Assembly (NCBI RefSeq): GCF_016458825.1
Contig: NZ_CP066744.1
Span: forward strand, 1,485,868 to 1,549,867
DNA: 64,000 nt
DNA from: Miniphocaeibacter halophilus
Lineage (GTDB): Bacteria; Bacillota; Clostridia; Tissierellales; Peptoniphilaceae
Reading direction: 5' to 3'
Part shown: piece after piece, positions 1 through 64,000 of the stretch
How positions within the stretch are numbered: the stretch's first letter is position 1
Layout of the letters: each line of letters starts with the position of its first letter
Translations under genes and position numbers: made by a program
The notes under the pieces: model-generated
What the model saw: only the letters and a program-made list of their open reading frames with translations
What the model was told of the DNA's origin: nothing
Databases searched by the model: none

Positions 1-35
1 TATTGGATCAAAACAAAGCAAGATTAGCTAGATAA
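1..35 (+). CDS. 3' end of an upstream gene (partial, unidentified)
   Basis: One plus-strand frame stays open from base 3 and ends at a TAA at 33-35, giving a C-terminal tail LDQNKARLAR. It is too short to identify. In the E. coli-type purine cluster the genes upstream of ygeY are ygeX and ygeW, so it may be the end of one of these, but that is positional inference only. Confidence 0.3.
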   Translation, partial: LDQNKARLAR

Positions 36-116
36 TAAATAATAGAGTAAGTTATTAGAATTTTAGAATATATAATTAGAAATATAGACAGAGATTAATA
101 AGGGGGTATTTTACAA

Positions 117-1445
117 ATGGCAGTAGATTTTAAAAAGATTCAAGCAGCAGCTGAAGGTTATGCAGAAGATATGAACAAATTCCTTAGAGATTTAGTAAAC
201 CTATACGGCGAAAGTTGTGAAGAAGGTCCTAGAGCTAAGAGAATTAAGGAAGAAATGGAAAAATTAGGCTTTACTAAAGCTTGGATCGATGGACAAGGTA
301 ATGTATTAGGAGAAATGGGAACAGGAAAAAGCCTTATAGCTTTTGATGCTCATATAGATACAGTTGGAATTGGTAACAGAGATAACTGGAAATTTGATCC
401 AGTTGAAGGATACGAAAACGAAACTGAAATTGGTGGTAGAGGAACTTCTGACCAATTAGGTGGAATAGTATCAGCTGTTTACGGTGCTAAAATAATGAAA
501 GATTTAGATATGCTTTCAGATGAATATACAGCATTGGTAACAGGAACAGTTCAAGAAGAAGACTGTGATGGTAACTGCTGGTTATATATGATAGAACAAG
601 AAAATATCAAACCAGAATTTGTAGTTTCTACTGAACCAACTGACGGTGGAATCTATAGAGGTCAAAGAGGAAGAATGGAAATAAGAGTAGACGTTGAAGG
701 AGTTTCAAGTCATGGTTCAGCTCCAGAAAGAGGAGACAATGCTATTTATAAAATGGCTGACATTCTTAAAGAAATCGAACAACTTAATGAAAACCCAGCT
801 GATGACAGCGTAGAAATAAAAGGTTTAGTTAAGATGTTAGATGAAAAATACAATCCAGAATGGAAAGAAGCTAACTTCTTAGGAAGAGGAACTGTAACTA
901 CTTCTCAAATATTCTATACTTCACCATCAAGATGTGCAGTAGCTGACTCATGTTCAATCTCATTAGATAGAAGAATGACAGCTGGAGAAACTTGGGAATC
1001 TTGTATTAAAGAAATAGAAGATCTTCCATCAGCTAAAAAACATGGTGCTAAGGTTACAATGTATAAATACAGTAGACCTTCATGGACAGGCTTATCATAT
1101 GAGCAAGAATGTTATTTCCCAACTTGGGTAATTCCAGAAGATCATAAAGTGACTAAAGCATTAGAAGAAGTTCATAAAGGACTTTATGGAGATAAGAGAA
1201 TTGCTCCACCTAAAGCTGAAAAAGAAATAGAAAAAAGAGCAGCTAGACCATTAACAGACAAATGGACATTCTCTACAAATGGTGTTGCTACAATGGGTAG
1301 ACATAATATTCCAACAATTGGTTTTGGACCAGGTGCAGAAGACCAAGCTCATGCTCCAAATGAAATTACTTGGAAACAAGACTTAGTAACATGTGCAGCA
1401 GTTTATGCAGCATTACCAACTATTTATGTAGAAAACCATAGATAA
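117..1445 (+). CDS. ygeY: YgeY family M20 metallohydrolase, selenium/purine-linked
   Basis: This 442-residue protein is an M20-family zinc hydrolase of the YgeY group, found in anaerobic purine (urate) catabolic clusters and thought to act on an amide or ureide intermediate. The exact substrate is not visible from sequence. Metal-site motifs are in place: H79 and D81 in [11 protein letters not shown]112 in [10 protein letters not shown], the catalytic EE pair at 147-148 in [10 protein letters not shown]173 in STEPTDG, and a late His in [11 protein letters not shown]. The ATG follows an AAGGGGG ribosome binding site. It is the first complete gene of a cluster that continues with carbamate kinase, ygfK and ssnA, matching gene content of the E. 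coli ygeWXY-hyuA-yqeA / ygfK-ssnA region. It was assigned by motif and context, so a generic peptidase role is less likely. Confidence 0.9.
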
Positions 1446-1467
1446 TAAGAACTTATTAAAATTAAAA

Positions 1468-1510
1468 AAACTGAATATATCCTAAGGGGGATATATTCAG
1501 TTTAGTTTTT
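1468..1510 (+). terminator. Hairpin between ygeY and arcC (terminator or attenuator)
   Basis: A perfect 15-bp stem (arms 1468-1482 and 1489-1503) with a TAAGGG loop is followed by AGTTTTT. It lies between two genes of one cluster and ends about 20 bases before the next start codon. It is therefore more likely a partial terminator or mRNA-stabilising hairpin than a full stop. Confidence 0.7.
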
Positions 1511-1521
1511 CAGGAGGAAAT

Positions 1522-2457
1522 ATGGGAAATAGAGTAGTATTAGCATTAGGAGGAAATGCGTTAGGTGATGATTTAGCAAGCCAAATGGAAGCTGTTAAAC
1601 AAACATCTAAGGCTATTGCAGACTTAATAGAAGCAGGTAACGAAGTAGTTATTGCTCATGGAAACGGGCCTCAAGTTGGAATGATAAATAACGCTTTCAC
1701 AGAGTATGGAAAAATAGATCCTAAATATCCATATATGCCTTTATCTATGTGTGTTGCAATGAGTCAAGCATATATTGGATACGATTTACAGAATGCTTTA
1801 AGAGAGGAATTGCGTAATAGGGGAATTAAAAAAACTGTTACATCTGTAATTACTCAAGTAGTAGTAGATGAAAAAGATCCGGCTTTCCAAAATCCAACAA
1901 AACCAATTGGTCCTTTTATGAATGAAGTTGAAGCAGAAGAAGCAACAAAAAGAGGTATGGTCGTAAAAGAGGATTCAGGTAGAGGATATAGAAGAGTAGT
2001 AGCTTCTCCAAAGCCAGTAAGAATTGTTGAAATCGATACAATTAAAGCTATATTAGATGCAGGTCAGGTAGTAATAGCTTGTGGCGGTGGTGGAATTCCA
2101 GTTGTAGAAGAAGGAAACCATTTAAGAGGCGTTGGAGCCGTTATAGATAAAGATTTTGCAAGTTGTGTTATGGCTAAGCAAGTTGATGCTGACAATTTTA
2201 TAGTTTTAACTGCTGTTGAAAAAGTTGCTATTAAATTTGGTACTCCAGAACAAGAATGGTTATCTTCAATGAATATAGAAGAAGCTAATGTTCATATAGG
2301 AAATAATGAATTTGCTCCTGGATCAATGTTACCAAAAGTTGAAGCAGCAATGGAATTTGCTGAATCAAAAGAAGGAAGAAAATCATTAATAACATCATTG
2401 GAAAAAGCACAAGAAGGTCTTGAAGGAAAGACTGGAACATGGATAACTGCAAAATAA
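1522..2457 (+). CDS. arcC: Carbamate kinase (YqeA/ArcC family)
   Basis: The 311-residue protein is a carbamate kinase. It interconverts carbamoyl phosphate plus ADP with carbamate (ammonia and CO2) plus ATP in the cytosol. The family signature is clear: N-terminal LALGGNALG, HGNGPQVGMI around residue 46-56, ACGGGGIPV in the second half, and the IDKDFASCVMA segment. Length is normal for the family. In a purine-degradation cluster it would recover ATP from carbamoyl phosphate released by a ureido intermediate, as proposed for yqeA in E. coli. An arginine deiminase role is less likely because no arcA or arcB is nearby. The start follows CAGGAGGAAAT, and ygfK begins 22 bases downstream. Confidence 0.93.
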   Translation: MGNRVVLALGGNALGDDLASQMEAVKQTSKAIADLIEAGNEVVIAHGNGPQVGMINNAFTEYGKIDPKYPYMPLSMCVAMSQAYIGYDLQNALREELRNRGIKKTVTSVITQVVVDEKDPAFQNPTKPIGPFMNEVEAEEATKRGMVVKEDSGRGYRRVVASPKPVRIVEIDTIKAILDAGQVVIACGGGGIPVVEEGNHLRGVGAVIDKDFASCVMAKQVDADNFIVLTAVEKVAIKFGTPEQEWLSSMNIEEANVHIGNNEFAPGSMLPKVEAAMEFAESKEGRKSLITSLEKAQEGLEGKTGTWITAK

Positions 2458-2479
2458 GCAGAAATATAGGGGGTAGAAA

Positions 2480-5400
2480 ATGAGTGAATTTATGAGACCT
2501 ATACCTTTCAAAGAATTAATGGAATGGTGTAGAAATGAATATAAAAGTCAAAATACAATTTTTGGTATACACAAAGATAAATTTTATAGAAATGAAAAAG
2601 GAACATATATTACAACAGTATTAGGAGATAAAATGGGTTCAGCTGTTGGTCCAGCTGCAGGTCCACAATCTCAATTAGCACAAAATATAATAGCTTCTTA
2701 TTTAACAGGTGCTAGATTTATGGAAATAAAAACTGTTCAAATTATGGATGGTGAAGAAATACAAAACGCTGTTGCAAGACCATGTATATTTGCTGAAGAC
2801 GAATGTTATAACTGTGAGTGGTCAACTGAGTTAACTGTACAACAAGCTTTTGAAGAATATACAAAAGCATATTTTGCAATTCAAGTTTTAGCTAAAGAAT
2901 TAGGCTTAGCAGACTATAAGGATTTTGCTTATAATATGTCAGTTGGTTATGACTTAGCAGGTATAAAGTCAGAAAAAGTAGATAACTACATAGAAGGGTT
3001 AAAGGATGCTTCTAATACTCCTATATTTAAAGAATGTAAAGAATATTTGAGTGATAATTTAAACAACTATATAAAATTTGGTTCTAGTGATTTAGAAGCT
3101 ATTTCACCAAATATTTGTCAATCCATAACATTATCAACTTTACATGGATGTCCAGCAGATGAAATAGAAAAAATTTCTCATTACTTATTAACTGAAAAGA
3201 AATTAAATACATTTGTTAAATGTAACCCTACAATGTTAGGTTATGATTATGTTAGAAAAACATTAGATAGCATGGGATTTGACTACATTTCATTTACAGA
3301 CCATCACTTTAAAAATGACTTACAATATGATGATGCAATAGAAATGTTCAAAAGACTAACTGAAACTTCTAAAAAAGAAGGATTGGCTTTCGGATTAAAG
3401 ATAACTAATACCTGTCCAGTTGATACAAAGAGAAATGAACTTCCATCTGAAGAAATGTATATGTCAGGTAGATCATTATATCCATTATCAATTAGTTTAG
3501 CAGCAAAATTATCCAATGAATTTAAAGGTCAATTACCAATAGCTTACTCTGGTGGAGCTGACGGTTTAAATATTAGAGACTTATTTAAAACAGGTATTCA
3601 ACCAATAACAGTTGCTACAACTATATTAAAACCAGGTGGATACAATAGATTCAAACAATTAGCAGAAGAAACTGAAGATTTATTAACACCTGAATATAAG
3701 GGAATAGATTACCAAGCATTAAATAAATATGCTGAAGAAGTTAAGTCTAATCCTGTTAACAATAAATTATATAGAGAAAAGGTAGCTTCAAGAAAGACTG
3801 ACAAAGAATTAGGTCTTACAGATTGTTATCAAGCTCCATGTAAAGATGGCGGTTGTCCAATTAATCAACAAATACCTGAATATTTAAAATTAGTTGCAGA
3901 AGGTAGATATGAAGATGCTATTAAAGTTATTGCTAATGACAACACTGCACCTACAATATTAGGTCAAATTTGTAGTCACCACTGTCAAGAATATTGTACA
4001 AGAGTTGACTATGAAAAAACTCTACAAATAAGAGATATGAAATTAATAGCAGCTGATAATGCTCAAGAAAAATTAATTAGTGAAATAAAACCATCAGACA
4101 TAAAGTCCAACAGTAAAGTAGCTGTTATAGGTGCTGGTCCATCAGGAGTTGCTGCTGCTTCATACTTAAGAAGAAATGGTATGAATGTTGTAGTATTTGA
4201 AAAATTAGCTAAACCTTATGGTATTGTTAGTCATGTTATTCCTAGATTTAGAATTTCTGATGAACAAATAAACAGGGACTTTAAAATAGCAGAAGCTCAA
4301 GGTGTTGAATTTAGATTTAATACAGAAGTAACTGACAGCTATGAAGAATTAAAGAAAGAATATGATTATATTGTAGTAGCTACAGGTGCTTGGAAAAACG
4401 GTGCTGCTCCTGTTAAGGAAGGTGCTGAAAACACAATAGACGCTTTAGATTTCTTATGGAAAATGAGAATGGAAGGCGGAATGGACTTAGGTAAAAAAGT
4501 AGCAGTAGTTGGAGCTGGAGACGTTGCAATGGACTGTTCAAGATTATCTAAGAGACAATTAGGAGTGGAAGAGGTTACTTTAGTATATAGAAGAACAGAA
4601 AGCTATATGCCAGCTACTCAAGAAGAAGTGGAAGATGTTAAAGCTGACAATATTACTATATTAGAATTAACTGCTCCTGTAAGTTATGATGGAAAAGTTT
4701 TAAAATGTGAAAAAATGAAACTAGGTGACTGGGATGCATCAGGAAGAAAATCTGTAGAAGGAACTGGTGAATTTATTGAACTAGAAGTCGATACAGTTAT
4801 AGGTGCAACAGGAGCTAAGGTTGATACATCTGCATTTGAAGCTAACGGATTAAACTTAGATGAAAGAGGAAGAGTTAAAGTTCTTGAGTCTAGAGAATCA
4901 AGTGTTGAAAATGTATATGTTATTGGAGACTGTAAAGCAGGTGCTTCTACAATAGTTAAAGGTATGGCTGATGCTAAATTTGCAGCTATGGATATTTTAG
5001 CTAAAGAAGGATTAGGAAATGACTTTACACAATTCGACTTCCCTGAGTATGATGAAGTAATTTATGAAAGAAGAGGAGTTCTTCAAAGACCATTAGAAGG
5101 AAAAGAAGAAGGATTACGTTGCTTAAAATGTGATCAAATTTGTGAAATTTGTACAGAAGTTTGTCCTAATAGAGCAAATGTTGCAATAGAAATAGAAGGA
5201 TTTAAAACTCCACATCAAATAGTTCATATTGATGGTATGTGTAACGAATGTGGTAACTGTGCAGTATTCTGTCCAACAGCAGGTAAACCATATAAGGATA
5301 AAATTACTGTTTTCTGGACTGAAGAAGATTTCATAGACTCAACAAATGTTGGTTTCTTAAGAATTAACGAAGATACATTTAAAGTTAGATTAGAAAATGG

Positions 5401-5518
5401 AAATATAATTGAACATAAATTAGGTGATGGACAATTATCTTATACATTAACTAGATTCTTAGAAACATTATTAGAAGATTACGAGTACTACTGGGCTCCA
5501 ACAGGAGTAGCTAAATAG
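2480..5518 (+). CDS. ygfK: YgfK, multidomain iron-sulfur flavoprotein oxidoreductase
   Basis: This 1012-residue protein is the YgfK type, often named putative selenate reductase subunit. Residues 1 to about 430 resemble a dihydroorotate dehydrogenase-like barrel. A GltD-type region with cysteine motifs follows (CKDGGCP and CSHHCQEYC, about 453-505). Next come an FAD Rossmann motif GAGPSG (551-556) and an NAD(P)H motif GAGDVA (678-683). Two ferredoxin-type [4Fe-4S] motifs begin at C881 and C921. This suggests electron transfer between NAD(P)H and an Fe-S/flavin partner in anaerobic purine reduction or oxidation. There is no in-frame TGA, so no selenocysteine. It follows carbamate kinase closely with a GGGGGT ribosome binding site. 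The true substrate is unproven. Confidence 0.92.
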   Translation: MSEFMRPIPFKELMEWCRNEYKSQNTIFGIHKDKFYRNEKGTYITTVLGDKMGSAVGPAAGPQSQLAQNIIASYLTGARFMEIKTVQIMDGEEIQNAVARPCIFAEDECYNCEWSTELTVQQAFEEYTKAYFAIQVLAKELGLADYKDFAYNMSVGYDLAGIKSEKVDNYIEGLKDASNTPIFKECKEYLSDNLNNYIKFGSSDLEAISPNICQSITLSTLHGCPADEIEKISHYLLTEKKLNTFVKCNPTMLGYDYVRKTLDSMGFDYISFTDHHFKNDLQYDDAIEMFKRLTETSKKEGLAFGLKITNTCPVDTKRNELPSEEMYMSGRSLYPLSISLAAKLSNEFKGQLPIAYSGGADGLNIRDLFKTGIQPITVATTILKPGGYNRFKQLAEETEDLLTPEYKGIDYQALNKYAEEVKSNPVNNKLYREKVASRKTDKELGLTDCYQAPCKDGGCPINQQIPEYLKLVAEGRYEDAIKVIANDNTAPTILGQICSHHCQEYCTRVDYEKTLQIRDMKLIAADNAQEKLISEIKPSDIKSNSKVAVIGAGPSGVAAASYLRRNGMNVVVFEKLAKPYGIVSHVIPRFRISDEQINRDFKIAEAQGVEFRFNTEVTDSYEELKKEYDYIVVATGAWKNGAAPVKEGAENTIDALDFLWKMRMEGGMDLGKKVAVVGAGDVAMDCSRLSKRQLGVEEVTLVYRRTESYMPATQEEVEDVKADNITILELTAPVSYDGKVLKCEKMKLGDWDASGRKSVEGTGEFIELEVDTVIGATGAKVDTSAFEANGLNLDERGRVKVLESRESSVENVYVIGDCKAGASTIVKGMADAKFAAMDILAKEGLGNDFTQFDFPEYDEVIYERRGVLQRPLEGKEEGLRCLKCDQICEICTEVCPNRANVAIEIEGFKTPHQIVHIDGMCNECGNCAVFCPTAGKPYKDKITVFWTEEDFIDSTNVGFLRINEDTFKVRLENGNIIEHKLGDGQLSYTLTRFLETLLEDYEYYWAPTGVAK

Positions 5519-5528
5519 ATAATAAAAT

Positions 5529-5558
5529 AAAGGATAATGAGTTAGTTCATTATCCTTT
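5529..5558 (+). terminator. Intergenic hairpin after ygfK
   Basis: A perfect 12-bp stem (5529-5540 and 5547-5558) with a 6-base loop lies between ygfK and ssnA. Only a weak T-rich stretch follows, so it is better read as a processing or partial-termination hairpin than as a strong terminator. Confidence 0.5.
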
Positions 5559-5592
5559 ACTTTAAATAAAGCATTTGAAAAGGAGATTACAA

Positions 5593-6918
5593 ATGATTAT
5601 AGGAAATGGTGTTCTTATTACTAACGATGCTGATAACAATTTTTATGATTGTGGAGCGGTTTTAGTAAAAGATAATGTTATTGAAGATATTGGTACATTC
5701 GAAGACATTAAAGCTAAATATCCAAATGAAGAAATAGTAGATGTAGAAGGCAAAATAATAATGCCTGGTATGATATGTGCACATTCACATATATACAGTG
5801 CATATGGTAGAGGAATGTCAACAAGTCAACCAATTACTGATTTTTATACTGTATTAGAAAATCAATGGTGGAGACTAGACAAATTATTAACTACAGAAGA
5901 TGTTAAATTAAACGCTTTAACAACTTATATTGAATCTATTAGAAATGGTGTTACAACTTTAATAGACCATCATGCTGGTCCTAATTCAGTTGAAGGTTCC
6001 TTATTTACAATAAGAGAAGCTGCATTAGAAACAGGAATGAGAACCTCTTTATGTTATGAAGTAACTGATAGAGATGGAATTGAAATAGCTGAAAAGGGAA
6101 TAAAAGAAAACGTTGACTTCATCAAAGCTTGTCAAGAAGATGATAAAGGCGACATGATAAAAGCTTTATTTGGTATTCATGCATCCTTTACAGTATCAGA
6201 TGATACTTTATACAAATCAAGAGAAGCTATGGAAGGCGTTTATGATGGTTACCATGTTCACGTAGCAGAAGGAATTGAAGACCAATACGAATGTTTAGAA
6301 AAACATGGTAAAAGAGTTGTAAATAGACTTCATGACTTTGATATGTTAGGACCTAATACATTAGCAGTTCACTGCGCGCATGTAAGCCAAGCGGAAATGG
6401 ATATTTTAAAACATACTAATACAAAGGTTGTTACAAATCCAGAATCAAATATGAATAATGCTATTGGTGCACCTCCAACTATTAAAATGATGGAAGAAGG
6501 CATAGTAGTAGGATTAGGTACAGATGCATATACTAATGATATGTTTGAATCATTAAAGGTTGCTAATATCTTACAATCACATAATGTTTGTAAACCAAGT
6601 GTTGGATTTATGCCTGCTATAGAAGCACAATTTAAAAACAACCCTATAATATTAGCTCAATATTATAACAAACCAGTTGGTAAATTAGAAAAAGGAGCTT
6701 ATGCAGATTTAATTACCTTAGATTATTTCCCACATACTCCAATTAATGCTAATAACTGGTATGGCCATTCAGTATTTGGATTTACAGGAAGACTTGTAAT
6801 AGATAATATGATCAATGGTAAATTCGTAATGAAAAACAGAGAAATACAAAATGTAGATGTAGATGCAATTCATGCAAAATCAGCTGAAAGAGCTGCTGAA
6901 GTTTGGAAATTTATGTAA
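5593..6918 (+). CDS. ssnA: SsnA-type amidohydrolase
   Basis: The 441-residue product belongs to the metal-dependent amidohydrolase superfamily, SsnA branch. Its relatives include guanine and S-adenosylhomocysteine deaminases, and it is tied to purine catabolic clusters. The first metal motif is CAHSHIYSAYGRG, a second His lies in VHVAEG, another in AVHCAHVSQ, and the metal Asp in LGTDAYTND. The frame could open at a TTG at 5575, but the ATG at 5593 is preceded by AAAAGGAGA at good spacing and its product begins MIIGNGVLIT as in the family, so 5593 is chosen. It likely deaminates or opens a purine-derived ring, with the substrate inferred only from context. A hairpin separates it from ygfK. 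Confidence 0.88.
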   Translation: MIIGNGVLITNDADNNFYDCGAVLVKDNVIEDIGTFEDIKAKYPNEEIVDVEGKIIMPGMICAHSHIYSAYGRGMSTSQPITDFYTVLENQWWRLDKLLTTEDVKLNALTTYIESIRNGVTTLIDHHAGPNSVEGSLFTIREAALETGMRTSLCYEVTDRDGIEIAEKGIKENVDFIKACQEDDKGDMIKALFGIHASFTVSDDTLYKSREAMEGVYDGYHVHVAEGIEDQYECLEKHGKRVVNRLHDFDMLGPNTLAVHCAHVSQAEMDILKHTNTKVVTNPESNMNNAIGAPPTIKMMEEGIVVGLGTDAYTNDMFESLKVANILQSHNVCKPSVGFMPAIEAQFKNNPIILAQYYNKPVGKLEKGAYADLITLDYFPHTPINANNWYGHSVFGFTGRLVIDNMINGKFVMKNREIQNVDVDAIHAKSAERAAEVWKFM

Positions 6919-6927
6919 CAAAATAAT

Positions 6928-6961
6928 ATAAGGTTAGAAATAGCTTTATTTCTAACCTTAT
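6928..6961 (+). terminator. Hairpin after ssnA
   Basis: A perfect 14-bp stem (6928-6941 and 6948-6961) with a 6-base loop follows the ssnA stop codon. The downstream sequence is AAACAGGATTTTTAATTTT, a T-rich but interrupted tract. It is a moderate terminator candidate before the 178-base gap to the permease gene. Confidence 0.6.
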
Positions 6962-7096
6962 AAACAGGATTTTTAATTTTAATTTTTTAATTTAATATTT
7001 TACATTATAATTACATATATTTAAATTGTCTTTATAGTTTTATATCGATTTATTAAAATTACTAAATGTAATTATGTAATAAATAGGAGGATAAAA

Positions 7097-8533
7097 GTGG
7101 ATAAAGGAAAAAAACACAAAAGTGAATCGCTATTTGTAATGGATAGTAATCCTAGTTTTGGTAAATGTTTACCAATCTCATTACAACATTTTCTAGCGAT
7201 GATAGTAGGTAATACATTACCTTCAATAGTATTAGCAGGCACATTAGCTGCAGAACATGGTTTTACACCAGAACAAAAAGTAGATTTAATACAAGCAGGT
7301 ATGTTTATAGCTGCAATAGCAACTTTCTTACAATTAATACCAGTACTTACTGTAGGAGCTAAATTACCGTTGATTATAGGGGTTTCTTTCTCATATATAC
7401 CTGTTCTTAATGACATAGGTAGAGTTTATGGAATAGAGGCTGTAATGGGGGCACAGTTAATAGGTGCTATAGCTGCCTTTATAGTAGGTATGTTAATAGG
7501 AAAAATTAGAAAGTATTTCCCACCAATAGTTTCAGGTACAGTTGTACTTACAATTGGACTCTCCCTATATTCTGTCGCACTTAATTACATGGCCGGCGGA
7601 AATAATGTTGGTAGAACACCGGGAGCACAAGATGCACCACCTTTTGGTAACTGGAGATTCTGGGTTGTAGCACTAGTAACTTTAGCAGTTGTATTAATTT
7701 GTAATATGTTTGCTAAAGGGTATTTAAAATTAGCTGCAATTTTAGTAGGTATAGTAGTAGGTTATATTGTTGCCCTATGTTTTGATATGTTCTTACCTCC
7801 AATGGTTAATAAGGCAGGGGAAGTAATAAAAATGATTAACTTCGATACCCTATCAACGTCTAGGTGGCTCGATTTTCCGAAAATCATGCCATATAAATTA
7901 AAATTCCCACCAGCTGCAGTTGCTACAATGGTAGTAATGTTTATAGTAAATGCTGTACAAGCAGTTGGAGATATTTCCTCAACTACAGTAGGTGGTTTAG
8001 ACAGGGAAGCTACAGATAAAGAAATTTCAGGTGGAATTAAAGCTAATGCTGTTTCATCTGCGATTGGTTCATTAATAGGGGCATTACCTCCAGCAACTTA
8101 CAGTCAAAACGTTGGTATAGTTGCAATGACTAAGGTAGTTAGTTTAAAGGTATTTAAAATAACAGCAGGACTTATTTTAGTAGCAGCATTTATACCTAAA
8201 TTTGGAGCTATAATGCTTACAGTACCACAAGCGGTAATTGGTGGAGCTACAGTTTCTGTATTTGCTCAAATTACAATGAGTGGTATGAAGCTAATAACAT
8301 CTGAGGAATTATCTATAAGAAATTCCACAATAGTTGGACTTGGTGTTGCACTAGGTATGGGAGTTACACAAATTAGTAAAGCAGCTTTCTCTACATTCCC
8401 AAGCTGGTTTACAATGATATTTGTTTCTTCTCCAGTAATATTAGCTACAATAATAGTATTCTTCTTAAACTTAGTTTTACCTCAAAAATCATTAGCTGAG
8501 GAACAAGCTGAAAGGGAAGAAATGGAAAAATAG
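7097..8533 (+). CDS. NCS2 uracil-xanthine permease family transporter
   Basis: The 478-residue polytopic membrane protein belongs to the nucleobase:cation symporter-2 family (XanQ/PbuX/UraA). The family QH motif is present near the N-terminus (SLQHFLAMIVGNTLP), and the substrate-helix motif appears as PPATYSQNVGIVAMTKVV. The C-terminus is short and charged. A xanthine or urate substrate is inferred from neighbouring purine genes, since sequence alone does not separate xanthine, urate and uracil carriers. The start is a GTG preceded by AGGAGG at seven bases. It has a 178-base upstream gap and its own downstream terminator, so it may be transcribed separately from ssnA. Confidence 0.88.
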   Translation: MDKGKKHKSESLFVMDSNPSFGKCLPISLQHFLAMIVGNTLPSIVLAGTLAAEHGFTPEQKVDLIQAGMFIAAIATFLQLIPVLTVGAKLPLIIGVSFSYIPVLNDIGRVYGIEAVMGAQLIGAIAAFIVGMLIGKIRKYFPPIVSGTVVLTIGLSLYSVALNYMAGGNNVGRTPGAQDAPPFGNWRFWVVALVTLAVVLICNMFAKGYLKLAAILVGIVVGYIVALCFDMFLPPMVNKAGEVIKMINFDTLSTSRWLDFPKIMPYKLKFPPAAVATMVVMFIVNAVQAVGDISSTTVGGLDREATDKEISGGIKANAVSSAIGSLIGALPPATYSQNVGIVAMTKVVSLKVFKITAGLILVAAFIPKFGAIMLTVPQAVIGGATVSVFAQITMSGMKLITSEELSIRNSTIVGLGVALGMGVTQISKAAFSTFPSWFTMIFVSSPVILATIIVFFLNLVLPQKSLAEEQAEREEMEK

Positions 8534-8540
8534 GACATAA

Positions 8541-8570
8541 GAAAAGCCGACAATAGTTGGCTTTTTTTTA
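8541..8570 (+). terminator. Terminator after the permease gene
   Basis: Arms AAAAGCCGAC and GTTGGCTTTT enclose a short AATA loop and are followed directly by a run of T. This is a standard intrinsic terminator just downstream of the permease stop codon. Confidence 0.8.
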
Positions 8571-8619
8571 TGTTTAAATTGGTGATATAATATTATTGTA
8601 AAGAAAGAAAGGTGATTAA

Positions 8620-9984
8620 ATGAGTTTACTAATTAAAAATATTAAAGTATGTAATGGTAAAGATGAATTTATTTCAGATGTATATATTGAAGAAGAAAAA
8701 ATAAAAGAAATAGGCAATAATTTAAATATAAAAGCTGATGAAATTATAGATGGTACTAATAAATTATTGTTACCTGGTGGAATAGATGTCCATACTCATT
8801 TTGATTTAGATTTAGGAGAGTTTGTTGCTGTTGATGATTGGGAAATAGGACCAAAAGCAGCTGCTTTTGGAGGTACAACAACTGTTGTTGACCATATAGG
8901 CTTTCTAGAAAGAGGCTCGTCATTACAAGCAATGGTAGATAGGTATTTTGAAATTTCAGAAGGTAAACCAATAATAGATTATAGTTTTCATGGTGTAATG
9001 CAAGAAACAACAGATGAAATGGTCGATGAAGTTGAAAAGCTTTTTAATGAAGGAATAGTAAGTGTAAAACTATATACAACATATGGTGGAAAATTAGAAG
9101 ATGACCAAATATTAAAGGTTTTACAAAAGGCGAAGGAAACAGGAACTGTAATTTGTGTACATTGTGAAAATGATGGTTCAATAAAACTACTAAGGGAAGA
9201 ATCTGAAAGAGAGGGTCATTTTGATCCTATTTATCATGCTAAAACAAGACCGAATGTAACAGAGGCCGAAGCGATTTCACGTCTTGCCTATTTGTCTAAA
9301 ATAGCAGGAGACCCTAAATTATACATTGTTCATACTTCTACAGCAGAAGGTTTGGAAGAAATAAAAAAAGCTAGAAGATATGGATTGAAAAATATTTTTT
9401 GTGAAACCTGTACTCAGTATTTAACATTAACAGAAGAAAAATACAAAGATCCTATTGAAGGTTTAAAATATATAATGGCACCTCCTTTAAGAACAAATAA
9501 AGATGTTGAGGCCTTATGGGAAGGTATAGCCAATGGTGATGTAGATGTTATAGCAACGGACCATTGTCCTTTTATGTTTAAGGAGCATAAATTAAAATAT
9601 AAGGAGGATTTTAAAAAGGTACCGGGAGGAGCACCTGGTGTTGAAGAAAGAATGGAAATTGTTTTAACAGAGGGACAAAAAAGAAAGATAAGCCTAAATA
9701 CTTTAATGGATAAGTTAATTTATAACCCTGCTAAAATATTTGGACTTTATCCTAAAAAAGGTAGTTTAGCAATTGGTTCAGATGCGGACCTAGTAATTTA
9801 TAATAAAGAAAAATATACAATTTCTCAATCTAATAGACATAGCTCTGTTGACTATACAGGTTACGAAGGATTCGAAGTGGATTTTAAAGTTGACACAGTT
9901 ATAGTAAGAGGTAAAGTAGTAATACAAAATAATGAAGTTCAAGTAGAAAACGGATATGGTAAATTTATAAAACGTAAGTTTTAA
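8620..9984 (+). CDS. hydA: Dihydropyrimidinase / hydantoinase-like amidohydrolase
   Basis: The 454-residue cyclic amidohydrolase opens ring amides such as dihydropyrimidines, hydantoins or related purine products. The binuclear metal site is complete: H58 and H60 in DVHTHF, K150 (to be carbamylated) in SVKLYTTY, a His in CVHCEND, a His in IVHTSTAEG, and D314 in ATDHCPF. Length is typical. E. coli hyuA sits in the equivalent cluster between ygeY and yqeA, whereas here it is the last gene, after the permease. The start follows AAAGGTGATTAA. A strong terminator follows. Assignment to a purine-derived ureide ring is contextual. Confidence 0.9.
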   Translation: MSLLIKNIKVCNGKDEFISDVYIEEEKIKEIGNNLNIKADEIIDGTNKLLLPGGIDVHTHFDLDLGEFVAVDDWEIGPKAAAFGGTTTVVDHIGFLERGSSLQAMVDRYFEISEGKPIIDYSFHGVMQETTDEMVDEVEKLFNEGIVSVKLYTTYGGKLEDDQILKVLQKAKETGTVICVHCENDGSIKLLREESEREGHFDPIYHAKTRPNVTEAEAISRLAYLSKIAGDPKLYIVHTSTAEGLEEIKKARRYGLKNIFCETCTQYLTLTEEKYKDPIEGLKYIMAPPLRTNKDVEALWEGIANGDVDVIATDHCPFMFKEHKLKYKEDFKKVPGGAPGVEERMEIVLTEGQKRKISLNTLMDKLIYNPAKIFGLYPKKGSLAIGSDADLVIYNKEKYTISQSNRHSSVDYTGYEGFEVDFKVDTVIVRGKVVIQNNEVQVENGYGKFIKRKF

Positions 9985-10016
9985 ACTTAATATATAAAAC
10001 CGATAAAAATATAATT

Positions 10017-10056
10017 AAACCCCTAAATCCAAGGTAGGATTTGGGGGTTTACTATG
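10017..10056 (+). terminator. Terminator after hydA
   Basis: A 14-bp stem (10017-10030 and 10037-10050, one G-T pair) with an AAGGTA loop closes the purine cluster. The T-run is short, but the stem is GC-rich for this genome. The rest of the gap to 10276 is A+T-rich and holds no feature I can support. Confidence 0.7.
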
Positions 10057-10276
10057 TCAAAACCATGTGCTAGAAGAAAAATAAAAGTAGTAGGTAAAAT
10101 TACCAATAATATAATTTTAAATTGATAGCTTAAAATTATAAAAATGAAAACAAATAATTGATACTGTTTAAATTATTTAATAAAAAATGTTGGAATTTAC
10201 AAGGCGAATAAAGATAGAAGAGGGAGAGAGATATTAAAGAATAATTAAATAGATTTTAAATTTAAGTTAAATCCAT

Positions 10277-10996
10277 TTAATTATCATTTTCAAAAGTTGA
10301 AAATTCTATTTTATAATAATCCCATTTTTTATAAGTTTCAACATATTCAACAACTTTTTTATTTAATTTTAGCCTGGTAGTTTTTATTTGAAATACAGTT
10401 GGTTCATTTACATCCATTTTTAAAATTTCTGCAATATTTTCAGGTGTTGGAAATTTTACTTCGTTTGTTTCCACCGATAGTTGATCGTTCATAGGAATGT
10501 TAAAATCCGTTTTAAAACGTTGATAAATGGAGTTATAATATGAAAGATCCTTGTAGTTTTCATTTATATATTCTGTTGGTATATATGAAGTATGAAAAAT
10601 ATAGGGTTTATTGTCTGCAGTCCTAACTCTTGTAATCTTATAATAGGATTCATCTTTTGAAAGTTCCAATTTTTTTAGAATTTTTTCATCGTGACATTTT
10701 TCTATATTTAAAACCTCTACTTTATCCTTTTCTAATGGAAATAATTCTATATCGGAAAATTCAACTAATTTTCTTTTTCTTGAACGATAAACAAAAGTTC
10801 CTACTCCTTGTTTTCTAACTAAGTAGCCTTCATTTGTTAATTCTCTTACTGCTCTTATTACGGTAATTGAACTGACATTATATAGTTTCATTAAATCGGC
10901 TTCACTATAGAAACGATCACCATTTTGAAATTTCCCCGATTGAATTTGAAGCTGTAAATCGCTTTTTATCTGTTGATATTTTGGTATTCGAGCCAT
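10277..10996 (-). CDS. GntR/HutC-family transcriptional regulator
   Basis: The 239-residue regulator has an N-terminal GntR winged helix (residues 1-70: YQQIKSDLQLQI, YSEADLMKLYNVSSITVIRAV, GYLVRKQGVGTFV) and a C-terminal UTRA ligand domain typical of the HutC subfamily, which binds sugars or amino-sugar phosphates. It is divergent from the beta-galactosidase/PTS operon, so it probably represses that operon and responds to a phosphorylated sugar. The streptococcal bgaC locus has the same regulator type upstream. The start is supported by AAGGAGGA just upstream on the minus strand. The ligand cannot be told from sequence. Confidence 0.9.
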   Translation of the reverse strand: MARIPKYQQIKSDLQLQIQSGKFQNGDRFYSEADLMKLYNVSSITVIRAVRELTNEGYLVRKQGVGTFVYRSRKRKLVEFSDIELFPLEKDKVEVLNIEKCHDEKILKKLELSKDESYYKITRVRTADNKPYIFHTSYIPTEYINENYKDLSYYNSIYQRFKTDFNIPMNDQLSVETNEVKFPTPENIAEILKMDVNEPTVFQIKTTRLKLNKKVVEYVETYKKWDYYKIEFSTFENDN

Positions 10997-11375
10997 AATA
11001 TCCTCCTTTTAATAATTAAATAGTTTTTTATATTTATTAAGATTCTTTAATAATTTTTAATTTTTTTAAGCATTGTAAATTAGTTTAACATTGTAATTAA
11101 TAATTTTCAAATGCATTAAGGTAAATTAAACGATGTGGATAATTGTATATTAATAATAAAATTGAATAAATTCTTACTTATTATATTAATATATCATATG
11201 TATTATTTTATCACGAAATATACATAAAAATAAACAATTGTTACTATTTCTTAACTTGATATAACAATAACTATTAAAAACTTATAAATGTGTTGACAAC
11301 TAGGTTATGCTAGGTTATTATATTAATATACTAAGTAGAACATTTAAGAGTAGAAGAATAAGAAGAGGAGATAAT
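10997..11375. promoter_or_regulatory. Divergent regulatory region between the GntR gene and bgaC
   Basis: This 379-base A+T-rich region separates the regulator from the operon it probably controls. It contains the bgaC promoter, a 16-bp element (TTATTATATTAATATA) present twice at 11178-11193 and 11315-11330, a 10-bp palindrome AACAATTGTT at 11233-11242, and a tandem CTAGGTTAT repeat at 11300-11318. No promoter for the regulator could be assigned with confidence, and no cre-like site was recognised. Confidence 0.6.
11293..11321 (+). promoter_or_regulatory. Promoter of the bgaC-PTS operon
   Basis: TTGACA (11293-11298) and TATTAT (11316-11321) are separated by exactly 17 bases, a near-consensus sigma-A promoter. 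Transcription would start near 11328. That lies downstream of an alternative in-frame start at 11307, so it supports translation from 11376. Confidence 0.8.
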
Positions 11376-13169
11376 ATGACTACTTTCGAAATTAAAGAAA
11401 ATTTTTTGTTAGACGGAAAACCTTTTAGAATACTATCAGGTGCAATTCACTACTTTAGAATTCATCCTTCAGACTGGTATCATTCACTACATAATTTAAA
11501 AGCTTTGGGTTTTAACACTGTGGAAACCTATGTTCCTTGGAACGCACATGAGCCAAAAGAAGGAGAGTTTGACTTTAATGGTATTTTGGATTTAAAAGCA
11601 TTTATTGAAACGGCAGGAAAAATGGATTTAAAGGTGATAGTAAGACCTTCACCATATATATGTGCAGAATGGGAATTTGGAGGATTACCACCTTGGTTAT
11701 TAAACAAGGATTGTAGAATTAGATCCTCAGATCCTAAATTTATTGAATATGTTGAAAAGTATTATAGTGTTTTATTTAAAATATTAACTCCTTTGCAAAT
11801 TACTAATAATGGTCCTATTATTATGATGCAAGTAGAAAATGAATATGGCTCCTACGGAGAAGACAAAGAATATTTAGAACAAATATATAAATTAATGGAA
11901 AAATTTGGAGTAAATATTCCCTTAGTAACATCTGATGGTTCTTGGTTGGCAACTTTGAGAGCTGGAAGTATGATAGAGCACAATATTTTACCAACTGGAA
12001 ATTTTGGCTCAAAAGGTACTTTGAACTTTAAAGCACTTAAAGAATTCCATAATGACTATGGGAAAAATTGGCCATTGATGTGTATGGAATTTTGGGATGG
12101 TTGGTTTAACAGATGGGGAGAACCTATTGTTAAAAGAGAGACTGAAGAACTTGTTGATGCTATAGAAGAGGTTTTAAATTTAGGAAGTATAAATTTATAT
12201 ATGTTTCATGGTGGAACCAACTTTGGTTTTATGAATGGATGTTCTGCTAGAGGAACAAAGGATTTACCACAAATTACATCATATGATTATGGAGCTCCTT
12301 TAAATGAACAAGGAAATCCTACAGAAAAATATTATGCTATACAAAAACTAATACATAGAAAGTACCCGGATATTAAACAGGGACAACCATTAATAAAAAG
12401 AAGTATGGCAGTTAATAATATACCTTTACATAAAAAAGTAGGACTATTTGAAGTTATAGATGATATAAGTCAAAAAGTTACTACAAAATACCCGCTGAAT
12501 ATGGAAAAACTAGATCAGTATTATGGTTATATGCTGTATAGAACTATTGTAAAAAAAGATTCAGATGAAGAAAAATTTAGGGTAATTGACGCTAGAGATA
12601 GGGCACAGGTATATTTAAATGAAGAACATTTAGTAACCCAATATCAAGAAGAAATAGGAGACTATATAGAGGCTTCTATAGAAGAAGATAGTAACCAATT
12701 AGATATACTTATAGAGAATATGGGTAGGGTGAATTATGGTCATAAATTATTAGCAGACACTCAGAGAAAAGGAATTAGAACAGGAGTAATGTCTGATTTA
12801 CATTTTATACTTAACTGGGAACAGTTTATAATTGACTTTAATCTTGTTGATAAAATTGATTTTTCTAAAAAATGGAAAAAAAATACACCAGCTTTTTATA
12901 AGTATAAGTTAGATCTTTCTAATCCTGAGGACAGTTATATTGACACTAGTAAATTCGGAAAAGGTATAGTACTGGTAAATGGAAACAATATTGGCAGATT
13001 TTGGAACAGAGGACCTATGGATACTTTATATATACCGAAAGGATTTTTCAAAAAAGGTATCAACGAAATAGTGATTTTTGAAACTGAAGGAATTTTTGCA
13101 GAAGAAATTAATTTAGTAGATAAACCGCTATTCACAAATTTAGACGACAATTGCAATAGTGATAAATAA
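11376..13169 (+). CDS. bgaC: GH35 beta-galactosidase (BgaC type)
   Basis: The 597-residue glycoside hydrolase family 35 enzyme releases terminal beta-linked galactose. The acid/base Glu is E156 in QVENEYGSYG and the nucleophile Glu is E238 in CMEFWDGWFNRWG. The N-terminal barrel (FLLDGKPFRILSGAIHYFRI) and C-terminal beta domains fit. There is no signal peptide, so it is probably cytoplasmic. Streptococcal BgaC, which sits in the same gene order, prefers beta-1,3-linked galactose on GlcNAc, so a host-glycan disaccharide imported by the adjacent PTS is the likely substrate (inference). The frame is open from 11307, but the promoter and the AGAGGAG site favour the ATG at 11376. Confidence 0.93.
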   Translation: MTTFEIKENFLLDGKPFRILSGAIHYFRIHPSDWYHSLHNLKALGFNTVETYVPWNAHEPKEGEFDFNGILDLKAFIETAGKMDLKVIVRPSPYICAEWEFGGLPPWLLNKDCRIRSSDPKFIEYVEKYYSVLFKILTPLQITNNGPIIMMQVENEYGSYGEDKEYLEQIYKLMEKFGVNIPLVTSDGSWLATLRAGSMIEHNILPTGNFGSKGTLNFKALKEFHNDYGKNWPLMCMEFWDGWFNRWGEPIVKRETEELVDAIEEVLNLGSINLYMFHGGTNFGFMNGCSARGTKDLPQITSYDYGAPLNEQGNPTEKYYAIQKLIHRKYPDIKQGQPLIKRSMAVNNIPLHKKVGLFEVIDDISQKVTTKYPLNMEKLDQYYGYMLYRTIVKKDSDEEKFRVIDARDRAQVYLNEEHLVTQYQEEIGDYIEASIEEDSNQLDILIENMGRVNYGHKLLADTQRKGIRTGVMSDLHFILNWEQFIIDFNLVDKIDFSKKWKKNTPAFYKYKLDLSNPEDSYIDTSKFGKGIVLVNGNNIGRFWNRGPMDTLYIPKGFFKKGINEIVIFETEGIFAEEINLVDKPLFTNLDDNCNSDK

Positions 13170-13186
13170 AGAAAAGGAGGAGAAAT

Positions 13187-13672
13187 ATGAGCATTGTTGG
13201 TGTAAGAATAGATGGACGTTTAATCCATGGACAAGTTGCAAATCTTTGGGCAACAAAACTAAATATAAGTCGATTTATGGTTGTTGATAATGAAGTGGCG
13301 CAAAACGATATAGAAAAAAGTGGCTTGAAATTAGCAACTCCCTCAGGTGTAAAATTAAGTGTTTTACCTGTTGAAAAAGCTGCAAACAATATTTTAGCAG
13401 GAAAATATGATTCTCAACGTTTGTTTATAATAACTAAAAAACCTAATTACATATTAAAATTAATTGAGTTAGGTGTCCCAATAGAAGAAATAAATGTTGG
13501 GAATATGTCACAGAGTAAAGACACAAAGGCTGTTACAAAATCAATAAATGTTGAGGAAAAGGATATTGAAGATTTTAAGGCGATTAATGATTTAGGAGTG
13601 AAAATAATATCTCAAATGGTTCCTGGTGATAAAGAAGAGGACTTTATGTCCCTACTTAAAAAAGTTAAATAG
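13187..13672 (+). CDS. PTS mannose/fructose/sorbose-family IIB component
   Basis: The 161-residue cytosolic IIB protein of a mannose-type PTS takes phosphate from IIA on a histidine and passes it to the incoming sugar. The active histidine is H14 in the signature VRIDGRLIHGQV. Length is normal. It lies 17 bases after bgaC with an AAAGGAGGAG site and is followed by IIC, IID and IIA, so all sugar-specific parts of one transporter are present. The order IIB-IIC-IID-IIA after bgaC matches the streptococcal galactoside or amino-sugar system, but the exact sugar is unknown. Confidence 0.94.
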   Translation: MSIVGVRIDGRLIHGQVANLWATKLNISRFMVVDNEVAQNDIEKSGLKLATPSGVKLSVLPVEKAANNILAGKYDSQRLFIITKKPNYILKLIELGVPIEEINVGNMSQSKDTKAVTKSINVEEKDIEDFKAINDLGVKIISQMVPGDKEEDFMSLLKKVK

Positions 13673-13681
13673 GAGGATAAA

Positions 13682-14566
13682 ATGAGTATAGCTTGGTGGC
13701 AAATTTTAATTTTAACTTTATATTCAGGTTGGCAAATCTTAGATGAGCTTGGTATATGGACTTCTATAAGTCAACCTGTATGGGCAGGATTAATTACTGG
13801 ACTTGTTATGGGAGATGTTGGAGCTGGTCTATTTATTGGTGGTAGTATGCAATTAACTGTACTAGGTGTTGGTACTTTTGGTGGAGCTTCTAAAATTGAT
13901 GCTAACTCCGGAACTATTTTAGCAACAGCTTTCTCTGTTGGTATAGGTATGAATCCGGAACAAGCAATTGCTGCAATAGCTGTTCCAGTAGCAAGTTTGA
14001 TGATTCAAACAGATATTTTAGGACGTTTCTGTAATACTTTTTTTGCACATAGAATAGACAACAGAATTGAAAAGATGGATTATAAGGGTATTGAAAGAAA
14101 TTTCTTATTCGGTATACTTCCTTGGTTCCTATCTAGAGCATTGCCGGTATTTTTAGCTTTAGCTTTTGGTGGAGGAATGGTTGAAAAGATAGTTGCTGTT
14201 TTAAATGGTAACTTAAAATGGTTAGGAGATGGATTATCTGTAGCGGGAGCAGTATTACCTGCTGTAGGGTTTGCTATTTTACTTAGATATTTACCTGTTA
14301 AAAAACATTTACCTTATTTAATTTTAGGTTTTGTAATTACTGCATTGCTAACAACAGTATTCTCCGGATTACAATTATTAGGCACTGGTGTTGCAGAAGT
14401 AGTAGAAAACTTTACAGGAAATTTCAATGCTTTACCAATGTTAGCAATAGCCTTAATAGGGTTTGCCTTTGCAATGTTACAATACAAGAAGGATATAGAG
14501 CTACCTAAAGTAATAGAGAAAAAGGAAAGTTCAAATGAAGGAGAGGTAGAAGATGACGAACTCTAA
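13682..14566 (+). CDS. PTS mannose-family IIC membrane component
   Basis: The 294-residue integral membrane protein of the AgaW/ManY type forms the sugar channel with IID. It starts MSIAWWQILILTLYSGWQILDELG. The family-typical stretch GLVMGDVGAGLFIGGSMQL lies around residue 40-60, and several further hydrophobic segments follow. The C-terminus is charged and acidic. It begins 9 bases after IIB and overlaps IID by 14 bases, which suggests translational coupling. Substrate assignment rests on the bgaC neighbour. Confidence 0.93.
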   Translation: MSIAWWQILILTLYSGWQILDELGIWTSISQPVWAGLITGLVMGDVGAGLFIGGSMQLTVLGVGTFGGASKIDANSGTILATAFSVGIGMNPEQAIAAIAVPVASLMIQTDILGRFCNTFFAHRIDNRIEKMDYKGIERNFLFGILPWFLSRALPVFLALAFGGGMVEKIVAVLNGNLKWLGDGLSVAGAVLPAVGFAILLRYLPVKKHLPYLILGFVITALLTTVFSGLQLLGTGVAEVVENFTGNFNALPMLAIALIGFAFAMLQYKKDIELPKVIEKKESSNEGEVEDDEL

Positions 14567-15362
14567 TAATAAACTAACTAAAAAAGATTTTAAACAGATT
14601 AATATTAGAAACTTATTTGCCATTCAATGGGGTTGGAATTACGAAAGAATGCAAGGTTCAGGATATCTTTACACTATTCTTCCTCAGTTAAGAAAAATTT
14701 ATGGTGACGATACTCCAGAACTTAAAGAAATGATGAAAACCCATTCTCAATTTTTCAATACTAGTAATTTTGTAAATACTTTAATAACAGGTATTAACCT
14801 AGCTATTGAGGAAAAAGAGGGTATTAAGGCAAAAGAGACTGTTCAAGGACTTAAAGTAGGGCTTATGGGGCCAATGGCAGCAATTGGAGACTCTTTATTT
14901 GGTTCATTAATTCCTACAATATTCGGAGCCTTAGCAGCAGCTATGGCCATAGCAGGCAATCCACTTGGCTGTATAATATGGGCAATAGCACAATTTATTA
15001 TAGTTATTTTTAGATGGAAGCAATTAGAATTTGCTTATAGAGAAGGGGTAACTTTAGTTACTACTATGCAGAACAAGTTAAATGCTTTAACTAATGCAGC
15101 AACTTTATTAGGGGTATTTATGGTTGGTGGATTAGTTGCAACTATGGTAAATGTTAATGTTTCATTAGTTCCTCAAATTGGAAACGTAACTATTGATATA
15201 CAAAATACATTGGATATGATTTTACCAAGAATATTTCCTGCAGCAATAGTATTTTCTATTTATAAGTTACTAGGCAAAAAGAAGATGACTTCAACAAAAG
15301 CGATATTTATAGTATTAATAGTATCTGTAGCATTATCTGCTTTTGGAATAATTGGTAAATAG
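14553..15362 (+). CDS. PTS mannose-family IID membrane component
   Basis: The 269-residue IID protein partners IIC in the membrane. Family features are visible: LTKKDFKQINIRNLFAIQWGWNYERMQGSGYLY at the N-terminus in pieces typical of ManZ/AgaE, GLKVGLMGPMAAIGDSLF around residue 100-120, and C-terminal hydrophobic helices. Its start lies inside the end of the IIC gene (14-base overlap) with GGAGAGG upstream. IID proteins occur only in mannose-family PTS, which confirms the transporter class. Confidence 0.93.
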   Translation: MTNSNNKLTKKDFKQINIRNLFAIQWGWNYERMQGSGYLYTILPQLRKIYGDDTPELKEMMKTHSQFFNTSNFVNTLITGINLAIEEKEGIKAKETVQGLKVGLMGPMAAIGDSLFGSLIPTIFGALAAAMAIAGNPLGCIIWAIAQFIIVIFRWKQLEFAYREGVTLVTTMQNKLNALTNAATLLGVFMVGGLVATMVNVNVSLVPQIGNVTIDIQNTLDMILPRIFPAAIVFSIYKLLGKKKMTSTKAIFIVLIVSVALSAFGIIGK

Positions 15363-15376
15363 AAAAGGAAAAAATT

Positions 15377-15781
15377 ATGAATCATTTAATATTAATTAGT
15401 CATGGTAGGCTTTGCGAAGAATTGAAAAATAGTACTGAGATGATAATGGGTCCTCAAAATAATATACATACAGTATCATTATTAGCTTCTGAAGGAAAAG
15501 AAGATTTTTTGAATAAATTTAAAGAAGTTACTAAGGATTTAGACAAATTTACTGTATTGGCTGATTTAATGGGAGGAACACCTTGTAATGTAGTATCTCA
15601 GTTGATAATGCAAGGTGAAAAATTTGATATATTTACCGGCATGAATATGCCAATGGTTATAGATTTTATATCCAATGACTTTGAAGTATCACCTGATGAT
15701 ATAAGAAAAAATGCTAAAGACAGTATAAATTATGTAAATGAAATATTAGCAAATTCAAATGATGATGATGAATTAGAATAA
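15377..15781 (+). CDS. PTS mannose-family IIA component
   Basis: The 134-residue IIA protein accepts phosphate from HPr. The phosphorylated histidine is H9 in LILISHGRLCEEL, and the second family motif is VLADLMGGTPCNVVS. It ends in a short acidic tail. It lies 14 bases after IID and is the last gene of the operon, followed by a strong terminator. The streptococcal locus continues with agaS (sugar-phosphate isomerase/deaminase) and an aldose epimerase. Neither is present here, so downstream metabolism must be encoded elsewhere. Confidence 0.93.
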   Translation: MNHLILISHGRLCEELKNSTEMIMGPQNNIHTVSLLASEGKEDFLNKFKEVTKDLDKFTVLADLMGGTPCNVVSQLIMQGEKFDIFTGMNMPMVIDFISNDFEVSPDDIRKNAKDSINYVNEILANSNDDDELE

Positions 15782-15801
15782 AAAATACAAACAGTTAAGA
15801 G

Positions 15802-15840
15802 AAAAATTCAAGATATAGAAATATATCTTGAATTTTTTTG
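15802..15840 (+). terminator. Terminator of the bgaC-PTS operon
   Basis: A perfect 16-bp stem (15802-15817 and 15822-15837) with a GAAA loop runs into a T-tract. It lies just downstream of the IIA stop codon. Confidence 0.9.
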
Positions 15841-15896
15841 TATAAGAGCATAAATTAAAGGTTAATAGGGTATATCAATAAATAGGAGATGATAAA

Positions 15897-16433
15897 ATGA
15901 CAACAGGAAAATCTAAATTTAACTGGGAAAATCTTATTATTGGTATTATTTTTATTATTACTTCCCTAATTGCTTTTAGAGATCCAACTGCAAACTTATT
16001 GGCAATTGTAATGGTGTTTGGTATCTCTGCTTTGTTTGATGGAGTTTTTCAACTTTTTATTAGAAGAAGAATCAGAAAAGTAACGGGATACAGGTCTACA
16101 TTTATAACAGTAATAGGAGTGATTAATTTACTTATAGGAATTTTACTGTTATTTAATTTATATGGAAGTGCGGCAGCATTGCCATATGTATTTTCCTTTT
16201 GGTTTATAATTAGATCAATAGAAGGCCTATTAAACAGTGGACTGGCAAAAATAGTTAGCAATGGCTATTACTGGTTTAAAGTAATTGTAAATATTCTAGG
16301 TATAATTGTAGGTATATTATTATTGAAAAATCCTTTTAGTGCAGTACTAACAATAACATATTTAGTAGGTTTCTATTTTATGCTTTTTGGAATTTTAAAT
16401 ATAATAGAAGCTTTTGCCGAAACAAGGTATTAA
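15897..16433 (+). CDS. DUF308/HdeD-like small membrane protein
   Basis: The 178-residue protein has about six hydrophobic segments in the paired-helix pattern of DUF308 (HdeD-like) proteins, for example ENLIIGIIFIITSLIAF, LLAIVMVFGISALFDGVFQLF and VIGVINLLIGILLLF. HdeD of E. coli is linked to acid resistance, but members in Firmicutes are uncharacterised and I infer no specific function. It has a clear TAGGAGATG ribosome binding site and lies alone between two terminators, so it is probably transcribed by itself. Confidence 0.8.
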   Translation: MTTGKSKFNWENLIIGIIFIITSLIAFRDPTANLLAIVMVFGISALFDGVFQLFIRRRIRKVTGYRSTFITVIGVINLLIGILLLFNLYGSAAALPYVFSFWFIIRSIEGLLNSGLAKIVSNGYYWFKVIVNILGIIVGILLLKNPFSAVLTITYLVGFYFMLFGILNIIEAFAETRY

Positions 16434-16451
16434 TATTATTTAGAAATAATA

Positions 16452-16504
16452 AAAAATCTAAAAAAATTAGTTTATCATATCTAATTTTTTTAGATTTTTA
16501 TTTC
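16452..16504. terminator. Bidirectional terminator
   Basis: A 19-bp A+T-rich stem (16452-16470 and 16481-16499) has A-runs on one side and T-runs on the other. It sits between the convergent DUF308 gene (plus) and the GT8 gene (minus) and can serve both. Confidence 0.8.
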
Positions 16505-16521
16505 TTTTAAGATAAAATATG

Positions 16522-17355
16522 TTAATAGTTCTTTTCTATTCTATTTAATAATTGTTTATAGTTAAGATATAGGGCAGTAAATTTACTGTTACTTTTTGGA
16601 TCCCATGGTTTTGGTCTACCACAAAAATGAAGTATAGATGTGTTTTCCATAACCCACTGAAGATTATGTTTACTTAAGCTTCGTGTAAAATAGGTTAAGT
16701 ATTTTCTAGTATCATAATTCCAAATTTCTTCAGCTACTTCTTTTATATGTTGGCTATATAAAAAGTTAAGAACATCCTGATCGGGTAATAACAATTGATT
16801 TCCATATTTATCGATAGTATCTATAATATCCTTTAATTTAATTAATTCTCGAGTTTTTCTCAAGTCCATTAACATTATACCTGAGTTATAGTATTTATTA
16901 TCATTCCATAGGCGAATTTTATTAATTTCCGTAGTAATATCAGTCATGCCAGTATGAGTTGAAGCAGCTATCATATAATCGCCTAAATCCGTATTCCATA
17001 AATCAATTATAGGATTGATAATTAAAATATCGGGATCAAGATAAAGTATTTTATTTATGTTGTTAGGTATTATTTCTCCTGCCAGCAATCTAAAGTACAT
17101 CTCTTTAGGATATTGTTTTTTAGTAGGCGCATCCCCTAATAAGTTGTTATCTATTTTTATATCATTTAATTTCCAGTGGAAAAAATCTGTTAGTTTTCTA
17201 AGATTATTTATTTTTTCTTCTGGAATCCTCTCATGAATAAGCCAAATATTAAAACTTTCATTTGGATTATTATAGTAAAGAGACGTAAGCATAACTTTTA
17301 GTGGATTAAGATAGTTTTCGTCTAATGTCACTAAAATATCGATTTTACTTTCCAT
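16522..17355 (-). CDS. Glycosyltransferase family 8 protein
   Basis: The 277-residue retaining glycosyltransferase of family GT8 transfers a sugar from a nucleotide-sugar to a glycan or lipid acceptor. The N-terminus IDILVTLDENYLNPLKVML matches the nucleotide-binding start of the family. The metal-binding DxD is D107-P-D109 in LYLDPDILII. The late LHFCGRPKPW motif is typical of GT8 enzymes such as LPS galactosyltransferases and GspA. A GTG at 17364 is an alternative start, but AAGGG is placed 8 bases before the ATG at 17355, which I prefer. It lies 27 bases downstream of a small acidic protein gene. The acceptor is unknown. Confidence 0.87.
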   Translation of the reverse strand: MESKIDILVTLDENYLNPLKVMLTSLYYNNPNESFNIWLIHERIPEEKINNLRKLTDFFHWKLNDIKIDNNLLGDAPTKKQYPKEMYFRLLAGEIIPNNINKILYLDPDILIINPIIDLWNTDLGDYMIAASTHTGMTDITTEINKIRLWNDNKYYNSGIMLMDLRKTRELIKLKDIIDTIDKYGNQLLLPDQDVLNFLYSQHIKEVAEEIWNYDTRKYLTYFTRSLSKHNLQWVMENTSILHFCGRPKPWDPKSNSKFTALYLNYKQLLNRIEKNY

Positions 17356-17382
17356 GTTATTCACCCTTAGTCTTAAATCTTA

Positions 17383-17643
17383 TTATAGTAAACCATCATC
17401 AGTATATTTTTGAGATTTTTCATACATATAATTTCTAATTTGTTCCTTAATGTCATCTTCATGTTCATCTAAAAATTCATATTCATCCTCATAGTCTAAA
17501 CCTAAACTAGCAACTTCCTGTTGAATTGCAGTATTAATAAAGTTTTCTGTATTTTCACTATCGTCAATAAAGCTAATATCAGTTATTTCATAATCTACTC
17601 TTTCTTTTAACTTATTGATTAAATCATTTTTTAAATTATACAT
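17383..17643 (-). CDS. Small acidic hypothetical protein
   Basis: I do not recognise this 86-residue protein. It is rich in Asp and Glu (for example YEDEYEFLDEHEDDIKEQI), has no cysteine or hydrophobic segment, and looks mainly helical. A good GGAGG site precedes its ATG on the minus strand, and it lies 27 bases before the GT8 gene, so both are probably one transcript. It may be a soluble partner or folding factor, but nothing in the sequence proves a role. Confidence 0.6.
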   Translation of the reverse strand: MYNLKNDLINKLKERVDYEITDISFIDDSENTENFINTAIQQEVASLGLDYEDEYEFLDEHEDDIKEQIRNYMYEKSQKYTDDGLL

Positions 17644-17746
17644 TACAAACCTCCAAAAATTTAGTAATTAATTTATTGTTTTTACCTAGCTAATAGATTT
17701 ATAAAAAATATATTAAGCTATACATAATATTGATTTTCTAATTATA

Positions 17747-17779
17747 AAAAACAAGACATGGAAACTAAAAATCCATGCC
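17747..17779 (-). terminator. ssrA: Terminator of tmRNA
   Basis: On the minus strand, arms GGCATGGA and TCCATGTC (plus-strand positions 17772-17779 and 17755-17762) are followed by TTGTTTTTTATAA. It lies about 60 bases after the tmRNA 3' end and just before the promoter region of the small acidic protein gene. Confidence 0.75.
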
Positions 17780-17841
17780 ATTTTTACTTATGACTTAATT
17801 TATCATATATTTACTTGTAATCTCAACACCAATAATATGTA

Positions 17842-18194
17842 TGGTGGAGATGGTGGGAGTTGAACCCACGTCCGAAAATATATCCAAGGGAATCTCTCCG
17901 AGCGCAGTTAATTGTATTAAGTTCCCCTCAACACTAAACAATTAACAAATTATTGTATCGGGTATCTTCTTATAGGAAGTTGAGTCGAAGAACTCTCAAC
18001 TAACGTTCTCGCTAATAATGAAGTCAGATTTAAGCTGCGAGAAAGCTTAAATGGACTATTAGGCTGCTATTAAGCAGCTAATGCTAAATTATTATCTTCA
18101 GCGTTTATATTTATTTGCCCATGTTTAACGTTTTTAGACGAAAACGGCTCGCTATTCCAGATTCAATATCCCCGTCGAAACCAGTGTCATCCCC
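17842..18194 (-). ncRNA. ssrA: Transfer-messenger RNA (tmRNA)
   Basis: tmRNA rescues stalled ribosomes and tags the unfinished protein for degradation. On the minus strand the 5' end begins GGGGATGACACTGGTTTCGA and the 3' end is a tRNA-like TTCAACTCCCACCATCTCCACCA in parts. The acceptor stem pairs GGGGATG with CATCTCC, and CCA is encoded (plus positions 17842-17844). The tag reading frame ends AEDNNLALAA followed by TAA (plus positions 18070-18102), the usual clostridial-type degron ending in LAA. The resume codon is upstream of this and not fixed by me. The length of 353 bases is normal. Confidence 0.96.
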
Positions 18195-18204
18195 GTGCAT
18201 AACT

Positions 18205-18210
18205 ATTATA
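18205..18210 (-). promoter_or_regulatory. -10 element of the tmRNA promoter
   Basis: Minus-strand TATAAT lies 10 bases upstream of the tmRNA 5' end, the correct distance for a -10 box. No convincing -35 hexamer is seen at 17 bases. Confidence 0.6.
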
Positions 18211-18248
18211 ACATTTTTAAGGGAAAATTTCTATTGTTAATGGCTAGT

Positions 18249-18278
18249 TTTACAAGTCATTAAAGTATATACTATAAT
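18249..18278 (+). promoter_or_regulatory. Promoter of polA
   Basis: TTTACA (18249-18254) and TATAAT (18273-18278) are separated by 18 bases. Transcription would start near 18285, which leaves room for the GGAGGA site and the ATG at 18300 but argues against an ATG at 18288. Confidence 0.7.
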
Positions 18279-18299
18279 AGAGTTTGCATGGAGGAAAAT

Positions 18300-20945
18300 A
18301 TGAATAAAAAATTTATGATAATAGATGGCTCTAGTCTAATTTTTAGAGCGTTTTATGCTATAAGAAACCTTACAACTAAAGATGGAATTTTCACAAATGG
18401 AGTTTATGGTTTTTTAAATATGTACTATAGAGTAGTAGATGAATATAAACCTGATAATATTTGTGTAGTATTTGACAAATCGGCTCCAACATTTAGACAT
18501 GAGGACTATGAAGCATACAAAGGTCATAGAGACAAGGCGCCATCTGAACTTAGCAGTCAATTTGGTATTTTAAAGGATATTTTAAACTCTTTAAATGTTA
18601 AATTTGAAGAGCAAGATGGCTATGAAGCAGATGATATTGCAGGAACTTTAGCTAAAAAAGCCCAAGAAGAAAATTATGACACAATACTCGTTACCGGAGA
18701 CAAGGATTATTTACAATTAGTTGATGAGAATATAAAAGTTCTGTTAACTAGAAGAGGTATTACAGATGTAGATGAGTATAATGAAGAATCTGTAGAGGAA
18801 AAATACGAATTAAAACCAATTCAATTAATTGATGTTAAGGGTTTAATGGGAGATCCATCGGATAATATTCCAGGTGTACCAGGAGTGGGAGAAAAAACAG
18901 CCTTAAAACTTATACGTGAATATGATTCTATTGAAAATGTATATGCTAATATAGACAATATTTCCGGAAAAGCCTTGAAGAAGAAATTAGAGGAGAATGA
19001 AACTTTAGCATATTTAAGTAAAAAACTAGGGACTATTTTTTTAGAAGTGCCAATGGATATTGATATAGAAAAATATAAAATAGAAGAGCCAAATTATGAA
19101 GAATTAAAAGAAAAATATGAAAAGTTAGAGTTTAATTCCTTTATAAAAAAATTACCGACAGAGGAAATTGAATATGAAGAGGACTTTGAATATGTTTTTA
19201 TTAAAGATTCATCAAAAATATTAGATAAGTTAAAGAAGAGTAAAAAAGATTTTGCCTTTCATCTATTTTACAATGGAAGTAATTACATTCATAGTAAGCC
19301 GGAAATTCTTTCTTTTAAAATCATAGGTGAAGAAAAAGTATATATATATATTTTAAAAGATGAAAAAGAACTACTGGACTTTAAAGAAATCTTTGAAAAT
19401 AATTCCATTACTAAACTAAGTTACGATTTAAAGTCGGATATATATTATTTACTTAGAAACGGTATCGATTTAAAAGTTCCCTATGAGGATTTAACTGTTG
19501 CAGAATATTTAATAGATCCATCTAAGAATTCATACGATATAGACAAAACTGCAAAGCTTTATTTAAATAGAGACTTGTTTTCAAATGAAGAAATATTTGG
19601 TAAGGGAAAGAAAAAGAAAAATTTAGCTGATATTGAAGAAGAACAATTAGGTAATTATATAGGAATGTATATGTCTGTTACTGAAGATTTAAGAAAAACT
19701 TTGACAGAGATCATTGAAGAAAGACAAATGCATGATTTATACTTTAATGTGGAACTTCCTCTTATTAAAGTGTTGGCTAGTATGGAAGTTGAAGGCTTTG
19801 AAGTAGATGCTGGTTATTTAACGGATTTAGGGGATAAATTCAACGAGGAAATACTGGAATTAGAAGAAAAAATCTACGAAGATGCAGGAATGGAATTTAA
19901 TATTAACAGTCCTAAACAATTAGGAGAAGTTCTTTTCGATAAACTACAATTACCTGTAATTAAGAAAACTAAAACAGGATATTCTACCGATGCAGAAGTG
20001 TTGGATAAATTAAAGGGAAGTCATAAGATAATAGAAAGAATTTTACGATATAGAACAGTAAAAAAACTTACTACTACCTATATAGATGGACTTATAAAAT
20101 TAATTGGAGAAGACGGTAGAATTCATTCTACCTTTAATCAAACTATAGCTGTTACAGGAAGAATTAGCTCCATTGACCCAAACCTACAAAATATTCCTGT
20201 GAAAACCGAAGAAGGTAGACTTATTAGAAAGGCCTTTGTAGCCGGAGAAGGTAAAAAACTAGTTGACGCTGACTATTCACAAATAGAGTTAAGGGTTCTT
20301 GCCCATCTGGCAAATGATGAAGTAATGTTGCAGTTTTTTAAAGAAGGTCTTGATATTCACAGAAAAACAGCTTCGGAAGTATTCAATGTAGATTTTGATA
20401 AAGTTACTTCTTTAGACAGATCAAATGCAAAAGCAGTGAATTTTGGAATTGTATATGGTATTGGAGACTATAGCCTATCACAAGATTTGAATATTACTAG
20501 AAAAGAAGCAAGGGAATATATAGAAAATTATTTAAATACCTACAAAGGTATAAAAAAATATATGGAAGAAATTGTAGAAGTTGGTAAAGAACAAGGCTAT
20601 GTTGAAACAATTATGCACAGAAGACGATATATTCCAGAGCTTAACTCGAAAAATTTCAATATTAGAGGATTTGGTGAAAGAGTAGCCTTAAATACTCCAA
20701 TACAGGGTTCGGCAGCAGATATTATAAAAATTGCAATGATTGAAGTTTACAATAAATTAAAAGAAAAAAACTTAAAGTCTAAGTTGATTTTACAAGTTCA
20801 TGACGAATTGATTATAGAGGCTACTGAAGATGAAGTAGAAGAAGTTACCAACCTATTAAAAGAAATTATGGAAAATGCAGTAAAATTAAAAGTTGATTTA
20901 AAAGTAGATATTAATATAGGCGATAGTTGGTATGAATCAAAATAA
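18300..20945 (+). CDS. polA: DNA polymerase I
   Basis: The 881-residue enzyme fills gaps and removes RNA primers. The N-terminal 5'-3' exonuclease domain (residues 1-290) shows MIIDGSSLIFRAFYAI, DGYEADDIAGTLA and VKGLMGDPSDNIPGVPGVGEKTA. The middle 3'-5' exonuclease-like domain lacks the DxE catalytic pair (FAFHLFYNG instead), so it should not proofread, as in Bacillus and Thermus enzymes. Polymerase motifs A (DADYSQIELRVLAH), B (RSNAKAVNFGIVYGIG) and C (VHDELIIE) are intact. An ATG at 18288 is in frame, but GGAGGA at 18290-18295 and the promoter position select 18300. coaE overlaps its 3' end by 14 bases. Confidence 0.97.
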   Translation: MNKKFMIIDGSSLIFRAFYAIRNLTTKDGIFTNGVYGFLNMYYRVVDEYKPDNICVVFDKSAPTFRHEDYEAYKGHRDKAPSELSSQFGILKDILNSLNVKFEEQDGYEADDIAGTLAKKAQEENYDTILVTGDKDYLQLVDENIKVLLTRRGITDVDEYNEESVEEKYELKPIQLIDVKGLMGDPSDNIPGVPGVGEKTALKLIREYDSIENVYANIDNISGKALKKKLEENETLAYLSKKLGTIFLEVPMDIDIEKYKIEEPNYEELKEKYEKLEFNSFIKKLPTEEIEYEEDFEYVFIKDSSKILDKLKKSKKDFAFHLFYNGSNYIHSKPEILSFKIIGEEKVYIYILKDEKELLDFKEIFENNSITKLSYDLKSDIYYLLRNGIDLKVPYEDLTVAEYLIDPSKNSYDIDKTAKLYLNRDLFSNEEIFGKGKKKKNLADIEEEQLGNYIGMYMSVTEDLRKTLTEIIEERQMHDLYFNVELPLIKVLASMEVEGFEVDAGYLTDLGDKFNEEILELEEKIYEDAGMEFNINSPKQLGEVLFDKLQLPVIKKTKTGYSTDAEVLDKLKGSHKIIERILRYRTVKKLTTTYIDGLIKLIGEDGRIHSTFNQTIAVTGRISSIDPNLQNIPVKTEEGRLIRKAFVAGEGKKLVDADYSQIELRVLAHLANDEVMLQFFKEGLDIHRKTASEVFNVDFDKVTSLDRSNAKAVNFGIVYGIGDYSLSQDLNITRKEAREYIENYLNTYKGIKKYMEEIVEVGKEQGYVETIMHRRRYIPELNSKNFNIRGFGERVALNTPIQGSAADIIKIAMIEVYNKLKEKNLKSKLILQVHDELIIEATEDEVEEVTNLLKEIMENAVKLKVDLKVDINIGDSWYESK

Positions 20946-21555
20946 AAAAATATTTATTATTACAGGAACCATTAGTTCAGGGAAAAGCACCTTTTCAAAT
21001 ATTTTAAGACAAAAAGGCTTTAAAGTAATAGATGCAGATAAAATTGTTCACGAATTATATGATGAAGATTCTATGAAAAAACAGTTGACTCTTAATTTTG
21101 GAAATACTATTCTAGTAGATGGGAATATTAACAGAAAGATATTAGGTAATATTGTTTTTAATAATGAGGAGAAAAAACAACTATTGGAAACTATAGTACA
21201 TCCTAGGGTATTAGACAGGATTATTGAGTATATTTCCAATAGTAATGACAATATTTTTATTGAAATTCCCTTATATTATAAGGTAGAAAAAGAATTAATA
21301 AAAAAAATTAACAATTATAAACTAATATTAATAACAATAGAAAAAGAAATACAAATAGAAAGACTTATAAAAAGAAATAATATTACTAGAAAAGAAGCTA
21401 TGGTTTTAATAGACAATATTGAGGATACAAGTAAATTTTCTAAAAAAGTCGATTATACTATAGAAAACAATGGAAATTTAGAGGATTTTAAGCTAAAAAT
21501 AGAAAAATTTTTAATAGCGGAGAGATTAGATGAAAGTAATAAAGAAAATATTTAA
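20932..21555 (+). CDS. coaE: Dephospho-CoA kinase
   Basis: The 207-residue kinase catalyses the last step of coenzyme A synthesis, phosphorylating the ribose 3'-OH of dephospho-CoA. The P-loop is GTISSGKSTFSN, followed by VIDADKIVHELY. The typical EIPLYYKVE stretch (usually EVPLLFE) and the lid region QIERLIKRNNITRKEA are present. Length is normal. It overlaps polA by 14 bases and the next gene by 26, giving a polA-coaE-transglycosylase operon often seen in clostridia. Confidence 0.93.
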   Translation: MNQNKKIFIITGTISSGKSTFSNILRQKGFKVIDADKIVHELYDEDSMKKQLTLNFGNTILVDGNINRKILGNIVFNNEEKKQLLETIVHPRVLDRIIEYISNSNDNIFIEIPLYYKVEKELIKKINNYKLILITIEKEIQIERLIKRNNITRKEAMVLIDNIEDTSKFSKKVDYTIENNGNLEDFKLKIEKFLIAERLDESNKENI

Positions 21556-22171
21556 GTTGCTGCTTGCGTTAATAATAGTTGCAATTTTAGCAAGTTTTGC
21601 AGTAGTGGCTTATGGAACATCCAGCAGACCTGTGGAATACATGGAGTATGTTAATAAATATTCTGAAGAATACAATGTAGATCCGCTATTGGTATTATCC
21701 GTAATTAAAGTAGAAAGTAACTTTAAGACAGATGCACAGTCCCCTATGAATGCTATTGGACTAATGCAAATCGTACCGGAAACTGCTGAATGGATAACAG
21801 ATAAAATGAAAATAGACTATGATGAAAGTATGCTAAAAGATCCGGAAACAAATATTAACATAGGAACTTATTATTTATCCTACTTAATAAACCATTTTAA
21901 AGATGTTGATTTAGCAATTGTTGCCTACAACGGTGGAATGGGAAATGTACAGGAGTGGATTGACACTGAAATAGTTGGTAAAAATGGCAAAGGATTGGAA
22001 AATATACCAATTGATGAAGCCAGGTATTATATTGTTAAAGTAAACAATAACTATGAAGCTTATAAGAAACTTTACGGAGATACAAAATTAGAAGATGGCA
22101 TACAGAAATCTCCAAAAACTTGGCTAAACAATTATTTTATTCAGATAAAGGATTTAATAAGTAATTTTTAG
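21530..22171 (+). CDS. Lytic murein transglycosylase, membrane-anchored
   Basis: The 213-residue protein is a GH23 (Slt-type) lytic transglycosylase that cleaves peptidoglycan glycan strands outside the membrane. An N-terminal membrane anchor (IFKLLLALIIVAILASFAVVA) is followed by the catalytic domain. The catalytic Glu lies in SVIKVESNFK, then NAIGLMQIVPETAEW, and the late motif AIVAYNGGMGNVQEW. Its start lies inside the coaE end with GCGGAGAG upstream, so translation is probably coupled. The link to polA is positional, not functional. Confidence 0.92.
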   Translation: MKVIKKIFKLLLALIIVAILASFAVVAYGTSSRPVEYMEYVNKYSEEYNVDPLLVLSVIKVESNFKTDAQSPMNAIGLMQIVPETAEWITDKMKIDYDESMLKDPETNINIGTYYLSYLINHFKDVDLAIVAYNGGMGNVQEWIDTEIVGKNGKGLENIPIDEARYYIVKVNNNYEAYKKLYGDTKLEDGIQKSPKTWLNNYFIQIKDLISNF

Positions 22172-22206
22172 AAATATTTGATATAATAATGTATTATATA
22201 CAGCAT

Positions 22207-22292
22207 GCAGAGATGGTGGAATTGGTATACACGCTATCTTGAGGGGGTAGTGAGGATAACTCATGAGGGTTCAAATCCCTTTCTCTGCACCA
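22207..22292 (+). tRNA. tRNA-Leu (anticodon GAG)
   Basis: An 86-base class II tRNA with a long variable arm. The acceptor stem GCAGAGA pairs with TCTCTGC, followed by A and an encoded CCA (22290-22292). The anticodon loop TTGAGGG on a CTATC/GGTAG stem gives anticodon GAG, reading CUC and CUU. The T arm contains GGTTCAAATCC. A TATAAT at 22182-22187 may be its -10 box. It sits 29 bases before rnfC. Confidence 0.96.
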
Positions 22293-22321
22293 GTATGTAA
22301 AAATAGAAAGGTAGGGGTGTT

Positions 22322-23647
22322 ATGGATAGTAGAGAGTTAACCTTTAAAGGCGGAGTTCATATGCACGACTTTAAAGAATTAACAAACAAATATTCAATTG
22401 AAACTGGTCCGAATGTAGAGACTGTTACAATAGCACTTCATCAACATACAGGTGCTCCATGTGAGCCATTAGTAAAAATTGGTGATGAGGTAAAGGTTGG
22501 ACAAAAAATCGGCGATGCTGATGCTACAATTACTGCTCCAGTACATTCAAGTGTAAGCGGAGTTGTTAAACAAATTGTAGAAATAACAACAGTAAGTGGC
22601 GTTAAAACTAAGGCCATAGTAATAGAGTCCGATGGTAAAAATGAAATTGGATATGAACCTTATAACGATGACTATACAAAACTTGAACCAAAAGAAATAG
22701 TTAGAAGAGTAAGGGAAGCGGGAATTGTTGGTTTAGGTGGAGCAGGATTTCCTACCCATGTGAAAATTAACAAAAATCCTAAGGATACAATCAATCATGT
22801 ATTAGTAAATGGTGCTGAATGTGAGCCATATTTAACTGGTGATCAAGTTACAATGGAAGAATATCCTGAAAAAGTAGTTATAGGTTTAGATATAGTAATG
22901 AAGGCCATGGGAGCTCCAAACGGTTACATAGGCATTGAAAACAACAAGCCGGAAGCTATAAAAAGGGTTTCTGAGGAGGCTAAAAAACTTAGTGGAATTA
23001 AGGTAAGTGTACTTAAAACAAAATATCCTCAGGGAGACCAAAGAAGACTTATAGATTCAATACTAGGAATGAAAATGCCATCTTCATTAAGAAGTACAGA
23101 AGAAGGTGTTCAAGTAATAAATTCCAGTACTGCAGCTGCAATATATGATGCGGTAATTTTAGGAAAGCCTTTATATGAAAAGGTTGTCACCGTTACAGGG
23201 TCGGCAATTGCAAACCCTAAAAACTTACTTGTAAAAGTTGGAACTTCATTAAAAGAAGTTTTGGAATACTGTGGTGGATTTAAAGAAGAGCCTGGAAAAA
23301 TAATCATAGGTGGACCTATGATGGGAGAAGCACAATTTACAATAGATTCTCCAACTTTAAAGGCAAATGGTGGAATCATTGTTATGAATAAGGAAGAAGC
23401 AAAACCACCGGTAATTACTGCATGTATTAAATGTGGAAAATGTGTAGATGTTTGTCCTGTATATCTAATGCCTTTATATTTACAGCAAAATGTATTAAAT
23501 AATAGGTTTGAAGAGGCTGAAAAGCTTAATATAATGGATTGTATTGAATGTGGCTCATGTTCATACGTATGCCCTTCAAAACGTCCTTTAGTAGAAGCAA
23601 TTAGACATGGAAAACGAGAGCTTAGAGCAGCATCAACTAAAAAGTAA
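22322..23647 (+). CDS. rnfC: Rnf complex subunit RnfC
   Basis: The 441-residue peripheral subunit binds NAD(H) and FMN and carries electrons in the ferredoxin:NAD+ oxidoreductase. The N-terminal TFKGGVHMHDFKELT, the VGLGGAGFPTHVK stretch and the NGAECEPYLTGD motif are typical. Two [4Fe-4S] motifs lie at C368/371/374/378 and C407/410/413/417. It is the first gene of the operon order C-D-G-E-A-B, as in clostridia. The start ATG follows GTAGGGGTGTT. Coupling ion (Na+ or H+) cannot be settled from this subunit. Confidence 0.96.
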   Translation: MDSRELTFKGGVHMHDFKELTNKYSIETGPNVETVTIALHQHTGAPCEPLVKIGDEVKVGQKIGDADATITAPVHSSVSGVVKQIVEITTVSGVKTKAIVIESDGKNEIGYEPYNDDYTKLEPKEIVRRVREAGIVGLGGAGFPTHVKINKNPKDTINHVLVNGAECEPYLTGDQVTMEEYPEKVVIGLDIVMKAMGAPNGYIGIENNKPEAIKRVSEEAKKLSGIKVSVLKTKYPQGDQRRLIDSILGMKMPSSLRSTEEGVQVINSSTAAAIYDAVILGKPLYEKVVTVTGSAIANPKNLLVKVGTSLKEVLEYCGGFKEEPGKIIIGGPMMGEAQFTIDSPTLKANGGIIVMNKEEAKPPVITACIKCGKCVDVCPVYLMPLYLQQNVLNNRFEEAEKLNIMDCIECGSCSYVCPSKRPLVEAIRHGKRELRAASTKK

Positions 23648-23658
23648 GGAGGTATATT

Positions 23659-24615
23659 GTGGATAAGGAAAATATAAAAGTAAGTGAAACAAATTTCGAT
23701 AATATTTTGACTGTGTCAGCAACACCACATATAAGATCTTCTGAAACCAGTTCTAGGATTATGTTAGATGTAGTGATTGCTTTAGTACCTGCCCTAATTG
23801 CTGGGACTTATTTTTTTGGATTAAGAGCATTAATGCTTGTTTTGGTTTCAGTTGCAGCAGCAGTGTTATCTGAATTTGTTTTTCAAAAAATAACTAAAAA
23901 GGAAAGTACAATAACGGATTTATCGGCAGTAGTAACAGGTATATTAGTAGCTTTTAACGTACCGTCAACATTACCATTCTATATGGTAGCATTTGGCAGT
24001 TTTTTTGCAATAGTAGTAGTTAAGCAATTATTTGGTGGAATAGGTAGTAACTTTATGAACCCTGCCTTAGCAGCAAGGGCGGCTTTAATGGCTTCATGGC
24101 CAAAAGAAATGGCTAATTTCGTTGCACCAGGTGCAGATGCTATTTCTACAGCAACTCCATTAAGTGGTGGTGAAGCAGTTACTTTAATGGATGCATTTAT
24201 AGGGAAAATGCCAGGTACTATTGGAGAGGTTTCTGCTATTTGTCTATTAATAGGGGCTGCGTATCTATTAGTAAGAAAGGTAATATCTATAAGAATACCT
24301 TTGGTATATATATTATCAACCGTGGTATTTTTATTTGCTTTTGGAATTCCTGCAAATAAATTATTAGACCAAGTTTTATACGGTGGATTAATTTTAGGAG
24401 CATTTTTCATGGCTACAGATTATGTAACGGCACCTGTAAGTAAAAAGGGACAAGTGATTTTTGCCCTTGGTTGTGGATTGATTACAGCGGCTATTAGAAT
24501 GTTTGGCTCTTTACCGGAAGGAGTTTCCTATTCTATTTTAGTAATGAATGTGGCTACACCATTAATAGAAAAGTTTACAACTCCTAAGGCATATGGAAAA
24601 GGAGGTAAGAAATAA
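23659..24615 (+). CDS. rnfD: Rnf complex subunit RnfD
   Basis: The 318-residue membrane subunit carries covalent FMN and is part of the ion-pumping module. The flavin-attachment threonine is likely T166 in DAISTATPLSGGE. Multiple hydrophobic helices and GSNFMNPALAARAA are family-typical. It starts with GTG after AAGGAGG, 11 bases from rnfC, and its stop overlaps the rnfG start by one base. Flavin attachment needs an ApbE transferase, which is not in this window. Confidence 0.95.
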   Translation: MDKENIKVSETNFDNILTVSATPHIRSSETSSRIMLDVVIALVPALIAGTYFFGLRALMLVLVSVAAAVLSEFVFQKITKKESTITDLSAVVTGILVAFNVPSTLPFYMVAFGSFFAIVVVKQLFGGIGSNFMNPALAARAALMASWPKEMANFVAPGADAISTATPLSGGEAVTLMDAFIGKMPGTIGEVSAICLLIGAAYLLVRKVISIRIPLVYILSTVVFLFAFGIPANKLLDQVLYGGLILGAFFMATDYVTAPVSKKGQVIFALGCGLITAAIRMFGSLPEGVSYSILVMNVATPLIEKFTTPKAYGKGGKK

Positions 24616-25196
24616 TGAGAAATACTGTGATTTTAGCAGTTAAATTATTTGTTATTACAGCTGTTGCAACAGCGGTATTAGCTGTAGTAAACGGAATGAC
24701 ATCTCCTATTGTTACTGAAAGAGAAGCAAAAGAATATAGTGATTCACTTAAGGAAGTTTTTGAAACAGCCGATGATTTTAAATCCTTAAGTGAAATTGAC
24801 AAGGATAAATACACAAAAGTTGTAGAAGGAAATGAAAATATAGAGGATATAGTTTTAGCTTATTCCGGTGGAGAAGAAGTTGGTTATGTATTTAAAGTCA
24901 ACGGAAAAGGCTATGGTGGACCTATTACCTTTGTAATAGGAGTAGATAAGGAAGCTACAATACTAGGGTATAAAGTTTTAATATCTTCTGAAACAAAGGG
25001 CTTTGGTAGCCAAGTTGCAGAAGAGCCGTTTATTTCATCGGTTGTAGGAAATAAAATCGACCAAGAAATAGTATCAGCGTCAAATCCTAGTACAGACTAC
25101 GATATTCAAGCAATATCTGGAACGACTTTATCTGTTAAAGGTATTCTTAGTGGATTAAACGGAGCTGTAGAAGCTTTATCAGAGCTAGGAATATAA
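24615..25196 (+). CDS. rnfG: Rnf complex subunit RnfG
   Basis: The 193-residue subunit has one N-terminal membrane helix and an extracytoplasmic FMN-binding domain. The covalent FMN motif S168-G-T-T171 (in ISGTTLSVKG) matches the SGAT-type site, with T171 the expected acceptor. The stretch GYGGPITFVIGVD is also conserved. It starts one base inside the rnfD stop and is preceded by GGAGGT. rnfE begins 10 bases downstream. Confidence 0.94.
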   Translation: MRNTVILAVKLFVITAVATAVLAVVNGMTSPIVTEREAKEYSDSLKEVFETADDFKSLSEIDKDKYTKVVEGNENIEDIVLAYSGGEEVGYVFKVNGKGYGGPITFVIGVDKEATILGYKVLISSETKGFGSQVAEEPFISSVVGNKIDQEIVSASNPSTDYDIQAISGTTLSVKGILSGLNGAVEALSELGI

Positions 25197-25206
25197 GGAG
25201 GAAATT

Positions 25207-25824
25207 ATGAGTATTAAGAAACTATTTAAAGATGGGATTATAAAAAATAATCCGGTACTTATTCAACTTGTAGGACTATGTTCTGTTTTAGGTGTTAGTA
25301 CATCTGTAATTAATGCTTTAGGAATGGGAATATCCTTAATGGTGGTTTTAACATTATCAAATCTTGTTATTTCACTACTTAGAAATTTCATTCCTGACGA
25401 TATAAGAATTCCATGCTACATAGTTGTAATTGCTACATTCGTAACAGTAGTAGATATGGTTATTAAAGCTTATTTACCACCACTATACGATGCATTAGGA
25501 ATATTCATACCGTTAATAGTTGTTAACTGTATTATATTAGCAAGAGCTGAAGGATTTGCAAGTAGTCATGGACCGTTGGTATCAATAATGGATGGTATAG
25601 CAAACGGAATTGGATATACAGTAGTTATAACTATTTTAGCATTTTTCAGAGAAGTATTAGGAGCTGGTTCTATTTTTGGCTATGAATTCTTATCTGGGGA
25701 AACAATCAAACCTATAGGAATTATTGCTCAAGCACCTGGTTCATTTATACTCTTAGGTTGCATACTAGCAACTTTTAACTTTGTAATGAGTAGAAAAGAG
25801 AAGAAAGCAAAGGAGGATAATTAA
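25207..25824 (+). CDS. rnfE: Rnf complex subunit RnfE
   Basis: The 205-residue polytopic membrane subunit pairs with RnfA to form the electron and ion path across the membrane. Typical pieces are NPVLIQLVGLCSVLGVSTS, RNFIPDDIRIPCYIVVIA and PLIVVNCIILARAEGFASS, with a conserved cysteine in the half-helix region. The start follows AAGGAGGAAATT. It is followed after two bases by rnfA. Confidence 0.95.
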   Translation: MSIKKLFKDGIIKNNPVLIQLVGLCSVLGVSTSVINALGMGISLMVVLTLSNLVISLLRNFIPDDIRIPCYIVVIATFVTVVDMVIKAYLPPLYDALGIFIPLIVVNCIILARAEGFASSHGPLVSIMDGIANGIGYTVVITILAFFREVLGAGSIFGYEFLSGETIKPIGIIAQAPGSFILLGCILATFNFVMSRKEKKAKEDN

Positions 25825-25826
25825 GA

Positions 25827-26411
25827 ATGGAATTATTATCAAGTATTTTTAAAATATTGGTATTATATATATTTGTAAACAACTATGTATTAGGTCAATT
25901 CTTAGGTATTTGTCCTCTAATAGGAGTTTCTACAAAAACGGAAACTGCTGCAGGAATGGGGCTTGCTGTAACATTTGTTATTACAATGGCTTCTATAGTA
26001 ACTTATTTTATACAGTATTTTTTATTAGAACGTTTCAATTTACAATACACACAAACTATAGTGTTTATTTTAGTAATAGCAACATTAGTGCAATTTGTTG
26101 AAATGGTTTTAAAGAAAATGACACCGGGTTTATACAGTGCATTAGGAGTATTTTTGCCATTAATAACAACAAACTGTGTAGTTCTTGGTGTAGCAATTGC
26201 TAATATTCAAGAAGGTTATAATTTAATTGAGACAGTTGCATCAGCTTTAGGTTCTTCAATAGGATTTTTTATTGCTATAGTTTTACTGTCAGCAATTAGA
26301 GAAAAACTAGAACTTGCAGACGTACCAAAAGCTTTTAAGGGAGTACCTATTGCTTTGGTAGCTATTGGTTTAATGGCAATGGCATTTCTAGGTTTTTCAG
26401 GTTTGGTATAG
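25827..26411 (+). CDS. rnfA: Rnf complex subunit RnfA
   Basis: The 194-residue polytopic membrane subunit is homologous to RnfE with inverted topology. The motifs NNYVLGQFLGICPLIGVS and PLITTNCVVLGVAIAN carry the conserved cysteines expected to hold an intramembrane [2Fe-2S] cluster in the RnfA/RnfE pair. It starts two bases after rnfE with AAGGAGGATAATT and is followed after nine bases by rnfB. Confidence 0.95.
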   Translation: MELLSSIFKILVLYIFVNNYVLGQFLGICPLIGVSTKTETAAGMGLAVTFVITMASIVTYFIQYFLLERFNLQYTQTIVFILVIATLVQFVEMVLKKMTPGLYSALGVFLPLITTNCVVLGVAIANIQEGYNLIETVASALGSSIGFFIAIVLLSAIREKLELADVPKAFKGVPIALVAIGLMAMAFLGFSGLV

Positions 26412-26420
26412 GAGGTAGCT

Positions 26421-27254
26421 ATGGATTTAAACAGTATTTTAATTGCCGTAGGGGTGTTAGGAGTCTTAGCAATAATTTTTGCTATAATTCTTGGTTTTGC
26501 TTCAAATGTTTTTCACGTTCCTGTAGATGAAAGAGTTGAAGCTGTAAGAAATGAGCTACCTGGAGCAAACTGTGGAGCTTGTGGATTTCCCGGCTGTGAC
26601 GGTTTAGCTAATGCAATTATATATGATGGTGCACCTTTATCTGCATGTCCAGTAGGTGGTGCAGACTTAACAGAGAGACTATCTGCACTATTAGGAGCAA
26701 ATGCCTCAGCTGCAGATAAAAAGGTTGCCTATGTAAAATGTCAAGGGACAACAGAATTGGCAAAGGATAAATTTGAATATATTGGAATTCCTGACTGTAG
26801 AGCGGACCAAGCACTACAAGGAGGACATAAGTCCTGTGCTTATGGTTGTCTTGGATGTGGTACTTGTGTTGAACAATGTCAATTTGATGCACTACATATT
26901 ATTGATGGTATTGCAAAGGTTGATAAGGAAAAATGTACAGCCTGTGAAATGTGTATAGCAGTTTGTCCAAGAAATTTAATTGAACTAATATCTTATGAGC
27001 AAGAGGTTGCAGTTCTTTGTAATAGTTTAGACAAGGGTAAAGATGTAAGACCAAGTTGCGATGTAGGCTGTATTGCATGTAAAATATGCGAAAGAAACTG
27101 TCCTGTAGATGCAATAACTGTTACAAATAATCTAGCTTATATAGATGAAGATATCTGTATAAATTGTGGAATGTGTATAGTTAAATGTCCACAGAATTCA
27201 ATAAAGGATTTTGAAGGTGCCTTTGATATTAAAAAGGATTTAGTTCACAATTAA
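26421..27254 (+). CDS. rnfB: Rnf complex subunit RnfB, polyferredoxin
   Basis: The 277-residue subunit receives electrons from ferredoxin. It has an N-terminal membrane helix, then the Fe-S motif NCGACGFPGCDG with C51, C54 and C59 and a further cysteine in LSACPVGG. Four ferredoxin-like clusters follow: YGCLGCGTCVEQC, CTACEMCIAVCP, VGCIACKICERNCP and CINCGMCIVKCP. It is the last rnf gene and is followed by a terminator. Gene order and cluster number fit the clostridial type used for energy conservation from reduced ferredoxin. Confidence 0.96.
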   Translation: MDLNSILIAVGVLGVLAIIFAIILGFASNVFHVPVDERVEAVRNELPGANCGACGFPGCDGLANAIIYDGAPLSACPVGGADLTERLSALLGANASAADKKVAYVKCQGTTELAKDKFEYIGIPDCRADQALQGGHKSCAYGCLGCGTCVEQCQFDALHIIDGIAKVDKEKCTACEMCIAVCPRNLIELISYEQEVAVLCNSLDKGKDVRPSCDVGCIACKICERNCPVDAITVTNNLAYIDEDICINCGMCIVKCPQNSIKDFEGAFDIKKDLVHN

Positions 27255-27265
27255 TATATATTTTT

Positions 27266-27296
27266 AAAAGGGAGAATCGTTGGATTCTCTTTTTTA
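27266..27296 (+). terminator. Terminator of the rnf operon
   Basis: Arms AAAAGGGAGAATC and GATTCTCTTTTTT flank a GTTG loop and end in T-rich sequence 12 bases after the rnfB stop codon. Confidence 0.85.
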
Positions 27297-27358
27297 TTAC
27301 CTTGTAAAAGGTATTTTTTAATGATAAACTATTTAAAGAATATTTAAAGAGGTTAATA

Positions 27359-27736
27359 ATGACAAAAGGCGATAAAATAGTGATTTTGTTCATTTTTATT
27401 TTATCAATTTCATTATTTTTTATAATAAATTTAACAAATGTAAATAGTGGAAATAAATATGTAAGCGTTCAAATAAACGGAGAAGAAGTAAAGCAAATTA
27501 CCTTTGGAAATTCTTCTAAAAAAACATATCCAATAAAAAGTAAATTTGGAGAAAATGTTTTAGAAATTAATAAGGATAAGGTGCGAGTTATTGAGGCTAG
27601 TTGCCCAGATAAACTAGATGTAAAACAGGGTTATATTAAAAATATAGGAGAAATAATAGTGTGTGTTCCAAATAGGTTGGTTATTGAAATAAAAAGCGAT
27701 AAAGATTTATTGGATTTAGACGCTACAATATATTAA
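27359..27736 (+). CDS. NusG domain II-containing membrane-anchored protein
   Basis: The 125-residue protein has one N-terminal membrane helix (IVILFIFILSISLFFIINL) and an extracytoplasmic domain of the NusG-II family (VSVQINGEEVKQITF ... VIEASCPDKLDV ... GEIIVCVPNRLVIEI). Such proteins commonly precede a Gx transporter gene in clostridia and are often near rnf and apbE genes. The molecular role is not established. The start follows AAAGAGGTTAAT, and the next gene begins two bases after its stop. Confidence 0.8.
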   Translation: MTKGDKIVILFIFILSISLFFIINLTNVNSGNKYVSVQINGEEVKQITFGNSSKKTYPIKSKFGENVLEINKDKVRVIEASCPDKLDVKQGYIKNIGEIIVCVPNRLVIEIKSDKDLLDLDATIY

Positions 27737-27737
27737 A

Positions 27738-28253
27738 ATGAGAAAATTTATTTTTCTATCATTGTTAACGACTCTTTCTTTGGTTATTTCTTTATTTGAA
27801 AGTATAATTCCTCTTCCAATACCCTTTCCAGGGGCTAAATTAGGGTTGTCAAATATTGTAATATTAGTAACTTTAATATGCTTTGGTTTTAAAGAATCTT
27901 TAATAGTATCTATTTTAAAGTCGTTCTTACAGGTATTGGTAGTAGGTAATCTTAGTTCATTGCCCTATAGTCTTATAGGAACAGTATTTAGTGCAGTTAC
28001 AATGGCAATTTCTTATAAATATCTATCAAGTAAATTAAGTTTAATAGGGGTAAGTGAATTAGGAGCTTTTGCTTTTAATATTGGACAAATATTAGTAGCA
28101 AGTTTAGTATTAAACAATTTTAAAATTTTCACATATTTACCATTCTTAACTTTTATAGGAATATTTACAGGTTATTTTGTTGGATTGTCATCTAAATTTG
28201 TTTCTAAAAAACTTTTAAGGGTGTTAAACAATAATGGAAAATCAAAAATATAA
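27738..28253 (+). CDS. Gx transporter family protein (ECF S-component-like)
   Basis: The 171-residue polytopic membrane protein belongs to the Gx transporter family, also annotated as heptaprenyl diphosphate synthase component I in clostridia. It shows PLPIPFPGAKLGLSNIVIL near residue 28-46, then Gly-rich helices (LPYSLIGTVFSAVTMA, FIGIFTGYFVGLSS). It resembles the substrate-binding component of an ECF-type importer, and no energising module is in the window. It is coupled to the NusG-II gene upstream and overlaps radC by 20 bases. The substrate is unknown. Confidence 0.8.
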   Translation: MRKFIFLSLLTTLSLVISLFESIIPLPIPFPGAKLGLSNIVILVTLICFGFKESLIVSILKSFLQVLVVGNLSSLPYSLIGTVFSAVTMAISYKYLSSKLSLIGVSELGAFAFNIGQILVASLVLNNFKIFTYLPFLTFIGIFTGYFVGLSSKFVSKKLLRVLNNNGKSKI

Positions 28254-28941
28254 TAATGAATATAGATTAAGAATAAGAGATTTAAAGGATGAGGACAAGC
28301 CTAGGGAAAAGTTGGCTTTACATGGTGTAGGCTACCTATCCGACGAAGAATTATTAGCCGTTATTCTAGGGACGGGTTCTAAAAAACATAATGCAATTGA
28401 GCTTGCAAGAAATATTTTAAATATTATGAAAAAAGAATGCAATCACATGGATATTTCATTAAACGAATTAATGGAAATTGAAGGTGTAGGCATTTCAAAG
28501 GCGAGTAAAATCATTGCAGCCTTAGAATTGTCTAAAAGGTTAAATATAAGAAAGTCATTTAATGAATATACAATTAATAGTCCAAATTCAGTTGCTAATA
28601 TTTTTATGGAAGAATTAAGAAATAAATTAAAAGAGTGTTTTTATATTTTATTGTTAAATACTAAAAATAAAATAATTTCTAAGGAATTAATTTCTGAAGG
28701 AACATTAAACAGCTCTTTAGTACATCCAAGAGAGGTTTTCAAACAAGCTATAAAGAAAAGTGCAAATTCTATTATACTTGTACATAATCATCCAAGTGGG
28801 GATGTTACGCCGAGTAAGGATGATATTCAGATTACTAGACGATTAGTTGAAACGGGAAAAATAGTAGGAATTCAAGTTTTGGACCATCTTATAATTGGCG
28901 ATGGCCAATTTTTAAGTTTAAAAGAGAAAGAATATTTTTAA
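28234..28941 (+). CDS. radC: RadC family protein (JAB/MPN domain)
   Basis: The 235-residue protein has an N-terminal helix-hairpin-helix region (LMEIEGVGISKASKIIAALE) and a C-terminal JAB/MPN metal domain with the HNHPSGDVTPSKDD signature (HxHx7SxxD type). The name comes from E. coli, but a DNA repair role is doubtful and the biochemical function is unsettled. It directly precedes mreB, the same order as in Bacillus (radC-mreBCD) and clostridia. It overlaps the Gx transporter gene by 20 bases. Confidence 0.92.
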   Translation: MENQKYNNEYRLRIRDLKDEDKPREKLALHGVGYLSDEELLAVILGTGSKKHNAIELARNILNIMKKECNHMDISLNELMEIEGVGISKASKIIAALELSKRLNIRKSFNEYTINSPNSVANIFMEELRNKLKECFYILLLNTKNKIISKELISEGTLNSSLVHPREVFKQAIKKSANSIILVHNHPSGDVTPSKDDIQITRRLVETGKIVGIQVLDHLIIGDGQFLSLKEKEYF

Positions 28942-28951
28942 GGAGTAAAAA

Positions 28952-29986
28952 ATGCCATCATTTTTTAAAATTTTTGCAAGGGATTTGGGAATAGATTTAG
29001 GTACGGCAAATACTGTAATTTCCGATATAAATGGAAATGTATTAATTAACGAGCCTTCCGTTGTAGCTATAGACTTAACAACATATGAATTACTAGCTGT
29101 TGGTATTGAAGCAAAAAATATGCTTGGAAAAACTCCGGAAAATATTATGGCTGTAAGACCATTGGAAAATGGTGCTATTGCAGACTTTGAATTAACAAGA
29201 GCCATGTTGTCATACTTTATAAAAAAAGCTGTTAAGGGTTTTACACTTATTCAACCAAGAGCTGTAGTAACTGTGCCTTCTTTTTTAACTGATATTGAAA
29301 GAAGGGCAGTGGAAGATGTAGTAATATACGCTGGTTGTAGGGATGTTGTTCTAGTAGAGGAGAATATAGCTTCTGCATTAGGTATAGGATATGATATAAA
29401 TAAACCACAGGGAAATCTAATAGTTAATATAGGAGCTGGGACAATTCAAACTTCAATAGTGTCTTTAGCTGGAGTAGTAGCTTCTGATGCTGTAAAATAC
29501 GGTGGAGATAATGTTGATAGAAATATAAGAAATTATGTTAAGAAAACATATAATTTTTTAGTTGGAAACACCACTTGTGAATATTTAAAAAACAATATAT
29601 GTTCATTAAAAACGGAAAATCAATCTAGAAAAGCAAGTATTAGTGGAAAGGATCTTATTACCGGTATGCCAAAAGTAGTAGAGGTTTCGGCTGCTGATTT
29701 ATTAGACTGTGTTATGCCATTAGTAAATGAAACTCTTTCTTCAATAAGAACTGTTTTAGAAAAAACACCACCGGAAATTTCAGGAGAGGTAGTTTTAAAT
29801 GGAATGGTTATTTGTGGAGGATTAGCAAATCTTGAAGGATTCGCAGAGACTATAAGAGAAAATATTTTAATTGAAACTAAGGTAAGTGAAAATCCCATAG
29901 ATGTAACAGGTATTGGAATAGGTAAGGCCATAGAAATCATAACAAAGAAAAGAAAATTATTTATTAGGAAGAAAAATGAACAATAG
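28952..29986 (+). CDS. mreB: Rod shape-determining protein MreB
   Basis: The 344-residue bacterial actin polymerises under the membrane and guides lateral wall synthesis. ATPase-fold motifs are present: phosphate 1 DLGIDLGTANTVI, phosphate 2 NIGAGTIQTSIVSL, and the adenosine motif ICGGLANLEGF. The phosphate 2 motif (usually GGGTTD-like) reads GAGTIQ, so it is more divergent than in most MreB proteins. The C-terminus has extra basic residues (KKRKLFIRKKNEQ). The start follows AAGGAGTAAAAA, and mreC overlaps the 3' end by 11 bases. Confidence 0.92.
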   Translation: MPSFFKIFARDLGIDLGTANTVISDINGNVLINEPSVVAIDLTTYELLAVGIEAKNMLGKTPENIMAVRPLENGAIADFELTRAMLSYFIKKAVKGFTLIQPRAVVTVPSFLTDIERRAVEDVVIYAGCRDVVLVEENIASALGIGYDINKPQGNLIVNIGAGTIQTSIVSLAGVVASDAVKYGGDNVDRNIRNYVKKTYNFLVGNTTCEYLKNNICSLKTENQSRKASISGKDLITGMPKVVEVSAADLLDCVMPLVNETLSSIRTVLEKTPPEISGEVVLNGMVICGGLANLEGFAETIRENILIETKVSENPIDVTGIGIGKAIEIITKKRKLFIRKKNEQ

Positions 29987-30845
29987 TTTTAGAAATAATA
30001 ATAAAAAAAGAAGATATGTTATTTTTATTACAACAGTTTTGTTTTTAATATCATTAATTGTTACAAGTAAGGGAAATAATAGATTATTATCCTTTGGAGG
30101 TAATATTATAGGAACTGTTACTACTCCTATAACCAAAGTTGTGTATTTTACATCCTCGAAACTAATTGATGGACTTGAATTTTTATTTGGTTCAGCTGAT
30201 ATGAGAAAAGAAAATGCTGACTTAAATGCAGAAAATGCAATATTAAAAAAACAAGTTGAAAATATGGAAATGGTTATAAACAATGAAGAATATTTAAAAA
30301 CAGAATATGATTTAATAAAAAAAGACAAAAAGGATTATACAAAAGCATATATAGTTGGAGTGGATTCTTCCAATGTTTATGATAGATTTACAATAGATAA
30401 GGGTACGGTTAGTGGTGTTAAAGAAAAAGATACCATTGTACAAGGTGTAATGGGGGAAGAAGGAACAATAGTGCAAGGTCTTATTGGTACTGTAGTAGAT
30501 GTTGGACTAAATTATGCTAAGGTTTCTTCAATAACAGATCCTAGTGCAGGTGTTTCCTTTAGAACCTCTAAATCCGGAGAAATAGGAGTAATAACAGGTG
30601 GAAGCAAAAACAAGATTGAAGGTAGAATGTATAGAACAGAAGCCGATGTTACTTCAGGAGATGCAATTTATACTTCCGGACTAGGTGGAGTATACCCTCC
30701 AAATTTATATATTGGAAAAATAAAGGAAGTAATTAAAGACGAAAGTGATACTGAAAAAAAGATTATAGTTGAATCACCTGTAGACTTTAATAATATTTAT
30801 AGAGTTTTAATTTTAAAAAACGAACAGGAATTAGACGATGAATAG
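29976..30845 (+). CDS. mreC: Rod shape-determining protein MreC
   Basis: The 289-residue protein has one N-terminal membrane helix (YVIFITTVLFLISLIV), a coiled coil (about residues 70-110, ENADLNAENAILKKQVENMEM) and the beta-rich MreC domain with DSSNVYDRFTIDKGTVSGV and GLIGTVVDVG. It links the cytoskeleton to wall enzymes such as PBP2. It overlaps mreB by 11 bases and mreD by 8, so translation is coupled. Confidence 0.94.
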   Translation: MNNSFRNNNKKRRYVIFITTVLFLISLIVTSKGNNRLLSFGGNIIGTVTTPITKVVYFTSSKLIDGLEFLFGSADMRKENADLNAENAILKKQVENMEMVINNEEYLKTEYDLIKKDKKDYTKAYIVGVDSSNVYDRFTIDKGTVSGVKEKDTIVQGVMGEEGTIVQGLIGTVVDVGLNYAKVSSITDPSAGVSFRTSKSGEIGVITGGSKNKIEGRMYRTEADVTSGDAIYTSGLGGVYPPNLYIGKIKEVIKDESDTEKKIIVESPVDFNNIYRVLILKNEQELDDE

Positions 30846-31329
30846 ATTTAAAATAGTAGTTGTAGTTTTAATAAATTTAATATTACAGTCAACATTATTT
30901 TCTAGAATTGATGTGTTGTCAGTTCATGCAAATATTTCAATACCTGTAGTTGTTAGTTTAGCAATAGGATTTGGACCTTATGTTGGTGGATTTGGTGGAT
31001 TAATAATAGGGCTTATAGAGGATATTTTATTTTCTAAAGTCCTTGGTATTAGAGCGTTGATGTACTTTATTATTGGATTTTTAATAGGGAATTCTGAAGC
31101 TGGAATAAATAAAGAGGATATACGAACAGGAATTATACTAACAGCTGTATCTACAGTGGGAAATTTTTTAGGAAATTCTATAATTATAAAAATAATAGGA
31201 GATAAAGTTTCAATTTTAAGTTATTTACTAGGTCCGATTTTCATAGAGGTAATTCTTAATTCCCTATTATATATACTGGTCTTTTATTTATTTAAAAAAA
31301 TATTTGAATTTCCTAGATTTAGATTGTAG
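30838..31329 (+). CDS. mreD: Rod shape-determining protein MreD
   Basis: The 163-residue polytopic membrane protein of the MreD family has about five hydrophobic helices, including VVLINLILQSTLFSRIDVL at the N-terminus and FGGLIIGLIEDILFSKVLG, the conserved pattern of the family. It works with MreC and PBP2 in wall elongation. It begins inside the mreC end (8-base overlap) and precedes the PBP2 gene by 11 bases. Confidence 0.9.
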   Translation: MNRFKIVVVVLINLILQSTLFSRIDVLSVHANISIPVVVSLAIGFGPYVGGFGGLIIGLIEDILFSKVLGIRALMYFIIGFLIGNSEAGINKEDIRTGIILTAVSTVGNFLGNSIIIKIIGDKVSILSYLLGPIFIEVILNSLLYILVFYLFKKIFEFPRFRL

Positions 31330-31340
31330 TTGGTGTTTAT

Positions 31341-34300
31341 ATGAATAGTATAAAAAAAATAATTAGAAAGTTTTTTAAGAACATTGAAGGAAAGGATAGA
31401 TTTTACGCTATAAAAATAATTCTTTTTATTACAATGTTTTTACTTTTTATAAGGCTTGCTTATTTAACCATAATAAAAGGTAATTATTACAGAGATATTT
31501 CTGAAAATTCAAGAATTAGAGAAGTTGAAATAATAGCTCCTAGAGGCAATATTTATGACCGAAATGGAGATGTATTAGCAGGAAATAAAACCGTATATAC
31601 AGCTTCTATTATGAAAGATGAATTTACATTATTAAAGACAGAAGAAAAAAATAAAAATCTTCTTAAATTAAGTAGATATTTGGATTTAGATGGTGCTACT
31701 TATAATATAGAATATCCTATATCCTATAATATTATTTCATATAAGGATAAAGAGGATTATATATCTGAAGATGAAAGTCCAATAGAAAAAACCATTAGGA
31801 TAATTATTGAAAATGATCTTGTATCAACTCTTGTTAAAGAAGAGTATACTGAAGACACTAAAAATGGTGAATATAGGTATAGGGTAGTTGATTCAATTAT
31901 TAAAAGTATAAAAAACAAAGGTTTTAGTTTGCCATTAAGCTCCGGCTTGGATAAATTAGAGTTTGAAGATGTTGAAAATAATGAGTTTTTAAATAGCAAC
32001 GGATATGAGAAAAATCAAAATCCGTATGATTTTTTAGCAAATTATTCTAAACAGGATGAAGGAATTATTCGTAATATATTAAATCATCCCGTTGGAAGAA
32101 AAATTGCCTATGATATTTTAAAAGAGAATAAATTAGAAGATAATTTAACAATAAAGAAACTAGGCTTTCAAGATGAAGAATCCTTGTTGGAAATAAAGTC
32201 AACTCTTTCAAAAAATCATTCAGGAATTACATTGGATTCAGATGCCAAGGATGATTTTGTTGAAATTGTTAAAGATTCCAGTATATCTCAACTATTGGAT
32301 AATGTAACTTTAAATGCAGGTTCTGAAGACGATAATGTTGTTGTACCAGCAAGAATTGCTTTAGATATTTTGAAAAAAAATAGAGTTGATAATGATATAG
32401 TTGTTGATATTGATGAAACAAACAAAAACAATCCAGTTACAGAAATAAGATATAGGACAGATGATAAAAACAAAGATATTAATGCCAAGGATTCATTGAT
32501 AAAATTACTAATTGAAAATGACCTTTTAGAAGAATTTGTAACATCGGATAAAATAAAATTTATTGCACAAAAAATAAATACTGAATTAAATATTACTCCT
32601 CAAATCTCGGTAGTTGATTGGGTATATTCATATGAAAAAAATATTTCAGATTTATATGAAAGATATAAAGTTGATGAAGAGGATGGAGTAAAGGAATTAT
32701 ATAATGCAATAAAGAAAAACTATGAAATAAAAAAATATTCAGATTATGATGTATATAATATTATAAAAATCTATGATTTAATTGAAAAACATGGAGATTT
32801 AAGATATGTTCCCTTAGATTTAACCTATAATATAAGCGAAGTTACATTTTCTAAAATAGAAGAGAACTTTACAGATGATTCTGGTATTTTTGTTGATTCA
32901 GAATCTATTAGATACTATCCTTATGGAGAACTAGCCTCTCATGTTATAGGCTACATGGGGAAAATTTCAACAGAAAGTGAAATTAATACCTATTTAAAAG
33001 AAGAAAAGTATAATGCAGAATCTCTAATAGGAAAAACTGGAATAGAAGAAAGTCAGGAACTACAATTAAAGGGCGAAAATGGCTTTAAAAGGGTAATGGT
33101 AGATAATAGAGGAAATACTACAGAAGTTCTTGGCGAAACCAAATCTGTACCAGGTAAGGACGTATACACATCAATTGATAGGAAGATACAACTAGCAACT
33201 GAAAATGCCTTAAAAGAGACTATTTCATCCCTAACGGGAGATAATGTGTTTAACTCTGATTGGGGAGATGTTAATTTAGTTAATTCTTCAGCAGGTCAAT
33301 ACAAGGATGCAACTAGTGGTGCTGTTGTGGTTTTAGATGCAAAAACAGGGCAACTTGTTGCAATGGCAAATGAACCTAGCGTTAACTTAAATATGTTTTC
33401 AACAGGTATTTCATCAAGTGATTGGAAAAATTTATTTCCTAAGGATGAAAGGGATATGTTTGCACCTAGACCTTTATTAAATATAGCAATGCAGTCAGCA
33501 ATACAACCTGGTTCAACATTTAAATTAGCTACAGCCTTAGCCGGATTAAGTTCAGGACTAAATCCGGATCATCCTATAAATTGTCCTGGACACATTAAAG
33601 TAGGAGGAAGGGTCTTTCAAGATGCTGTTTGGGGAAGTCATGGTGGTATGCATGGTAATGAAACATTAAAAGATGCAATTAAGGATTCCTGTAATATTTA
33701 TTTTTACAAGTTAGCCTTAGGAGAAGAAGGAAAATCCACTGATGGAGGAAAATTTAAATTAGAAGTTGATAGTATTGAAAAATATGCTAAAATGCTAGGC
33801 CTAGGGGAAAAAACAGGAATAGATATTAATATTCCGGCAGAGTCTTCAGGTATTTTACCAGATAAAAAAATAAAAAAAGCTTCTTATAGAAATCAATTTA
33901 TTAATTTTTTAGAAAAGAATGCTAAAAAATCTTTAGTAGATAAAAAGACTTCAGAAGAGGAGTTAAAGGATAAAATTCTTGAAATTACTTCATGGATAGA
34001 TGAGGAGATAGTTCCATCTGAATCAGAGGTAATTAAAAGGCTTAAAGAACTTGGCTTTGACCCTGATGTAGAAATAGATTCAGATGGGAGAACTTTTTCT
34101 ACAAAAATTAAATATGATTATTTAGATCAATCGGAATGGTTAATAGGAGACAGTTTAAATGTTGTAATTGGGCAAGGACAAAATGCTTACACCCCGTTAC
34201 AAATGGCAAGGTATATGTCAACAATTGCAAATGGCGGATATAAAAACAAAGTATCTGTTGTAGATAAGGTTGTTAATAGCAAAGATGGAGTACCTGTATA

Positions 34301-34709
34301 TGAAAATACTCCAACATCAGAAAAAATAGATATAGATGATTATAGTTATATAGATATTATTAGGGAAGGTACTAATATGGCATCTAAAGATGCTTTAAAC
34401 AGTAATGTACTTGGAAAGCTACCATTTGAAATGGGAATAAAATCCGGTACAGCAGAAACTGGATTAAAAAACCCTGTAACAGGTAAAGACTATAGCGATC
34501 ATGGTTGGATGATAGGCTTTGCTCCCTATGATGATCCACAATATGTTGTTGCGGCAGTAGTAATTCAAGCGGGAACAAGTCAAAATATAACCCCGTTAAT
34601 GAGAGAGGTTTTAGGGGCTGCTATGAATGTTTATCCATCTACTAGTACTAACTCCAACAATGATAATTATGATGATAATGATGACGATGAAATAAGAGAT
34701 GATGAATAG
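31341..34709 (+). CDS. mrdA: Penicillin-binding protein 2 (very large form)
   Basis: The 1122-residue class B penicillin-binding protein is a transpeptidase for lateral wall growth. It has one membrane helix (about residues 20-45) and the pedestal motif RGNIYDRNGDVLA. The transpeptidase motifs are S725-T-F-K in QPGSTFKLA, S783-C-N in KDSCNIYFYK and K1034-S-G-T in IKSGTAETG. Common PBP2 proteins have 600-700 residues. Here about 350-400 extra residues lie between the pedestal motif and the SIRYYPYGELASHVIGYMG segment, and a further 80-100 charged residues lie between motifs 2 and 3 (about 845-930). The C-terminus is Asp/Asn-rich. It lies 11 bases after mreD. All catalytic residues are present, so it should be active. 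Confidence 0.94.
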   Translation: MNSIKKIIRKFFKNIEGKDRFYAIKIILFITMFLLFIRLAYLTIIKGNYYRDISENSRIREVEIIAPRGNIYDRNGDVLAGNKTVYTASIMKDEFTLLKTEEKNKNLLKLSRYLDLDGATYNIEYPISYNIISYKDKEDYISEDESPIEKTIRIIIENDLVSTLVKEEYTEDTKNGEYRYRVVDSIIKSIKNKGFSLPLSSGLDKLEFEDVENNEFLNSNGYEKNQNPYDFLANYSKQDEGIIRNILNHPVGRKIAYDILKENKLEDNLTIKKLGFQDEESLLEIKSTLSKNHSGITLDSDAKDDFVEIVKDSSISQLLDNVTLNAGSEDDNVVVPARIALDILKKNRVDNDIVVDIDETNKNNPVTEIRYRTDDKNKDINAKDSLIKLLIENDLLEEFVTSDKIKFIAQKINTELNITPQISVVDWVYSYEKNISDLYERYKVDEEDGVKELYNAIKKNYEIKKYSDYDVYNIIKIYDLIEKHGDLRYVPLDLTYNISEVTFSKIEENFTDDSGIFVDSESIRYYPYGELASHVIGYMGKISTESEINTYLKEEKYNAESLIGKTGIEESQELQLKGENGFKRVMVDNRGNTTEVLGETKSVPGKDVYTSIDRKIQLATENALKETISSLTGDNVFNSDWGDVNLVNSSAGQYKDATSGAVVVLDAKTGQLVAMANEPSVNLNMFSTGISSSDWKNLFPKDERDMFAPRPLLNIAMQSAIQPGSTFKLATALAGLSSGLNPDHPINCPGHIKVGGRVFQDAVWGSHGGMHGNETLKDAIKDSCNIYFYKLALGEEGKSTDGGKFKLEVDSIEKYAKMLGLGEKTGIDINIPAESSGILPDKKIKKASYRNQFINFLEKNAKKSLVDKKTSEEELKDKILEITSWIDEEIVPSESEVIKRLKELGFDPDVEIDSDGRTFSTKIKYDYLDQSEWLIGDSLNVVIGQGQNAYTPLQMARYMSTIANGGYKNKVSVVDKVVNSKDGVPVYENTPTSEKIDIDDYSYIDIIREGTNMASKDALNSNVLGKLPFEMGIKSGTAETGLKNPVTGKDYSDHGWMIGFAPYDDPQYVVAAVVIQAGTSQNITPLMREVLGAAMNVYPSTSTNSNNDNYDDNDDDEIRDDE

Positions 34710-34717
34710 AGGGTAAG

Positions 34718-35338
34718 ATGAAAAAGATTTATATTTCATCTGAGGATAAAACTAGAAAGTACTTGTATATTTCAAGCCTTTCTAGTTTTTTATCTAAGGA
34801 TAAGAGAGTTTTAATAATAAACATGGAAAATAATAGGGGTTTAGAGATTTATTTTAAAATTGAAGATTATATAATCTATGATTATTTAGATTATTTTTCA
34901 GGTATTTGTGATTTAGACCAAGCTACTTTAGAATTAAAGGATAGTTTAATGATTATGTCTAGTGCCTATAAACCCGATAAGTATACTATGACAGATGAAG
35001 ATTTTAATAAAATAGATAATATTTTAGAATTTGATTATATTTTAATAAATTCTGATTTAAAAGTTTTAGACAGTTTAAAAGATGTAGATATTATTACAGA
35101 TTATATTCTAGAAAATAACTTTAAAAACAAATATTTCATAAACAATATTGCCATTAATAAAAAAATAAATTCAAAAGCCAAAAAATCCTTAGATGAAGAA
35201 AATTATAAAATAATAGGAGAAATTAAAATAGATTCAAATACAAAAGAAGAGTTTCTAAATGAAATATGGAAGGTTTATTTGGGACAAGGTAAATATGAAA
35301 TTCAAAAAAGTTTCTTTGAAAGGTTATTAGGAAAATAA
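34718..35338 (+). CDS. MinD-like protein without nucleotide-binding motifs
   Basis: The 206-residue protein sits where clostridia carry minC-minD after mrdA, and it follows the MinD layout. KRVLIINMENNRGLEIYF aligns with the GKKVVVIDADIGLRNLD region, then IIYDYLDYFSGICDLDQA with the MinD stretch for vYDlvdv..g.c.l.QA, then LMIMSSA, and FDYILINSDLKV in place of FDyiliDsPAGIE. The deviant Walker A (KGGVGKT) is replaced by SSEDKTRKY, and the switch Asp residues are gone. ATP binding is therefore unlikely. No minC or minE is adjacent. It starts eight bases after mrdA and abuts the RNase E/G gene. I infer a relic or repurposed MinD; homology is by my own eye alignment only. Confidence 0.6.
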   Translation: MKKIYISSEDKTRKYLYISSLSSFLSKDKRVLIINMENNRGLEIYFKIEDYIIYDYLDYFSGICDLDQATLELKDSLMIMSSAYKPDKYTMTDEDFNKIDNILEFDYILINSDLKVLDSLKDVDIITDYILENNFKNKYFINNIAINKKINSKAKKSLDEENYKIIGEIKIDSNTKEEFLNEIWKVYLGQGKYEIQKSFFERLLGK

Positions 35339-36393
35339 TGAATTATTATTTTGTATATAAAAATAAAAACATAATAACCATTGGCTATATTGTAAATAAC
35401 AAATTAGAAGTGTTAGAAAATATAGATATCGATGAAAGAGATAGTATTTATATTGCTAAAATAATAAAAAATATCGAAAGTATTAACGGGTTTATTATTG
35501 AAATAGAAAAAGGTGTAGAGGCTTGTATTGGCAAAGGTCAAATTAGGGGAGATAAATTCTTAGGAGATGAAATATTAGTTCAGCTTTATAAAAAAACAGG
35601 AGATAATAAATTTGATAAATATACTATGGACTATAGTATAGCAGGACAAAATATAGTTTATTATCCAAATAGGGAGAAGAATAAATACTCTAGAAAAATA
35701 AATAGGAAAGACCTTATTAATTTTAAAAAGAAAATAGATAGTACAGCTAAATTTAAAGGAATTACCTTTAGAACTAATAGCATTAATATTTCTGAAGAAG
35801 AACTTTTAAAAGAATATAAGTCCCTTTTAAAAGTTGATGAATATATAAAAAAACAATCGAAATTTTTACCTATACCAAGAAAGTTGTATTCAAATCCTAA
35901 AAGTGTTTTTGAATTAATCTCAGAAGAATTTGAATATATTGTTACAAATAATAAAGAAATAAAAAATATTTTAAAAAACTATTATAATACTGAAAATGTT
36001 ATTTATAATGAAGAATATGACTATAAATATGATGAAAATATTACTGAGGATTTAATTAATTTAAATTCCAAGAAAATTATTATTAAGGATAATGCAAATA
36101 TTATTGTAGAAAAAACAGAAGCCCTAACGGTTATTGATGTTAATAGTGGTAGAAATGAGGACTTTCTGGAGATTAATAAACTTGCCATAAAGGAAGCCTT
36201 AAGGCAAATTAATTTAAGAAACATTCAGGGTATAATAGTAGTGGATATTATAAATATAAACAAAAAGGAATTTAAAGTATTAAATAATTTCATATTAAGG
36301 GAAATAAAAAAATATTCAAAAATAAAATATTTTGGAATTACAAAAACAGGTCTTTTAGAGTTTATTAGAACAGGAATAAATATTGACTTTTAA
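35338..36393 (+). CDS. rng: Ribonuclease E/G family protein, short form
   Basis: The 351-residue RNase E/G-type endoribonuclease would process rRNA and mRNA. An S1-like N-terminal part (GFIIEIEKGVEACIGKGQIRG) precedes the catalytic core. The two metal Asp residues are D267 in EALTVIDVNSG and D303 in GIIVVDIINI, with the usual ALRQINLRNIQG between them. E. coli RNase G has about 490 residues. Here the chain ends soon after the core and lacks the CPxC zinc-link and the C-terminal small domain. The start overlaps the upstream stop (TAATG). Its position before rplU is conserved in clostridia. The promoter of rplU overlaps its last codons. Confidence 0.82.
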   Translation: MNYYFVYKNKNIITIGYIVNNKLEVLENIDIDERDSIYIAKIIKNIESINGFIIEIEKGVEACIGKGQIRGDKFLGDEILVQLYKKTGDNKFDKYTMDYSIAGQNIVYYPNREKNKYSRKINRKDLINFKKKIDSTAKFKGITFRTNSINISEEELLKEYKSLLKVDEYIKKQSKFLPIPRKLYSNPKSVFELISEEFEYIVTNNKEIKNILKNYYNTENVIYNEEYDYKYDENITEDLINLNSKKIIIKDNANIIVEKTEALTVIDVNSGRNEDFLEINKLAIKEALRQINLRNIQGIIVVDIININKKEFKVLNNFILREIKKYSKIKYFGITKTGLLEFIRTGINIDF

Positions 36394-36411
36394 ATATATT
36401 TAGCATATAAT
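36383..36411 (+). promoter_or_regulatory. Promoter of the rplU operon
   Basis: TTGACT (36383-36388) and TATAAT (36406-36411) are separated by 17 bases. This near-consensus promoter overlaps the end of the RNase E/G gene and drives the L21 leader and rplU-prp-rpmA. Confidence 0.85.
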
Positions 36412-36490
36412 ACTTGAGTGTGTAACCGCTCGGATTAGGTTTTAAAGCATAGCACCGAAGTCTGGCGAGTCTTAAAATAAGGAGGTGCAC
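36412..36490 (+). promoter_or_regulatory. Ribosomal protein L21 leader RNA
   Basis: The transcribed leader before rplU carries the conserved Firmicute L21-leader sequence (GTAACCGCTCGGATTAGG, then AGCACCGAAGTCTGGCGAG). GCACC at 36452-36456 can pair with GGTGC at 36484-36488, which overlaps the AAGGAGG ribosome binding site. This gives a simple way for the folded leader to block rplU translation when L21 is in excess. The class is known, and the pairing is my inference. Confidence 0.75.
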
Positions 36491-36495
36491 GTTAA

Positions 36496-36807
36496 ATGTA
36501 CGCAATAATTGAAACAGGTGGAAAACAATATAATGTAGAAGCTGGTAAAAGCTATTATATTGAAAAATTAAATGCAGAAGTTGGCGATAATGTAGAATTT
36601 GATAATGTATTATTAATAGCTGACGGAGAAGATGTAAAAGTTGGAAATCCTACAGTTTCAGGAGCTAAAATAAAGGCTACTGTAGAAGCTCATGGAAAAG
36701 GAAAGAAAATCGTAGTTTTCAAATATAAAGCAAAGAAAAACTATAGAAAGAAAAAAGGACATCGTCAACCATTTACAAAAGTTAAAATTGAATCAATAGA
36801 AGGTTAA
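36496..36807 (+). CDS. rplU: 50S ribosomal protein L21
   Basis: The 103-residue large-subunit protein binds 23S rRNA. It shows the family start [17 protein letters not shown] and the conserved C-terminal stretch [28 protein letters not shown]. Length is normal. It is the first gene of rplU-prp-rpmA, is controlled by the leader immediately upstream, and is separated from prp by a single base. Confidence 0.98.
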
Positions 36808-36808
36808 T

Positions 36809-37153
36809 ATGATTAACATTAAAATGACTATAGATTCTAATAATAGAATTATAAAAGTAGAGTCTAAAGGCCATGGAGAATACGATGACAGTGGTAAGGA
36901 CATAGTTTGTTCAGCTGTGTCGGTATATCTTATTAATACTATTAACACATTAACTGAGATTTTAAAAATATCTAATAGCATAGAATATTCTGTAGATTAT
37001 GGATTATACAATTTGGTTATTGATTATAACAATATGCCAGAGGAAACTATTAGACAAACTGTACTTATAATGAATAGCTTGAAATTAGCTTTAAGTAGTA
37101 TAGAAGAGAATTACAATGAATATATTAGCGTTGAATACGAGGAGGTGCGATAA
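36809..37153 (+). CDS. prp: Ribosomal-processing cysteine protease Prp
   Basis: The 114-residue cysteine protease (formerly YsxB) removes the N-terminal extension of ribosomal protein L27. The catalytic pair is H22 and C34 in [18 protein letters not shown], matching the numbering known for Staphylococcus aureus Prp. It lies between rplU and rpmA as in most Firmicutes, and its end almost touches the rpmA ATG. The presence of the cleavable extension in L27 here agrees with the function. Confidence 0.95.
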
Positions 37154-37154
37154 T

Positions 37155-37445
37155 ATGTTAAAAATGAACTTACAACTATTTGCTAGTAAAAAGGGAGTAG
37201 GTAGTTCTAAAAACGGCCGTGATAGTGCTGCTAAAATGCTTGGTACTAAAAGAGGAGACGGACAATTTGTTCTTGCAGGAAATATTTTAGTAAGACAAAG
37301 AGGCACTAAATTTCATCCAGGTAATAATGTAGGAAAAGGTGGCGATGACACTTTATTTGCTACAATCGATGGTATAGTTAAATTCGAAAGAAAAGGAAAA
37401 GACAAAAGACAAATTTCTGTTTATCCAAGAGAAGAATTAGCGTAA
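37155..37445 (+). CDS. rpmA: 50S ribosomal protein L27 with cleavable extension
   Basis: The 96-residue L27 begins [18 protein letters not shown]. The first nine residues are the Firmicute-type extension, cleaved by Prp after LQLF to expose ASKKG, the tail that reaches the peptidyl-transferase centre. The rest ([42 protein letters not shown]) is classical L27. The frame is open from 37116, but GGAGGTGCG at 37141-37149 points to the ATG at 37155. A terminator follows. Confidence 0.97.
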
Positions 37446-37773
37446 AACTTTGCAACACTATTACAGTGTTGCTTTTTTTATGATTTTATATAGCTAATAA
37501 AATAAGCTAGTGTAGGTCAGGTTTATGTAAAGTTTTCCAAAAGAAAAGCTTGGCTGGGAAATGAAATAGCTATAATTAAAAAGCAAAAAGTATAATAGAT
37601 AGGGATTATGTTTTAAATTTAATAGTAAATAATCGAATATGTTTTTCGTATAAATTAAAATAAATAATAAGATAGGAAATTATATAAAATATTGGGTAAT
37701 ATATTAAATATGTGACTATTTATATATCTATGATATATTTATATAAAGTAAAAAAGAAAGAACAGGTAGTAAT
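37446..37773. other. Intergenic region between rpmA and obg
   Basis: Apart from the terminator at its left end, this 328-base stretch holds no open frame or RNA gene that I can support. It becomes very A+T-rich towards obg. A weak imperfect pairing (ATAGCTA near 37489 with TAGCTAT near 37567) is too short to call. A promoter for obg must lie here, but no pair of hexamers stands out. Confidence 0.4.
37452..37479 (+). terminator. Terminator of the rplU-rpmA operon
   Basis: Arms GCAACACT (37452-37459) and AGTGTTGC (37465-37472) flank a 5-base loop and are followed by seven T residues. Confidence 0.9.
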
Positions 37774-39048
37774 ATGTTTATAGATGTAGCAAAAATAGAA
37801 TTAAAAGCAGGAAAGGGAGGCGATGGTGCCGTATCCTTTCGTAGAGAAAAATATGAGCCTTCAGGCGGACCATACGGTGGAGATGGTGGAAATGGAGGAA
37901 GTATTTATCTTGTAGCTAGTAATAGCATTAGAACATTAATGGACTTTAGATATAAAAGACATTATAAAGCTGAAAATGGAGAAAATGGTGGAACAAAAAA
38001 AATGTATGGCAAAAAGGGAGAAGATCTTTATTTAAAAGTTCCTGTAGGAACACTAGTAAAGGACTTTGATTCTGATCGTGTCATACATGATATGAAAGAA
38101 GATGGGGAAGTTTTTTTAATTTGTAAAGGTGGCAGAGGTGGTAGAGGAAATGCTAAGTTTGCAAGTTCAACAAGGCAAGCTCCAAGATTTGCAGAGCCTG
38201 GAACTAAAGGACAAGAAAGAACCATTAAATTGGAAATAAAGCTATTGGCAGATGTTGGATTAGTTGGCTTACCAAATGTTGGAAAATCATCTATTCTTTC
38301 AATTATTAGCGAGGCCAAACCTAAAATTGCAAACTATCATTTTACAACAATAGAACCAAATCTAGGCGTTGTTAAAGTTGGTGAAGGAGAATCCTTTGTT
38401 ATAGCGGATATTCCCGGATTAATAGAAGGTGCAAGTGAAGGTGTTGGTTTAGGTTTTGATTTTTTAAAACATATTGAAAGGACTAAGGTTTTAGTTCATG
38501 TATTAGATGCTTCCGGTAGTGAAGGAAGAAATCCTGTAGAGGATTATAATACAATTAGAAAAGAAATGCTTTCTTATAATATAAAAATAGCAGATAAAAA
38601 AGAAATAATTGTAGCTAATAAAATGGATATTGAAGGAGCAAAAGAAGGTTTAGAAAAAATTAAAAAGGCCTTTCCGGACAAAATTGACGAAATTATTGAA
38701 ATGTCAGCAGCTACAACTGAAGGTATAGATAAATTGAAGTATAAAATATGGGAATATATTAAAGATATAAAGTTAGAGTATGAAACATATGATGAAGAGT
38801 ATATTCCGTTTGAAGAAGAAGCTGAACCGGATTATGAAGTAACTGTAAGGGAGGGTAATACTTTTATAGTAACCGGACCATTAATTGATGACCTGGTTTA
38901 TAGAACTAATTTTGAGGATTATGAGGCTTTAAGACATTTCCAAAAAGTTTTAGATGACAAGGAAGTGTTTAAAAAACTAAAGGAATTGAATATTGGTAAC
39001 GGAGATTTAGTAATTGTTGGAGAAATGGAATTTGAATATTTCGATTAG
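37774..39048 (+). CDS. obgE: GTPase Obg/CgtA
   Basis: The 424-residue GTPase binds the 50S subunit and acts in ribosome assembly and stress control. The N-terminal glycine-rich Obg fold (GKGGDGAVSFRREKYEPSG) covers residues 1-158. The G domain has P-loop GLPNVGKSS, switch region IANYHFTTIEPNLGVV, DIPGLIEGA and NKMD. A C-terminal OCT domain ends FEYFD. The start ATG is preceded by AACAGG only, a weak site. yhbY follows nine bases later, beginning a run of translation-related genes. Confidence 0.97.
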   Translation: MFIDVAKIELKAGKGGDGAVSFRREKYEPSGGPYGGDGGNGGSIYLVASNSIRTLMDFRYKRHYKAENGENGGTKKMYGKKGEDLYLKVPVGTLVKDFDSDRVIHDMKEDGEVFLICKGGRGGRGNAKFASSTRQAPRFAEPGTKGQERTIKLEIKLLADVGLVGLPNVGKSSILSIISEAKPKIANYHFTTIEPNLGVVKVGEGESFVIADIPGLIEGASEGVGLGFDFLKHIERTKVLVHVLDASGSEGRNPVEDYNTIRKEMLSYNIKIADKKEIIVANKMDIEGAKEGLEKIKKAFPDKIDEIIEMSAATTEGIDKLKYKIWEYIKDIKLEYETYDEEYIPFEEEAEPDYEVTVREGNTFIVTGPLIDDLVYRTNFEDYEALRHFQKVLDDKEVFKKLKELNIGNGDLVIVGEMEFEYFD

Positions 39049-39056
39049 GAGGCTTA

Positions 39057-39347
39057 ATGATAACAACAAAACAAAGAGCGTATTTGAAAAGCTTGGCTCA
39101 TAAAATGGAACCTGTGCTATTAATAGGAAAAGGCGGAGTAACAGGTAATACTTTAAAGCAGATAGATGACCTTTTAAATAAAAGGGAGCTTATTAAAATA
39201 AAGATACTAAATAATAATTTAGATGATAAAGATGAAATTATAAATACCATACTAGATAATTTAAATGCAGAATTTGTGCAATTTATAGGATCTAAATTTA
39301 TAATATACAGAGAGTCAGATGAGAAGAAAATTGAATTGCCAAAATAA
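39057..39347 (+). CDS. yhbY: YhbY family RNA-binding protein (CRM domain)
   Basis: The 96-residue CRM-domain protein binds pre-50S particles. It shows TTKQRAYLKSLAHKMEPVLLIGKGGVT at the N-terminus (the GKGG loop is the RNA-contact motif) and the GSKFIIYRES segment near the end. Length is normal. It follows obg by nine bases with TAGGAGG and overlaps nadD by 29 bases. The order obg-yhbY-nadD-yqeK-rsfS is common in clostridia. Confidence 0.94.
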   Translation: MITTKQRAYLKSLAHKMEPVLLIGKGGVTGNTLKQIDDLLNKRELIKIKILNNNLDDKDEIINTILDNLNAEFVQFIGSKFIIYRESDEKKIELPK

Positions 39348-39939
39348 AAAAATAGGCATTATGGGAGGTACCTTTGATCCCATTCATATAGGTCATTTAG
39401 TTATGGCCCAAGAGGCTTTAGAGTTTAAAAATCTAGATAGAATTATTTTTATTCCAGCAGGCTTTCCTCCTCATAAAAACAAAGAGATAACTTCTGGTCA
39501 AAAGAGATTGGAAATGGTTAATTTGGCCATTAAAGGAAATGAAAAATTTATTGTTTTAGACTATGAAGTAAAAAAAGAAACTAAGAGTTATTCAATGGAA
39601 ACAATAGAATATATTAAAGAAATATATGAAGATTTCGGTATATATTTTATTATGGGAGAAGATTCCTTTATGAATATTGAAAAATGGTATAAGTATGAAG
39701 AATTTCTTTCAGAGGTTACAGTTCTTGTAGCTAGAAGATCTTTTGATAAGCTTACAGCTCTTAGGGAAAAAATAAAAAAAATAAATTTACATGGATATTT
39801 TGTTGAAGAAATACCTACAGCTTTTTTAGACATATCTTCCACAAATATTAGAAGAAAATTTAATTTGAAAAAAAATCCTAGGTATTATCTACCGGAGAAG
39901 GTTTATGACTACATTTTAAAAGAGGGCTTGTATGTTTAG
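39319..39939 (+). CDS. nadD: Nicotinate-nucleotide adenylyltransferase
   Basis: The 206-residue enzyme joins ATP and nicotinate mononucleotide to give deamido-NAD+. The nucleotidyltransferase motif GGTFDPIHIGHL lies at residues 16-27, and the second motif ISSTNIRRKF near the C-terminus is intact. The start overlaps the end of yhbY by 29 bases, with AGAGAG upstream, so the short leading peptide MRRKLNCQNKK is plausible but not certain. It overlaps yqeK by eight bases. Confidence 0.95.
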   Translation: MRRKLNCQNKKIGIMGGTFDPIHIGHLVMAQEALEFKNLDRIIFIPAGFPPHKNKEITSGQKRLEMVNLAIKGNEKFIVLDYEVKKETKSYSMETIEYIKEIYEDFGIYFIMGEDSFMNIEKWYKYEEFLSEVTVLVARRSFDKLTALREKIKKINLHGYFVEEIPTAFLDISSTNIRRKFNLKKNPRYYLPEKVYDYILKEGLYV

Positions 39940-40516
39940 TTTTGAAGAAATTAAAGAGAATTTAAAAAGAGATTTAAAGAAATCGAGATATGAACATACA
40001 CTTAGAGTAGTTAATAAGGCTGAAGAAATAGCCGGTAAATATAAGCTTGACATTAATAAATGTAAACTGGCAGCACTACTTCACGATTGTGGCAAAGGAA
40101 AAGAAGAACACTATAAAAACAAGTATATTTCAGAATATAATAAGCTCATAAAGAAAGATGAATATGTAGAATTTAAAAATCCCTTTTTAGAACATTGCAT
40201 AATTGGATACCTAGTAGCAAAAAATCATTATAAGGTAGAAGATAATGATGTTTTAAATGCTATATTATGGCATACTACTGGTAGACTAGGTATGACTGAA
40301 ATTGAAAAGGTAATCTATTTAGCAGACAAAACAGAAAACGGTAGAGATTATCCCTCAGTAGATAAAATAAGAGAAAAGTCTTTAATAAATTTAAATGATG
40401 CTATAATATTAAGTATTAATAATAATATTAAATATTTAATAGAAAACAATCAGATTATCTCAATAAACACTATAAAATTGAGAAATGAGTTAATAGGAGG
40501 TATTAGTGGAAGATAA
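39932..40516 (+). CDS. yqeK: HD-domain hydrolase YqeK (Ap4A hydrolase)
   Basis: The 194-residue HD-domain protein belongs to the YqeK family, shown to hydrolyse diadenosine tetraphosphate symmetrically in Firmicutes. Metal ligands are visible in HTLRVV (residue about 26), LLHDCGKG (HD), FLEHCIIGYLVA and AILWHTTG. It starts within the end of nadD and overlaps rsfS by 11 bases. The role is probably removal of stress nucleotides, by family membership. Confidence 0.92.
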   Translation: MFSFEEIKENLKRDLKKSRYEHTLRVVNKAEEIAGKYKLDINKCKLAALLHDCGKGKEEHYKNKYISEYNKLIKKDEYVEFKNPFLEHCIIGYLVAKNHYKVEDNDVLNAILWHTTGRLGMTEIEKVIYLADKTENGRDYPSVDKIREKSLINLNDAIILSINNNIKYLIENNQIISINTIKLRNELIGGISGR

Positions 40517-40820
40517 GGTACAATTAATTGTAAAGGCTTGCGAAGACAAGATTGGAAAAGATATTAAAATTATTGAATTAGAAAAAGGAAGAGCTATAGC
40601 TGATTATTTCATAATAGTAACGGGAAATACACCAAATCAAACTCAAGCTATTGCAGATGAAGTGGAAAAAGTTGCAATGGAAAATGAAATTGAAGTCTTT
40701 AGTAAAGAAGGTTATAGAGATGGAAATTGGATTCTAGTAGATTTAGGTGATATAATATTACATGTATTTACTCCAGAGTTTAGAGAATACTATGATTTAG
40801 AGAGATTATGGAGTAAATAG
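40506..40820 (+). CDS. rsfS: Ribosome silencing factor RsfS
   Basis: The 104-residue protein (DUF143/YbeB/iojap) binds L14 and blocks subunit joining when nutrients are low. Typical motifs are ADYFIIVTGNTPNQTQAIADEVE, GYRDGNWILVDLGDIILHVFTPEFREYYDLERLW. It starts with GTG after AGGAGGT, inside the yqeK end. Length and neighbours are standard. Confidence 0.96.
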   Translation: MEDKVQLIVKACEDKIGKDIKIIELEKGRAIADYFIIVTGNTPNQTQAIADEVEKVAMENEIEVFSKEGYRDGNWILVDLGDIILHVFTPEFREYYDLERLWSK

Positions 40821-40846
40821 AAATAGAAATTAAAGGAGAGATTTTA

Positions 40847-41242
40847 ATGAGCGTAGAATTTATTACAACACACAAGGCACCTGCAGCAATTGGTCCATAT
40901 TCACAAGGAACTAGAGGATTAAAAGGAGCAGATGTAGTTTTAGTTTCAGGACAACTTCCAATTAAAGATGGTGAGTTAGTAAATGATGTAAAAGAAGCTA
41001 CTCAAACAAGCTTAGACAATGTTTTAGCTATAGTTGAAGCAGCTGGTGGAAAATTAACAGATATTGCAAGAGTTGGTGTATTTGTTAAAAATATTGGTGA
41101 TTTTGATGCAATTAACGAAGTTTATACTAATTTCTTTGGCGATCACAAACCTGCTAGAGCATTAGTAGAAGTTGCAAAACTACCTAAAGATGCTGTTATT
41201 GAAATAGAAGCTACAGCTTTAATAAATGATTCTTTAGAATAA
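40847..41242 (+). CDS. ridA: RidA family reactive intermediate deaminase
   Basis: The 131-residue protein deaminates reactive enamine/imine intermediates from amino-acid metabolism. Diagnostic parts are APAAIGPYSQGTRG, VSGQLPIKDGELV, the conserved Arg in KPARALVEVAKLP, and IEIEATALI. It lies 26 bases after rsfS with AAAGGAGAG, and is followed by a weak terminator. It may serve serine/threonine dehydratase-type by-products, but the local genes do not specify a partner. Confidence 0.95.
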   Translation: MSVEFITTHKAPAAIGPYSQGTRGLKGADVVLVSGQLPIKDGELVNDVKEATQTSLDNVLAIVEAAGGKLTDIARVGVFVKNIGDFDAINEVYTNFFGDHKPARALVEVAKLPKDAVIEIEATALINDSLE

Positions 41243-41254
41243 TTTTACTTATTG

Positions 41255-41284
41255 GAGGATAGGAGACTATCCTCTTAATTTTTA
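41255..41284 (+). terminator. Weak terminator after ridA
   Basis: Arms GAGGATAG and CTATCCTC (41255-41262 and 41267-41274) with a GAGA loop are followed by TTAATTTTTAAG, an interrupted T-tract. Confidence 0.6.
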
Positions 41285-41310
41285 AGATATATTTATTTTT
41301 AGGAGTTATT

Positions 41311-43875
41311 ATGATAGAAAAATTAAAAAGACTTGAAAATAAAAAAAATTATTTTCATATATTATCTTTTGTAATTCCGATTATAATTTTTCTGATAATA
41401 TTTATAGTCTCTAGATTTTATCCTTTTGGTAACAATCAAATTTTAGTTATTGATGCCTACCATCAATATTATCATTTTATGTTAGAGTTAAGAGGGAAAA
41501 TTTTAAAAGGAGAGTCAATTTTTTTTAGCTGGCATTTAGGGTTAGGAACGGATTTTATTTCCCTTATGGCCTATTATTGTACAAGTCCATTAAACTTATT
41601 GACGATTCTTGTTCCTGAATCTATGCTTAGTATTTTTTTTGCTTTATTAATAGCAATTAAAGTAGGAATAGCAGCAGTTACTTTTTCTGTTTACTTAAAA
41701 TCCATTTATCAGCAGGAAGACTATTCTTTAGTAATTTTTTCGCTATTATATTCCTTATGTGGTTTTATAGCAGGCTATTATTGGAATATTATGTGGATAG
41801 ATGTTTTTGCTCTATTTCCTTTGGTGATATTAGGTTTAAAAAATATAATAATAAAAAATAAATTTAAAATCTATATTATTTCCATAGCATTATGTTTTTT
41901 TACAAATTATTATATGAGTATTTTTGTAAGCATATTTGCAGTAATATTTTATGTTTTTTACTCAATAAATGTAGGAGTAAGATTTTTAGATTTTATAAAA
42001 AGAGGATTTAAAATACTGGGAGCTTCAATATTAGCTGCTGGTTTATTTTCTTGGATTTTAATTCCCGCTGCAATTACCTTAACAAATGTTTTTAAAACAG
42101 CCAGTCCCTTTATGGGAGATATTGAAACCTATCATTCTTTTACAGATATTTTGTCTAATTTTTTAGCATTTAACTTTCCTACAGTAAGAGAAGGCTTACC
42201 TAATATATATTCCGGACTAATTACAATATTTTTATCAATATCATATTTTCTGTCAAGAAGAATTAAAATTAAAGAAAAAATACTATCTTTAATAGTAATA
42301 GTATTTTTGATTTTAAGTACAAATATAAATATTTTAAATTATATTTGGCATGGATTTAGATATACTAACATGCTTCCCTATAGATTTACATTTATATTAT
42401 CCTTTGTTCTAGTGGTTATTGCCTACAAAGGTTATAAAAATCTTAAATACTTCGAGAAGAGAGAATATATTTCTATTTCCTTAATAGCCTTAGGAGTAGT
42501 CATATTTTTAGGAAGTAATAGGACAGTAGAGGTTTTAATTGCAAATGTTGTAGTTTTACTAATTTATTTACTATTAATCTACAGCAATAGGATTAAATAC
42601 AGAGTAGTAGTATCCTTTTTATTATATTTTTTAATTATTGCAGAAGTATTTGCAAATACATATATTGGAGTAAGTACAGCTGGAAAAACTGACCATGGTA
42701 TTTTTAATGCAAATAAAGAAGAAATTGATTATTTCGTAGATAAGGTAGAAAAAGAAAAAGGAAATGATTTTTATAGAATGGAAATTCTAGACAGGTTTAC
42801 TTATAATGATCCGGCCTTATACCAATATAATGGAGTTGCTTTGTTTTCATCAACTATAGATGCAAGAGTATCTACTTTTTTAGAAAAGATTGGTATTCCA
42901 TCATATCCTATTGGAAATAGATATTTTTATAGCTATGGTTCTCCATTAACAAATGGTATTTTAAATATAGATTATTTAATTTCTAGAGAAAAAGAACTAT
43001 ATGAAAATTTTGATATTGACTTGTTAGAAAGTAAAAACAATGTTTTCCTATATAAAAATAATAAAAGCTTACCGTTAGGCTTTATGATAAAGGAAGAAGC
43101 TTTATTTGAAAATTATTATAGTACCCTATTGGAAAATCAAAATACAATTTTTAAGTCCTTTACAGGCCTAGATGAAAACATATTTACCCTAATAGAGAAA
43201 AACAAGGCTACATCTTCAGGAATAAACTTAGAACAACATAGTAATGGAAATTATGATTATACAATTTTAGCAGATAATACTGAAGGAGAAATCAATATAG
43301 AATATATAATACCTGAGAGTGGATATTATTATGTAGATACGGATAAAGTAGAAGATGAAAAAATAATAGCAGAAAGCAACAGAGAAAAAATAACCCTAGA
43401 TGCAAGAAGAAAATCGGTAATGTCTGTTGGATATTTTGAAAAGGGAGAAACAGTAAATTTTATAGTAAAAATCAAATCGGAAGATGATGGAGATTATGGT
43501 TTAAAATTAGCCTTATTAGATGAAAACGTGTTTAATGAAGGATACAAAATCCTAAAAGAAGAATCTGCTAGTTCAGTTAAATATAGCTCTAGAAAAGTAA
43601 ATATGAAAATAACCGCTTTAAATAAGGGGTATTTATTTACTTCAATTCCCTATAATGAAGGATGGACAGCATATGTAGATGGTAATAAAACAGAGATTAA
43701 ACCATTTAAAGATGCTTTTGTAGGCTTGAATTTAGATAGGGGAGAACATATAATTGAATTTAAATACACACCGGTAGGTTTTAAAGAAGGAGTTGCTATA
43801 TCTATATTTTCTCTTATTGTTTTTGTGTTTATTATAAAAAGAGAAAATGAAAAAGAAATGTTTATAATAGAGTAA
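41311..43875 (+). CDS. YfhO family membrane protein
   Basis: The 854-residue protein has an N-terminal half of about 12-13 membrane helices and a large extracytoplasmic C-terminal part ending in one more helix. The segments DAYHQYYHFMLELRGKI, YCTSPLNLLTILVPES and NEGWTAYVDGNKTEI are typical of the YfhO group, GT-C-fold proteins involved in glycosylating lipoteichoic acid or exporting glycans in Gram-positive bacteria. Acidic D and H residues in the first loop could be catalytic. The start ATG follows AGGAG. It is apparently monocistronic. Confidence 0.87.
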   Translation: MIEKLKRLENKKNYFHILSFVIPIIIFLIIFIVSRFYPFGNNQILVIDAYHQYYHFMLELRGKILKGESIFFSWHLGLGTDFISLMAYYCTSPLNLLTILVPESMLSIFFALLIAIKVGIAAVTFSVYLKSIYQQEDYSLVIFSLLYSLCGFIAGYYWNIMWIDVFALFPLVILGLKNIIIKNKFKIYIISIALCFFTNYYMSIFVSIFAVIFYVFYSINVGVRFLDFIKRGFKILGASILAAGLFSWILIPAAITLTNVFKTASPFMGDIETYHSFTDILSNFLAFNFPTVREGLPNIYSGLITIFLSISYFLSRRIKIKEKILSLIVIVFLILSTNINILNYIWHGFRYTNMLPYRFTFILSFVLVVIAYKGYKNLKYFEKREYISISLIALGVVIFLGSNRTVEVLIANVVVLLIYLLLIYSNRIKYRVVVSFLLYFLIIAEVFANTYIGVSTAGKTDHGIFNANKEEIDYFVDKVEKEKGNDFYRMEILDRFTYNDPALYQYNGVALFSSTIDARVSTFLEKIGIPSYPIGNRYFYSYGSPLTNGILNIDYLISREKELYENFDIDLLESKNNVFLYKNNKSLPLGFMIKEEALFENYYSTLLENQNTIFKSFTGLDENIFTLIEKNKATSSGINLEQHSNGNYDYTILADNTEGEINIEYIIPESGYYYVDTDKVEDEKIIAESNREKITLDARRKSVMSVGYFEKGETVNFIVKIKSEDDGDYGLKLALLDENVFNEGYKILKEESASSVKYSSRKVNMKITALNKGYLFTSIPYNEGWTAYVDGNKTEIKPFKDAFVGLNLDRGEHIIEFKYTPVGFKEGVAISIFSLIVFVFIIKRENEKEMFIIE

Positions 43876-43904
43876 AACTTAAGTATAGAAAAATAGATTA
43901 CTAT

Positions 43905-44081
43905 ATGATATTGGATAGCTTAAAGCTATTTATAGAAATAATTAAAAATATCAAAATTGAAGAAATTATTCTATATCGAATAGGAAATCACAGATCTTTT
44001 TATAAGGTTATAAATAATGAACACGAGGCTCAGAAATCATTTAATGGTTTATTAGATAATTTTAAATTAAAGACCAAATAA
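43905..44081 (+). CDS. Possible small hypothetical protein (58 residues)
   Basis: An ATG-to-TAA frame encodes a 58-residue basic peptide beginning MILDSLKLFIEII and ending LLDNFKLKTK. I do not recognise it. No good ribosome binding site precedes it, and the frame is open upstream into the end of the YfhO gene, so it may be the eroded tail of a former gene. It ends at a bidirectional terminator. Confidence 0.3.
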   Translation: MILDSLKLFIEIIKNIKIEEIILYRIGNHRSFYKVINNEHEAQKSFNGLLDNFKLKTK

Positions 44082-44082
44082 A

Positions 44083-44117
44083 AAATTCCAGACTAAATAT
44101 AGTCTGGAGTTTTTTTA
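44083..44117. terminator. Bidirectional terminator
   Basis: Arms AAATTCCAGACTA and TAGTCTGGAGTTT flank an AATA loop, with A-run on the left and T-run on the right. It separates the plus-strand YfhO region from the minus-strand S41-like gene. Confidence 0.88.
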
Positions 44118-45347
44118 ATTTAACATTTCAAGTAAAATATTTAAGGCATCTGATTCCTCGTCTACCCTTATTTCAGGATATGTGCCAAATTCAGTATTAG
44201 GTGAACCTTCTTCATTTATTCCCATACCTACTGGCATTGAAAGAACAAAACCGCTTTTAGGAAGTTCTATAAAAGCCGTATTTAAGTTAACCCCATTTCC
44301 ACCGGTAAATTGACCAACTGTACTTGCAAAATCTGTAATATTTGAAAACTGACTAAAAAAATCAGCGGCATTTCTGGTATTTCTATTTTGCAATAAGAAT
44401 ATTTCACCTTTAAAATTGGTTTTTTTTTCAATTCTTATATTGTATTCTCTATAAAGAGGAAAGTTTTCAAGGTTATCATTGGAAATAGGTGTATCTTTTA
44501 GCTGTGATGATTTTTCAAAATCGGTTTTTATTGTTATATAAGGTAAATAATTATAATAATTTAAAAATTCTTGATGATTTTCATTTCTTTCAAGAATAAG
44601 GGAATTCATTACAAGGGTATCGTGTGCTAACGGCTCCACTATATTATTTAAAACATATTCAATAGATTGCCCTTGGTTATCTCTTATATCTATTATCAAA
44701 TAAGGATAATCCATAATACTATTAATAAAATTCTCAATAAGGGGTTTATCCGTCTCAACAAATAGGGGACTGAAATCCGTTATTTTTATGTAGGCAATTT
44801 TATTTTCTAAAAGAATTGTCATGGAAAGTCCGCTAAAATAGTTGCTATTTTTAAAGTTATTCTTATATTCCCCATAGCGCAATGTAGGCATTTCAGAATT
44901 TAAAACATCATACCAAGGTGAATTACCATTGATTTCTTCATATTCTTTGTATAAATAATAATCATCAGAATTTAATAGAAATAAATTAGGCTGATTAAAT
45001 TCTTTGAAAAAATCTGATAAAATTTTTTCGTAATTTATGTCATCCTTAGTTTCTATAATAAGTTTTTCGTATTTTTCTTTTATTTGACTAAGATTAACTT
45101 CAGAATATTTTTCATTTATAGCTAGGTAGGGATAATCTTCTTCTAATAGTTTCATTATAAAATTAAATTCTTCTAGTTTATCTTTTTCAGTTAAATGAGT
45201 TAAAGTTGCCTTGTTTTCAACTGATTTTTTTCCCTTTAAAAATTTACTAGGATCAAATAAAAGAAAAGCTATTACAAAAATAGCAATATAGAAAAATATT
45301 AGAAACAAATTGTTCTTTTTGTTTTTTCTTCTACGCTTCTTTTTCAT
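44115..45347 (-). CDS. S41-family peptidase-like protein, catalytic residues missing
   Basis: The 410-residue membrane-anchored protein has a Lys/Arg-rich N-terminus, one membrane helix (about residues 13-32) and an extracellular domain. It follows the S41 (tail-specific protease) layout: FIMKLLEEDYPYL, LIIDIRDNQGQS (residues 217-228) where active members have the D-R-N-N-G-G type turn, FLLQNRNTRNAADFF, and FGTYPEIRVD near the end. In active members the TxSAAE segment supplies the catalytic Ser, and here it reads T324-R-N326-A-A-D, so Ser is Asn. The Lys in the following GxxTxGKG segment is also lost (VGQFTGGNG). It is probably a non-catalytic binding protein. AGGAG precedes the start. Confidence 0.75.
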   Translation of the reverse strand: MKKKRRRKNKKNNLFLIFFYIAIFVIAFLLFDPSKFLKGKKSVENKATLTHLTEKDKLEEFNFIMKLLEEDYPYLAINEKYSEVNLSQIKEKYEKLIIETKDDINYEKILSDFFKEFNQPNLFLLNSDDYYLYKEYEEINGNSPWYDVLNSEMPTLRYGEYKNNFKNSNYFSGLSMTILLENKIAYIKITDFSPLFVETDKPLIENFINSIMDYPYLIIDIRDNQGQSIEYVLNNIVEPLAHDTLVMNSLILERNENHQEFLNYYNYLPYITIKTDFEKSSQLKDTPISNDNLENFPLYREYNIRIEKKTNFKGEIFLLQNRNTRNAADFFSQFSNITDFASTVGQFTGGNGVNLNTAFIELPKSGFVLSMPVGMGINEEGSPNTEFGTYPEIRVDEESDALNILLEMLN

Positions 45348-45423
45348 ACACTACTCCTAGGATATTATTAATTATTTGATAGTTATTATTATACTATAAA
45401 CTTAAATAATATTTAAATTAAAC

Positions 45424-45453
45424 TTGTTAACAAAATAATTAAAAGGGTATAAT
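45424..45453 (+). promoter_or_regulatory. Promoter of the ferritin pair
   Basis: TTGTTA (45424-45429) and TATAAT (45448-45453) are separated by 18 bases, and an AAAGAAGGAGATG site follows before the first ATG. No clear Fur- or PerR-type box was recognised. Confidence 0.6.
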
Positions 45454-45487
45454 GTATTAAGTAGAGATAAAGAAAGAAGGAGATGCA

Positions 45488-45970
45488 ATGGATAAGAATG
45501 TACTAGATAATGCAAATGAACTAATAAATTATAATTTAAATAATTATCTTTATTATAGATCCATGAAATCTTGGACTGATCGTAATGGTTGGAAAGGGTT
45601 CTCTAATTTGCTGAATAAGCAGTCTATGTATGCTTTGAAAGACTCTGAAATAATAGAGAACTATTTAAGACAATTAGGATATGTAGTTTCATTTGAAAAA
45701 ATGGATAAGATTGAAAATGGCATTGAAAATTTACAGGATGTTATTAAAGCTGTAGTTAAAACAGAAAAAAAACTATGTAATAAATATGATGAAATTGTTC
45801 TAAAGGCAAGGGAAGAAAAAAATTATGAAATTGAAATTTTCTTTAAAAACCTATTAGCAAATCAAACAAAGGTAGTATCTTATATTGAACCTTTAGAGCT
45901 AAGAATGAAAAGAATAGGAAAAAAATCTAATGGCTTATTTATATTAAATAGCTCATTAGCAAAATTATAA
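45488..45970 (+). CDS. Ferritin-like protein lacking most ferroxidase ligands
   Basis: The 160-residue protein aligns along its full length with the ferritin encoded next to it (for example LDNANEL/LDNMNEQ, GWKGFSNLLNKQ/DWNGYANFLYKQ, LRQLGY/LLEVGY). Aligned to E. coli FtnA numbering, E17 is Asn16, E50 is Ala49, H53 is Asp52 and E130 is Val129, while E94 (E93) and Q127 (Q126) remain. It should fold as a four-helix bundle but not oxidise iron on its own. It may form mixed shells with the second ferritin or be a decaying copy. It has a strong AGAAGGAG site and its own promoter, so it is probably expressed. Confidence 0.8.
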   Translation: MDKNVLDNANELINYNLNNYLYYRSMKSWTDRNGWKGFSNLLNKQSMYALKDSEIIENYLRQLGYVVSFEKMDKIENGIENLQDVIKAVVKTEKKLCNKYDEIVLKAREEKNYEIEIFFKNLLANQTKVVSYIEPLELRMKRIGKKSNGLFILNSSLAKL

Positions 45971-45990
45971 AACAAGGAGATATTAATATT

Positions 45991-46479
45991 ATGGATAACA
46001 AAAAATTACTTGATAATATGAATGAACAATATAATTTCGAATTAGAGTCAGCATATATTTATAAAGCTATGGCTCATTGGTGTGAAATAAATGATTGGAA
46101 CGGATATGCAAATTTCCTATATAAACAAGAAGAAGAGGAAATAGAGCATGCAGATAAATTTAAAGATTATTTATTAGAAGTTGGCTATGATGTTAAGCTA
46201 AAAGCTATAGGAGAACCAAAATCAGATTATAAGGATTTAGAAGAAATATTTAAAGCAGCTTTAGAGCATGAAAAAGTTGTTACTTCAAGAATAAGAAAAT
46301 TATTTGATGAAGCTAGAGAAATTGGCGATTATGCATCTGAAGATTTATTATCTTGGTATATAACTGAACAAGTTGAAGAAGAAGCATCCTTTGAAGCTAT
46401 TATTACTAGACTTGAAAGAATTGACGGAAGTATATCAGGACTTTATATTTTTGATGGTGAAATGGCTCAAAGACAATAA
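45991..46479 (+). CDS. ftnA: Ferritin (non-haem iron storage)
   Basis: The 162-residue FtnA-type ferritin stores iron as ferric mineral inside a 24-mer. The ferroxidase ligands are all present at E. coli numbering: E17, E50, H53 (EEEIEHAD), E94, Q127 and E130 (EQVEEEA). Length is normal. It lies 20 bases after the degenerate paralogue, with AAGGAG upstream, so both come from one transcript. The gene after it, engB, follows within nine bases and is probably co-transcribed. Confidence 0.94.
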   Translation: MDNKKLLDNMNEQYNFELESAYIYKAMAHWCEINDWNGYANFLYKQEEEEIEHADKFKDYLLEVGYDVKLKAIGEPKSDYKDLEEIFKAALEHEKVVTSRIRKLFDEAREIGDYASEDLLSWYITEQVEEEASFEAIITRLERIDGSISGLYIFDGEMAQRQ

Positions 46480-46487
46480 TAATTACT

Positions 46488-47093
46488 ATGAAAATAAAAT
46501 CTAGTAGACTTGAAACAATAGCTGCAACATTAAATCAATATCCAGTTGATGACCTACCTGAAATAGCATTTGCAGGTAGGTCAAATGTTGGAAAATCGAG
46601 TTTTATTAATGCTGTAATAAATAGGAAAAACCTTGCAAGAACCAGTTCAAAACCTGGAAAAACCAGAACTGTTAATTTCTACAATATAAATGAGGAGTTT
46701 AGACTGGTGGATTTACCAGGATATGGCTATGCAGCTGTATCAAAAACCGAAAAGGAAAATTGGGCAAAAATAATTGAGACATATTTAAATAATAGAAAAA
46801 ATCTTTATGAGACTATTTTAATTGTTGATATTAGACATAAGCCAACTGAAAATGACAAACAGATGTATGACTGGATTTTATCCTATGATTTTACAGGTTT
46901 TGTAATAGCAAATAAGGCCGATAAAATTTCAAAGTCTAAATTTAAAACAAATATCGACATTATAATGAAGGCTTTAAATATAAAGGATAGGGATTTAATA
47001 ATTCCATTTAGTTCAGAAAAAAAGATAAATATAGATATTATAAGAGAACAAATAGAAAATATAATAAAATACGGTTCAGGATTTGAAGAGTAG
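46488..47093 (+). CDS. engB: Ribosome biogenesis GTP-binding protein EngB (YsxC)
   Basis: The 201-residue essential GTPase acts in late 50S assembly. Motifs: G1 GRSNVGKSSF, G2/switch KTRTVNFYNI, G3 LVDLPGYGYAAVS, G4 NKADKIS. Length is normal. Its usual neighbours lon and clpX are not here, and it follows the ferritin gene after eight bases without a clear ribosome binding site, so translation may depend on the upstream gene. A shared terminator lies downstream. Confidence 0.95.
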   Translation: MKIKSSRLETIAATLNQYPVDDLPEIAFAGRSNVGKSSFINAVINRKNLARTSSKPGKTRTVNFYNINEEFRLVDLPGYGYAAVSKTEKENWAKIIETYLNNRKNLYETILIVDIRHKPTENDKQMYDWILSYDFTGFVIANKADKISKSKFKTNIDIIMKALNIKDRDLIIPFSSEKKINIDIIREQIENIIKYGSGFEE

Positions 47094-47228
47094 ATTAGTA
47101 TTTGTTTATGTATAAATATAAAAAAATAAAGATATTCATTTTTTAAAAATCCTAGTAATTATATTTGAAACAATATTAAAATATTATGTTTATCTATATT
47201 TTTTTATTTTACGAATATTTATTTTACA

Positions 47229-47263
47229 AAAAAAGTAGACATTTAAATTATGTCTACTTTTAT
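47229..47263. terminator. Bidirectional terminator between engB and rubredoxin
   Basis: A 12-bp stem (AAAAGTAGACAT at 47231-47242 and ATGTCTACTTTT at 47250-47261) with a TTAAATT loop has A- and T-runs on either side. The rest of the 190-base gap is A+T-rich without other features. Confidence 0.85.
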
Positions 47264-47285
47264 ATTTAAAGATATTTAATTTTGA

Positions 47286-47444
47286 TTATTCTTCTTCAAA
47301 CATATCTTTACCGGCACCACATACTGGGCAAACCCAATCTTCTGGTAAATCTTCAAAAGCTGTACCTGGAGCTATTCCTCCGTCAGCATCACCTTCTGCT
47401 GGGTCATATATATATCCACAAGGTTGACATACATATCTTTTCAT
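47286..47444 (-). CDS. Rubredoxin
   Basis: The 52-residue protein is a classical rubredoxin, a one-iron electron carrier used in anaerobes for oxygen or peroxide reduction. It has the two CxxC pairs, C6-Q-P-C9 ([13 protein letters not shown]) and C39-P-V-C42 ([11 protein letters not shown]), which hold the Fe(SCys)4 site, and the usual aromatic residues. A GGAGGAG site precedes the ATG on the minus strand. It lies divergent from an HATPase gene and is short, so it is easily missed in gene calls. Confidence 0.97.
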
Positions 47445-47563
47445 AATCAACACTCCTCCTTTCAAATTATATACAAACTATTTATACCCTAAAAATAGAA
47501 ATTAAACAATAGTTTTTAAATTTTATATATTGTGATTATTTTTTCTTTTAGGGTAAATATATA

Positions 47564-47956
47564 ATGGTGATGATTATGAATATATATGAGGATTGTGCTT
47601 GCAGCAGTATTTTAAATGCTACTCATATGACTAAAGACTTCATAAATAAATTAACAAATTATTTTGATGATGAAGAATTAATATATGACATTCGTTTAAT
47701 TATTACAGAGCTTTTAGTAAATTGTGTACAGCATGGCAATAAAAACGACTATTCAAAGAAAATCTCTTTATCGGTAGAAATAGTAGATAATAAAATAATC
47801 ATGAAGGTAAAAGATCAAGGTGAGGGAGTGAAACAAGAAATTACTGCTAAAGTAGAAGACTGTGAAACTTGTGGTAGAGGATTACTTATAGTAAAAAAGT
47901 TGACAGATAATTTAATATTCAACAAAAATGAAATAGTAGCAGAATTATATTTATAA
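47564..47956 (+). CDS. Anti-sigma-factor-like ATP-binding protein (HATPase)
   Basis: The 130-residue GHKL ATPase-fold protein resembles RsbW/SpoIIAB serine kinases. N box: ITELLVNCVQHGNK. G1: VKDQGEGV. G2: CGRGLLIV. Such proteins hold a sigma factor and phosphorylate an antagonist, but no sigma or STAS antagonist gene is adjacent. It has five cysteines, two of them (EDCETC) in the ATP-lid region and one in the N box, which is unusual. The start is uncertain: the ATG at 47564 has AGGG eight bases upstream, and the ATG at 47576 has GGTGATG upstream. The true target is unknown. Confidence 0.75.
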   Translation: MVMIMNIYEDCACSSILNATHMTKDFINKLTNYFDDEELIYDIRLIITELLVNCVQHGNKNDYSKKISLSVEIVDNKIIMKVKDQGEGVKQEITAKVEDCETCGRGLLIVKKLTDNLIFNKNEIVAELYL

Positions 47957-48028
47957 TTTGCTTCTATTTTTTTGTTGATTTTGTGATATACTGTAAAAGT
48001 TAGATTTTATAGGAAGTGGATTGATTAA

Positions 48029-49858
48029 ATGACATTAAAGAATAATATAAGAAATATTGCAATAATTGCCCATGTCGATCATGGGAAAACAACATTAGTA
48101 GACGGATTATTAAGAACCAGTGGAATATTTAGGGAAAATCAAGAAGTTGAAGATAGAGTAATGGATAGTAATGATATTGAAAAAGAAAGAGGAATTACTA
48201 TTCTGTCTAAAAATACGGCGATTGAATATAAGGATTACAAAATCAATATAATAGATACTCCGGGACATGCGGATTTTGGTGGTGAAGTTGAACGGGTTTT
48301 AATGATGGCAAATGGAGTGGTATTAGTAGTAGACGCTTTTGAAGGACCAATGCCTCAGACTAAATTTGTTCTTAAAAAAGCTTTTGAATTAAATTTACCA
48401 ACAATAGTATGTATAAATAAAATAGATAGGGAAGAAGCTAGACCGGATGAAGTAGTAGATGAAATACTGGATTTATTCATACAGTTAAATGCAGGAGAAG
48501 AATATTTAGATTCTCCATTTATATATGCTTCAGCTAGGGAAGGTTATGCTACTAAAGATCCTAATGAAAAATATACGGACATGACTCCTTTATTAGATAC
48601 TATAATAGATTATATACCTGCTCCGGAAGGCGACATTAACGAACCGTTTAAATTGTTAATTTCAACAACGGATTATAGTGAATACGTTGGTAGAATAGGT
48701 ATTGGTAAATTAGAATCCGGCAGTATAAAAGTAAATGACACAGCACATATAGTAAATTATAATGACAAAAGTGTAGATAAAAAAATAAATATAACAAAAA
48801 TATATGAATTTCAAGGTCTTAACAGAGTTGAAGTAAGTGAATCATCAGTAGGAAATATAATTGCAGTAACAGGTGTTGAAGGAATAAATATTGGAGATAC
48901 TATTTGTTCCGAGGAAGACGTAAGACCCTTACCTTTTGTAAAAATATCGGAACCTACTCTTTCAATGAATTTCATTGTAAACAATAGCCCTTTTGCAGGT
49001 AGAGAAGGAAAATATGTAACAAGTAGACAAATTAGAAATAGACTCTACAAAGAGTTAGAAACGGATGTTAGTTTAAGAGTTGAGGATACAGATAGTACTG
49101 ACTCCTTTAGAGTTAGTGGTAGAGGGGAACTACATCTTTCAGTATTAATTGAAAATTTAAGAAGAGAAGATTATGAGTTTCAAGTTTCAAAACCTGAAGT
49201 ACTTTATAAGAGAGATGAAGATGGTAAATTATTAGAACCTATAGAAACTGTAGTAATTGATGTTGATGAGGAGTTTGTAGGAACTATAATTGAAAAACTC
49301 GGACAGAGAAAAGCTGAGCTTAAAGACATGAAACCATCACAAGGTGGCTATACAAGATTGGTTTTTGAAATTCCAACAAGAGGTTTAATAGGATACAGGC
49401 AAGAGTTTATTTCAGATACAAAGGGTAGTGGAGTAATAAATTCTGAATTTAAGGAATACGCAAAGTTCAAAGGTGAAATACCTAGAAGAAGTACAGGTTC
49501 TTTAATATCCTATGAAACGGGAACCGCTACAGCCTATGGACTTAATTCTGCACAAAGTAGGGGAATTTTATTTATAAAACCTGGGGAAGAAGTGTACGAA
49601 GGTATGGTTATAGGATCAAATCCAAAAGGATTAGATATAGAGGTAAATGTTTGCAAGAAAAAAGCTCAAACCAATATTAGGTCCTCAGCAGCCGATGAAG
49701 CATTAAAGCTATCACCGCCTAAAATTATGAGTTTAGAGGAACTGTTGGAATTTATCGAAGAAGATGAGTTAGTAGAAATAACTCCAAAAAATTTTAGATT
49801 AAGAAAAAAAATATTGAATTCAGAAAAAAGATATAAGTCAAAAAAGAATAGTAAATAA
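48029..49858 (+). CDS. typA: Translational GTPase TypA/BipA
   Basis: The 609-residue ribosome-associated GTPase acts in 50S assembly and stress adaptation. G domain motifs are [42 protein letters not shown] and NKIDR. Then domains 2 and 3 (EF-G-like) and the C-terminal BipA-specific domain ([35 protein letters not shown]) follow. The length is normal and the C-terminus is basic. It follows the HATPase gene after 72 bases and ends at a terminator. Confidence 0.97.
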
Positions 49859-49900
49859 GGCGACATTAGCTATGAAAAGGCTGAAGTTCGCCTTTTTTCT
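49857..49900 (+). terminator. Terminator after typA
   Basis: Outer arms AAGGCGA (49857-49863) and TCGCCTT (49888-49894), with an inner AGC/GCT pairing, are followed by TTTTCTTTG. It overlaps the typA stop codon region. Confidence 0.75.
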
Positions 49901-49972
49901 TTGTTAAGAAAAATCAAAAAACAATCAACTATTAGAGTGAAGATATATATTTTTATAAACTAAAACTATTGC

Positions 49973-50000
49973 TTTACTTTGCAAAAGTTGTTATTATATA
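49973..50000 (+). promoter_or_regulatory. Candidate promoter of fhs
   Basis: TTTACT (49973-49978) and TATATA (49995-50000) are separated by 16 bases. It is a moderate match and the surrounding sequence is very A+T-rich. Confidence 0.35.
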
Positions 50001-50033
50001 TGATAGAGATAATTACAATGAGGAGGCTAATTA

Positions 50034-51704
50034 ATGAAAACAGATGTGCAAATTGCTCAAGAAGCAAAAATGGATCCAATATTAGAAGTAGGCAAACGTT
50101 TAGGAATAGACAGTGATGATCTTTACCTATATGGTAATTATAAAGCAAAGATAGACTTAGGTCTATTAGATAGATTAAAAGACAAAGAAGACGGAAAACT
50201 TATTTTGGTTACAGCTATAAACCCTACTCCTGCAGGAGAAGGAAAAACAACTATGAATGTAGGTTTATCAATGGGATTAAATAGAATTGGTAAATCATCT
50301 ATTTCAGCCTTAAGAGAACCTTCATTAGGACCTAGCTTTGGAGTTAAAGGTGGAGCAGCAGGTGGTGGATATGCACAAGTAGTGCCTATGGAAGATATTA
50401 ATATGCATTTTACAGGGGACTTCCACGCAATTACAACTGCTCATAACTTAATTTCTGCATTATTAGATAATCATTTACAACAAGGAAATGAATTAAGAAT
50501 AGATCCAAGAAGAATTCTTTGGAAGAGAGTTCTCGATATGAATGATAGAGCTTTAAGAAATATTGTAGTTGGATTAGGTGGAAAACCTAATGGTGTACCT
50601 AGAGAAGATGGATTTGACATAACAGTTGCTTCAGAAATCATGGCAATATTATGTTTAAGTACAAGTCTTTCAGATTTAAAGGAAAGAATTGGTAATATTT
50701 TAGTTGCATATAGTTATGAAGGAGAACCAATATATGCAAAGGATTTAAAGGCTCAAGGTGCAGTAGCATTAGTAATGAAGGATGCTATAAATCCTAATCT
50801 AGTTCAAACCTTGGAAAATACTCCGGCAATATTACATGGTGGACCATTTGCAAACATTGCTCATGGTTGTAATTCAGTTGTAGCAACAAAAATGGCTATG
50901 AAATTATGCGATTATACAGTTACTGAAGCAGGATTTGGTGGAGACTTAGGAGCTGAAAAATTCTTCGATATTAAATGTAGATTAGGTGGAATAACTCCAG
51001 ATGCAACAGTTGTAGTTGCAACAGTAAGAGCTTTAAAACATCATGGAGGAGTTGCTAAAGCTGATTTAGGAACAGAAAATCTAGATGCTTTAACAGAAGG
51101 ATTTGCTAACCTAGAAAGACATATTAAAAATATGGCAAGTTATGGAATACCTGTAGTTGTAGCAATAAATAAATTCCCAACAGATACAGATAAAGAAGTA
51201 GAATTATTAAAGGATTTAACAGTTAAAGCAGGTACTGTTGCAGTTATTTGTGATGTATGGGCAAAAGGTGGCGAAGGCGCTGTTGAACTTGCAAAAGTAG
51301 TAGTAGATAAAATAGAAGAAAGTGAAAATAAATTCCATTATTTATATGATGATAATAAATCAATTGAAGAAAAAATTGAAACCATTGTAAAAGATATTTA
51401 TGGTGGAGACGGAGTAGACTTTACTTCAAAAGCTAAAAAGAAATTAAAAGAAATATCTGACTTAGGACTTGACAATTATCCAGTATGTATGGCTAAGACT
51501 CAATATTCCTTCTCAGATGATCCGAAATTACTAGGAGCACCAACAGGATTTACAGTAACAGTTAGGGATTTAAGAGTTTCTAGAGGAGCGGGTTTTGTTG
51601 TAGCTTTAACAGGGGATATAATGACAATGCCTGGATTACCTAAGGTTCCTGCTGCTAATAATATTGATGTATTAGAATCTGGAGAAATTGTTGGATTGTT
51701 CTAA
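50034..51704 (+). CDS. fhs: Formate-tetrahydrofolate ligase
   Basis: The 556-residue enzyme makes 10-formyltetrahydrofolate from formate, THF and ATP. In purine fermenters it can run in reverse to recover ATP. Motifs: ATP-binding loop [55 protein letters not shown] in shorter conserved pieces, and [16 protein letters not shown] at the end. Length is normal. The start follows TGAGGAGG. The link to the purine cluster at the left of this window is a pathway inference. A TrpR-family regulator gene begins 15 bases after its stop. Confidence 0.97.
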
Positions 51705-51719
51705 TAAGGGGTGATTTAT

Positions 51720-52046
51720 TTGACAGATGAGTCGAGAATTAAAAGCAAACAAATTGACGAATTTTTTGATGCTGTTTTAATGTTGAAAAATAAAGAGGAC
51801 TGCTATAAATTTTTTGAAGATGTTTGTACTGTAAGAGAATTACATTCAATTACTCAAAGATTGGAAGTAGCAAAGCTATTAAAGATTAGAAAAACCTATA
51901 ATGAAATAGAAAAGGAAACCGGTGCTTCAACAGCTACAATAAGTAGGGTAAACAGAAGTTTAAACTATGGAGCGGAAGGTTATGAATTAGTATTAGATAC
52001 TTTAATAGCAAGGGATTTAGAAAGAAAGAAAAAGAATAAAAAATAA
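51720..52046 (+). CDS. YerC/YecD family TrpR-like DNA-binding protein
   Basis: The 108-residue protein belongs to the YerC/YecD branch of the TrpR superfamily. The helix-turn-helix is visible in VRELHSITQRLEVAKLL and TYNEIEKETGASTATISRVNRSL. Members are small DNA-binding regulators of unsettled targets. A GTG at 51711 is in frame, but AAGGGGTGA is placed six bases before the TTG at 51720, which gives MTDESRIKSKQIDEFF, the normal family N-terminus. It follows fhs at 15 bases and probably shares its transcript. A strong terminator follows. Confidence 0.86.
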   Translation: MTDESRIKSKQIDEFFDAVLMLKNKEDCYKFFEDVCTVRELHSITQRLEVAKLLKIRKTYNEIEKETGASTATISRVNRSLNYGAEGYELVLDTLIARDLERKKKNKK

Positions 52047-52091
52047 TTCAATATAAAACAATAACTTAAATAATTTTGATTTAATAAAAAT

Positions 52092-52128
52092 AGTGTTGGT
52101 GGAAATAAATCCATTAGCACTTTTTTTA
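52092..52128 (+). terminator. Terminator after the TrpR-family gene
   Basis: A fully paired 12-bp stem with some G-T pairs (52092-52103 and 52110-52121), an AATAAA loop and a run of T. Confidence 0.88.
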
Positions 52129-52165
52129 TTGAATTATTTTAGAATCAGTTGTATTATATAAATGT

Positions 52166-52185
52166 AATGTTAATTTAATAACATT
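52166..52185. promoter_or_regulatory. Possible operator before the maltodextrin operon
   Basis: AATGTTA (52166-52172) and TAACATT (52179-52185) form a 7-bp inverted repeat with a 6-base centre, about 50 bases upstream of the candidate -35. It could bind a dimeric regulator. The regulator gene is not in the window. Confidence 0.3.
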
Positions 52186-52237
52186 TATTTAATAATTTTT
52201 TATTTTAATTAATATTATTATGTTAAATAGTTTAATA

Positions 52238-52266
52238 TTGGGTAAAAGATTATTAAAAGCTATATT
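52238..52266 (+). promoter_or_regulatory. Candidate promoter of the maltodextrin operon
   Basis: TTGGGT (52238-52243) and TATATT (52261-52266) are separated by 17 bases, about 27 bases before the malE start codon. The -35 match is only partial. Confidence 0.4.
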
Positions 52267-52292
52267 AATTTAATATTAACAAGGAGGAAAGT

Positions 52293-53621
52293 ATGAAGAA
52301 GAAATTAATTGTAGGTATGAGTATGGTGTTAGCTTTGACTTTAGGTTTAACATCCTGTGGTGGAAAAGGAGAGAAGAAACCAAGCTCTTCAGGAGAAGCA
52401 AAGGGAATTAATGCAGAAATATCTGTACAAGCAGAAAAGGAATGGATGGATTATTACAATGGTGCAATAGAAAGAGTTAAAAAAGATAATCCAGATGCAA
52501 CTATTAATATAATAGAAAAAGGTGCATTTGATCATATAGACGTTATTGATCAAACTGATGGAACAAACAAAGACGTAGCAGACGTTTTTGCAATTCCAAT
52601 CGATAGAATTAGCGGTTTAGTTAAAAATGACGTACTTGGAGCTGTAGATACAGAATATATTAAATCTAAAGTAAGTGGTTATGAGGATTTGGATAATGGT
52701 ATTGGAAAAAACTTTAAAGTTGATGGAGACTATTTAGGATTTCCATACAATATAGAAACTCTTGTAGTATATGCAAATAAAGCAAATGCAGAAGCAAAGG
52801 GAGTTGACTATTCAAAAGCTTTAGAATTTAACGACTTAAAACAAAACGATTTTGTAACAAAAATTCATGACTTGTGGTTTGGAGTTGCATTTTTAAACTC
52901 TGCAGACATTAATTTACTTACTAAAGAAGATGATGGTAAATTAACTACGGATTTAACTACTCCTTACAATGAATTATCAGAAGATAAACAAGCTGTTTTT
53001 GAAGCATTATATAATTATTGGAAGGGAAATTCTGAAGAAAACAGTCCAATTCTAGATAAATCATCTGCAGATTCATTTATAGATGAAAGTTTTAAAAGCG
53101 GTGGAGAATCTTCATTAAGATTAGATGGTCCTTGGGCTATGAATAGTTTAGGAGAATTTACAAATGAAGGTAAGGATTTAGATGTAGTTTCAACAGAAAT
53201 GATAACAGTAAATGGTAAACCATTAAAGCACTGGAAAAGTGGTTGGGGTCTTGTAATCAACTCTAGAATTGAAGTAGATGAAGATAAAATGGCTTTAGCT
53301 AACGCTTTAATTGCAGAGTTAATCAATCCGGAATATGCTGAAGATCTATTTAAAGCAACAGGAAAAATACTTGAAAATGTTTCAGTTGAGGATTATGAAA
53401 AAACAGGTTTATCAGATGCTGATAAAAATGTTATAAAGGCAACAATAGACTCTTATGAAAAATCAGTTGCTCGTCCAACTTTTAGTGAAATAGATAATGT
53501 TTGGACAACATGGGAAAATGCAATATTATCATGGAATAGTGTAAAACCAGCAGATGCAGAAGCTGCTTACAACGAAGTAAAAGCATCATTTGAAGCTTTT
53601 ATGACAAATATAGGTCAATAA
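52293..53621 (+). CDS. malE: Maltodextrin-binding lipoprotein
   Basis: The 442-residue solute-binding protein for an ABC importer is anchored by lipid. The signal peptide MKKKLIVGMSMVLALTLG ends in the lipobox L19-T-S-C22, followed by a Gly/Ser/Lys-rich linker. The mature part has SBP type-1 features (YNGAIERVKKDNPDATI, FPYNIETLVVYANK, SLRLDGPWAMNSLGEF). A maltodextrin substrate is inferred from MalF/G/K and malQ downstream. The start follows CAAGGAGGAAAGT. A hairpin lies directly after the stop, which may lower downstream expression relative to the binding protein. Confidence 0.92.
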   Translation: MKKKLIVGMSMVLALTLGLTSCGGKGEKKPSSSGEAKGINAEISVQAEKEWMDYYNGAIERVKKDNPDATINIIEKGAFDHIDVIDQTDGTNKDVADVFAIPIDRISGLVKNDVLGAVDTEYIKSKVSGYEDLDNGIGKNFKVDGDYLGFPYNIETLVVYANKANAEAKGVDYSKALEFNDLKQNDFVTKIHDLWFGVAFLNSADINLLTKEDDGKLTTDLTTPYNELSEDKQAVFEALYNYWKGNSEENSPILDKSSADSFIDESFKSGGESSLRLDGPWAMNSLGEFTNEGKDLDVVSTEMITVNGKPLKHWKSGWGLVINSRIEVDEDKMALANALIAELINPEYAEDLFKATGKILENVSVEDYEKTGLSDADKNVIKATIDSYEKSVARPTFSEIDNVWTTWENAILSWNSVKPADAEAAYNEVKASFEAFMTNIGQ

Positions 53622-53630
53622 AAAAGGGGT

Positions 53631-53655
53631 TAAGAAGGAGTCTAACTCCTTCTTA
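53631..53655 (+). terminator. Intra-operon hairpin after malE
   Basis: A perfect 11-bp stem, TAAGAAGGAGT and ACTCCTTCTTA with a CTA loop, follows the malE stop. With TTTCATT after it, termination would be partial. Such hairpins commonly protect the upstream binding-protein mRNA. Confidence 0.65.
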
Positions 53656-53667
53656 TTTCATTATATT

Positions 53668-54075
53668 ATGGGAAAAAAATTAGAGGTTAAGCAAGTAACA
53701 GTAATACTAATATTGTCGGGAATCATTATATTGTCAGAATCTTTACAAGTTTTAATGGCTGTTAAAGATTTAAATTATTTTCAAATGTATAAAGAAACAT
53801 TAGGTAATAATATAAAATATGATGAATTCATAACAATTGGATTACTTGGATATTTACAAGGTATATTAATTCCAATAATTTTATCGGTATATACATTTTT
53901 TACCTATAAGAAAATAAACATCAATTGGTTATATAAGGCAGTATGGGTATTGTTATTATTATCGAGTTTAATAATGAAGATAATGGAATTTTTTATTGGC
54001 TCGATATTTTTTTATATAAGTATTATTGCTACATTAATATTACTTATGTATATATTGTCAATAAAGTTAAGGTAA
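53668..54075 (+). CDS. Small four-helix membrane protein of unknown function
   Basis: I do not recognise this 135-residue protein. It has about four hydrophobic segments (roughly residues 8-30, 55-78, 88-107 and 110-131) and no cysteine or obvious catalytic motif. It lies between the binding-protein and permease genes of the maltodextrin operon, an unusual place for an extra gene. It ends 12 bases before malF. The ribosome binding site is weak, because the preceding sequence is the hairpin arm TCCTTCTTATTTCATTATATT. It may be an accessory membrane factor of the transporter or an unrelated insertion. Confidence 0.6.
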   Translation: MGKKLEVKQVTVILILSGIIILSESLQVLMAVKDLNYFQMYKETLGNNIKYDEFITIGLLGYLQGILIPIILSVYTFFTYKKININWLYKAVWVLLLLSSLIMKIMEFFIGSIFFYISIIATLILLMYILSIKLR

Positions 54076-54087
54076 GGAGGTTCGGCA

Positions 54088-56169
54088 TTGGTTGGTTATG
54101 AAACAAAAGTTTATGACAGCATTGGTAATTCTCATGATAGAAAAAATTTATATTTAAAGGAAGTAGCTGAGCTTCAAGAAAAATATGAAGAAACAAAAGA
54201 CATTAATTATAAAAATAAATTAAAAGAGTTAGTTTCAAATAAGAACTCAAATAAATATATTATAGAATTAAATAAGGCAAAAGAAGAAGAAAAGGAATTT
54301 TTAAAGGGGTTAAAAACTCTAGCTGAAAAGCATAAAAAGGATAATGACAATATTTTACCAAAATCATTGTTGAAACTAGATGTAGAATTTAGATTGGCTA
54401 TTGAGAAAATCGAATTTTATAAAAAATATGTAGATTTAAGTTATGATTTTGAATTAGAGTACAAGAGCAATAAAATATTAGTAGAGCAACTCCCTTTAAT
54501 TATAAGAGAATATAATAATTTAAATAAAGATATTAGATTTATTAATGAAGAATTAAAAAATATTGATAAAAATCAAGAAAATATAGTAAAAAAAGAAATA
54601 GAAGAATATATTGAAGATAGAAAAAAACTTTTAGAAGAACAGAAATTACAATTAAAAGACAAGAAAAATAAGGGAATTATATCAAAAAAAGCATATAAAA
54701 ATGAAGTAAAACAATATAAATATAAATTTAAAGACGATATTGAAACAAAAAGTTTTGAATCAAAGGAAAAATACTATATTAATTTAAAAAAATCCATAGA
54801 ATTTATATTTAAAGATGGTATAAAAACTAGAAAGAAAATATTAAATGCCGATATATCTGATCTTAGAAGAAAGACACCTGTAGAAGTTGAAAATAAGGAT
54901 ACTTGGAAGGCTATTGTTACTATTCCAATACCAGGCTTAGGACAGATTTTAAACAAACAATACATGAAATCGTTATTCTTTTTAATAGGAAGTTTATTCA
55001 TTTATAGTGTTGCTATACCCTATAATCTTGGATTTGGAAACTATCAAGGAACAGGAATATCCGGTTTACTAAGTTTGGCAGAAGGCGGAGCTAGACTAGA
55101 CAAGAGTTTAATATTTATGATAGAGGGAATTATAGCATTTGTATTACTGGTTTTTGCAGTTTTAATATTAATTCTTTCCTTTAAAGATGTACATGGTGTT
55201 TTAAAGAATAAATTTAAAGGAGTACGGGAAAATAACTGGTTTGAAACTAAGGATAATATAGAAAATAACGGATTTCCTTATATTGTAAGCATACCTGCTT
55301 TAATACTTATTGTATTTATAGTAATAGTACCTATAGCTACAGCCTTACTTCTATCTTTTACAAACATGGATCCAGACCATCAATCTAAATTTAGCTGGAT
55401 TGGATTTAAAAACTATTCCATGTTATTAAAAGGTGAAGGAATGGCAGGTTCTGTTTTCTGGAAAATACTTGTTTGGACTTTGATTTGGACATTTGGAGCA
55501 ACAACCCTTTCTATTTTTATTGGTTTTGCTTTAGCCCTTCTAGCCCATAATGAAAGAATAAGGGGGAAAGTGGTTTTTAGAACGATATTTCTATTACCTT
55601 GGGCAGTACCTGCTTTTATAACCATTATGTTTTTCAGTATTATGGCATCACCAGGAGGCGCAATTACAGAAATACTATCAGGTATATTTGGTACCGATGT
55701 GTTAATAAAAAATAGTACAGTACTTACAAGAATTGCCTTGATATGTTTACAAGGCTGGCTAGGTTCTTCATATATATTTTTATTGGCAACAGGAGTATTA
55801 CAGGGAATACCTGGAGATTTATATGAAGCTGCTGACATTGATGGAGCAACAGCCTTACAAAGATTGACAAAAATTACCATTCCATTGGTTTTATTTCAAA
55901 CAGCACCATTACTTGTTAGTCAGTACACATTTAATTTTAATAATTTCTCCATAATTTATTTATTTAATCAAGGAGGACCATTTAATCCTACAAATTATGG
56001 TAATTTAGCAGGTTCATCAGATATCCTCATATCCTATATCTATAATTTGACAATGGTAAACGGATATCAAGCAGTAGGAGCTGCAATAACCATATTCATA
56101 TCTATTGGGTTAATGATATTTACATTTATTGGATATAGAAATTCAAAAGCTTTTAAGGAGGATATTTAA
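54088..56169 (+). CDS. malF: Maltodextrin ABC permease MalF with long N-terminal extension
   Basis: This 693-residue ABC permease has a typical MalF-like C-terminal part with the EAA loop EAADIDGATALQRLTKITIPL around residue 580-600, which contacts the ATPase. Before it lies an N-terminal extension of about 270 residues, Lys/Glu-rich and probably coiled-coil (for example IEEYIEDRKKLLEEQKLQLKD), then a PGLGQILNKQYMKSLFFLIGS segment seen in some Firmicute MalF proteins. The TTG start at 54088 is well supported by TAAGGAGG seven bases upstream. It is followed directly by malG. Confidence 0.9.
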   Translation: MVGYETKVYDSIGNSHDRKNLYLKEVAELQEKYEETKDINYKNKLKELVSNKNSNKYIIELNKAKEEEKEFLKGLKTLAEKHKKDNDNILPKSLLKLDVEFRLAIEKIEFYKKYVDLSYDFELEYKSNKILVEQLPLIIREYNNLNKDIRFINEELKNIDKNQENIVKKEIEEYIEDRKKLLEEQKLQLKDKKNKGIISKKAYKNEVKQYKYKFKDDIETKSFESKEKYYINLKKSIEFIFKDGIKTRKKILNADISDLRRKTPVEVENKDTWKAIVTIPIPGLGQILNKQYMKSLFFLIGSLFIYSVAIPYNLGFGNYQGTGISGLLSLAEGGARLDKSLIFMIEGIIAFVLLVFAVLILILSFKDVHGVLKNKFKGVRENNWFETKDNIENNGFPYIVSIPALILIVFIVIVPIATALLLSFTNMDPDHQSKFSWIGFKNYSMLLKGEGMAGSVFWKILVWTLIWTFGATTLSIFIGFALALLAHNERIRGKVVFRTIFLLPWAVPAFITIMFFSIMASPGGAITEILSGIFGTDVLIKNSTVLTRIALICLQGWLGSSYIFLLATGVLQGIPGDLYEAADIDGATALQRLTKITIPLVLFQTAPLLVSQYTFNFNNFSIIYLFNQGGPFNPTNYGNLAGSSDILISYIYNLTMVNGYQAVGAAITIFISIGLMIFTFIGYRNSKAFKEDI

Positions 56170-57060
56170 ATGAAAAAAAATAAAAATAAAAATCTTTACT
56201 TATCAGATAGACCTCCTTTAACCTTAGTCGGAAAAATAGGACTTTTTGTAAGTTATTTAGTTTTAATATTATGGAGTTTAGCAATAGTACTTCCTATATT
56301 TCAAATGGTTTCATCATCTTTTAATGGAAATCAAGGAAGAAATATAATGTTAAATACGGAGTTTGCATTTTCTTTAAAAAACTTTGAATATTTATTTAAG
56401 GAAACTCATTTTTTAACTTGGGTTATAAATACGATTTTAATTGCAGTAGCAACGGCTTTAGTAACATTATTAGTTGTTTCCTTTACAGGATATGCCTACT
56501 CTAGATTTAGATTTAAAGGTAAGAAGGCATCCTTAATGGCTATAATGTTAATACAAGTAATACCTACATTTGTAGGGATTACAGCATATTTTACTATGCA
56601 ATCAATAATAGAGTCTAAAATTCCTATATTTAGTAGACAAGTTATGTTGGTTTTAATTTATTCCGCAGGAGGAATAGCTTCAAATACCTTTATTTTAAAG
56701 GGGTATATAGATTCTATTTCACCGGAATTAGATGAAGCAGCTAGAATAGATGGTTGTTCAAATATGCAAATATATAGACTTATAATAATGCCTATAGCAA
56801 GACCGATGCTGTCAATAATTGCATTATGGTCATTTATTGGTCCGTTTATGGATTATTTAATATCAAAGATATTGTTGACAAGTCCGGAAACATATACTTT
56901 AGCAACTGGTCTATTTACACTGGTTAACGATGAAAGAAATATGAACCAACCAGCGTTTGCAGCAGGAGGACTTTTAACTGCTATACCAATAGTAGTGTTG
57001 TTTATAGCATTACAAAAACAATTAGTATCTGGATTATCATCAGGATCAGTAAAAGGGTAA
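56170..57060 (+). CDS. malG: Maltodextrin ABC permease MalG
   Basis: The 296-residue permease partner of MalF has six membrane helices (LFVSYLVLILWSLAIVLPIFQMV first) and the EAA loop LDEAARIDGCSNMQIYRLIIMPIARPML. The C-terminus QKQLVSGLSSGSVKG is a MalG signature that contacts the ATPase. It starts directly after the malF stop with AAGGAGG inside the malF end. The ATPase gene follows after 13 bases. Confidence 0.94.
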   Translation: MKKNKNKNLYLSDRPPLTLVGKIGLFVSYLVLILWSLAIVLPIFQMVSSSFNGNQGRNIMLNTEFAFSLKNFEYLFKETHFLTWVINTILIAVATALVTLLVVSFTGYAYSRFRFKGKKASLMAIMLIQVIPTFVGITAYFTMQSIIESKIPIFSRQVMLVLIYSAGGIASNTFILKGYIDSISPELDEAARIDGCSNMQIYRLIIMPIARPMLSIIALWSFIGPFMDYLISKILLTSPETYTLATGLFTLVNDERNMNQPAFAAGGLLTAIPIVVLFIALQKQLVSGLSSGSVKG

Positions 57061-57073
57061 TTAGGGGGAAATT

Positions 57074-58159
57074 ATGAAAGTAACTTTAAAAAATATAGGT
57101 AAAAAATATGAAGGTAGAGAAGATTTTACCATTAGAAATATAGATTTAGATATAGAAAGTCATGATTTCTGTGTAATACTTGGTCCATCAGGATGTGGTA
57201 AATCAACATTGCTAAGAATGGTAGCAGGACTTAATTCAATTACAGAAGGTGAATTGCTATTTAATGGAAGGCTTATGAATAAGGTAGCATCAAAGGACAG
57301 GGATATAGCTATGGTTTTTCAATCCTATGCTCTCTACCCTCATATGACGGTTTATGATAATATGGCTTTTTCTCTAGCAATGAGAAAAACTAGTAAAAAA
57401 ACCATTCACGATAGGGTAACAGAAGCGGCAAAAGTTTTGCAAATAGAGGACTATTTGTATTCAAAACCATCTGATATTTCAGGAGGACAAAGACAGAGGG
57501 TTGCTCTTGGAAGAGCCATGGTCAGAAAGCCGGCAGTATTCTTAATGGATGAGCCTTTATCTAATTTAGACGCAAAACTAAGAGAACATATGAGAATTGA
57601 ATTAGTTAAACTACATAAACAATTGGAAACTACTTCAATTTATGTAACTCATGACCAAACAGAGGCCATGACAATGGCAACGAAAATTGTTTTATTGGAC
57701 AAGGGTGTTGTACAGCAAGTTGGAAAACCGGATGAGTTTTATGATAGGCCAAATAATTTATTTGTTGCACAATTCATAGGTTCACCTACAATGAATGTAA
57801 TTGAGGGGAAATTTATAAATGGACAATTTGAATCTTTAAGTGGTGAAGTTAAATTTGAGCCTTTAGATGAAGAAAAAAATAGGTTCGTAGATTATGCAAA
57901 TAAAAATATTACAATAGGAATTAGATCTGAAAGATTTGAAATAAAAGATAAACTTGAAAAAGGATGTTTTACTGGTAAAATAGAAGTTGTAGAAAATTTA
58001 GGTAAAGAAAAAGTCCTGTATGTTAAATTAAAAGATTCTAAGGAAATTGTAATGACAATGCCAGGATACCTAAGCTTTAGTGAAGGAGAAGAAAAAATAT
58101 TTAAGTTTGACCCAAAAGCTGTTCATTATTTTGATACAGAAACTGGTTTAAGAATTTAA
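57074..58159 (+). CDS. malK: Sugar ABC transporter ATPase (MalK/MsmK/UgpC type)
   Basis: The 361-residue ATPase powers the MalFG importer. Motifs: Walker A GPSGCGKST (about residues 36-44), Q-loop AMVFQSYALYPHMTV, signature DISGGQRQRVALGRA, Walker B VFLMDEPLSNLD, and H-loop YVTHDQTEAM. The C-terminal regulatory domain has MNVIEGKFINGQ and GIRSERFE and may respond to regulators as MalK does. It may also serve other sugar ABC systems lacking their own ATPase, as MsmX does. It starts after TAGGGGG. Confidence 0.95.
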   Translation: MKVTLKNIGKKYEGREDFTIRNIDLDIESHDFCVILGPSGCGKSTLLRMVAGLNSITEGELLFNGRLMNKVASKDRDIAMVFQSYALYPHMTVYDNMAFSLAMRKTSKKTIHDRVTEAAKVLQIEDYLYSKPSDISGGQRQRVALGRAMVRKPAVFLMDEPLSNLDAKLREHMRIELVKLHKQLETTSIYVTHDQTEAMTMATKIVLLDKGVVQQVGKPDEFYDRPNNLFVAQFIGSPTMNVIEGKFINGQFESLSGEVKFEPLDEEKNRFVDYANKNITIGIRSERFEIKDKLEKGCFTGKIEVVENLGKEKVLYVKLKDSKEIVMTMPGYLSFSEGEEKIFKFDPKAVHYFDTETGLRI

Positions 58160-58176
58160 AATATTAGAGAGGGTAT

Positions 58177-59703
58177 ATGGAAGAGCATATTAACAAAAAC
58201 GACGAATATAATTATAAAAAAGTAAACAAATTAAGAGAAAGTGGAATTATTATGCATATTACTTCACTTCCTTCGAAATATGGAATAGGAACTTTTGGTA
58301 AAGCTGCTTATGATTTTGTAGATTTTCTTAAAGATGCTAATCAAAAATATTGGCAAGTACTACCATTAGGACCAACTACCTATGGAGATAGTCCCTATCA
58401 ATCATATTCATCTTTTGCCGGAAATCCGTATTTTATAGATTTTGATATTTTAAAAGATATAGGATTGTTAGAGTTAGAAGATTACGAAAATGTAAATTTT
58501 GGACATAATGAAGAGGAAGTGGATTATAGTTTAATATACAATAATAAAATGGATGTTCTAAGAAAAGCATTTAATAGGGCTAGGAAATTAAATTGGGACT
58601 ATAGCGAGTTTTTAGAAGAGAACAAGGAATGGATTTATGACTATGCCTTATTTATGGCTTTAAAAGAATACTTTAATGGGGTTTCATGGATAAATTGGGA
58701 TAATGACATAAAACTTAGAGAAGAAAAAGCAGTAGAACATTATAGGGAAAAGCTATCTAAGGAAATGGAATTTCATTATTTTCTTCAACTTAACTTCTTT
58801 AAACAATATGAAGAATTAAAAAAATATGCTAATGATAATGGAATAAAGATTATAGGTGATTTGCCAATCTATGTTGCACCTGATAGTTGTGATATTTGGG
58901 TAGATTATAGATATTTTAAAGTTGATGAAAACCATGAACCTATTACAGTAGGAGGTTGCCCTCCTGATGATTTTACAGAAGATGGACAATTGTGGGGTAA
59001 TCCAGTCTATAATTGGAAAGCACTAAGAGATGATGGATATAAATGGTGGATTAAAAGAATGAAAATCAATATGAAATTATTTGATAAAATTCGTATTGAT
59101 CATTTTAGGGGCTTTGAATCATTTTGGGAAATTCCATCAGATCATGAAACAGCAAAAAATGGTAAATGGACAAAGGGACCGGCAGAAGAATTTTTTGGTA
59201 AATTAAAAGAAGAGATACCAAATTTAGATGTAATTGCTGAAGATTTAGGGTATATGACAAAGGAAGTAACAGCTTTAAGAGAGTATACGGGATTTCCTGG
59301 AATGAAAATACTTCAATTTGCTTTTTCACCATATGACGAATCGGATTATTTACCACATAATGTTGAAAGAAACTGGGTTATGTACACTGGAACTCATGAT
59401 AATGAGACCCTAACCTCTTGGTTAGAAAATTCCCCGAAAGAAACCATAGACTATGCTGTAGATTATTTAAAATTAAATAAAGAAGAAGGATATGAATGGG
59501 GCTTAATTCGTGGTGTATGGAGTTCAGTTGCAAATTTAGCTATTGCACAAATGCAAGATTTTCTTTGTTTAGGAGAATTTTCAAGGATGAACAAACCGGG
59601 AACTCTAGGAAATTGGAAGTGGAGAGTTAAGTCTAATATGTTAACAAAAGATTTAGCAGATAAAATAGCCGGTTTAACAAAATTATATAGTAGAAATAGA
59701 TAA
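58177..59703 (+). CDS. malQ: 4-alpha-glucanotransferase (amylomaltase)
   Basis: The 508-residue GH77 enzyme disproportionates maltodextrins, moving alpha-1,4-glucan pieces and freeing glucose. Typical segments are SGIIMHITSLPSKYGIGTFG, YWQVLPLGPTTYGDSPYQSYSSFAGNPYFID in conserved pieces, the catalytic nucleophile Asp in KIRIDHFRGFESFW, the acid/base Glu in DVIAEDLGYMT, and the third Asp in YTGTHDNETL. It lies 17 bases after the ATPase gene and is the last gene of the maltodextrin operon. The initial 20 residues are a charged extension. Confidence 0.96.
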   Translation: MEEHINKNDEYNYKKVNKLRESGIIMHITSLPSKYGIGTFGKAAYDFVDFLKDANQKYWQVLPLGPTTYGDSPYQSYSSFAGNPYFIDFDILKDIGLLELEDYENVNFGHNEEEVDYSLIYNNKMDVLRKAFNRARKLNWDYSEFLEENKEWIYDYALFMALKEYFNGVSWINWDNDIKLREEKAVEHYREKLSKEMEFHYFLQLNFFKQYEELKKYANDNGIKIIGDLPIYVAPDSCDIWVDYRYFKVDENHEPITVGGCPPDDFTEDGQLWGNPVYNWKALRDDGYKWWIKRMKINMKLFDKIRIDHFRGFESFWEIPSDHETAKNGKWTKGPAEEFFGKLKEEIPNLDVIAEDLGYMTKEVTALREYTGFPGMKILQFAFSPYDESDYLPHNVERNWVMYTGTHDNETLTSWLENSPKETIDYAVDYLKLNKEEGYEWGLIRGVWSSVANLAIAQMQDFLCLGEFSRMNKPGTLGNWKWRVKSNMLTKDLADKIAGLTKLYSRNR

Positions 59704-59733
59704 GAATTATCAAAAGTTGATAATTCTTTTTTT
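59704..59733 (+). terminator. Terminator of the maltodextrin operon
   Basis: Arms GAATTATCAA (59704-59713) and TTGATAATTC (59717-59726) with an AAG loop are followed by eight T residues. It begins within one base of the malQ stop codon. Confidence 0.9.
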
Positions 59734-59746
59734 CTCATGTTATAAT
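59717..59746 (+). promoter_or_regulatory. Promoter of rpoB overlapping the malQ terminator
   Basis: TTGATA (59717-59722) and TATAAT (59741-59746) are separated by 18 bases. The -35 box is the 3' arm of the upstream terminator. The leader then has a small hairpin (59778-59785 with 59791-59798) followed by T-rich sequence, a possible weak attenuator. Confidence 0.7.
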
Positions 59747-59838
59747 ATTTAGATGTAATATTAGAAACTGGATAAATATGTATAAAAATCTTATACATGT
59801 TTATTTGTCTTTTTCATTTATAGAGAGGTGGATCGCTT

Positions 59839-62800
59839 ATGCATAAAGAACAGTACGGAATTACAGAAAGAGTAAGTTATTCTCGTATTCAGAAAGTTCT
59901 AGATCTCCCTAATTTAATAGCAGTACAAAAGAATAGTTATGATTGGTTTTTAAAAGAAGGACTTAGAGAAGTTTTTGACGATATAAGTCCTATTTCTGAC
60001 TATGCAGGTTCTTTAGTACTAGAATTTATTGACTATTATTTAGAGGAGACTCCTAAGTATTCTGAGGTAGAAGCTAAAGACAGGGATGCAAATTATTCTT
60101 GTCCCCTAAAAGTTAAGGTAAGGCTTATTAATAAGGAAACAGAAGAAGTAAAAGAGCAAGAAGTTTTCATGGGAGATTTTCCTATGATGACCAATAGTGG
60201 TACTTTTATTATAAACGGTGCTGAAAGAGTTATAGTAAGCCAGTTAGTTCGTTCTCCAGGTGTTTATTATGGAGAAGAAATAGATAAATCTGGAAATAAA
60301 TTATATTCTTCCACAGTTATACCTAATAGAGGTGCATGGTTAGAGTATGATACAGATGCAAATGGGGTTATTAGTGTAAGAATAGACAGGACTAGAAAAT
60401 TACCTGTTACTACTTTACTTAGAGCTTTAATATATCCTACAGACGAGGAAATAATAGAAGCTTTAGGGGATACGAAGGAATTAAGAGCGACTCTTGAAAA
60501 AGAGGTCTCAAATACAAGAGAAGAAGCCTTATTAGAAATATATAGAAAATTAAAACCAGGGGATCCAGCAGCAATAGAATCTGCAGAGCCTCTTATTAAC
60601 AACCTATTTTTTGATAGTAGAAGATATGATTTAGCAAAAGTAGGTAGATATAAATTTAATAAAAAATTATCTTTAGTAGATAGAATAGTTGGAACACACG
60701 CTGCATATGATGTTGTTAATGAAGAAACCGGAGAAATATTGGTTTCTGAAGGCGAATTTATAAACAACGAAATTGCTAAAAGCATTGAAGATGCAGGTAT
60801 TTACTTTTTAGATGTAATAAAAGATGAAAATAAAGTTAGAGTTATTAGTAATAGATTTGTAGATTTAGATGCATTTGATATTGATTTTGATATTTCTGAT
60901 TTAAAATTATCAGAAAAAGTATATTATCCTAAGATGAAAGAAATTTTAGAAACTTATGATAACGAAAAAGATATTAGAAATGCAATTAAAGAAAATTACA
61001 ATGCCTTAAGTCCAATTCATATTACTCCACAGGATATTCTTGCAAGTATTTCCTATGAATTCAATCTTTTCTACGGTGTAGGAAAAGTAGATGATATTGA
61101 TCATTTAGGTAATAGAAGAGTTAGGGCAGTAGGAGAACTTTTACAAAATCAATTTAGAATAGGTCTTTCTAGAATGGAAAGAGTAGTAAAAGAAAGAATG
61201 TCTACACAAGATCCTGATTTAGCTACACCTCAGGCCTTAATAAATATAAGACCGGTAGTAGCATCTATAAAGGAATTCTTTGGTTCCAGTCAATTGTCTC
61301 AATTTATGGACCAAACAAATCCTTTAGCAGAACTTACCCATAAAAGAAGAATGTCTGCATTAGGACCAGGTGGACTTAGTAGAGATAGAGCCGGGGCGGA
61401 AGTCAGAGACGTCCACGATACTCATTATGGAAGAATTTGTCCAATAGAAACTCCAGAAGGACCAAACATTGGTCTTATTACTTCCATGACTACCTATGCT
61501 AGTTTAAATGAGTATGGATTTTTACAAACTCCTTATAGGAAAGTTGAAAATGGAGTTGTTACGGATCAAATTGACCTTTTAACTGCAGATCTTGAAGATA
61601 CTTTTATAATAGCGCAGGCAAATGAGCCACTAGATGAAAATGGAGCATTTGTTAATGAAAGGGTATTAGGTCGTGGTTACAATGGAGAAAATGATATTTA
61701 TCCTAGGGAAAAAGTTGACTATATGGACGTTAGTCCACAACAGATAGTTTCTGTAGGTACAGCTATGATTCCATTCTTGGAAAATGATGATGCTACACGT
61801 GCCCTTATGGGTTCTAATATGCAGAGACAAGCTGTTCCATTATTAAAAACAGATGCACCGATTATAGGAACCGGTATAGAACATAAAGCGGCTAAAGATT
61901 CAGGCGTTGTTGTATTGAGTAACTGTAATGGTGTTGTTACAAAAGTTGCAAGTAATGAAATTCATATAACTAGAGATGAAGATAAAAGAGTTGAAAGATA
62001 TAAGGTCTTAAAGTTTAAAAGATCCAACCAAGGAACTGCATTTAATCAAAGGCCAATAGTTAAAGTAGGCGATAGAGTATCTGTTGGTGATATTATTGCA
62101 GATGGTCCAAGTACTGAAAATGGTGAAATAGCTTTAGGAAAAAATATTTTAATAGCATTTATGACTTGGGAAGGCTATAACTTCGAAGATGCTATGTTAT
62201 TAAATGAAAAATTGGTTATTGATGATGTTTTAACATCACTTCATATTGAAGAACATGAAAGTGAAGCTAGGGAAACTAAATTAGGTCCAGAAGAAATAAC
62301 TAAGGATATACCAAATGTTGGGGAAGATATGAGAAAAGATCTTGATGACAGAGGTATTATTAGAATAGGGGCTGAAGTTACTAGTGGTGATATTTTAGTT
62401 GGAAAGGTTACTCCTAAGGGAGAAACTGAATTATCAGCTGAAGAAAGACTATTAAGAGCAATATTTGGAGAAAAAGCTAGAGAAGTAAGGGATACTTCAT
62501 TAAGAGTTCCCCATGGAGAAACTGGAATAGTAGTAGATGTTAAAGTATATACAAGAGCTAATGGAGATGAATTATCACCAGGTGTTAACCAAGTAGTTAG
62601 AGTTTATGTTGCTACAAAAAGAAAAATACAAGTTGGAGATAAAATGTGTGGACGTCATGGTAATAAAGGGGTAGTTTCAAGAATATTGCCTGTGGAAGAT
62701 ATGCCATATTTAGATGATGGAACTCCAATTCAAATTGTATTAAACCCATTAGGGGTACCTTCAAGAATGAACTTAGGACAGGTATTGGAAGTTCATTTAG

Positions 62801-63495
62801 GATTAGCAGCTAAGAAACTTGGATGGAAAGTTGCAACACCTGTATTTGATGGTGCTTCAGATAAAGATATTATTGAAGCTTTAGAACAAGCAGGATATCC
62901 AGGAAATGGAAAAGTAAGAGTTAGAGATGGAAGAACAGGAGAATCATTTGATAACCCAGTAACTGTAGGTTACATGTATATGTTAAAACTACATCATTTA
63001 GTAGATGAAAAAATACATGCTCGTTCTACAGGTCCATATTCTTTAGTTACACAACAACCACTTGGAGGTAAGGCTCAATTTGGTGGACAAAGATTTGGTG
63101 AAATGGAAGTTTGGGCTTTAGAAGCTTATGGAGCATCTCATACTTTACAAGAAATCTTAACTGTTAAATCAGATGATATAGTTGGTCGTGTTAAAACTTA
63201 CGAATCAATAGTAAAGGGAGAAAATATTCCAGAGCCTGGTGTACCAGAATCATTTAAAGTTTTAATTAAAGAACTACAATCATTGTCTTTAGATGTGAAA
63301 TTATTAAATGCTAATCATGAGCAAATTTTCTTTAAAGAAAATGATGATGAAGTAATGGACTTTCACAGTGTGGAAAATGAATTTACTAAGAAAGAAGAAA
63401 TAGTAAATGATATAGAATCTGATGAATATAAATCAGATACCGAGTTAGGTTTTTCTATTATTGAAAAAGATGAAAGTAGCCTTCAACAAGAATAA
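59839..63495 (+). CDS. rpoB: DNA-directed RNA polymerase subunit beta
   Basis: The 1218-residue beta subunit forms half of the polymerase active centre. Conserved parts in order: [10 protein letters not shown], the rifampicin region [89 protein letters not shown] and [22 protein letters not shown], each in shorter contiguous motifs. The C-terminal tail is acidic. Length is normal for Firmicutes. It starts after AGAGAGGTGG, and it is not preceded by rplJ-rplL here but by malQ. rpoC follows after 45 bases. Confidence 0.98.

Positions 63496-64000
<505 letters not shown>

Follow-up and report, generated by a model that had tools for sequence, protein, structure and literature searches.

The window analysed here comprises 64,000 nucleotides of the genome of Miniphocaeibacter halophilus, which is assembled as one contig of 2.39 Mb (genome G000, contig C1, positions 1485868-1549867). 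Two open reading frames on the forward strand that both match the ferritin family PF00210 fill positions 45488 to 46479, in agreement with the tandem ferritins described there by the initial annotation. The first frame (45488..45970) encodes P1, a ferritin-fold subunit of 160 residues with a pI of 9.1 from which ferroxidase ligands have been lost, and the second (45991..46479) encodes P2, a canonical non-heme bacterial ferritin of 162 residues with a pI of 4.5 and complete site A, B and C ligands. The frames are separated by 20 nt, and each is preceded on the same strand by an AAGGAG stretch that resembles a ribosome-binding site in sequence (45477..45482 for P1; 45974..45979, within the gap, for P2). 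From the shortness of this gap, we infer that P1 and P2 are on one transcript. The YsxC/EngB-type GTPase gene that begins 8 nt 3' of P2 (46488..47093, forward strand; PF01926, which we take to be YsxC) is likely on the P2 transcript as well, and it serves as a marker of the conserved locus. Further downstream, a small HATPase (PF13581; 47564-47956 of the window), presumably of the anti-sigma-kinase type, lies between the GTPase gene and a gene for a GTPase that is BipA/TypA-like by eye. Upstream, an S41-family peptidase-like gene on the reverse strand (44115..45347) is divergent from P1 and is kept as a neighbour in three genomes of the genus. In between, a TTGTTA-18-TATAAT element 5' of P1 (45424..45453, forward strand) is promoter-like by consensus match only. 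Its counterpart is GGGTATAA in a second species (G001) and GGGTATAAT in a third genome of the genus (G002), each 5' of the first ferritin gene, and all three genomes have the GGGTATAA(T) element ahead of their first ferritin gene. Between 45300 and 47700, promoter-like sites are no commoner than in shuffled sequences (22 versus 18.2 expected), and no terminator-like sites were found (0 versus 0.5 expected). A candidate Fur box at 45377 was dismissed as meaningless because 22 matches with up to three mismatches were found where 21.7 were expected. Besides P1 and P2, the genome holds two further PF00210 matches, one Dps-like (L002) and one rubrerythrin-like with C-terminal CxxC motifs (L004), both classed by eye.

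P1 scores 57.2 bits and P2 134 bits against PF00210 (cut-off 24.5), while the cut-offs of the NCBIfam ferritin models are reached by neither. In BLASTP, the two proteins are 27% identical over 157 residues with 0 gaps. With positions 17, 24, 49, 50, 53, 94, 126, 127, 129 and 130 of E. coli FtnA as a ruler, FtnA and P2 have the same ten letters, EYEEHEEQEE, and P1 has NYYADENQKV. P1 retains Y23, E93 and Q126 (Y24, E94 and Q127 in FtnA) and carries N16, Y48, A49, D52, N125, K128 and V129 in place of E17, E49, E50, H53, E126, E129 and E130. In other words, all six ligands of the A and B sites are present in P2 and only two, E94 and Q127, in P1, in which the further acids tested (49, 126 and 129) are missing as well (0/3). 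The initial annotation was thus right that the second protein has all six ligands and that the first has lost E17, E50, H53 and E130, to which E49, E126 and E129 can be added. P1 is a ferritin by fold and, by its ligand letters, not a ferroxidase ferritin; it would be expected to lack ferroxidase activity. Among 78 distinct ferritin-like frames, a non-random set of best hits, second copies from the two-hit genomes of the family search, eighteen weak hits from the class and two from the family, with ligands read only in those loci that were fetched from among the hits, 74 have the full ligand set, one is cut by a contig end, one is Bfr of E. coli, included as a control, and two are P1. The loss does not stem from sequencing, since the P1 ortholog of the second species shows the same ten letters. 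Tandem ferritin genes in another genus of the same family (L042, G033:C3:358900-361600; L043, G153:C12:510000-512700) were considered as a parallel and set aside, since all four proteins keep every ligand.

Despite these losses, the fold appears to be kept. Of the 46 positions at which at least 85% of 31 canonical rows have a hydrophobic residue, P1 remains hydrophobic at 41. AlphaFold2, run on a four-sequence alignment, predicts four helices in P1 (5-32, 36-62, 82-109 and 113-146; pLDDT 83, pTM 0.77) and nearly the same four in P2 (pLDDT 87). The five P1 models have pLDDT values of 83, 82, 81, 76 and 54, the last one being poor, and the final 14-17 residues, i.e. the helix E region, are of low confidence, mostly below 50, in the models of both proteins. 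Foldseek matches of the P1 model are ferritins (1eum_A, TM 0.90), and the best VIA-align Z reaches 22.0 (158 residues, 2.0-2.1 A). P1 is therefore predicted to be a ferritin four-helix bundle, and the description of its length and helix pattern as kept fits both this prediction and the gap-free alignment to P2.

The property that sets P1 apart from other ferritins, in addition to its ligands, is its charge. Its pI is 9.11 in M. halophilus and 8.97 in the second species, as opposed to 4.38-5.00 in 75 other distinct ferritins. From P2 to P1, net charge changes from -4 to 0 in helix A, from -5 to +1 in helix B, from -1 to +2 in helix C and from -7 to +3 in helix D. Helices B and D of the M. halophilus P1 lie outside the range of 76 rows (maxima of 0 and -1, with P2 included twice), the charges of helices A and C within it; in the second species, helix B is at 0, the edge of this range, and helix D at +3. 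Charge is thus inverted in P1 of both species, and most strongly in helices B and D, which form the lining of the ferritin cavity.

This bears on the proposal of the initial annotation that the pair is divided into H-type and L-type subunits. The ligands, the fold and the selection on P1 (see below) speak for the part of this proposal that concerns a catalytic and a non-catalytic subunit, while the nucleating role suggested for the latter is not supported. At FtnA positions 45, 48, 49, 52 and 55, which we assume to be equivalent to the acidic patch of animal L chains, P1 has K, M, Y, K and E (one acid in five) and P2 K, E, E, E and D (four in five). Taken by itself, the patch is weak evidence because a single acid at these places is also seen in 7 of the 75 canonical rows; together with helices B and D at +1 and +3, it does not support nucleation by P1.

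P1 has a narrow distribution. An ortholog is present in one other species, G001, with 88% identity and S41 and P2 as neighbours. This genome is a bin of 4.5 Mb whose contamination is 9%, and the contig with P1 (G001:C506; 13,177 bases) keeps the gene order of the genus. Among named records, the nearest one with P1 is a metagenome-assembled 'Gallicola sp.' (Peptoniphilaceae; DUUN01000643.1), in which the protein is 88% identical. In the third genome of the genus, the S41, P2, YsxC and ATPase genes follow in the same order without P1; P1 was not found elsewhere in this genome, and the 211-base gap in which a remnant was sought gave as its best match a stretch of 13 residues at E 0.18 that lies on the opposite strand. 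The scenario of a first gene decaying in sister strains, named in the initial annotation as grounds for refuting its reading, was checked in the three genomes: P1 is intact in G001, and it is absent from G002, with no remnant found in the gap. Of 249 genomes of the order, a search with a P1 profile found P1 in 2, with the P1 proteins at 347-349 bits and P2, the next match, at 72.6 bits. P2 is also the best non-P1 match in the samples of the class (391 genomes; next match 66.2 bits) and of the phylum (398 genomes; next match 53.8 bits). Because the best match outside P1 is its own neighbour in all three samples, horizontal acquisition has no support, and no plasmid matches to P1 were found. Among the matches listed for the class sample (391 genomes), there is at least one close tandem pair (G033), and the M. 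halophilus P1 is absent from those listed.

In two genomes of the sister genus g31, a ferritin gene lies directly 5' of YsxC, with genes that are DHFR-like and PspC-like by eye upstream. From this ferritin-YsxC order and the P2-YsxC order in G002, P2 is the ferritin in the syntenic place, and P1 is an additional copy. The Shine-Dalgarno stretch of the lone G002 ferritin is by eye closer to that of P1 than to that of P2, and this together with the shared GGGTATAA(T) element suggests that P1 may hold the original first-gene position. The leader of the lone ferritin (L007, about 1975-2154) is longer and includes GGGTATAAT and the P1-like Shine-Dalgarno stretch. A second, distant ferritin with all ligands present is encoded elsewhere in G002 (L049, 965-1510; G002:C9:57400-59800) and might stand in for the role of P1.

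Between M. halophilus and G001, P1 has a dN of 0.068, a dS of 0.516 and a dN/dS of 0.131 (Fisher p 8e-13 for the contrast of synonymous and non-synonymous change), and P2 has a dN of 0.015, a dS of 0.407 and a dN/dS of 0.038. P1 has accumulated 25 non-synonymous changes versus 6 in P2 (p 0.0004), which makes its dN 4.5 times that of P2, and synonymous changes are similar (p 0.44). P1 is thus under purifying selection in two species and is not decaying, and the pseudogene explanation is rejected by the dN/dS of 0.13 and the intact frame in both. In the tree, the P1 stem has 2.2-2.35 changes per column and both P1 tips have less than 0.1. P1 is, therefore, a retained gene that went through a period of rapid change and is less constrained. 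P1 forms a long branch. Constraints that hold it with the three P2 proteins of the genus (p-AU 0.02) or with those of M. halophilus and G001 alone (p-AU 0.023) are mildly rejected, while one that holds it with the P2 proteins of the genus plus three g31 ferritins is not (p-AU 0.49). The duplication may accordingly be older than the genus with loss elsewhere, or younger and fast.

Based on these data, we suggest a model in which P1 joins P2 in mixed 24-subunit shells, where it would be the cationic, non-catalytic subunit, a reading that we hold to be somewhat likelier true than false. In this model, P1 and P2 would be made from one operon and assemble into mixed shells in which P2 oxidises Fe(II), while P1 adds wall but no ferroxidase centre and brings neutral or positive charge to the cavity-lining helices. 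The share of P1 would then fix the number of active sites and the negative charge per shell, and its content could change iron loading or release. Co-assembly is favoured by the arrangement of the genes (same strand, 20-nt gap, AAGGAG ahead of each), by the gap-free alignment over 157 residues together with the predicted ferritin fold and the retained hydrophobic positions, and by ligand letters conserved in a second species at a dN/dS of 0.131; the charge inversion in both species counts for a cationic subunit. Finally, there is a precedent in Magnetospirillum gryphiswaldense, in which Bfr1 and Bfr2 are described as encoded in a tandem operon and as joining in one 24-mer in spite of the loss of ferroxidase residues from Bfr2 (PMC6529640). 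Several observations count against co-assembly. P1 differs from P2 at 73% of positions and has a long stem, so that shell contacts may have changed; it evolves faster than P2; the helix E region is predicted with low confidence and one of the five models is poor; P2 is independent of P1 in G002, which lacks P1; and E. coli FtnB shows that a dismantled ferritin may work apart from the catalytic one.

This last point leads to the main rival explanation, namely that P1 builds a shell of its own, an easily drained Fe(II) reservoir like Salmonella FtnB, and is merely co-expressed with P2. Like P1, the enterobacterial FtnB (E. coli b1902) is a non-heme ferritin-like protein with a dismantled site, and its gene lies 5' of ftnA in the same orientation. 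Its ten letters are EYSNQYEQHD, with E49, E50, H53, E94 and E129 lost and E130 changed to D, and its C-terminus aligns poorly. In contrast to P1, it keeps E17 and E126 and loses E94. For Salmonella, FtnB has been described as lacking a conserved ferroxidase domain and has been proposed to be a facile Fe2+ reservoir; it is reported to be induced by iron limitation, while FtnA is highest with abundant iron (PMC4450229), a pattern at odds with two proteins from one operon. Moreover, in E. coli ftnB stands on its own, 1.3 kb away from ftnA and separated from it by other genes, whereas P1 is in the putative operon of P2; NF011597, the NCBIfam model of the FtnB type, does not match P1 at E<=0.01; and a basic P1 without the acids of helices B and D looks poorly suited to holding iron alone. 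We therefore regard a separate reservoir as unlikely. In E. coli K-12 (L069, 2926-5214), yecJ, azuC/azuR and yecR lie between ftnB and ftnA, and the inactive gene precedes the active one, as in P1/P2.

The charge inversion in both species, together with the loss of four of the six A/B-site ligands and the three tested C-site acids, could also mean that P1 has left iron storage altogether and, as a basic ferritin-fold protein, binds nucleic acid or another anionic partner. We consider this quite unlikely: P1 is co-located with P2, the charge shift is largest in the cavity-facing helices B and D rather than specifically on the outside, and the genome already encodes a Dps-like protein. That P1 is an assembly-limiting subunit, which dimerises with P2 and restrains shell formation without being a regular wall subunit, recalls the poor assembly of one subunit on its own reported for hetero-Bfr pairs (PMC6529640), but P1 carries neither an insertion nor a truncation of a kind that would obviously prevent contacts (0 gaps in 157 residues), making this explanation highly improbable. 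A relaxed duplicate on its way to loss, as the absence of P1 from G002 and its 4.5-fold higher dN might indicate, is hardly credible for an open frame that has been kept at a dS of about 0.5 with a dN/dS of 0.13 (Fisher p 8e-13).

Thus, a mixed shell of P1 and P2 remains our preferred reading, and the pairing of catalytic and inactive tandem subunits is already known in bacteria, with the Magnetospirillum operon as the closest proven case. Similar to this pair, P1 and P2 are one subunit without and one with an intact ferroxidase site, here by ligand letters, and similar to hetero-Bfrs from tandem duplications, of which Shewanella SoBfr12 is given as an example that forms mixed 24-mers (PMC12120770), their genes are adjacent duplicates. 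By contrast, the inactive Magnetospirillum Bfr2 is described as binding haem through Met52 (PMC6529640), whereas both P1 proteins have Leu at this place; a haem role for P1 is for this reason unlikely, and P1 as a haem-binding second subunit was rejected. In addition, P2 has Gln and Glu, the Ftn type, instead of the Glu127 and His130 of a Bfr-type active site. Two ferritin subunits in one bacterial shell, as proposed for P1/P2, are also reported for FtnA and BfrB of Pseudomonas aeruginosa; however, the ferroxidase centres of both are described as working and the genes of fluorescent pseudomonads as dispersed (PMC8945002), while the site of P1 is dismantled and its gene is adjacent to P2. Among the papers examined from a limited search of the open-access literature, no mixed bacterial shell lacked a haem-binding bacterioferritin subunit.

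In animals, ferritin combines a catalytic subunit with an isostructural one without the site (PMC7762939, PMC7557750); nucleation is attributed to a site on the L chain (PMC7557750, PMC11719527), whose ferroxidase site is described as filled by a Lys62-Glu107 salt bridge (PMC11396501). The likeness to P1/P2 lies in the pairing of a subunit that has a ferroxidase site with one that lacks it, for P1/P2 by ligand letters alone, and in the Glu107 equivalent (FtnA E94), which P1 keeps. Unlike the L chain, P1 has Ala at the Lys62 place, with a Lys at FtnA position 129 beside the lost E130, and it lacks an acidic patch of the L kind at the positions assumed above. We saw no sign of a common origin of P1 and animal L chains. 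We put forward, as a doubtful but possible interpretation, that the pair is a non-heme two-subunit shell that evolved independently of both the animal ferritins and the hetero-bacterioferritins and whose second subunit is cationic, neither catalytic nor nucleating, and reverses the charge of the cavity helices. A cationic P1 might draw phosphate for an iron-phosphate core or ease the release of iron in an anaerobe, as the Peptoniphilaceae are. If true, such a shell would represent a third solution to the division of labour in ferritin shells, and a natural cationic ferritin subunit would be useful for charge-patterned cages. If P1 and P2 do co-assemble, they would be a parallel in bacteria to the animal H/L shell that occurs naturally and is free of a confounding haem ligand, and, because two genomes of the genus have the pair and the third P2 alone, the value of an inactive subunit would be directly testable in these bacteria.
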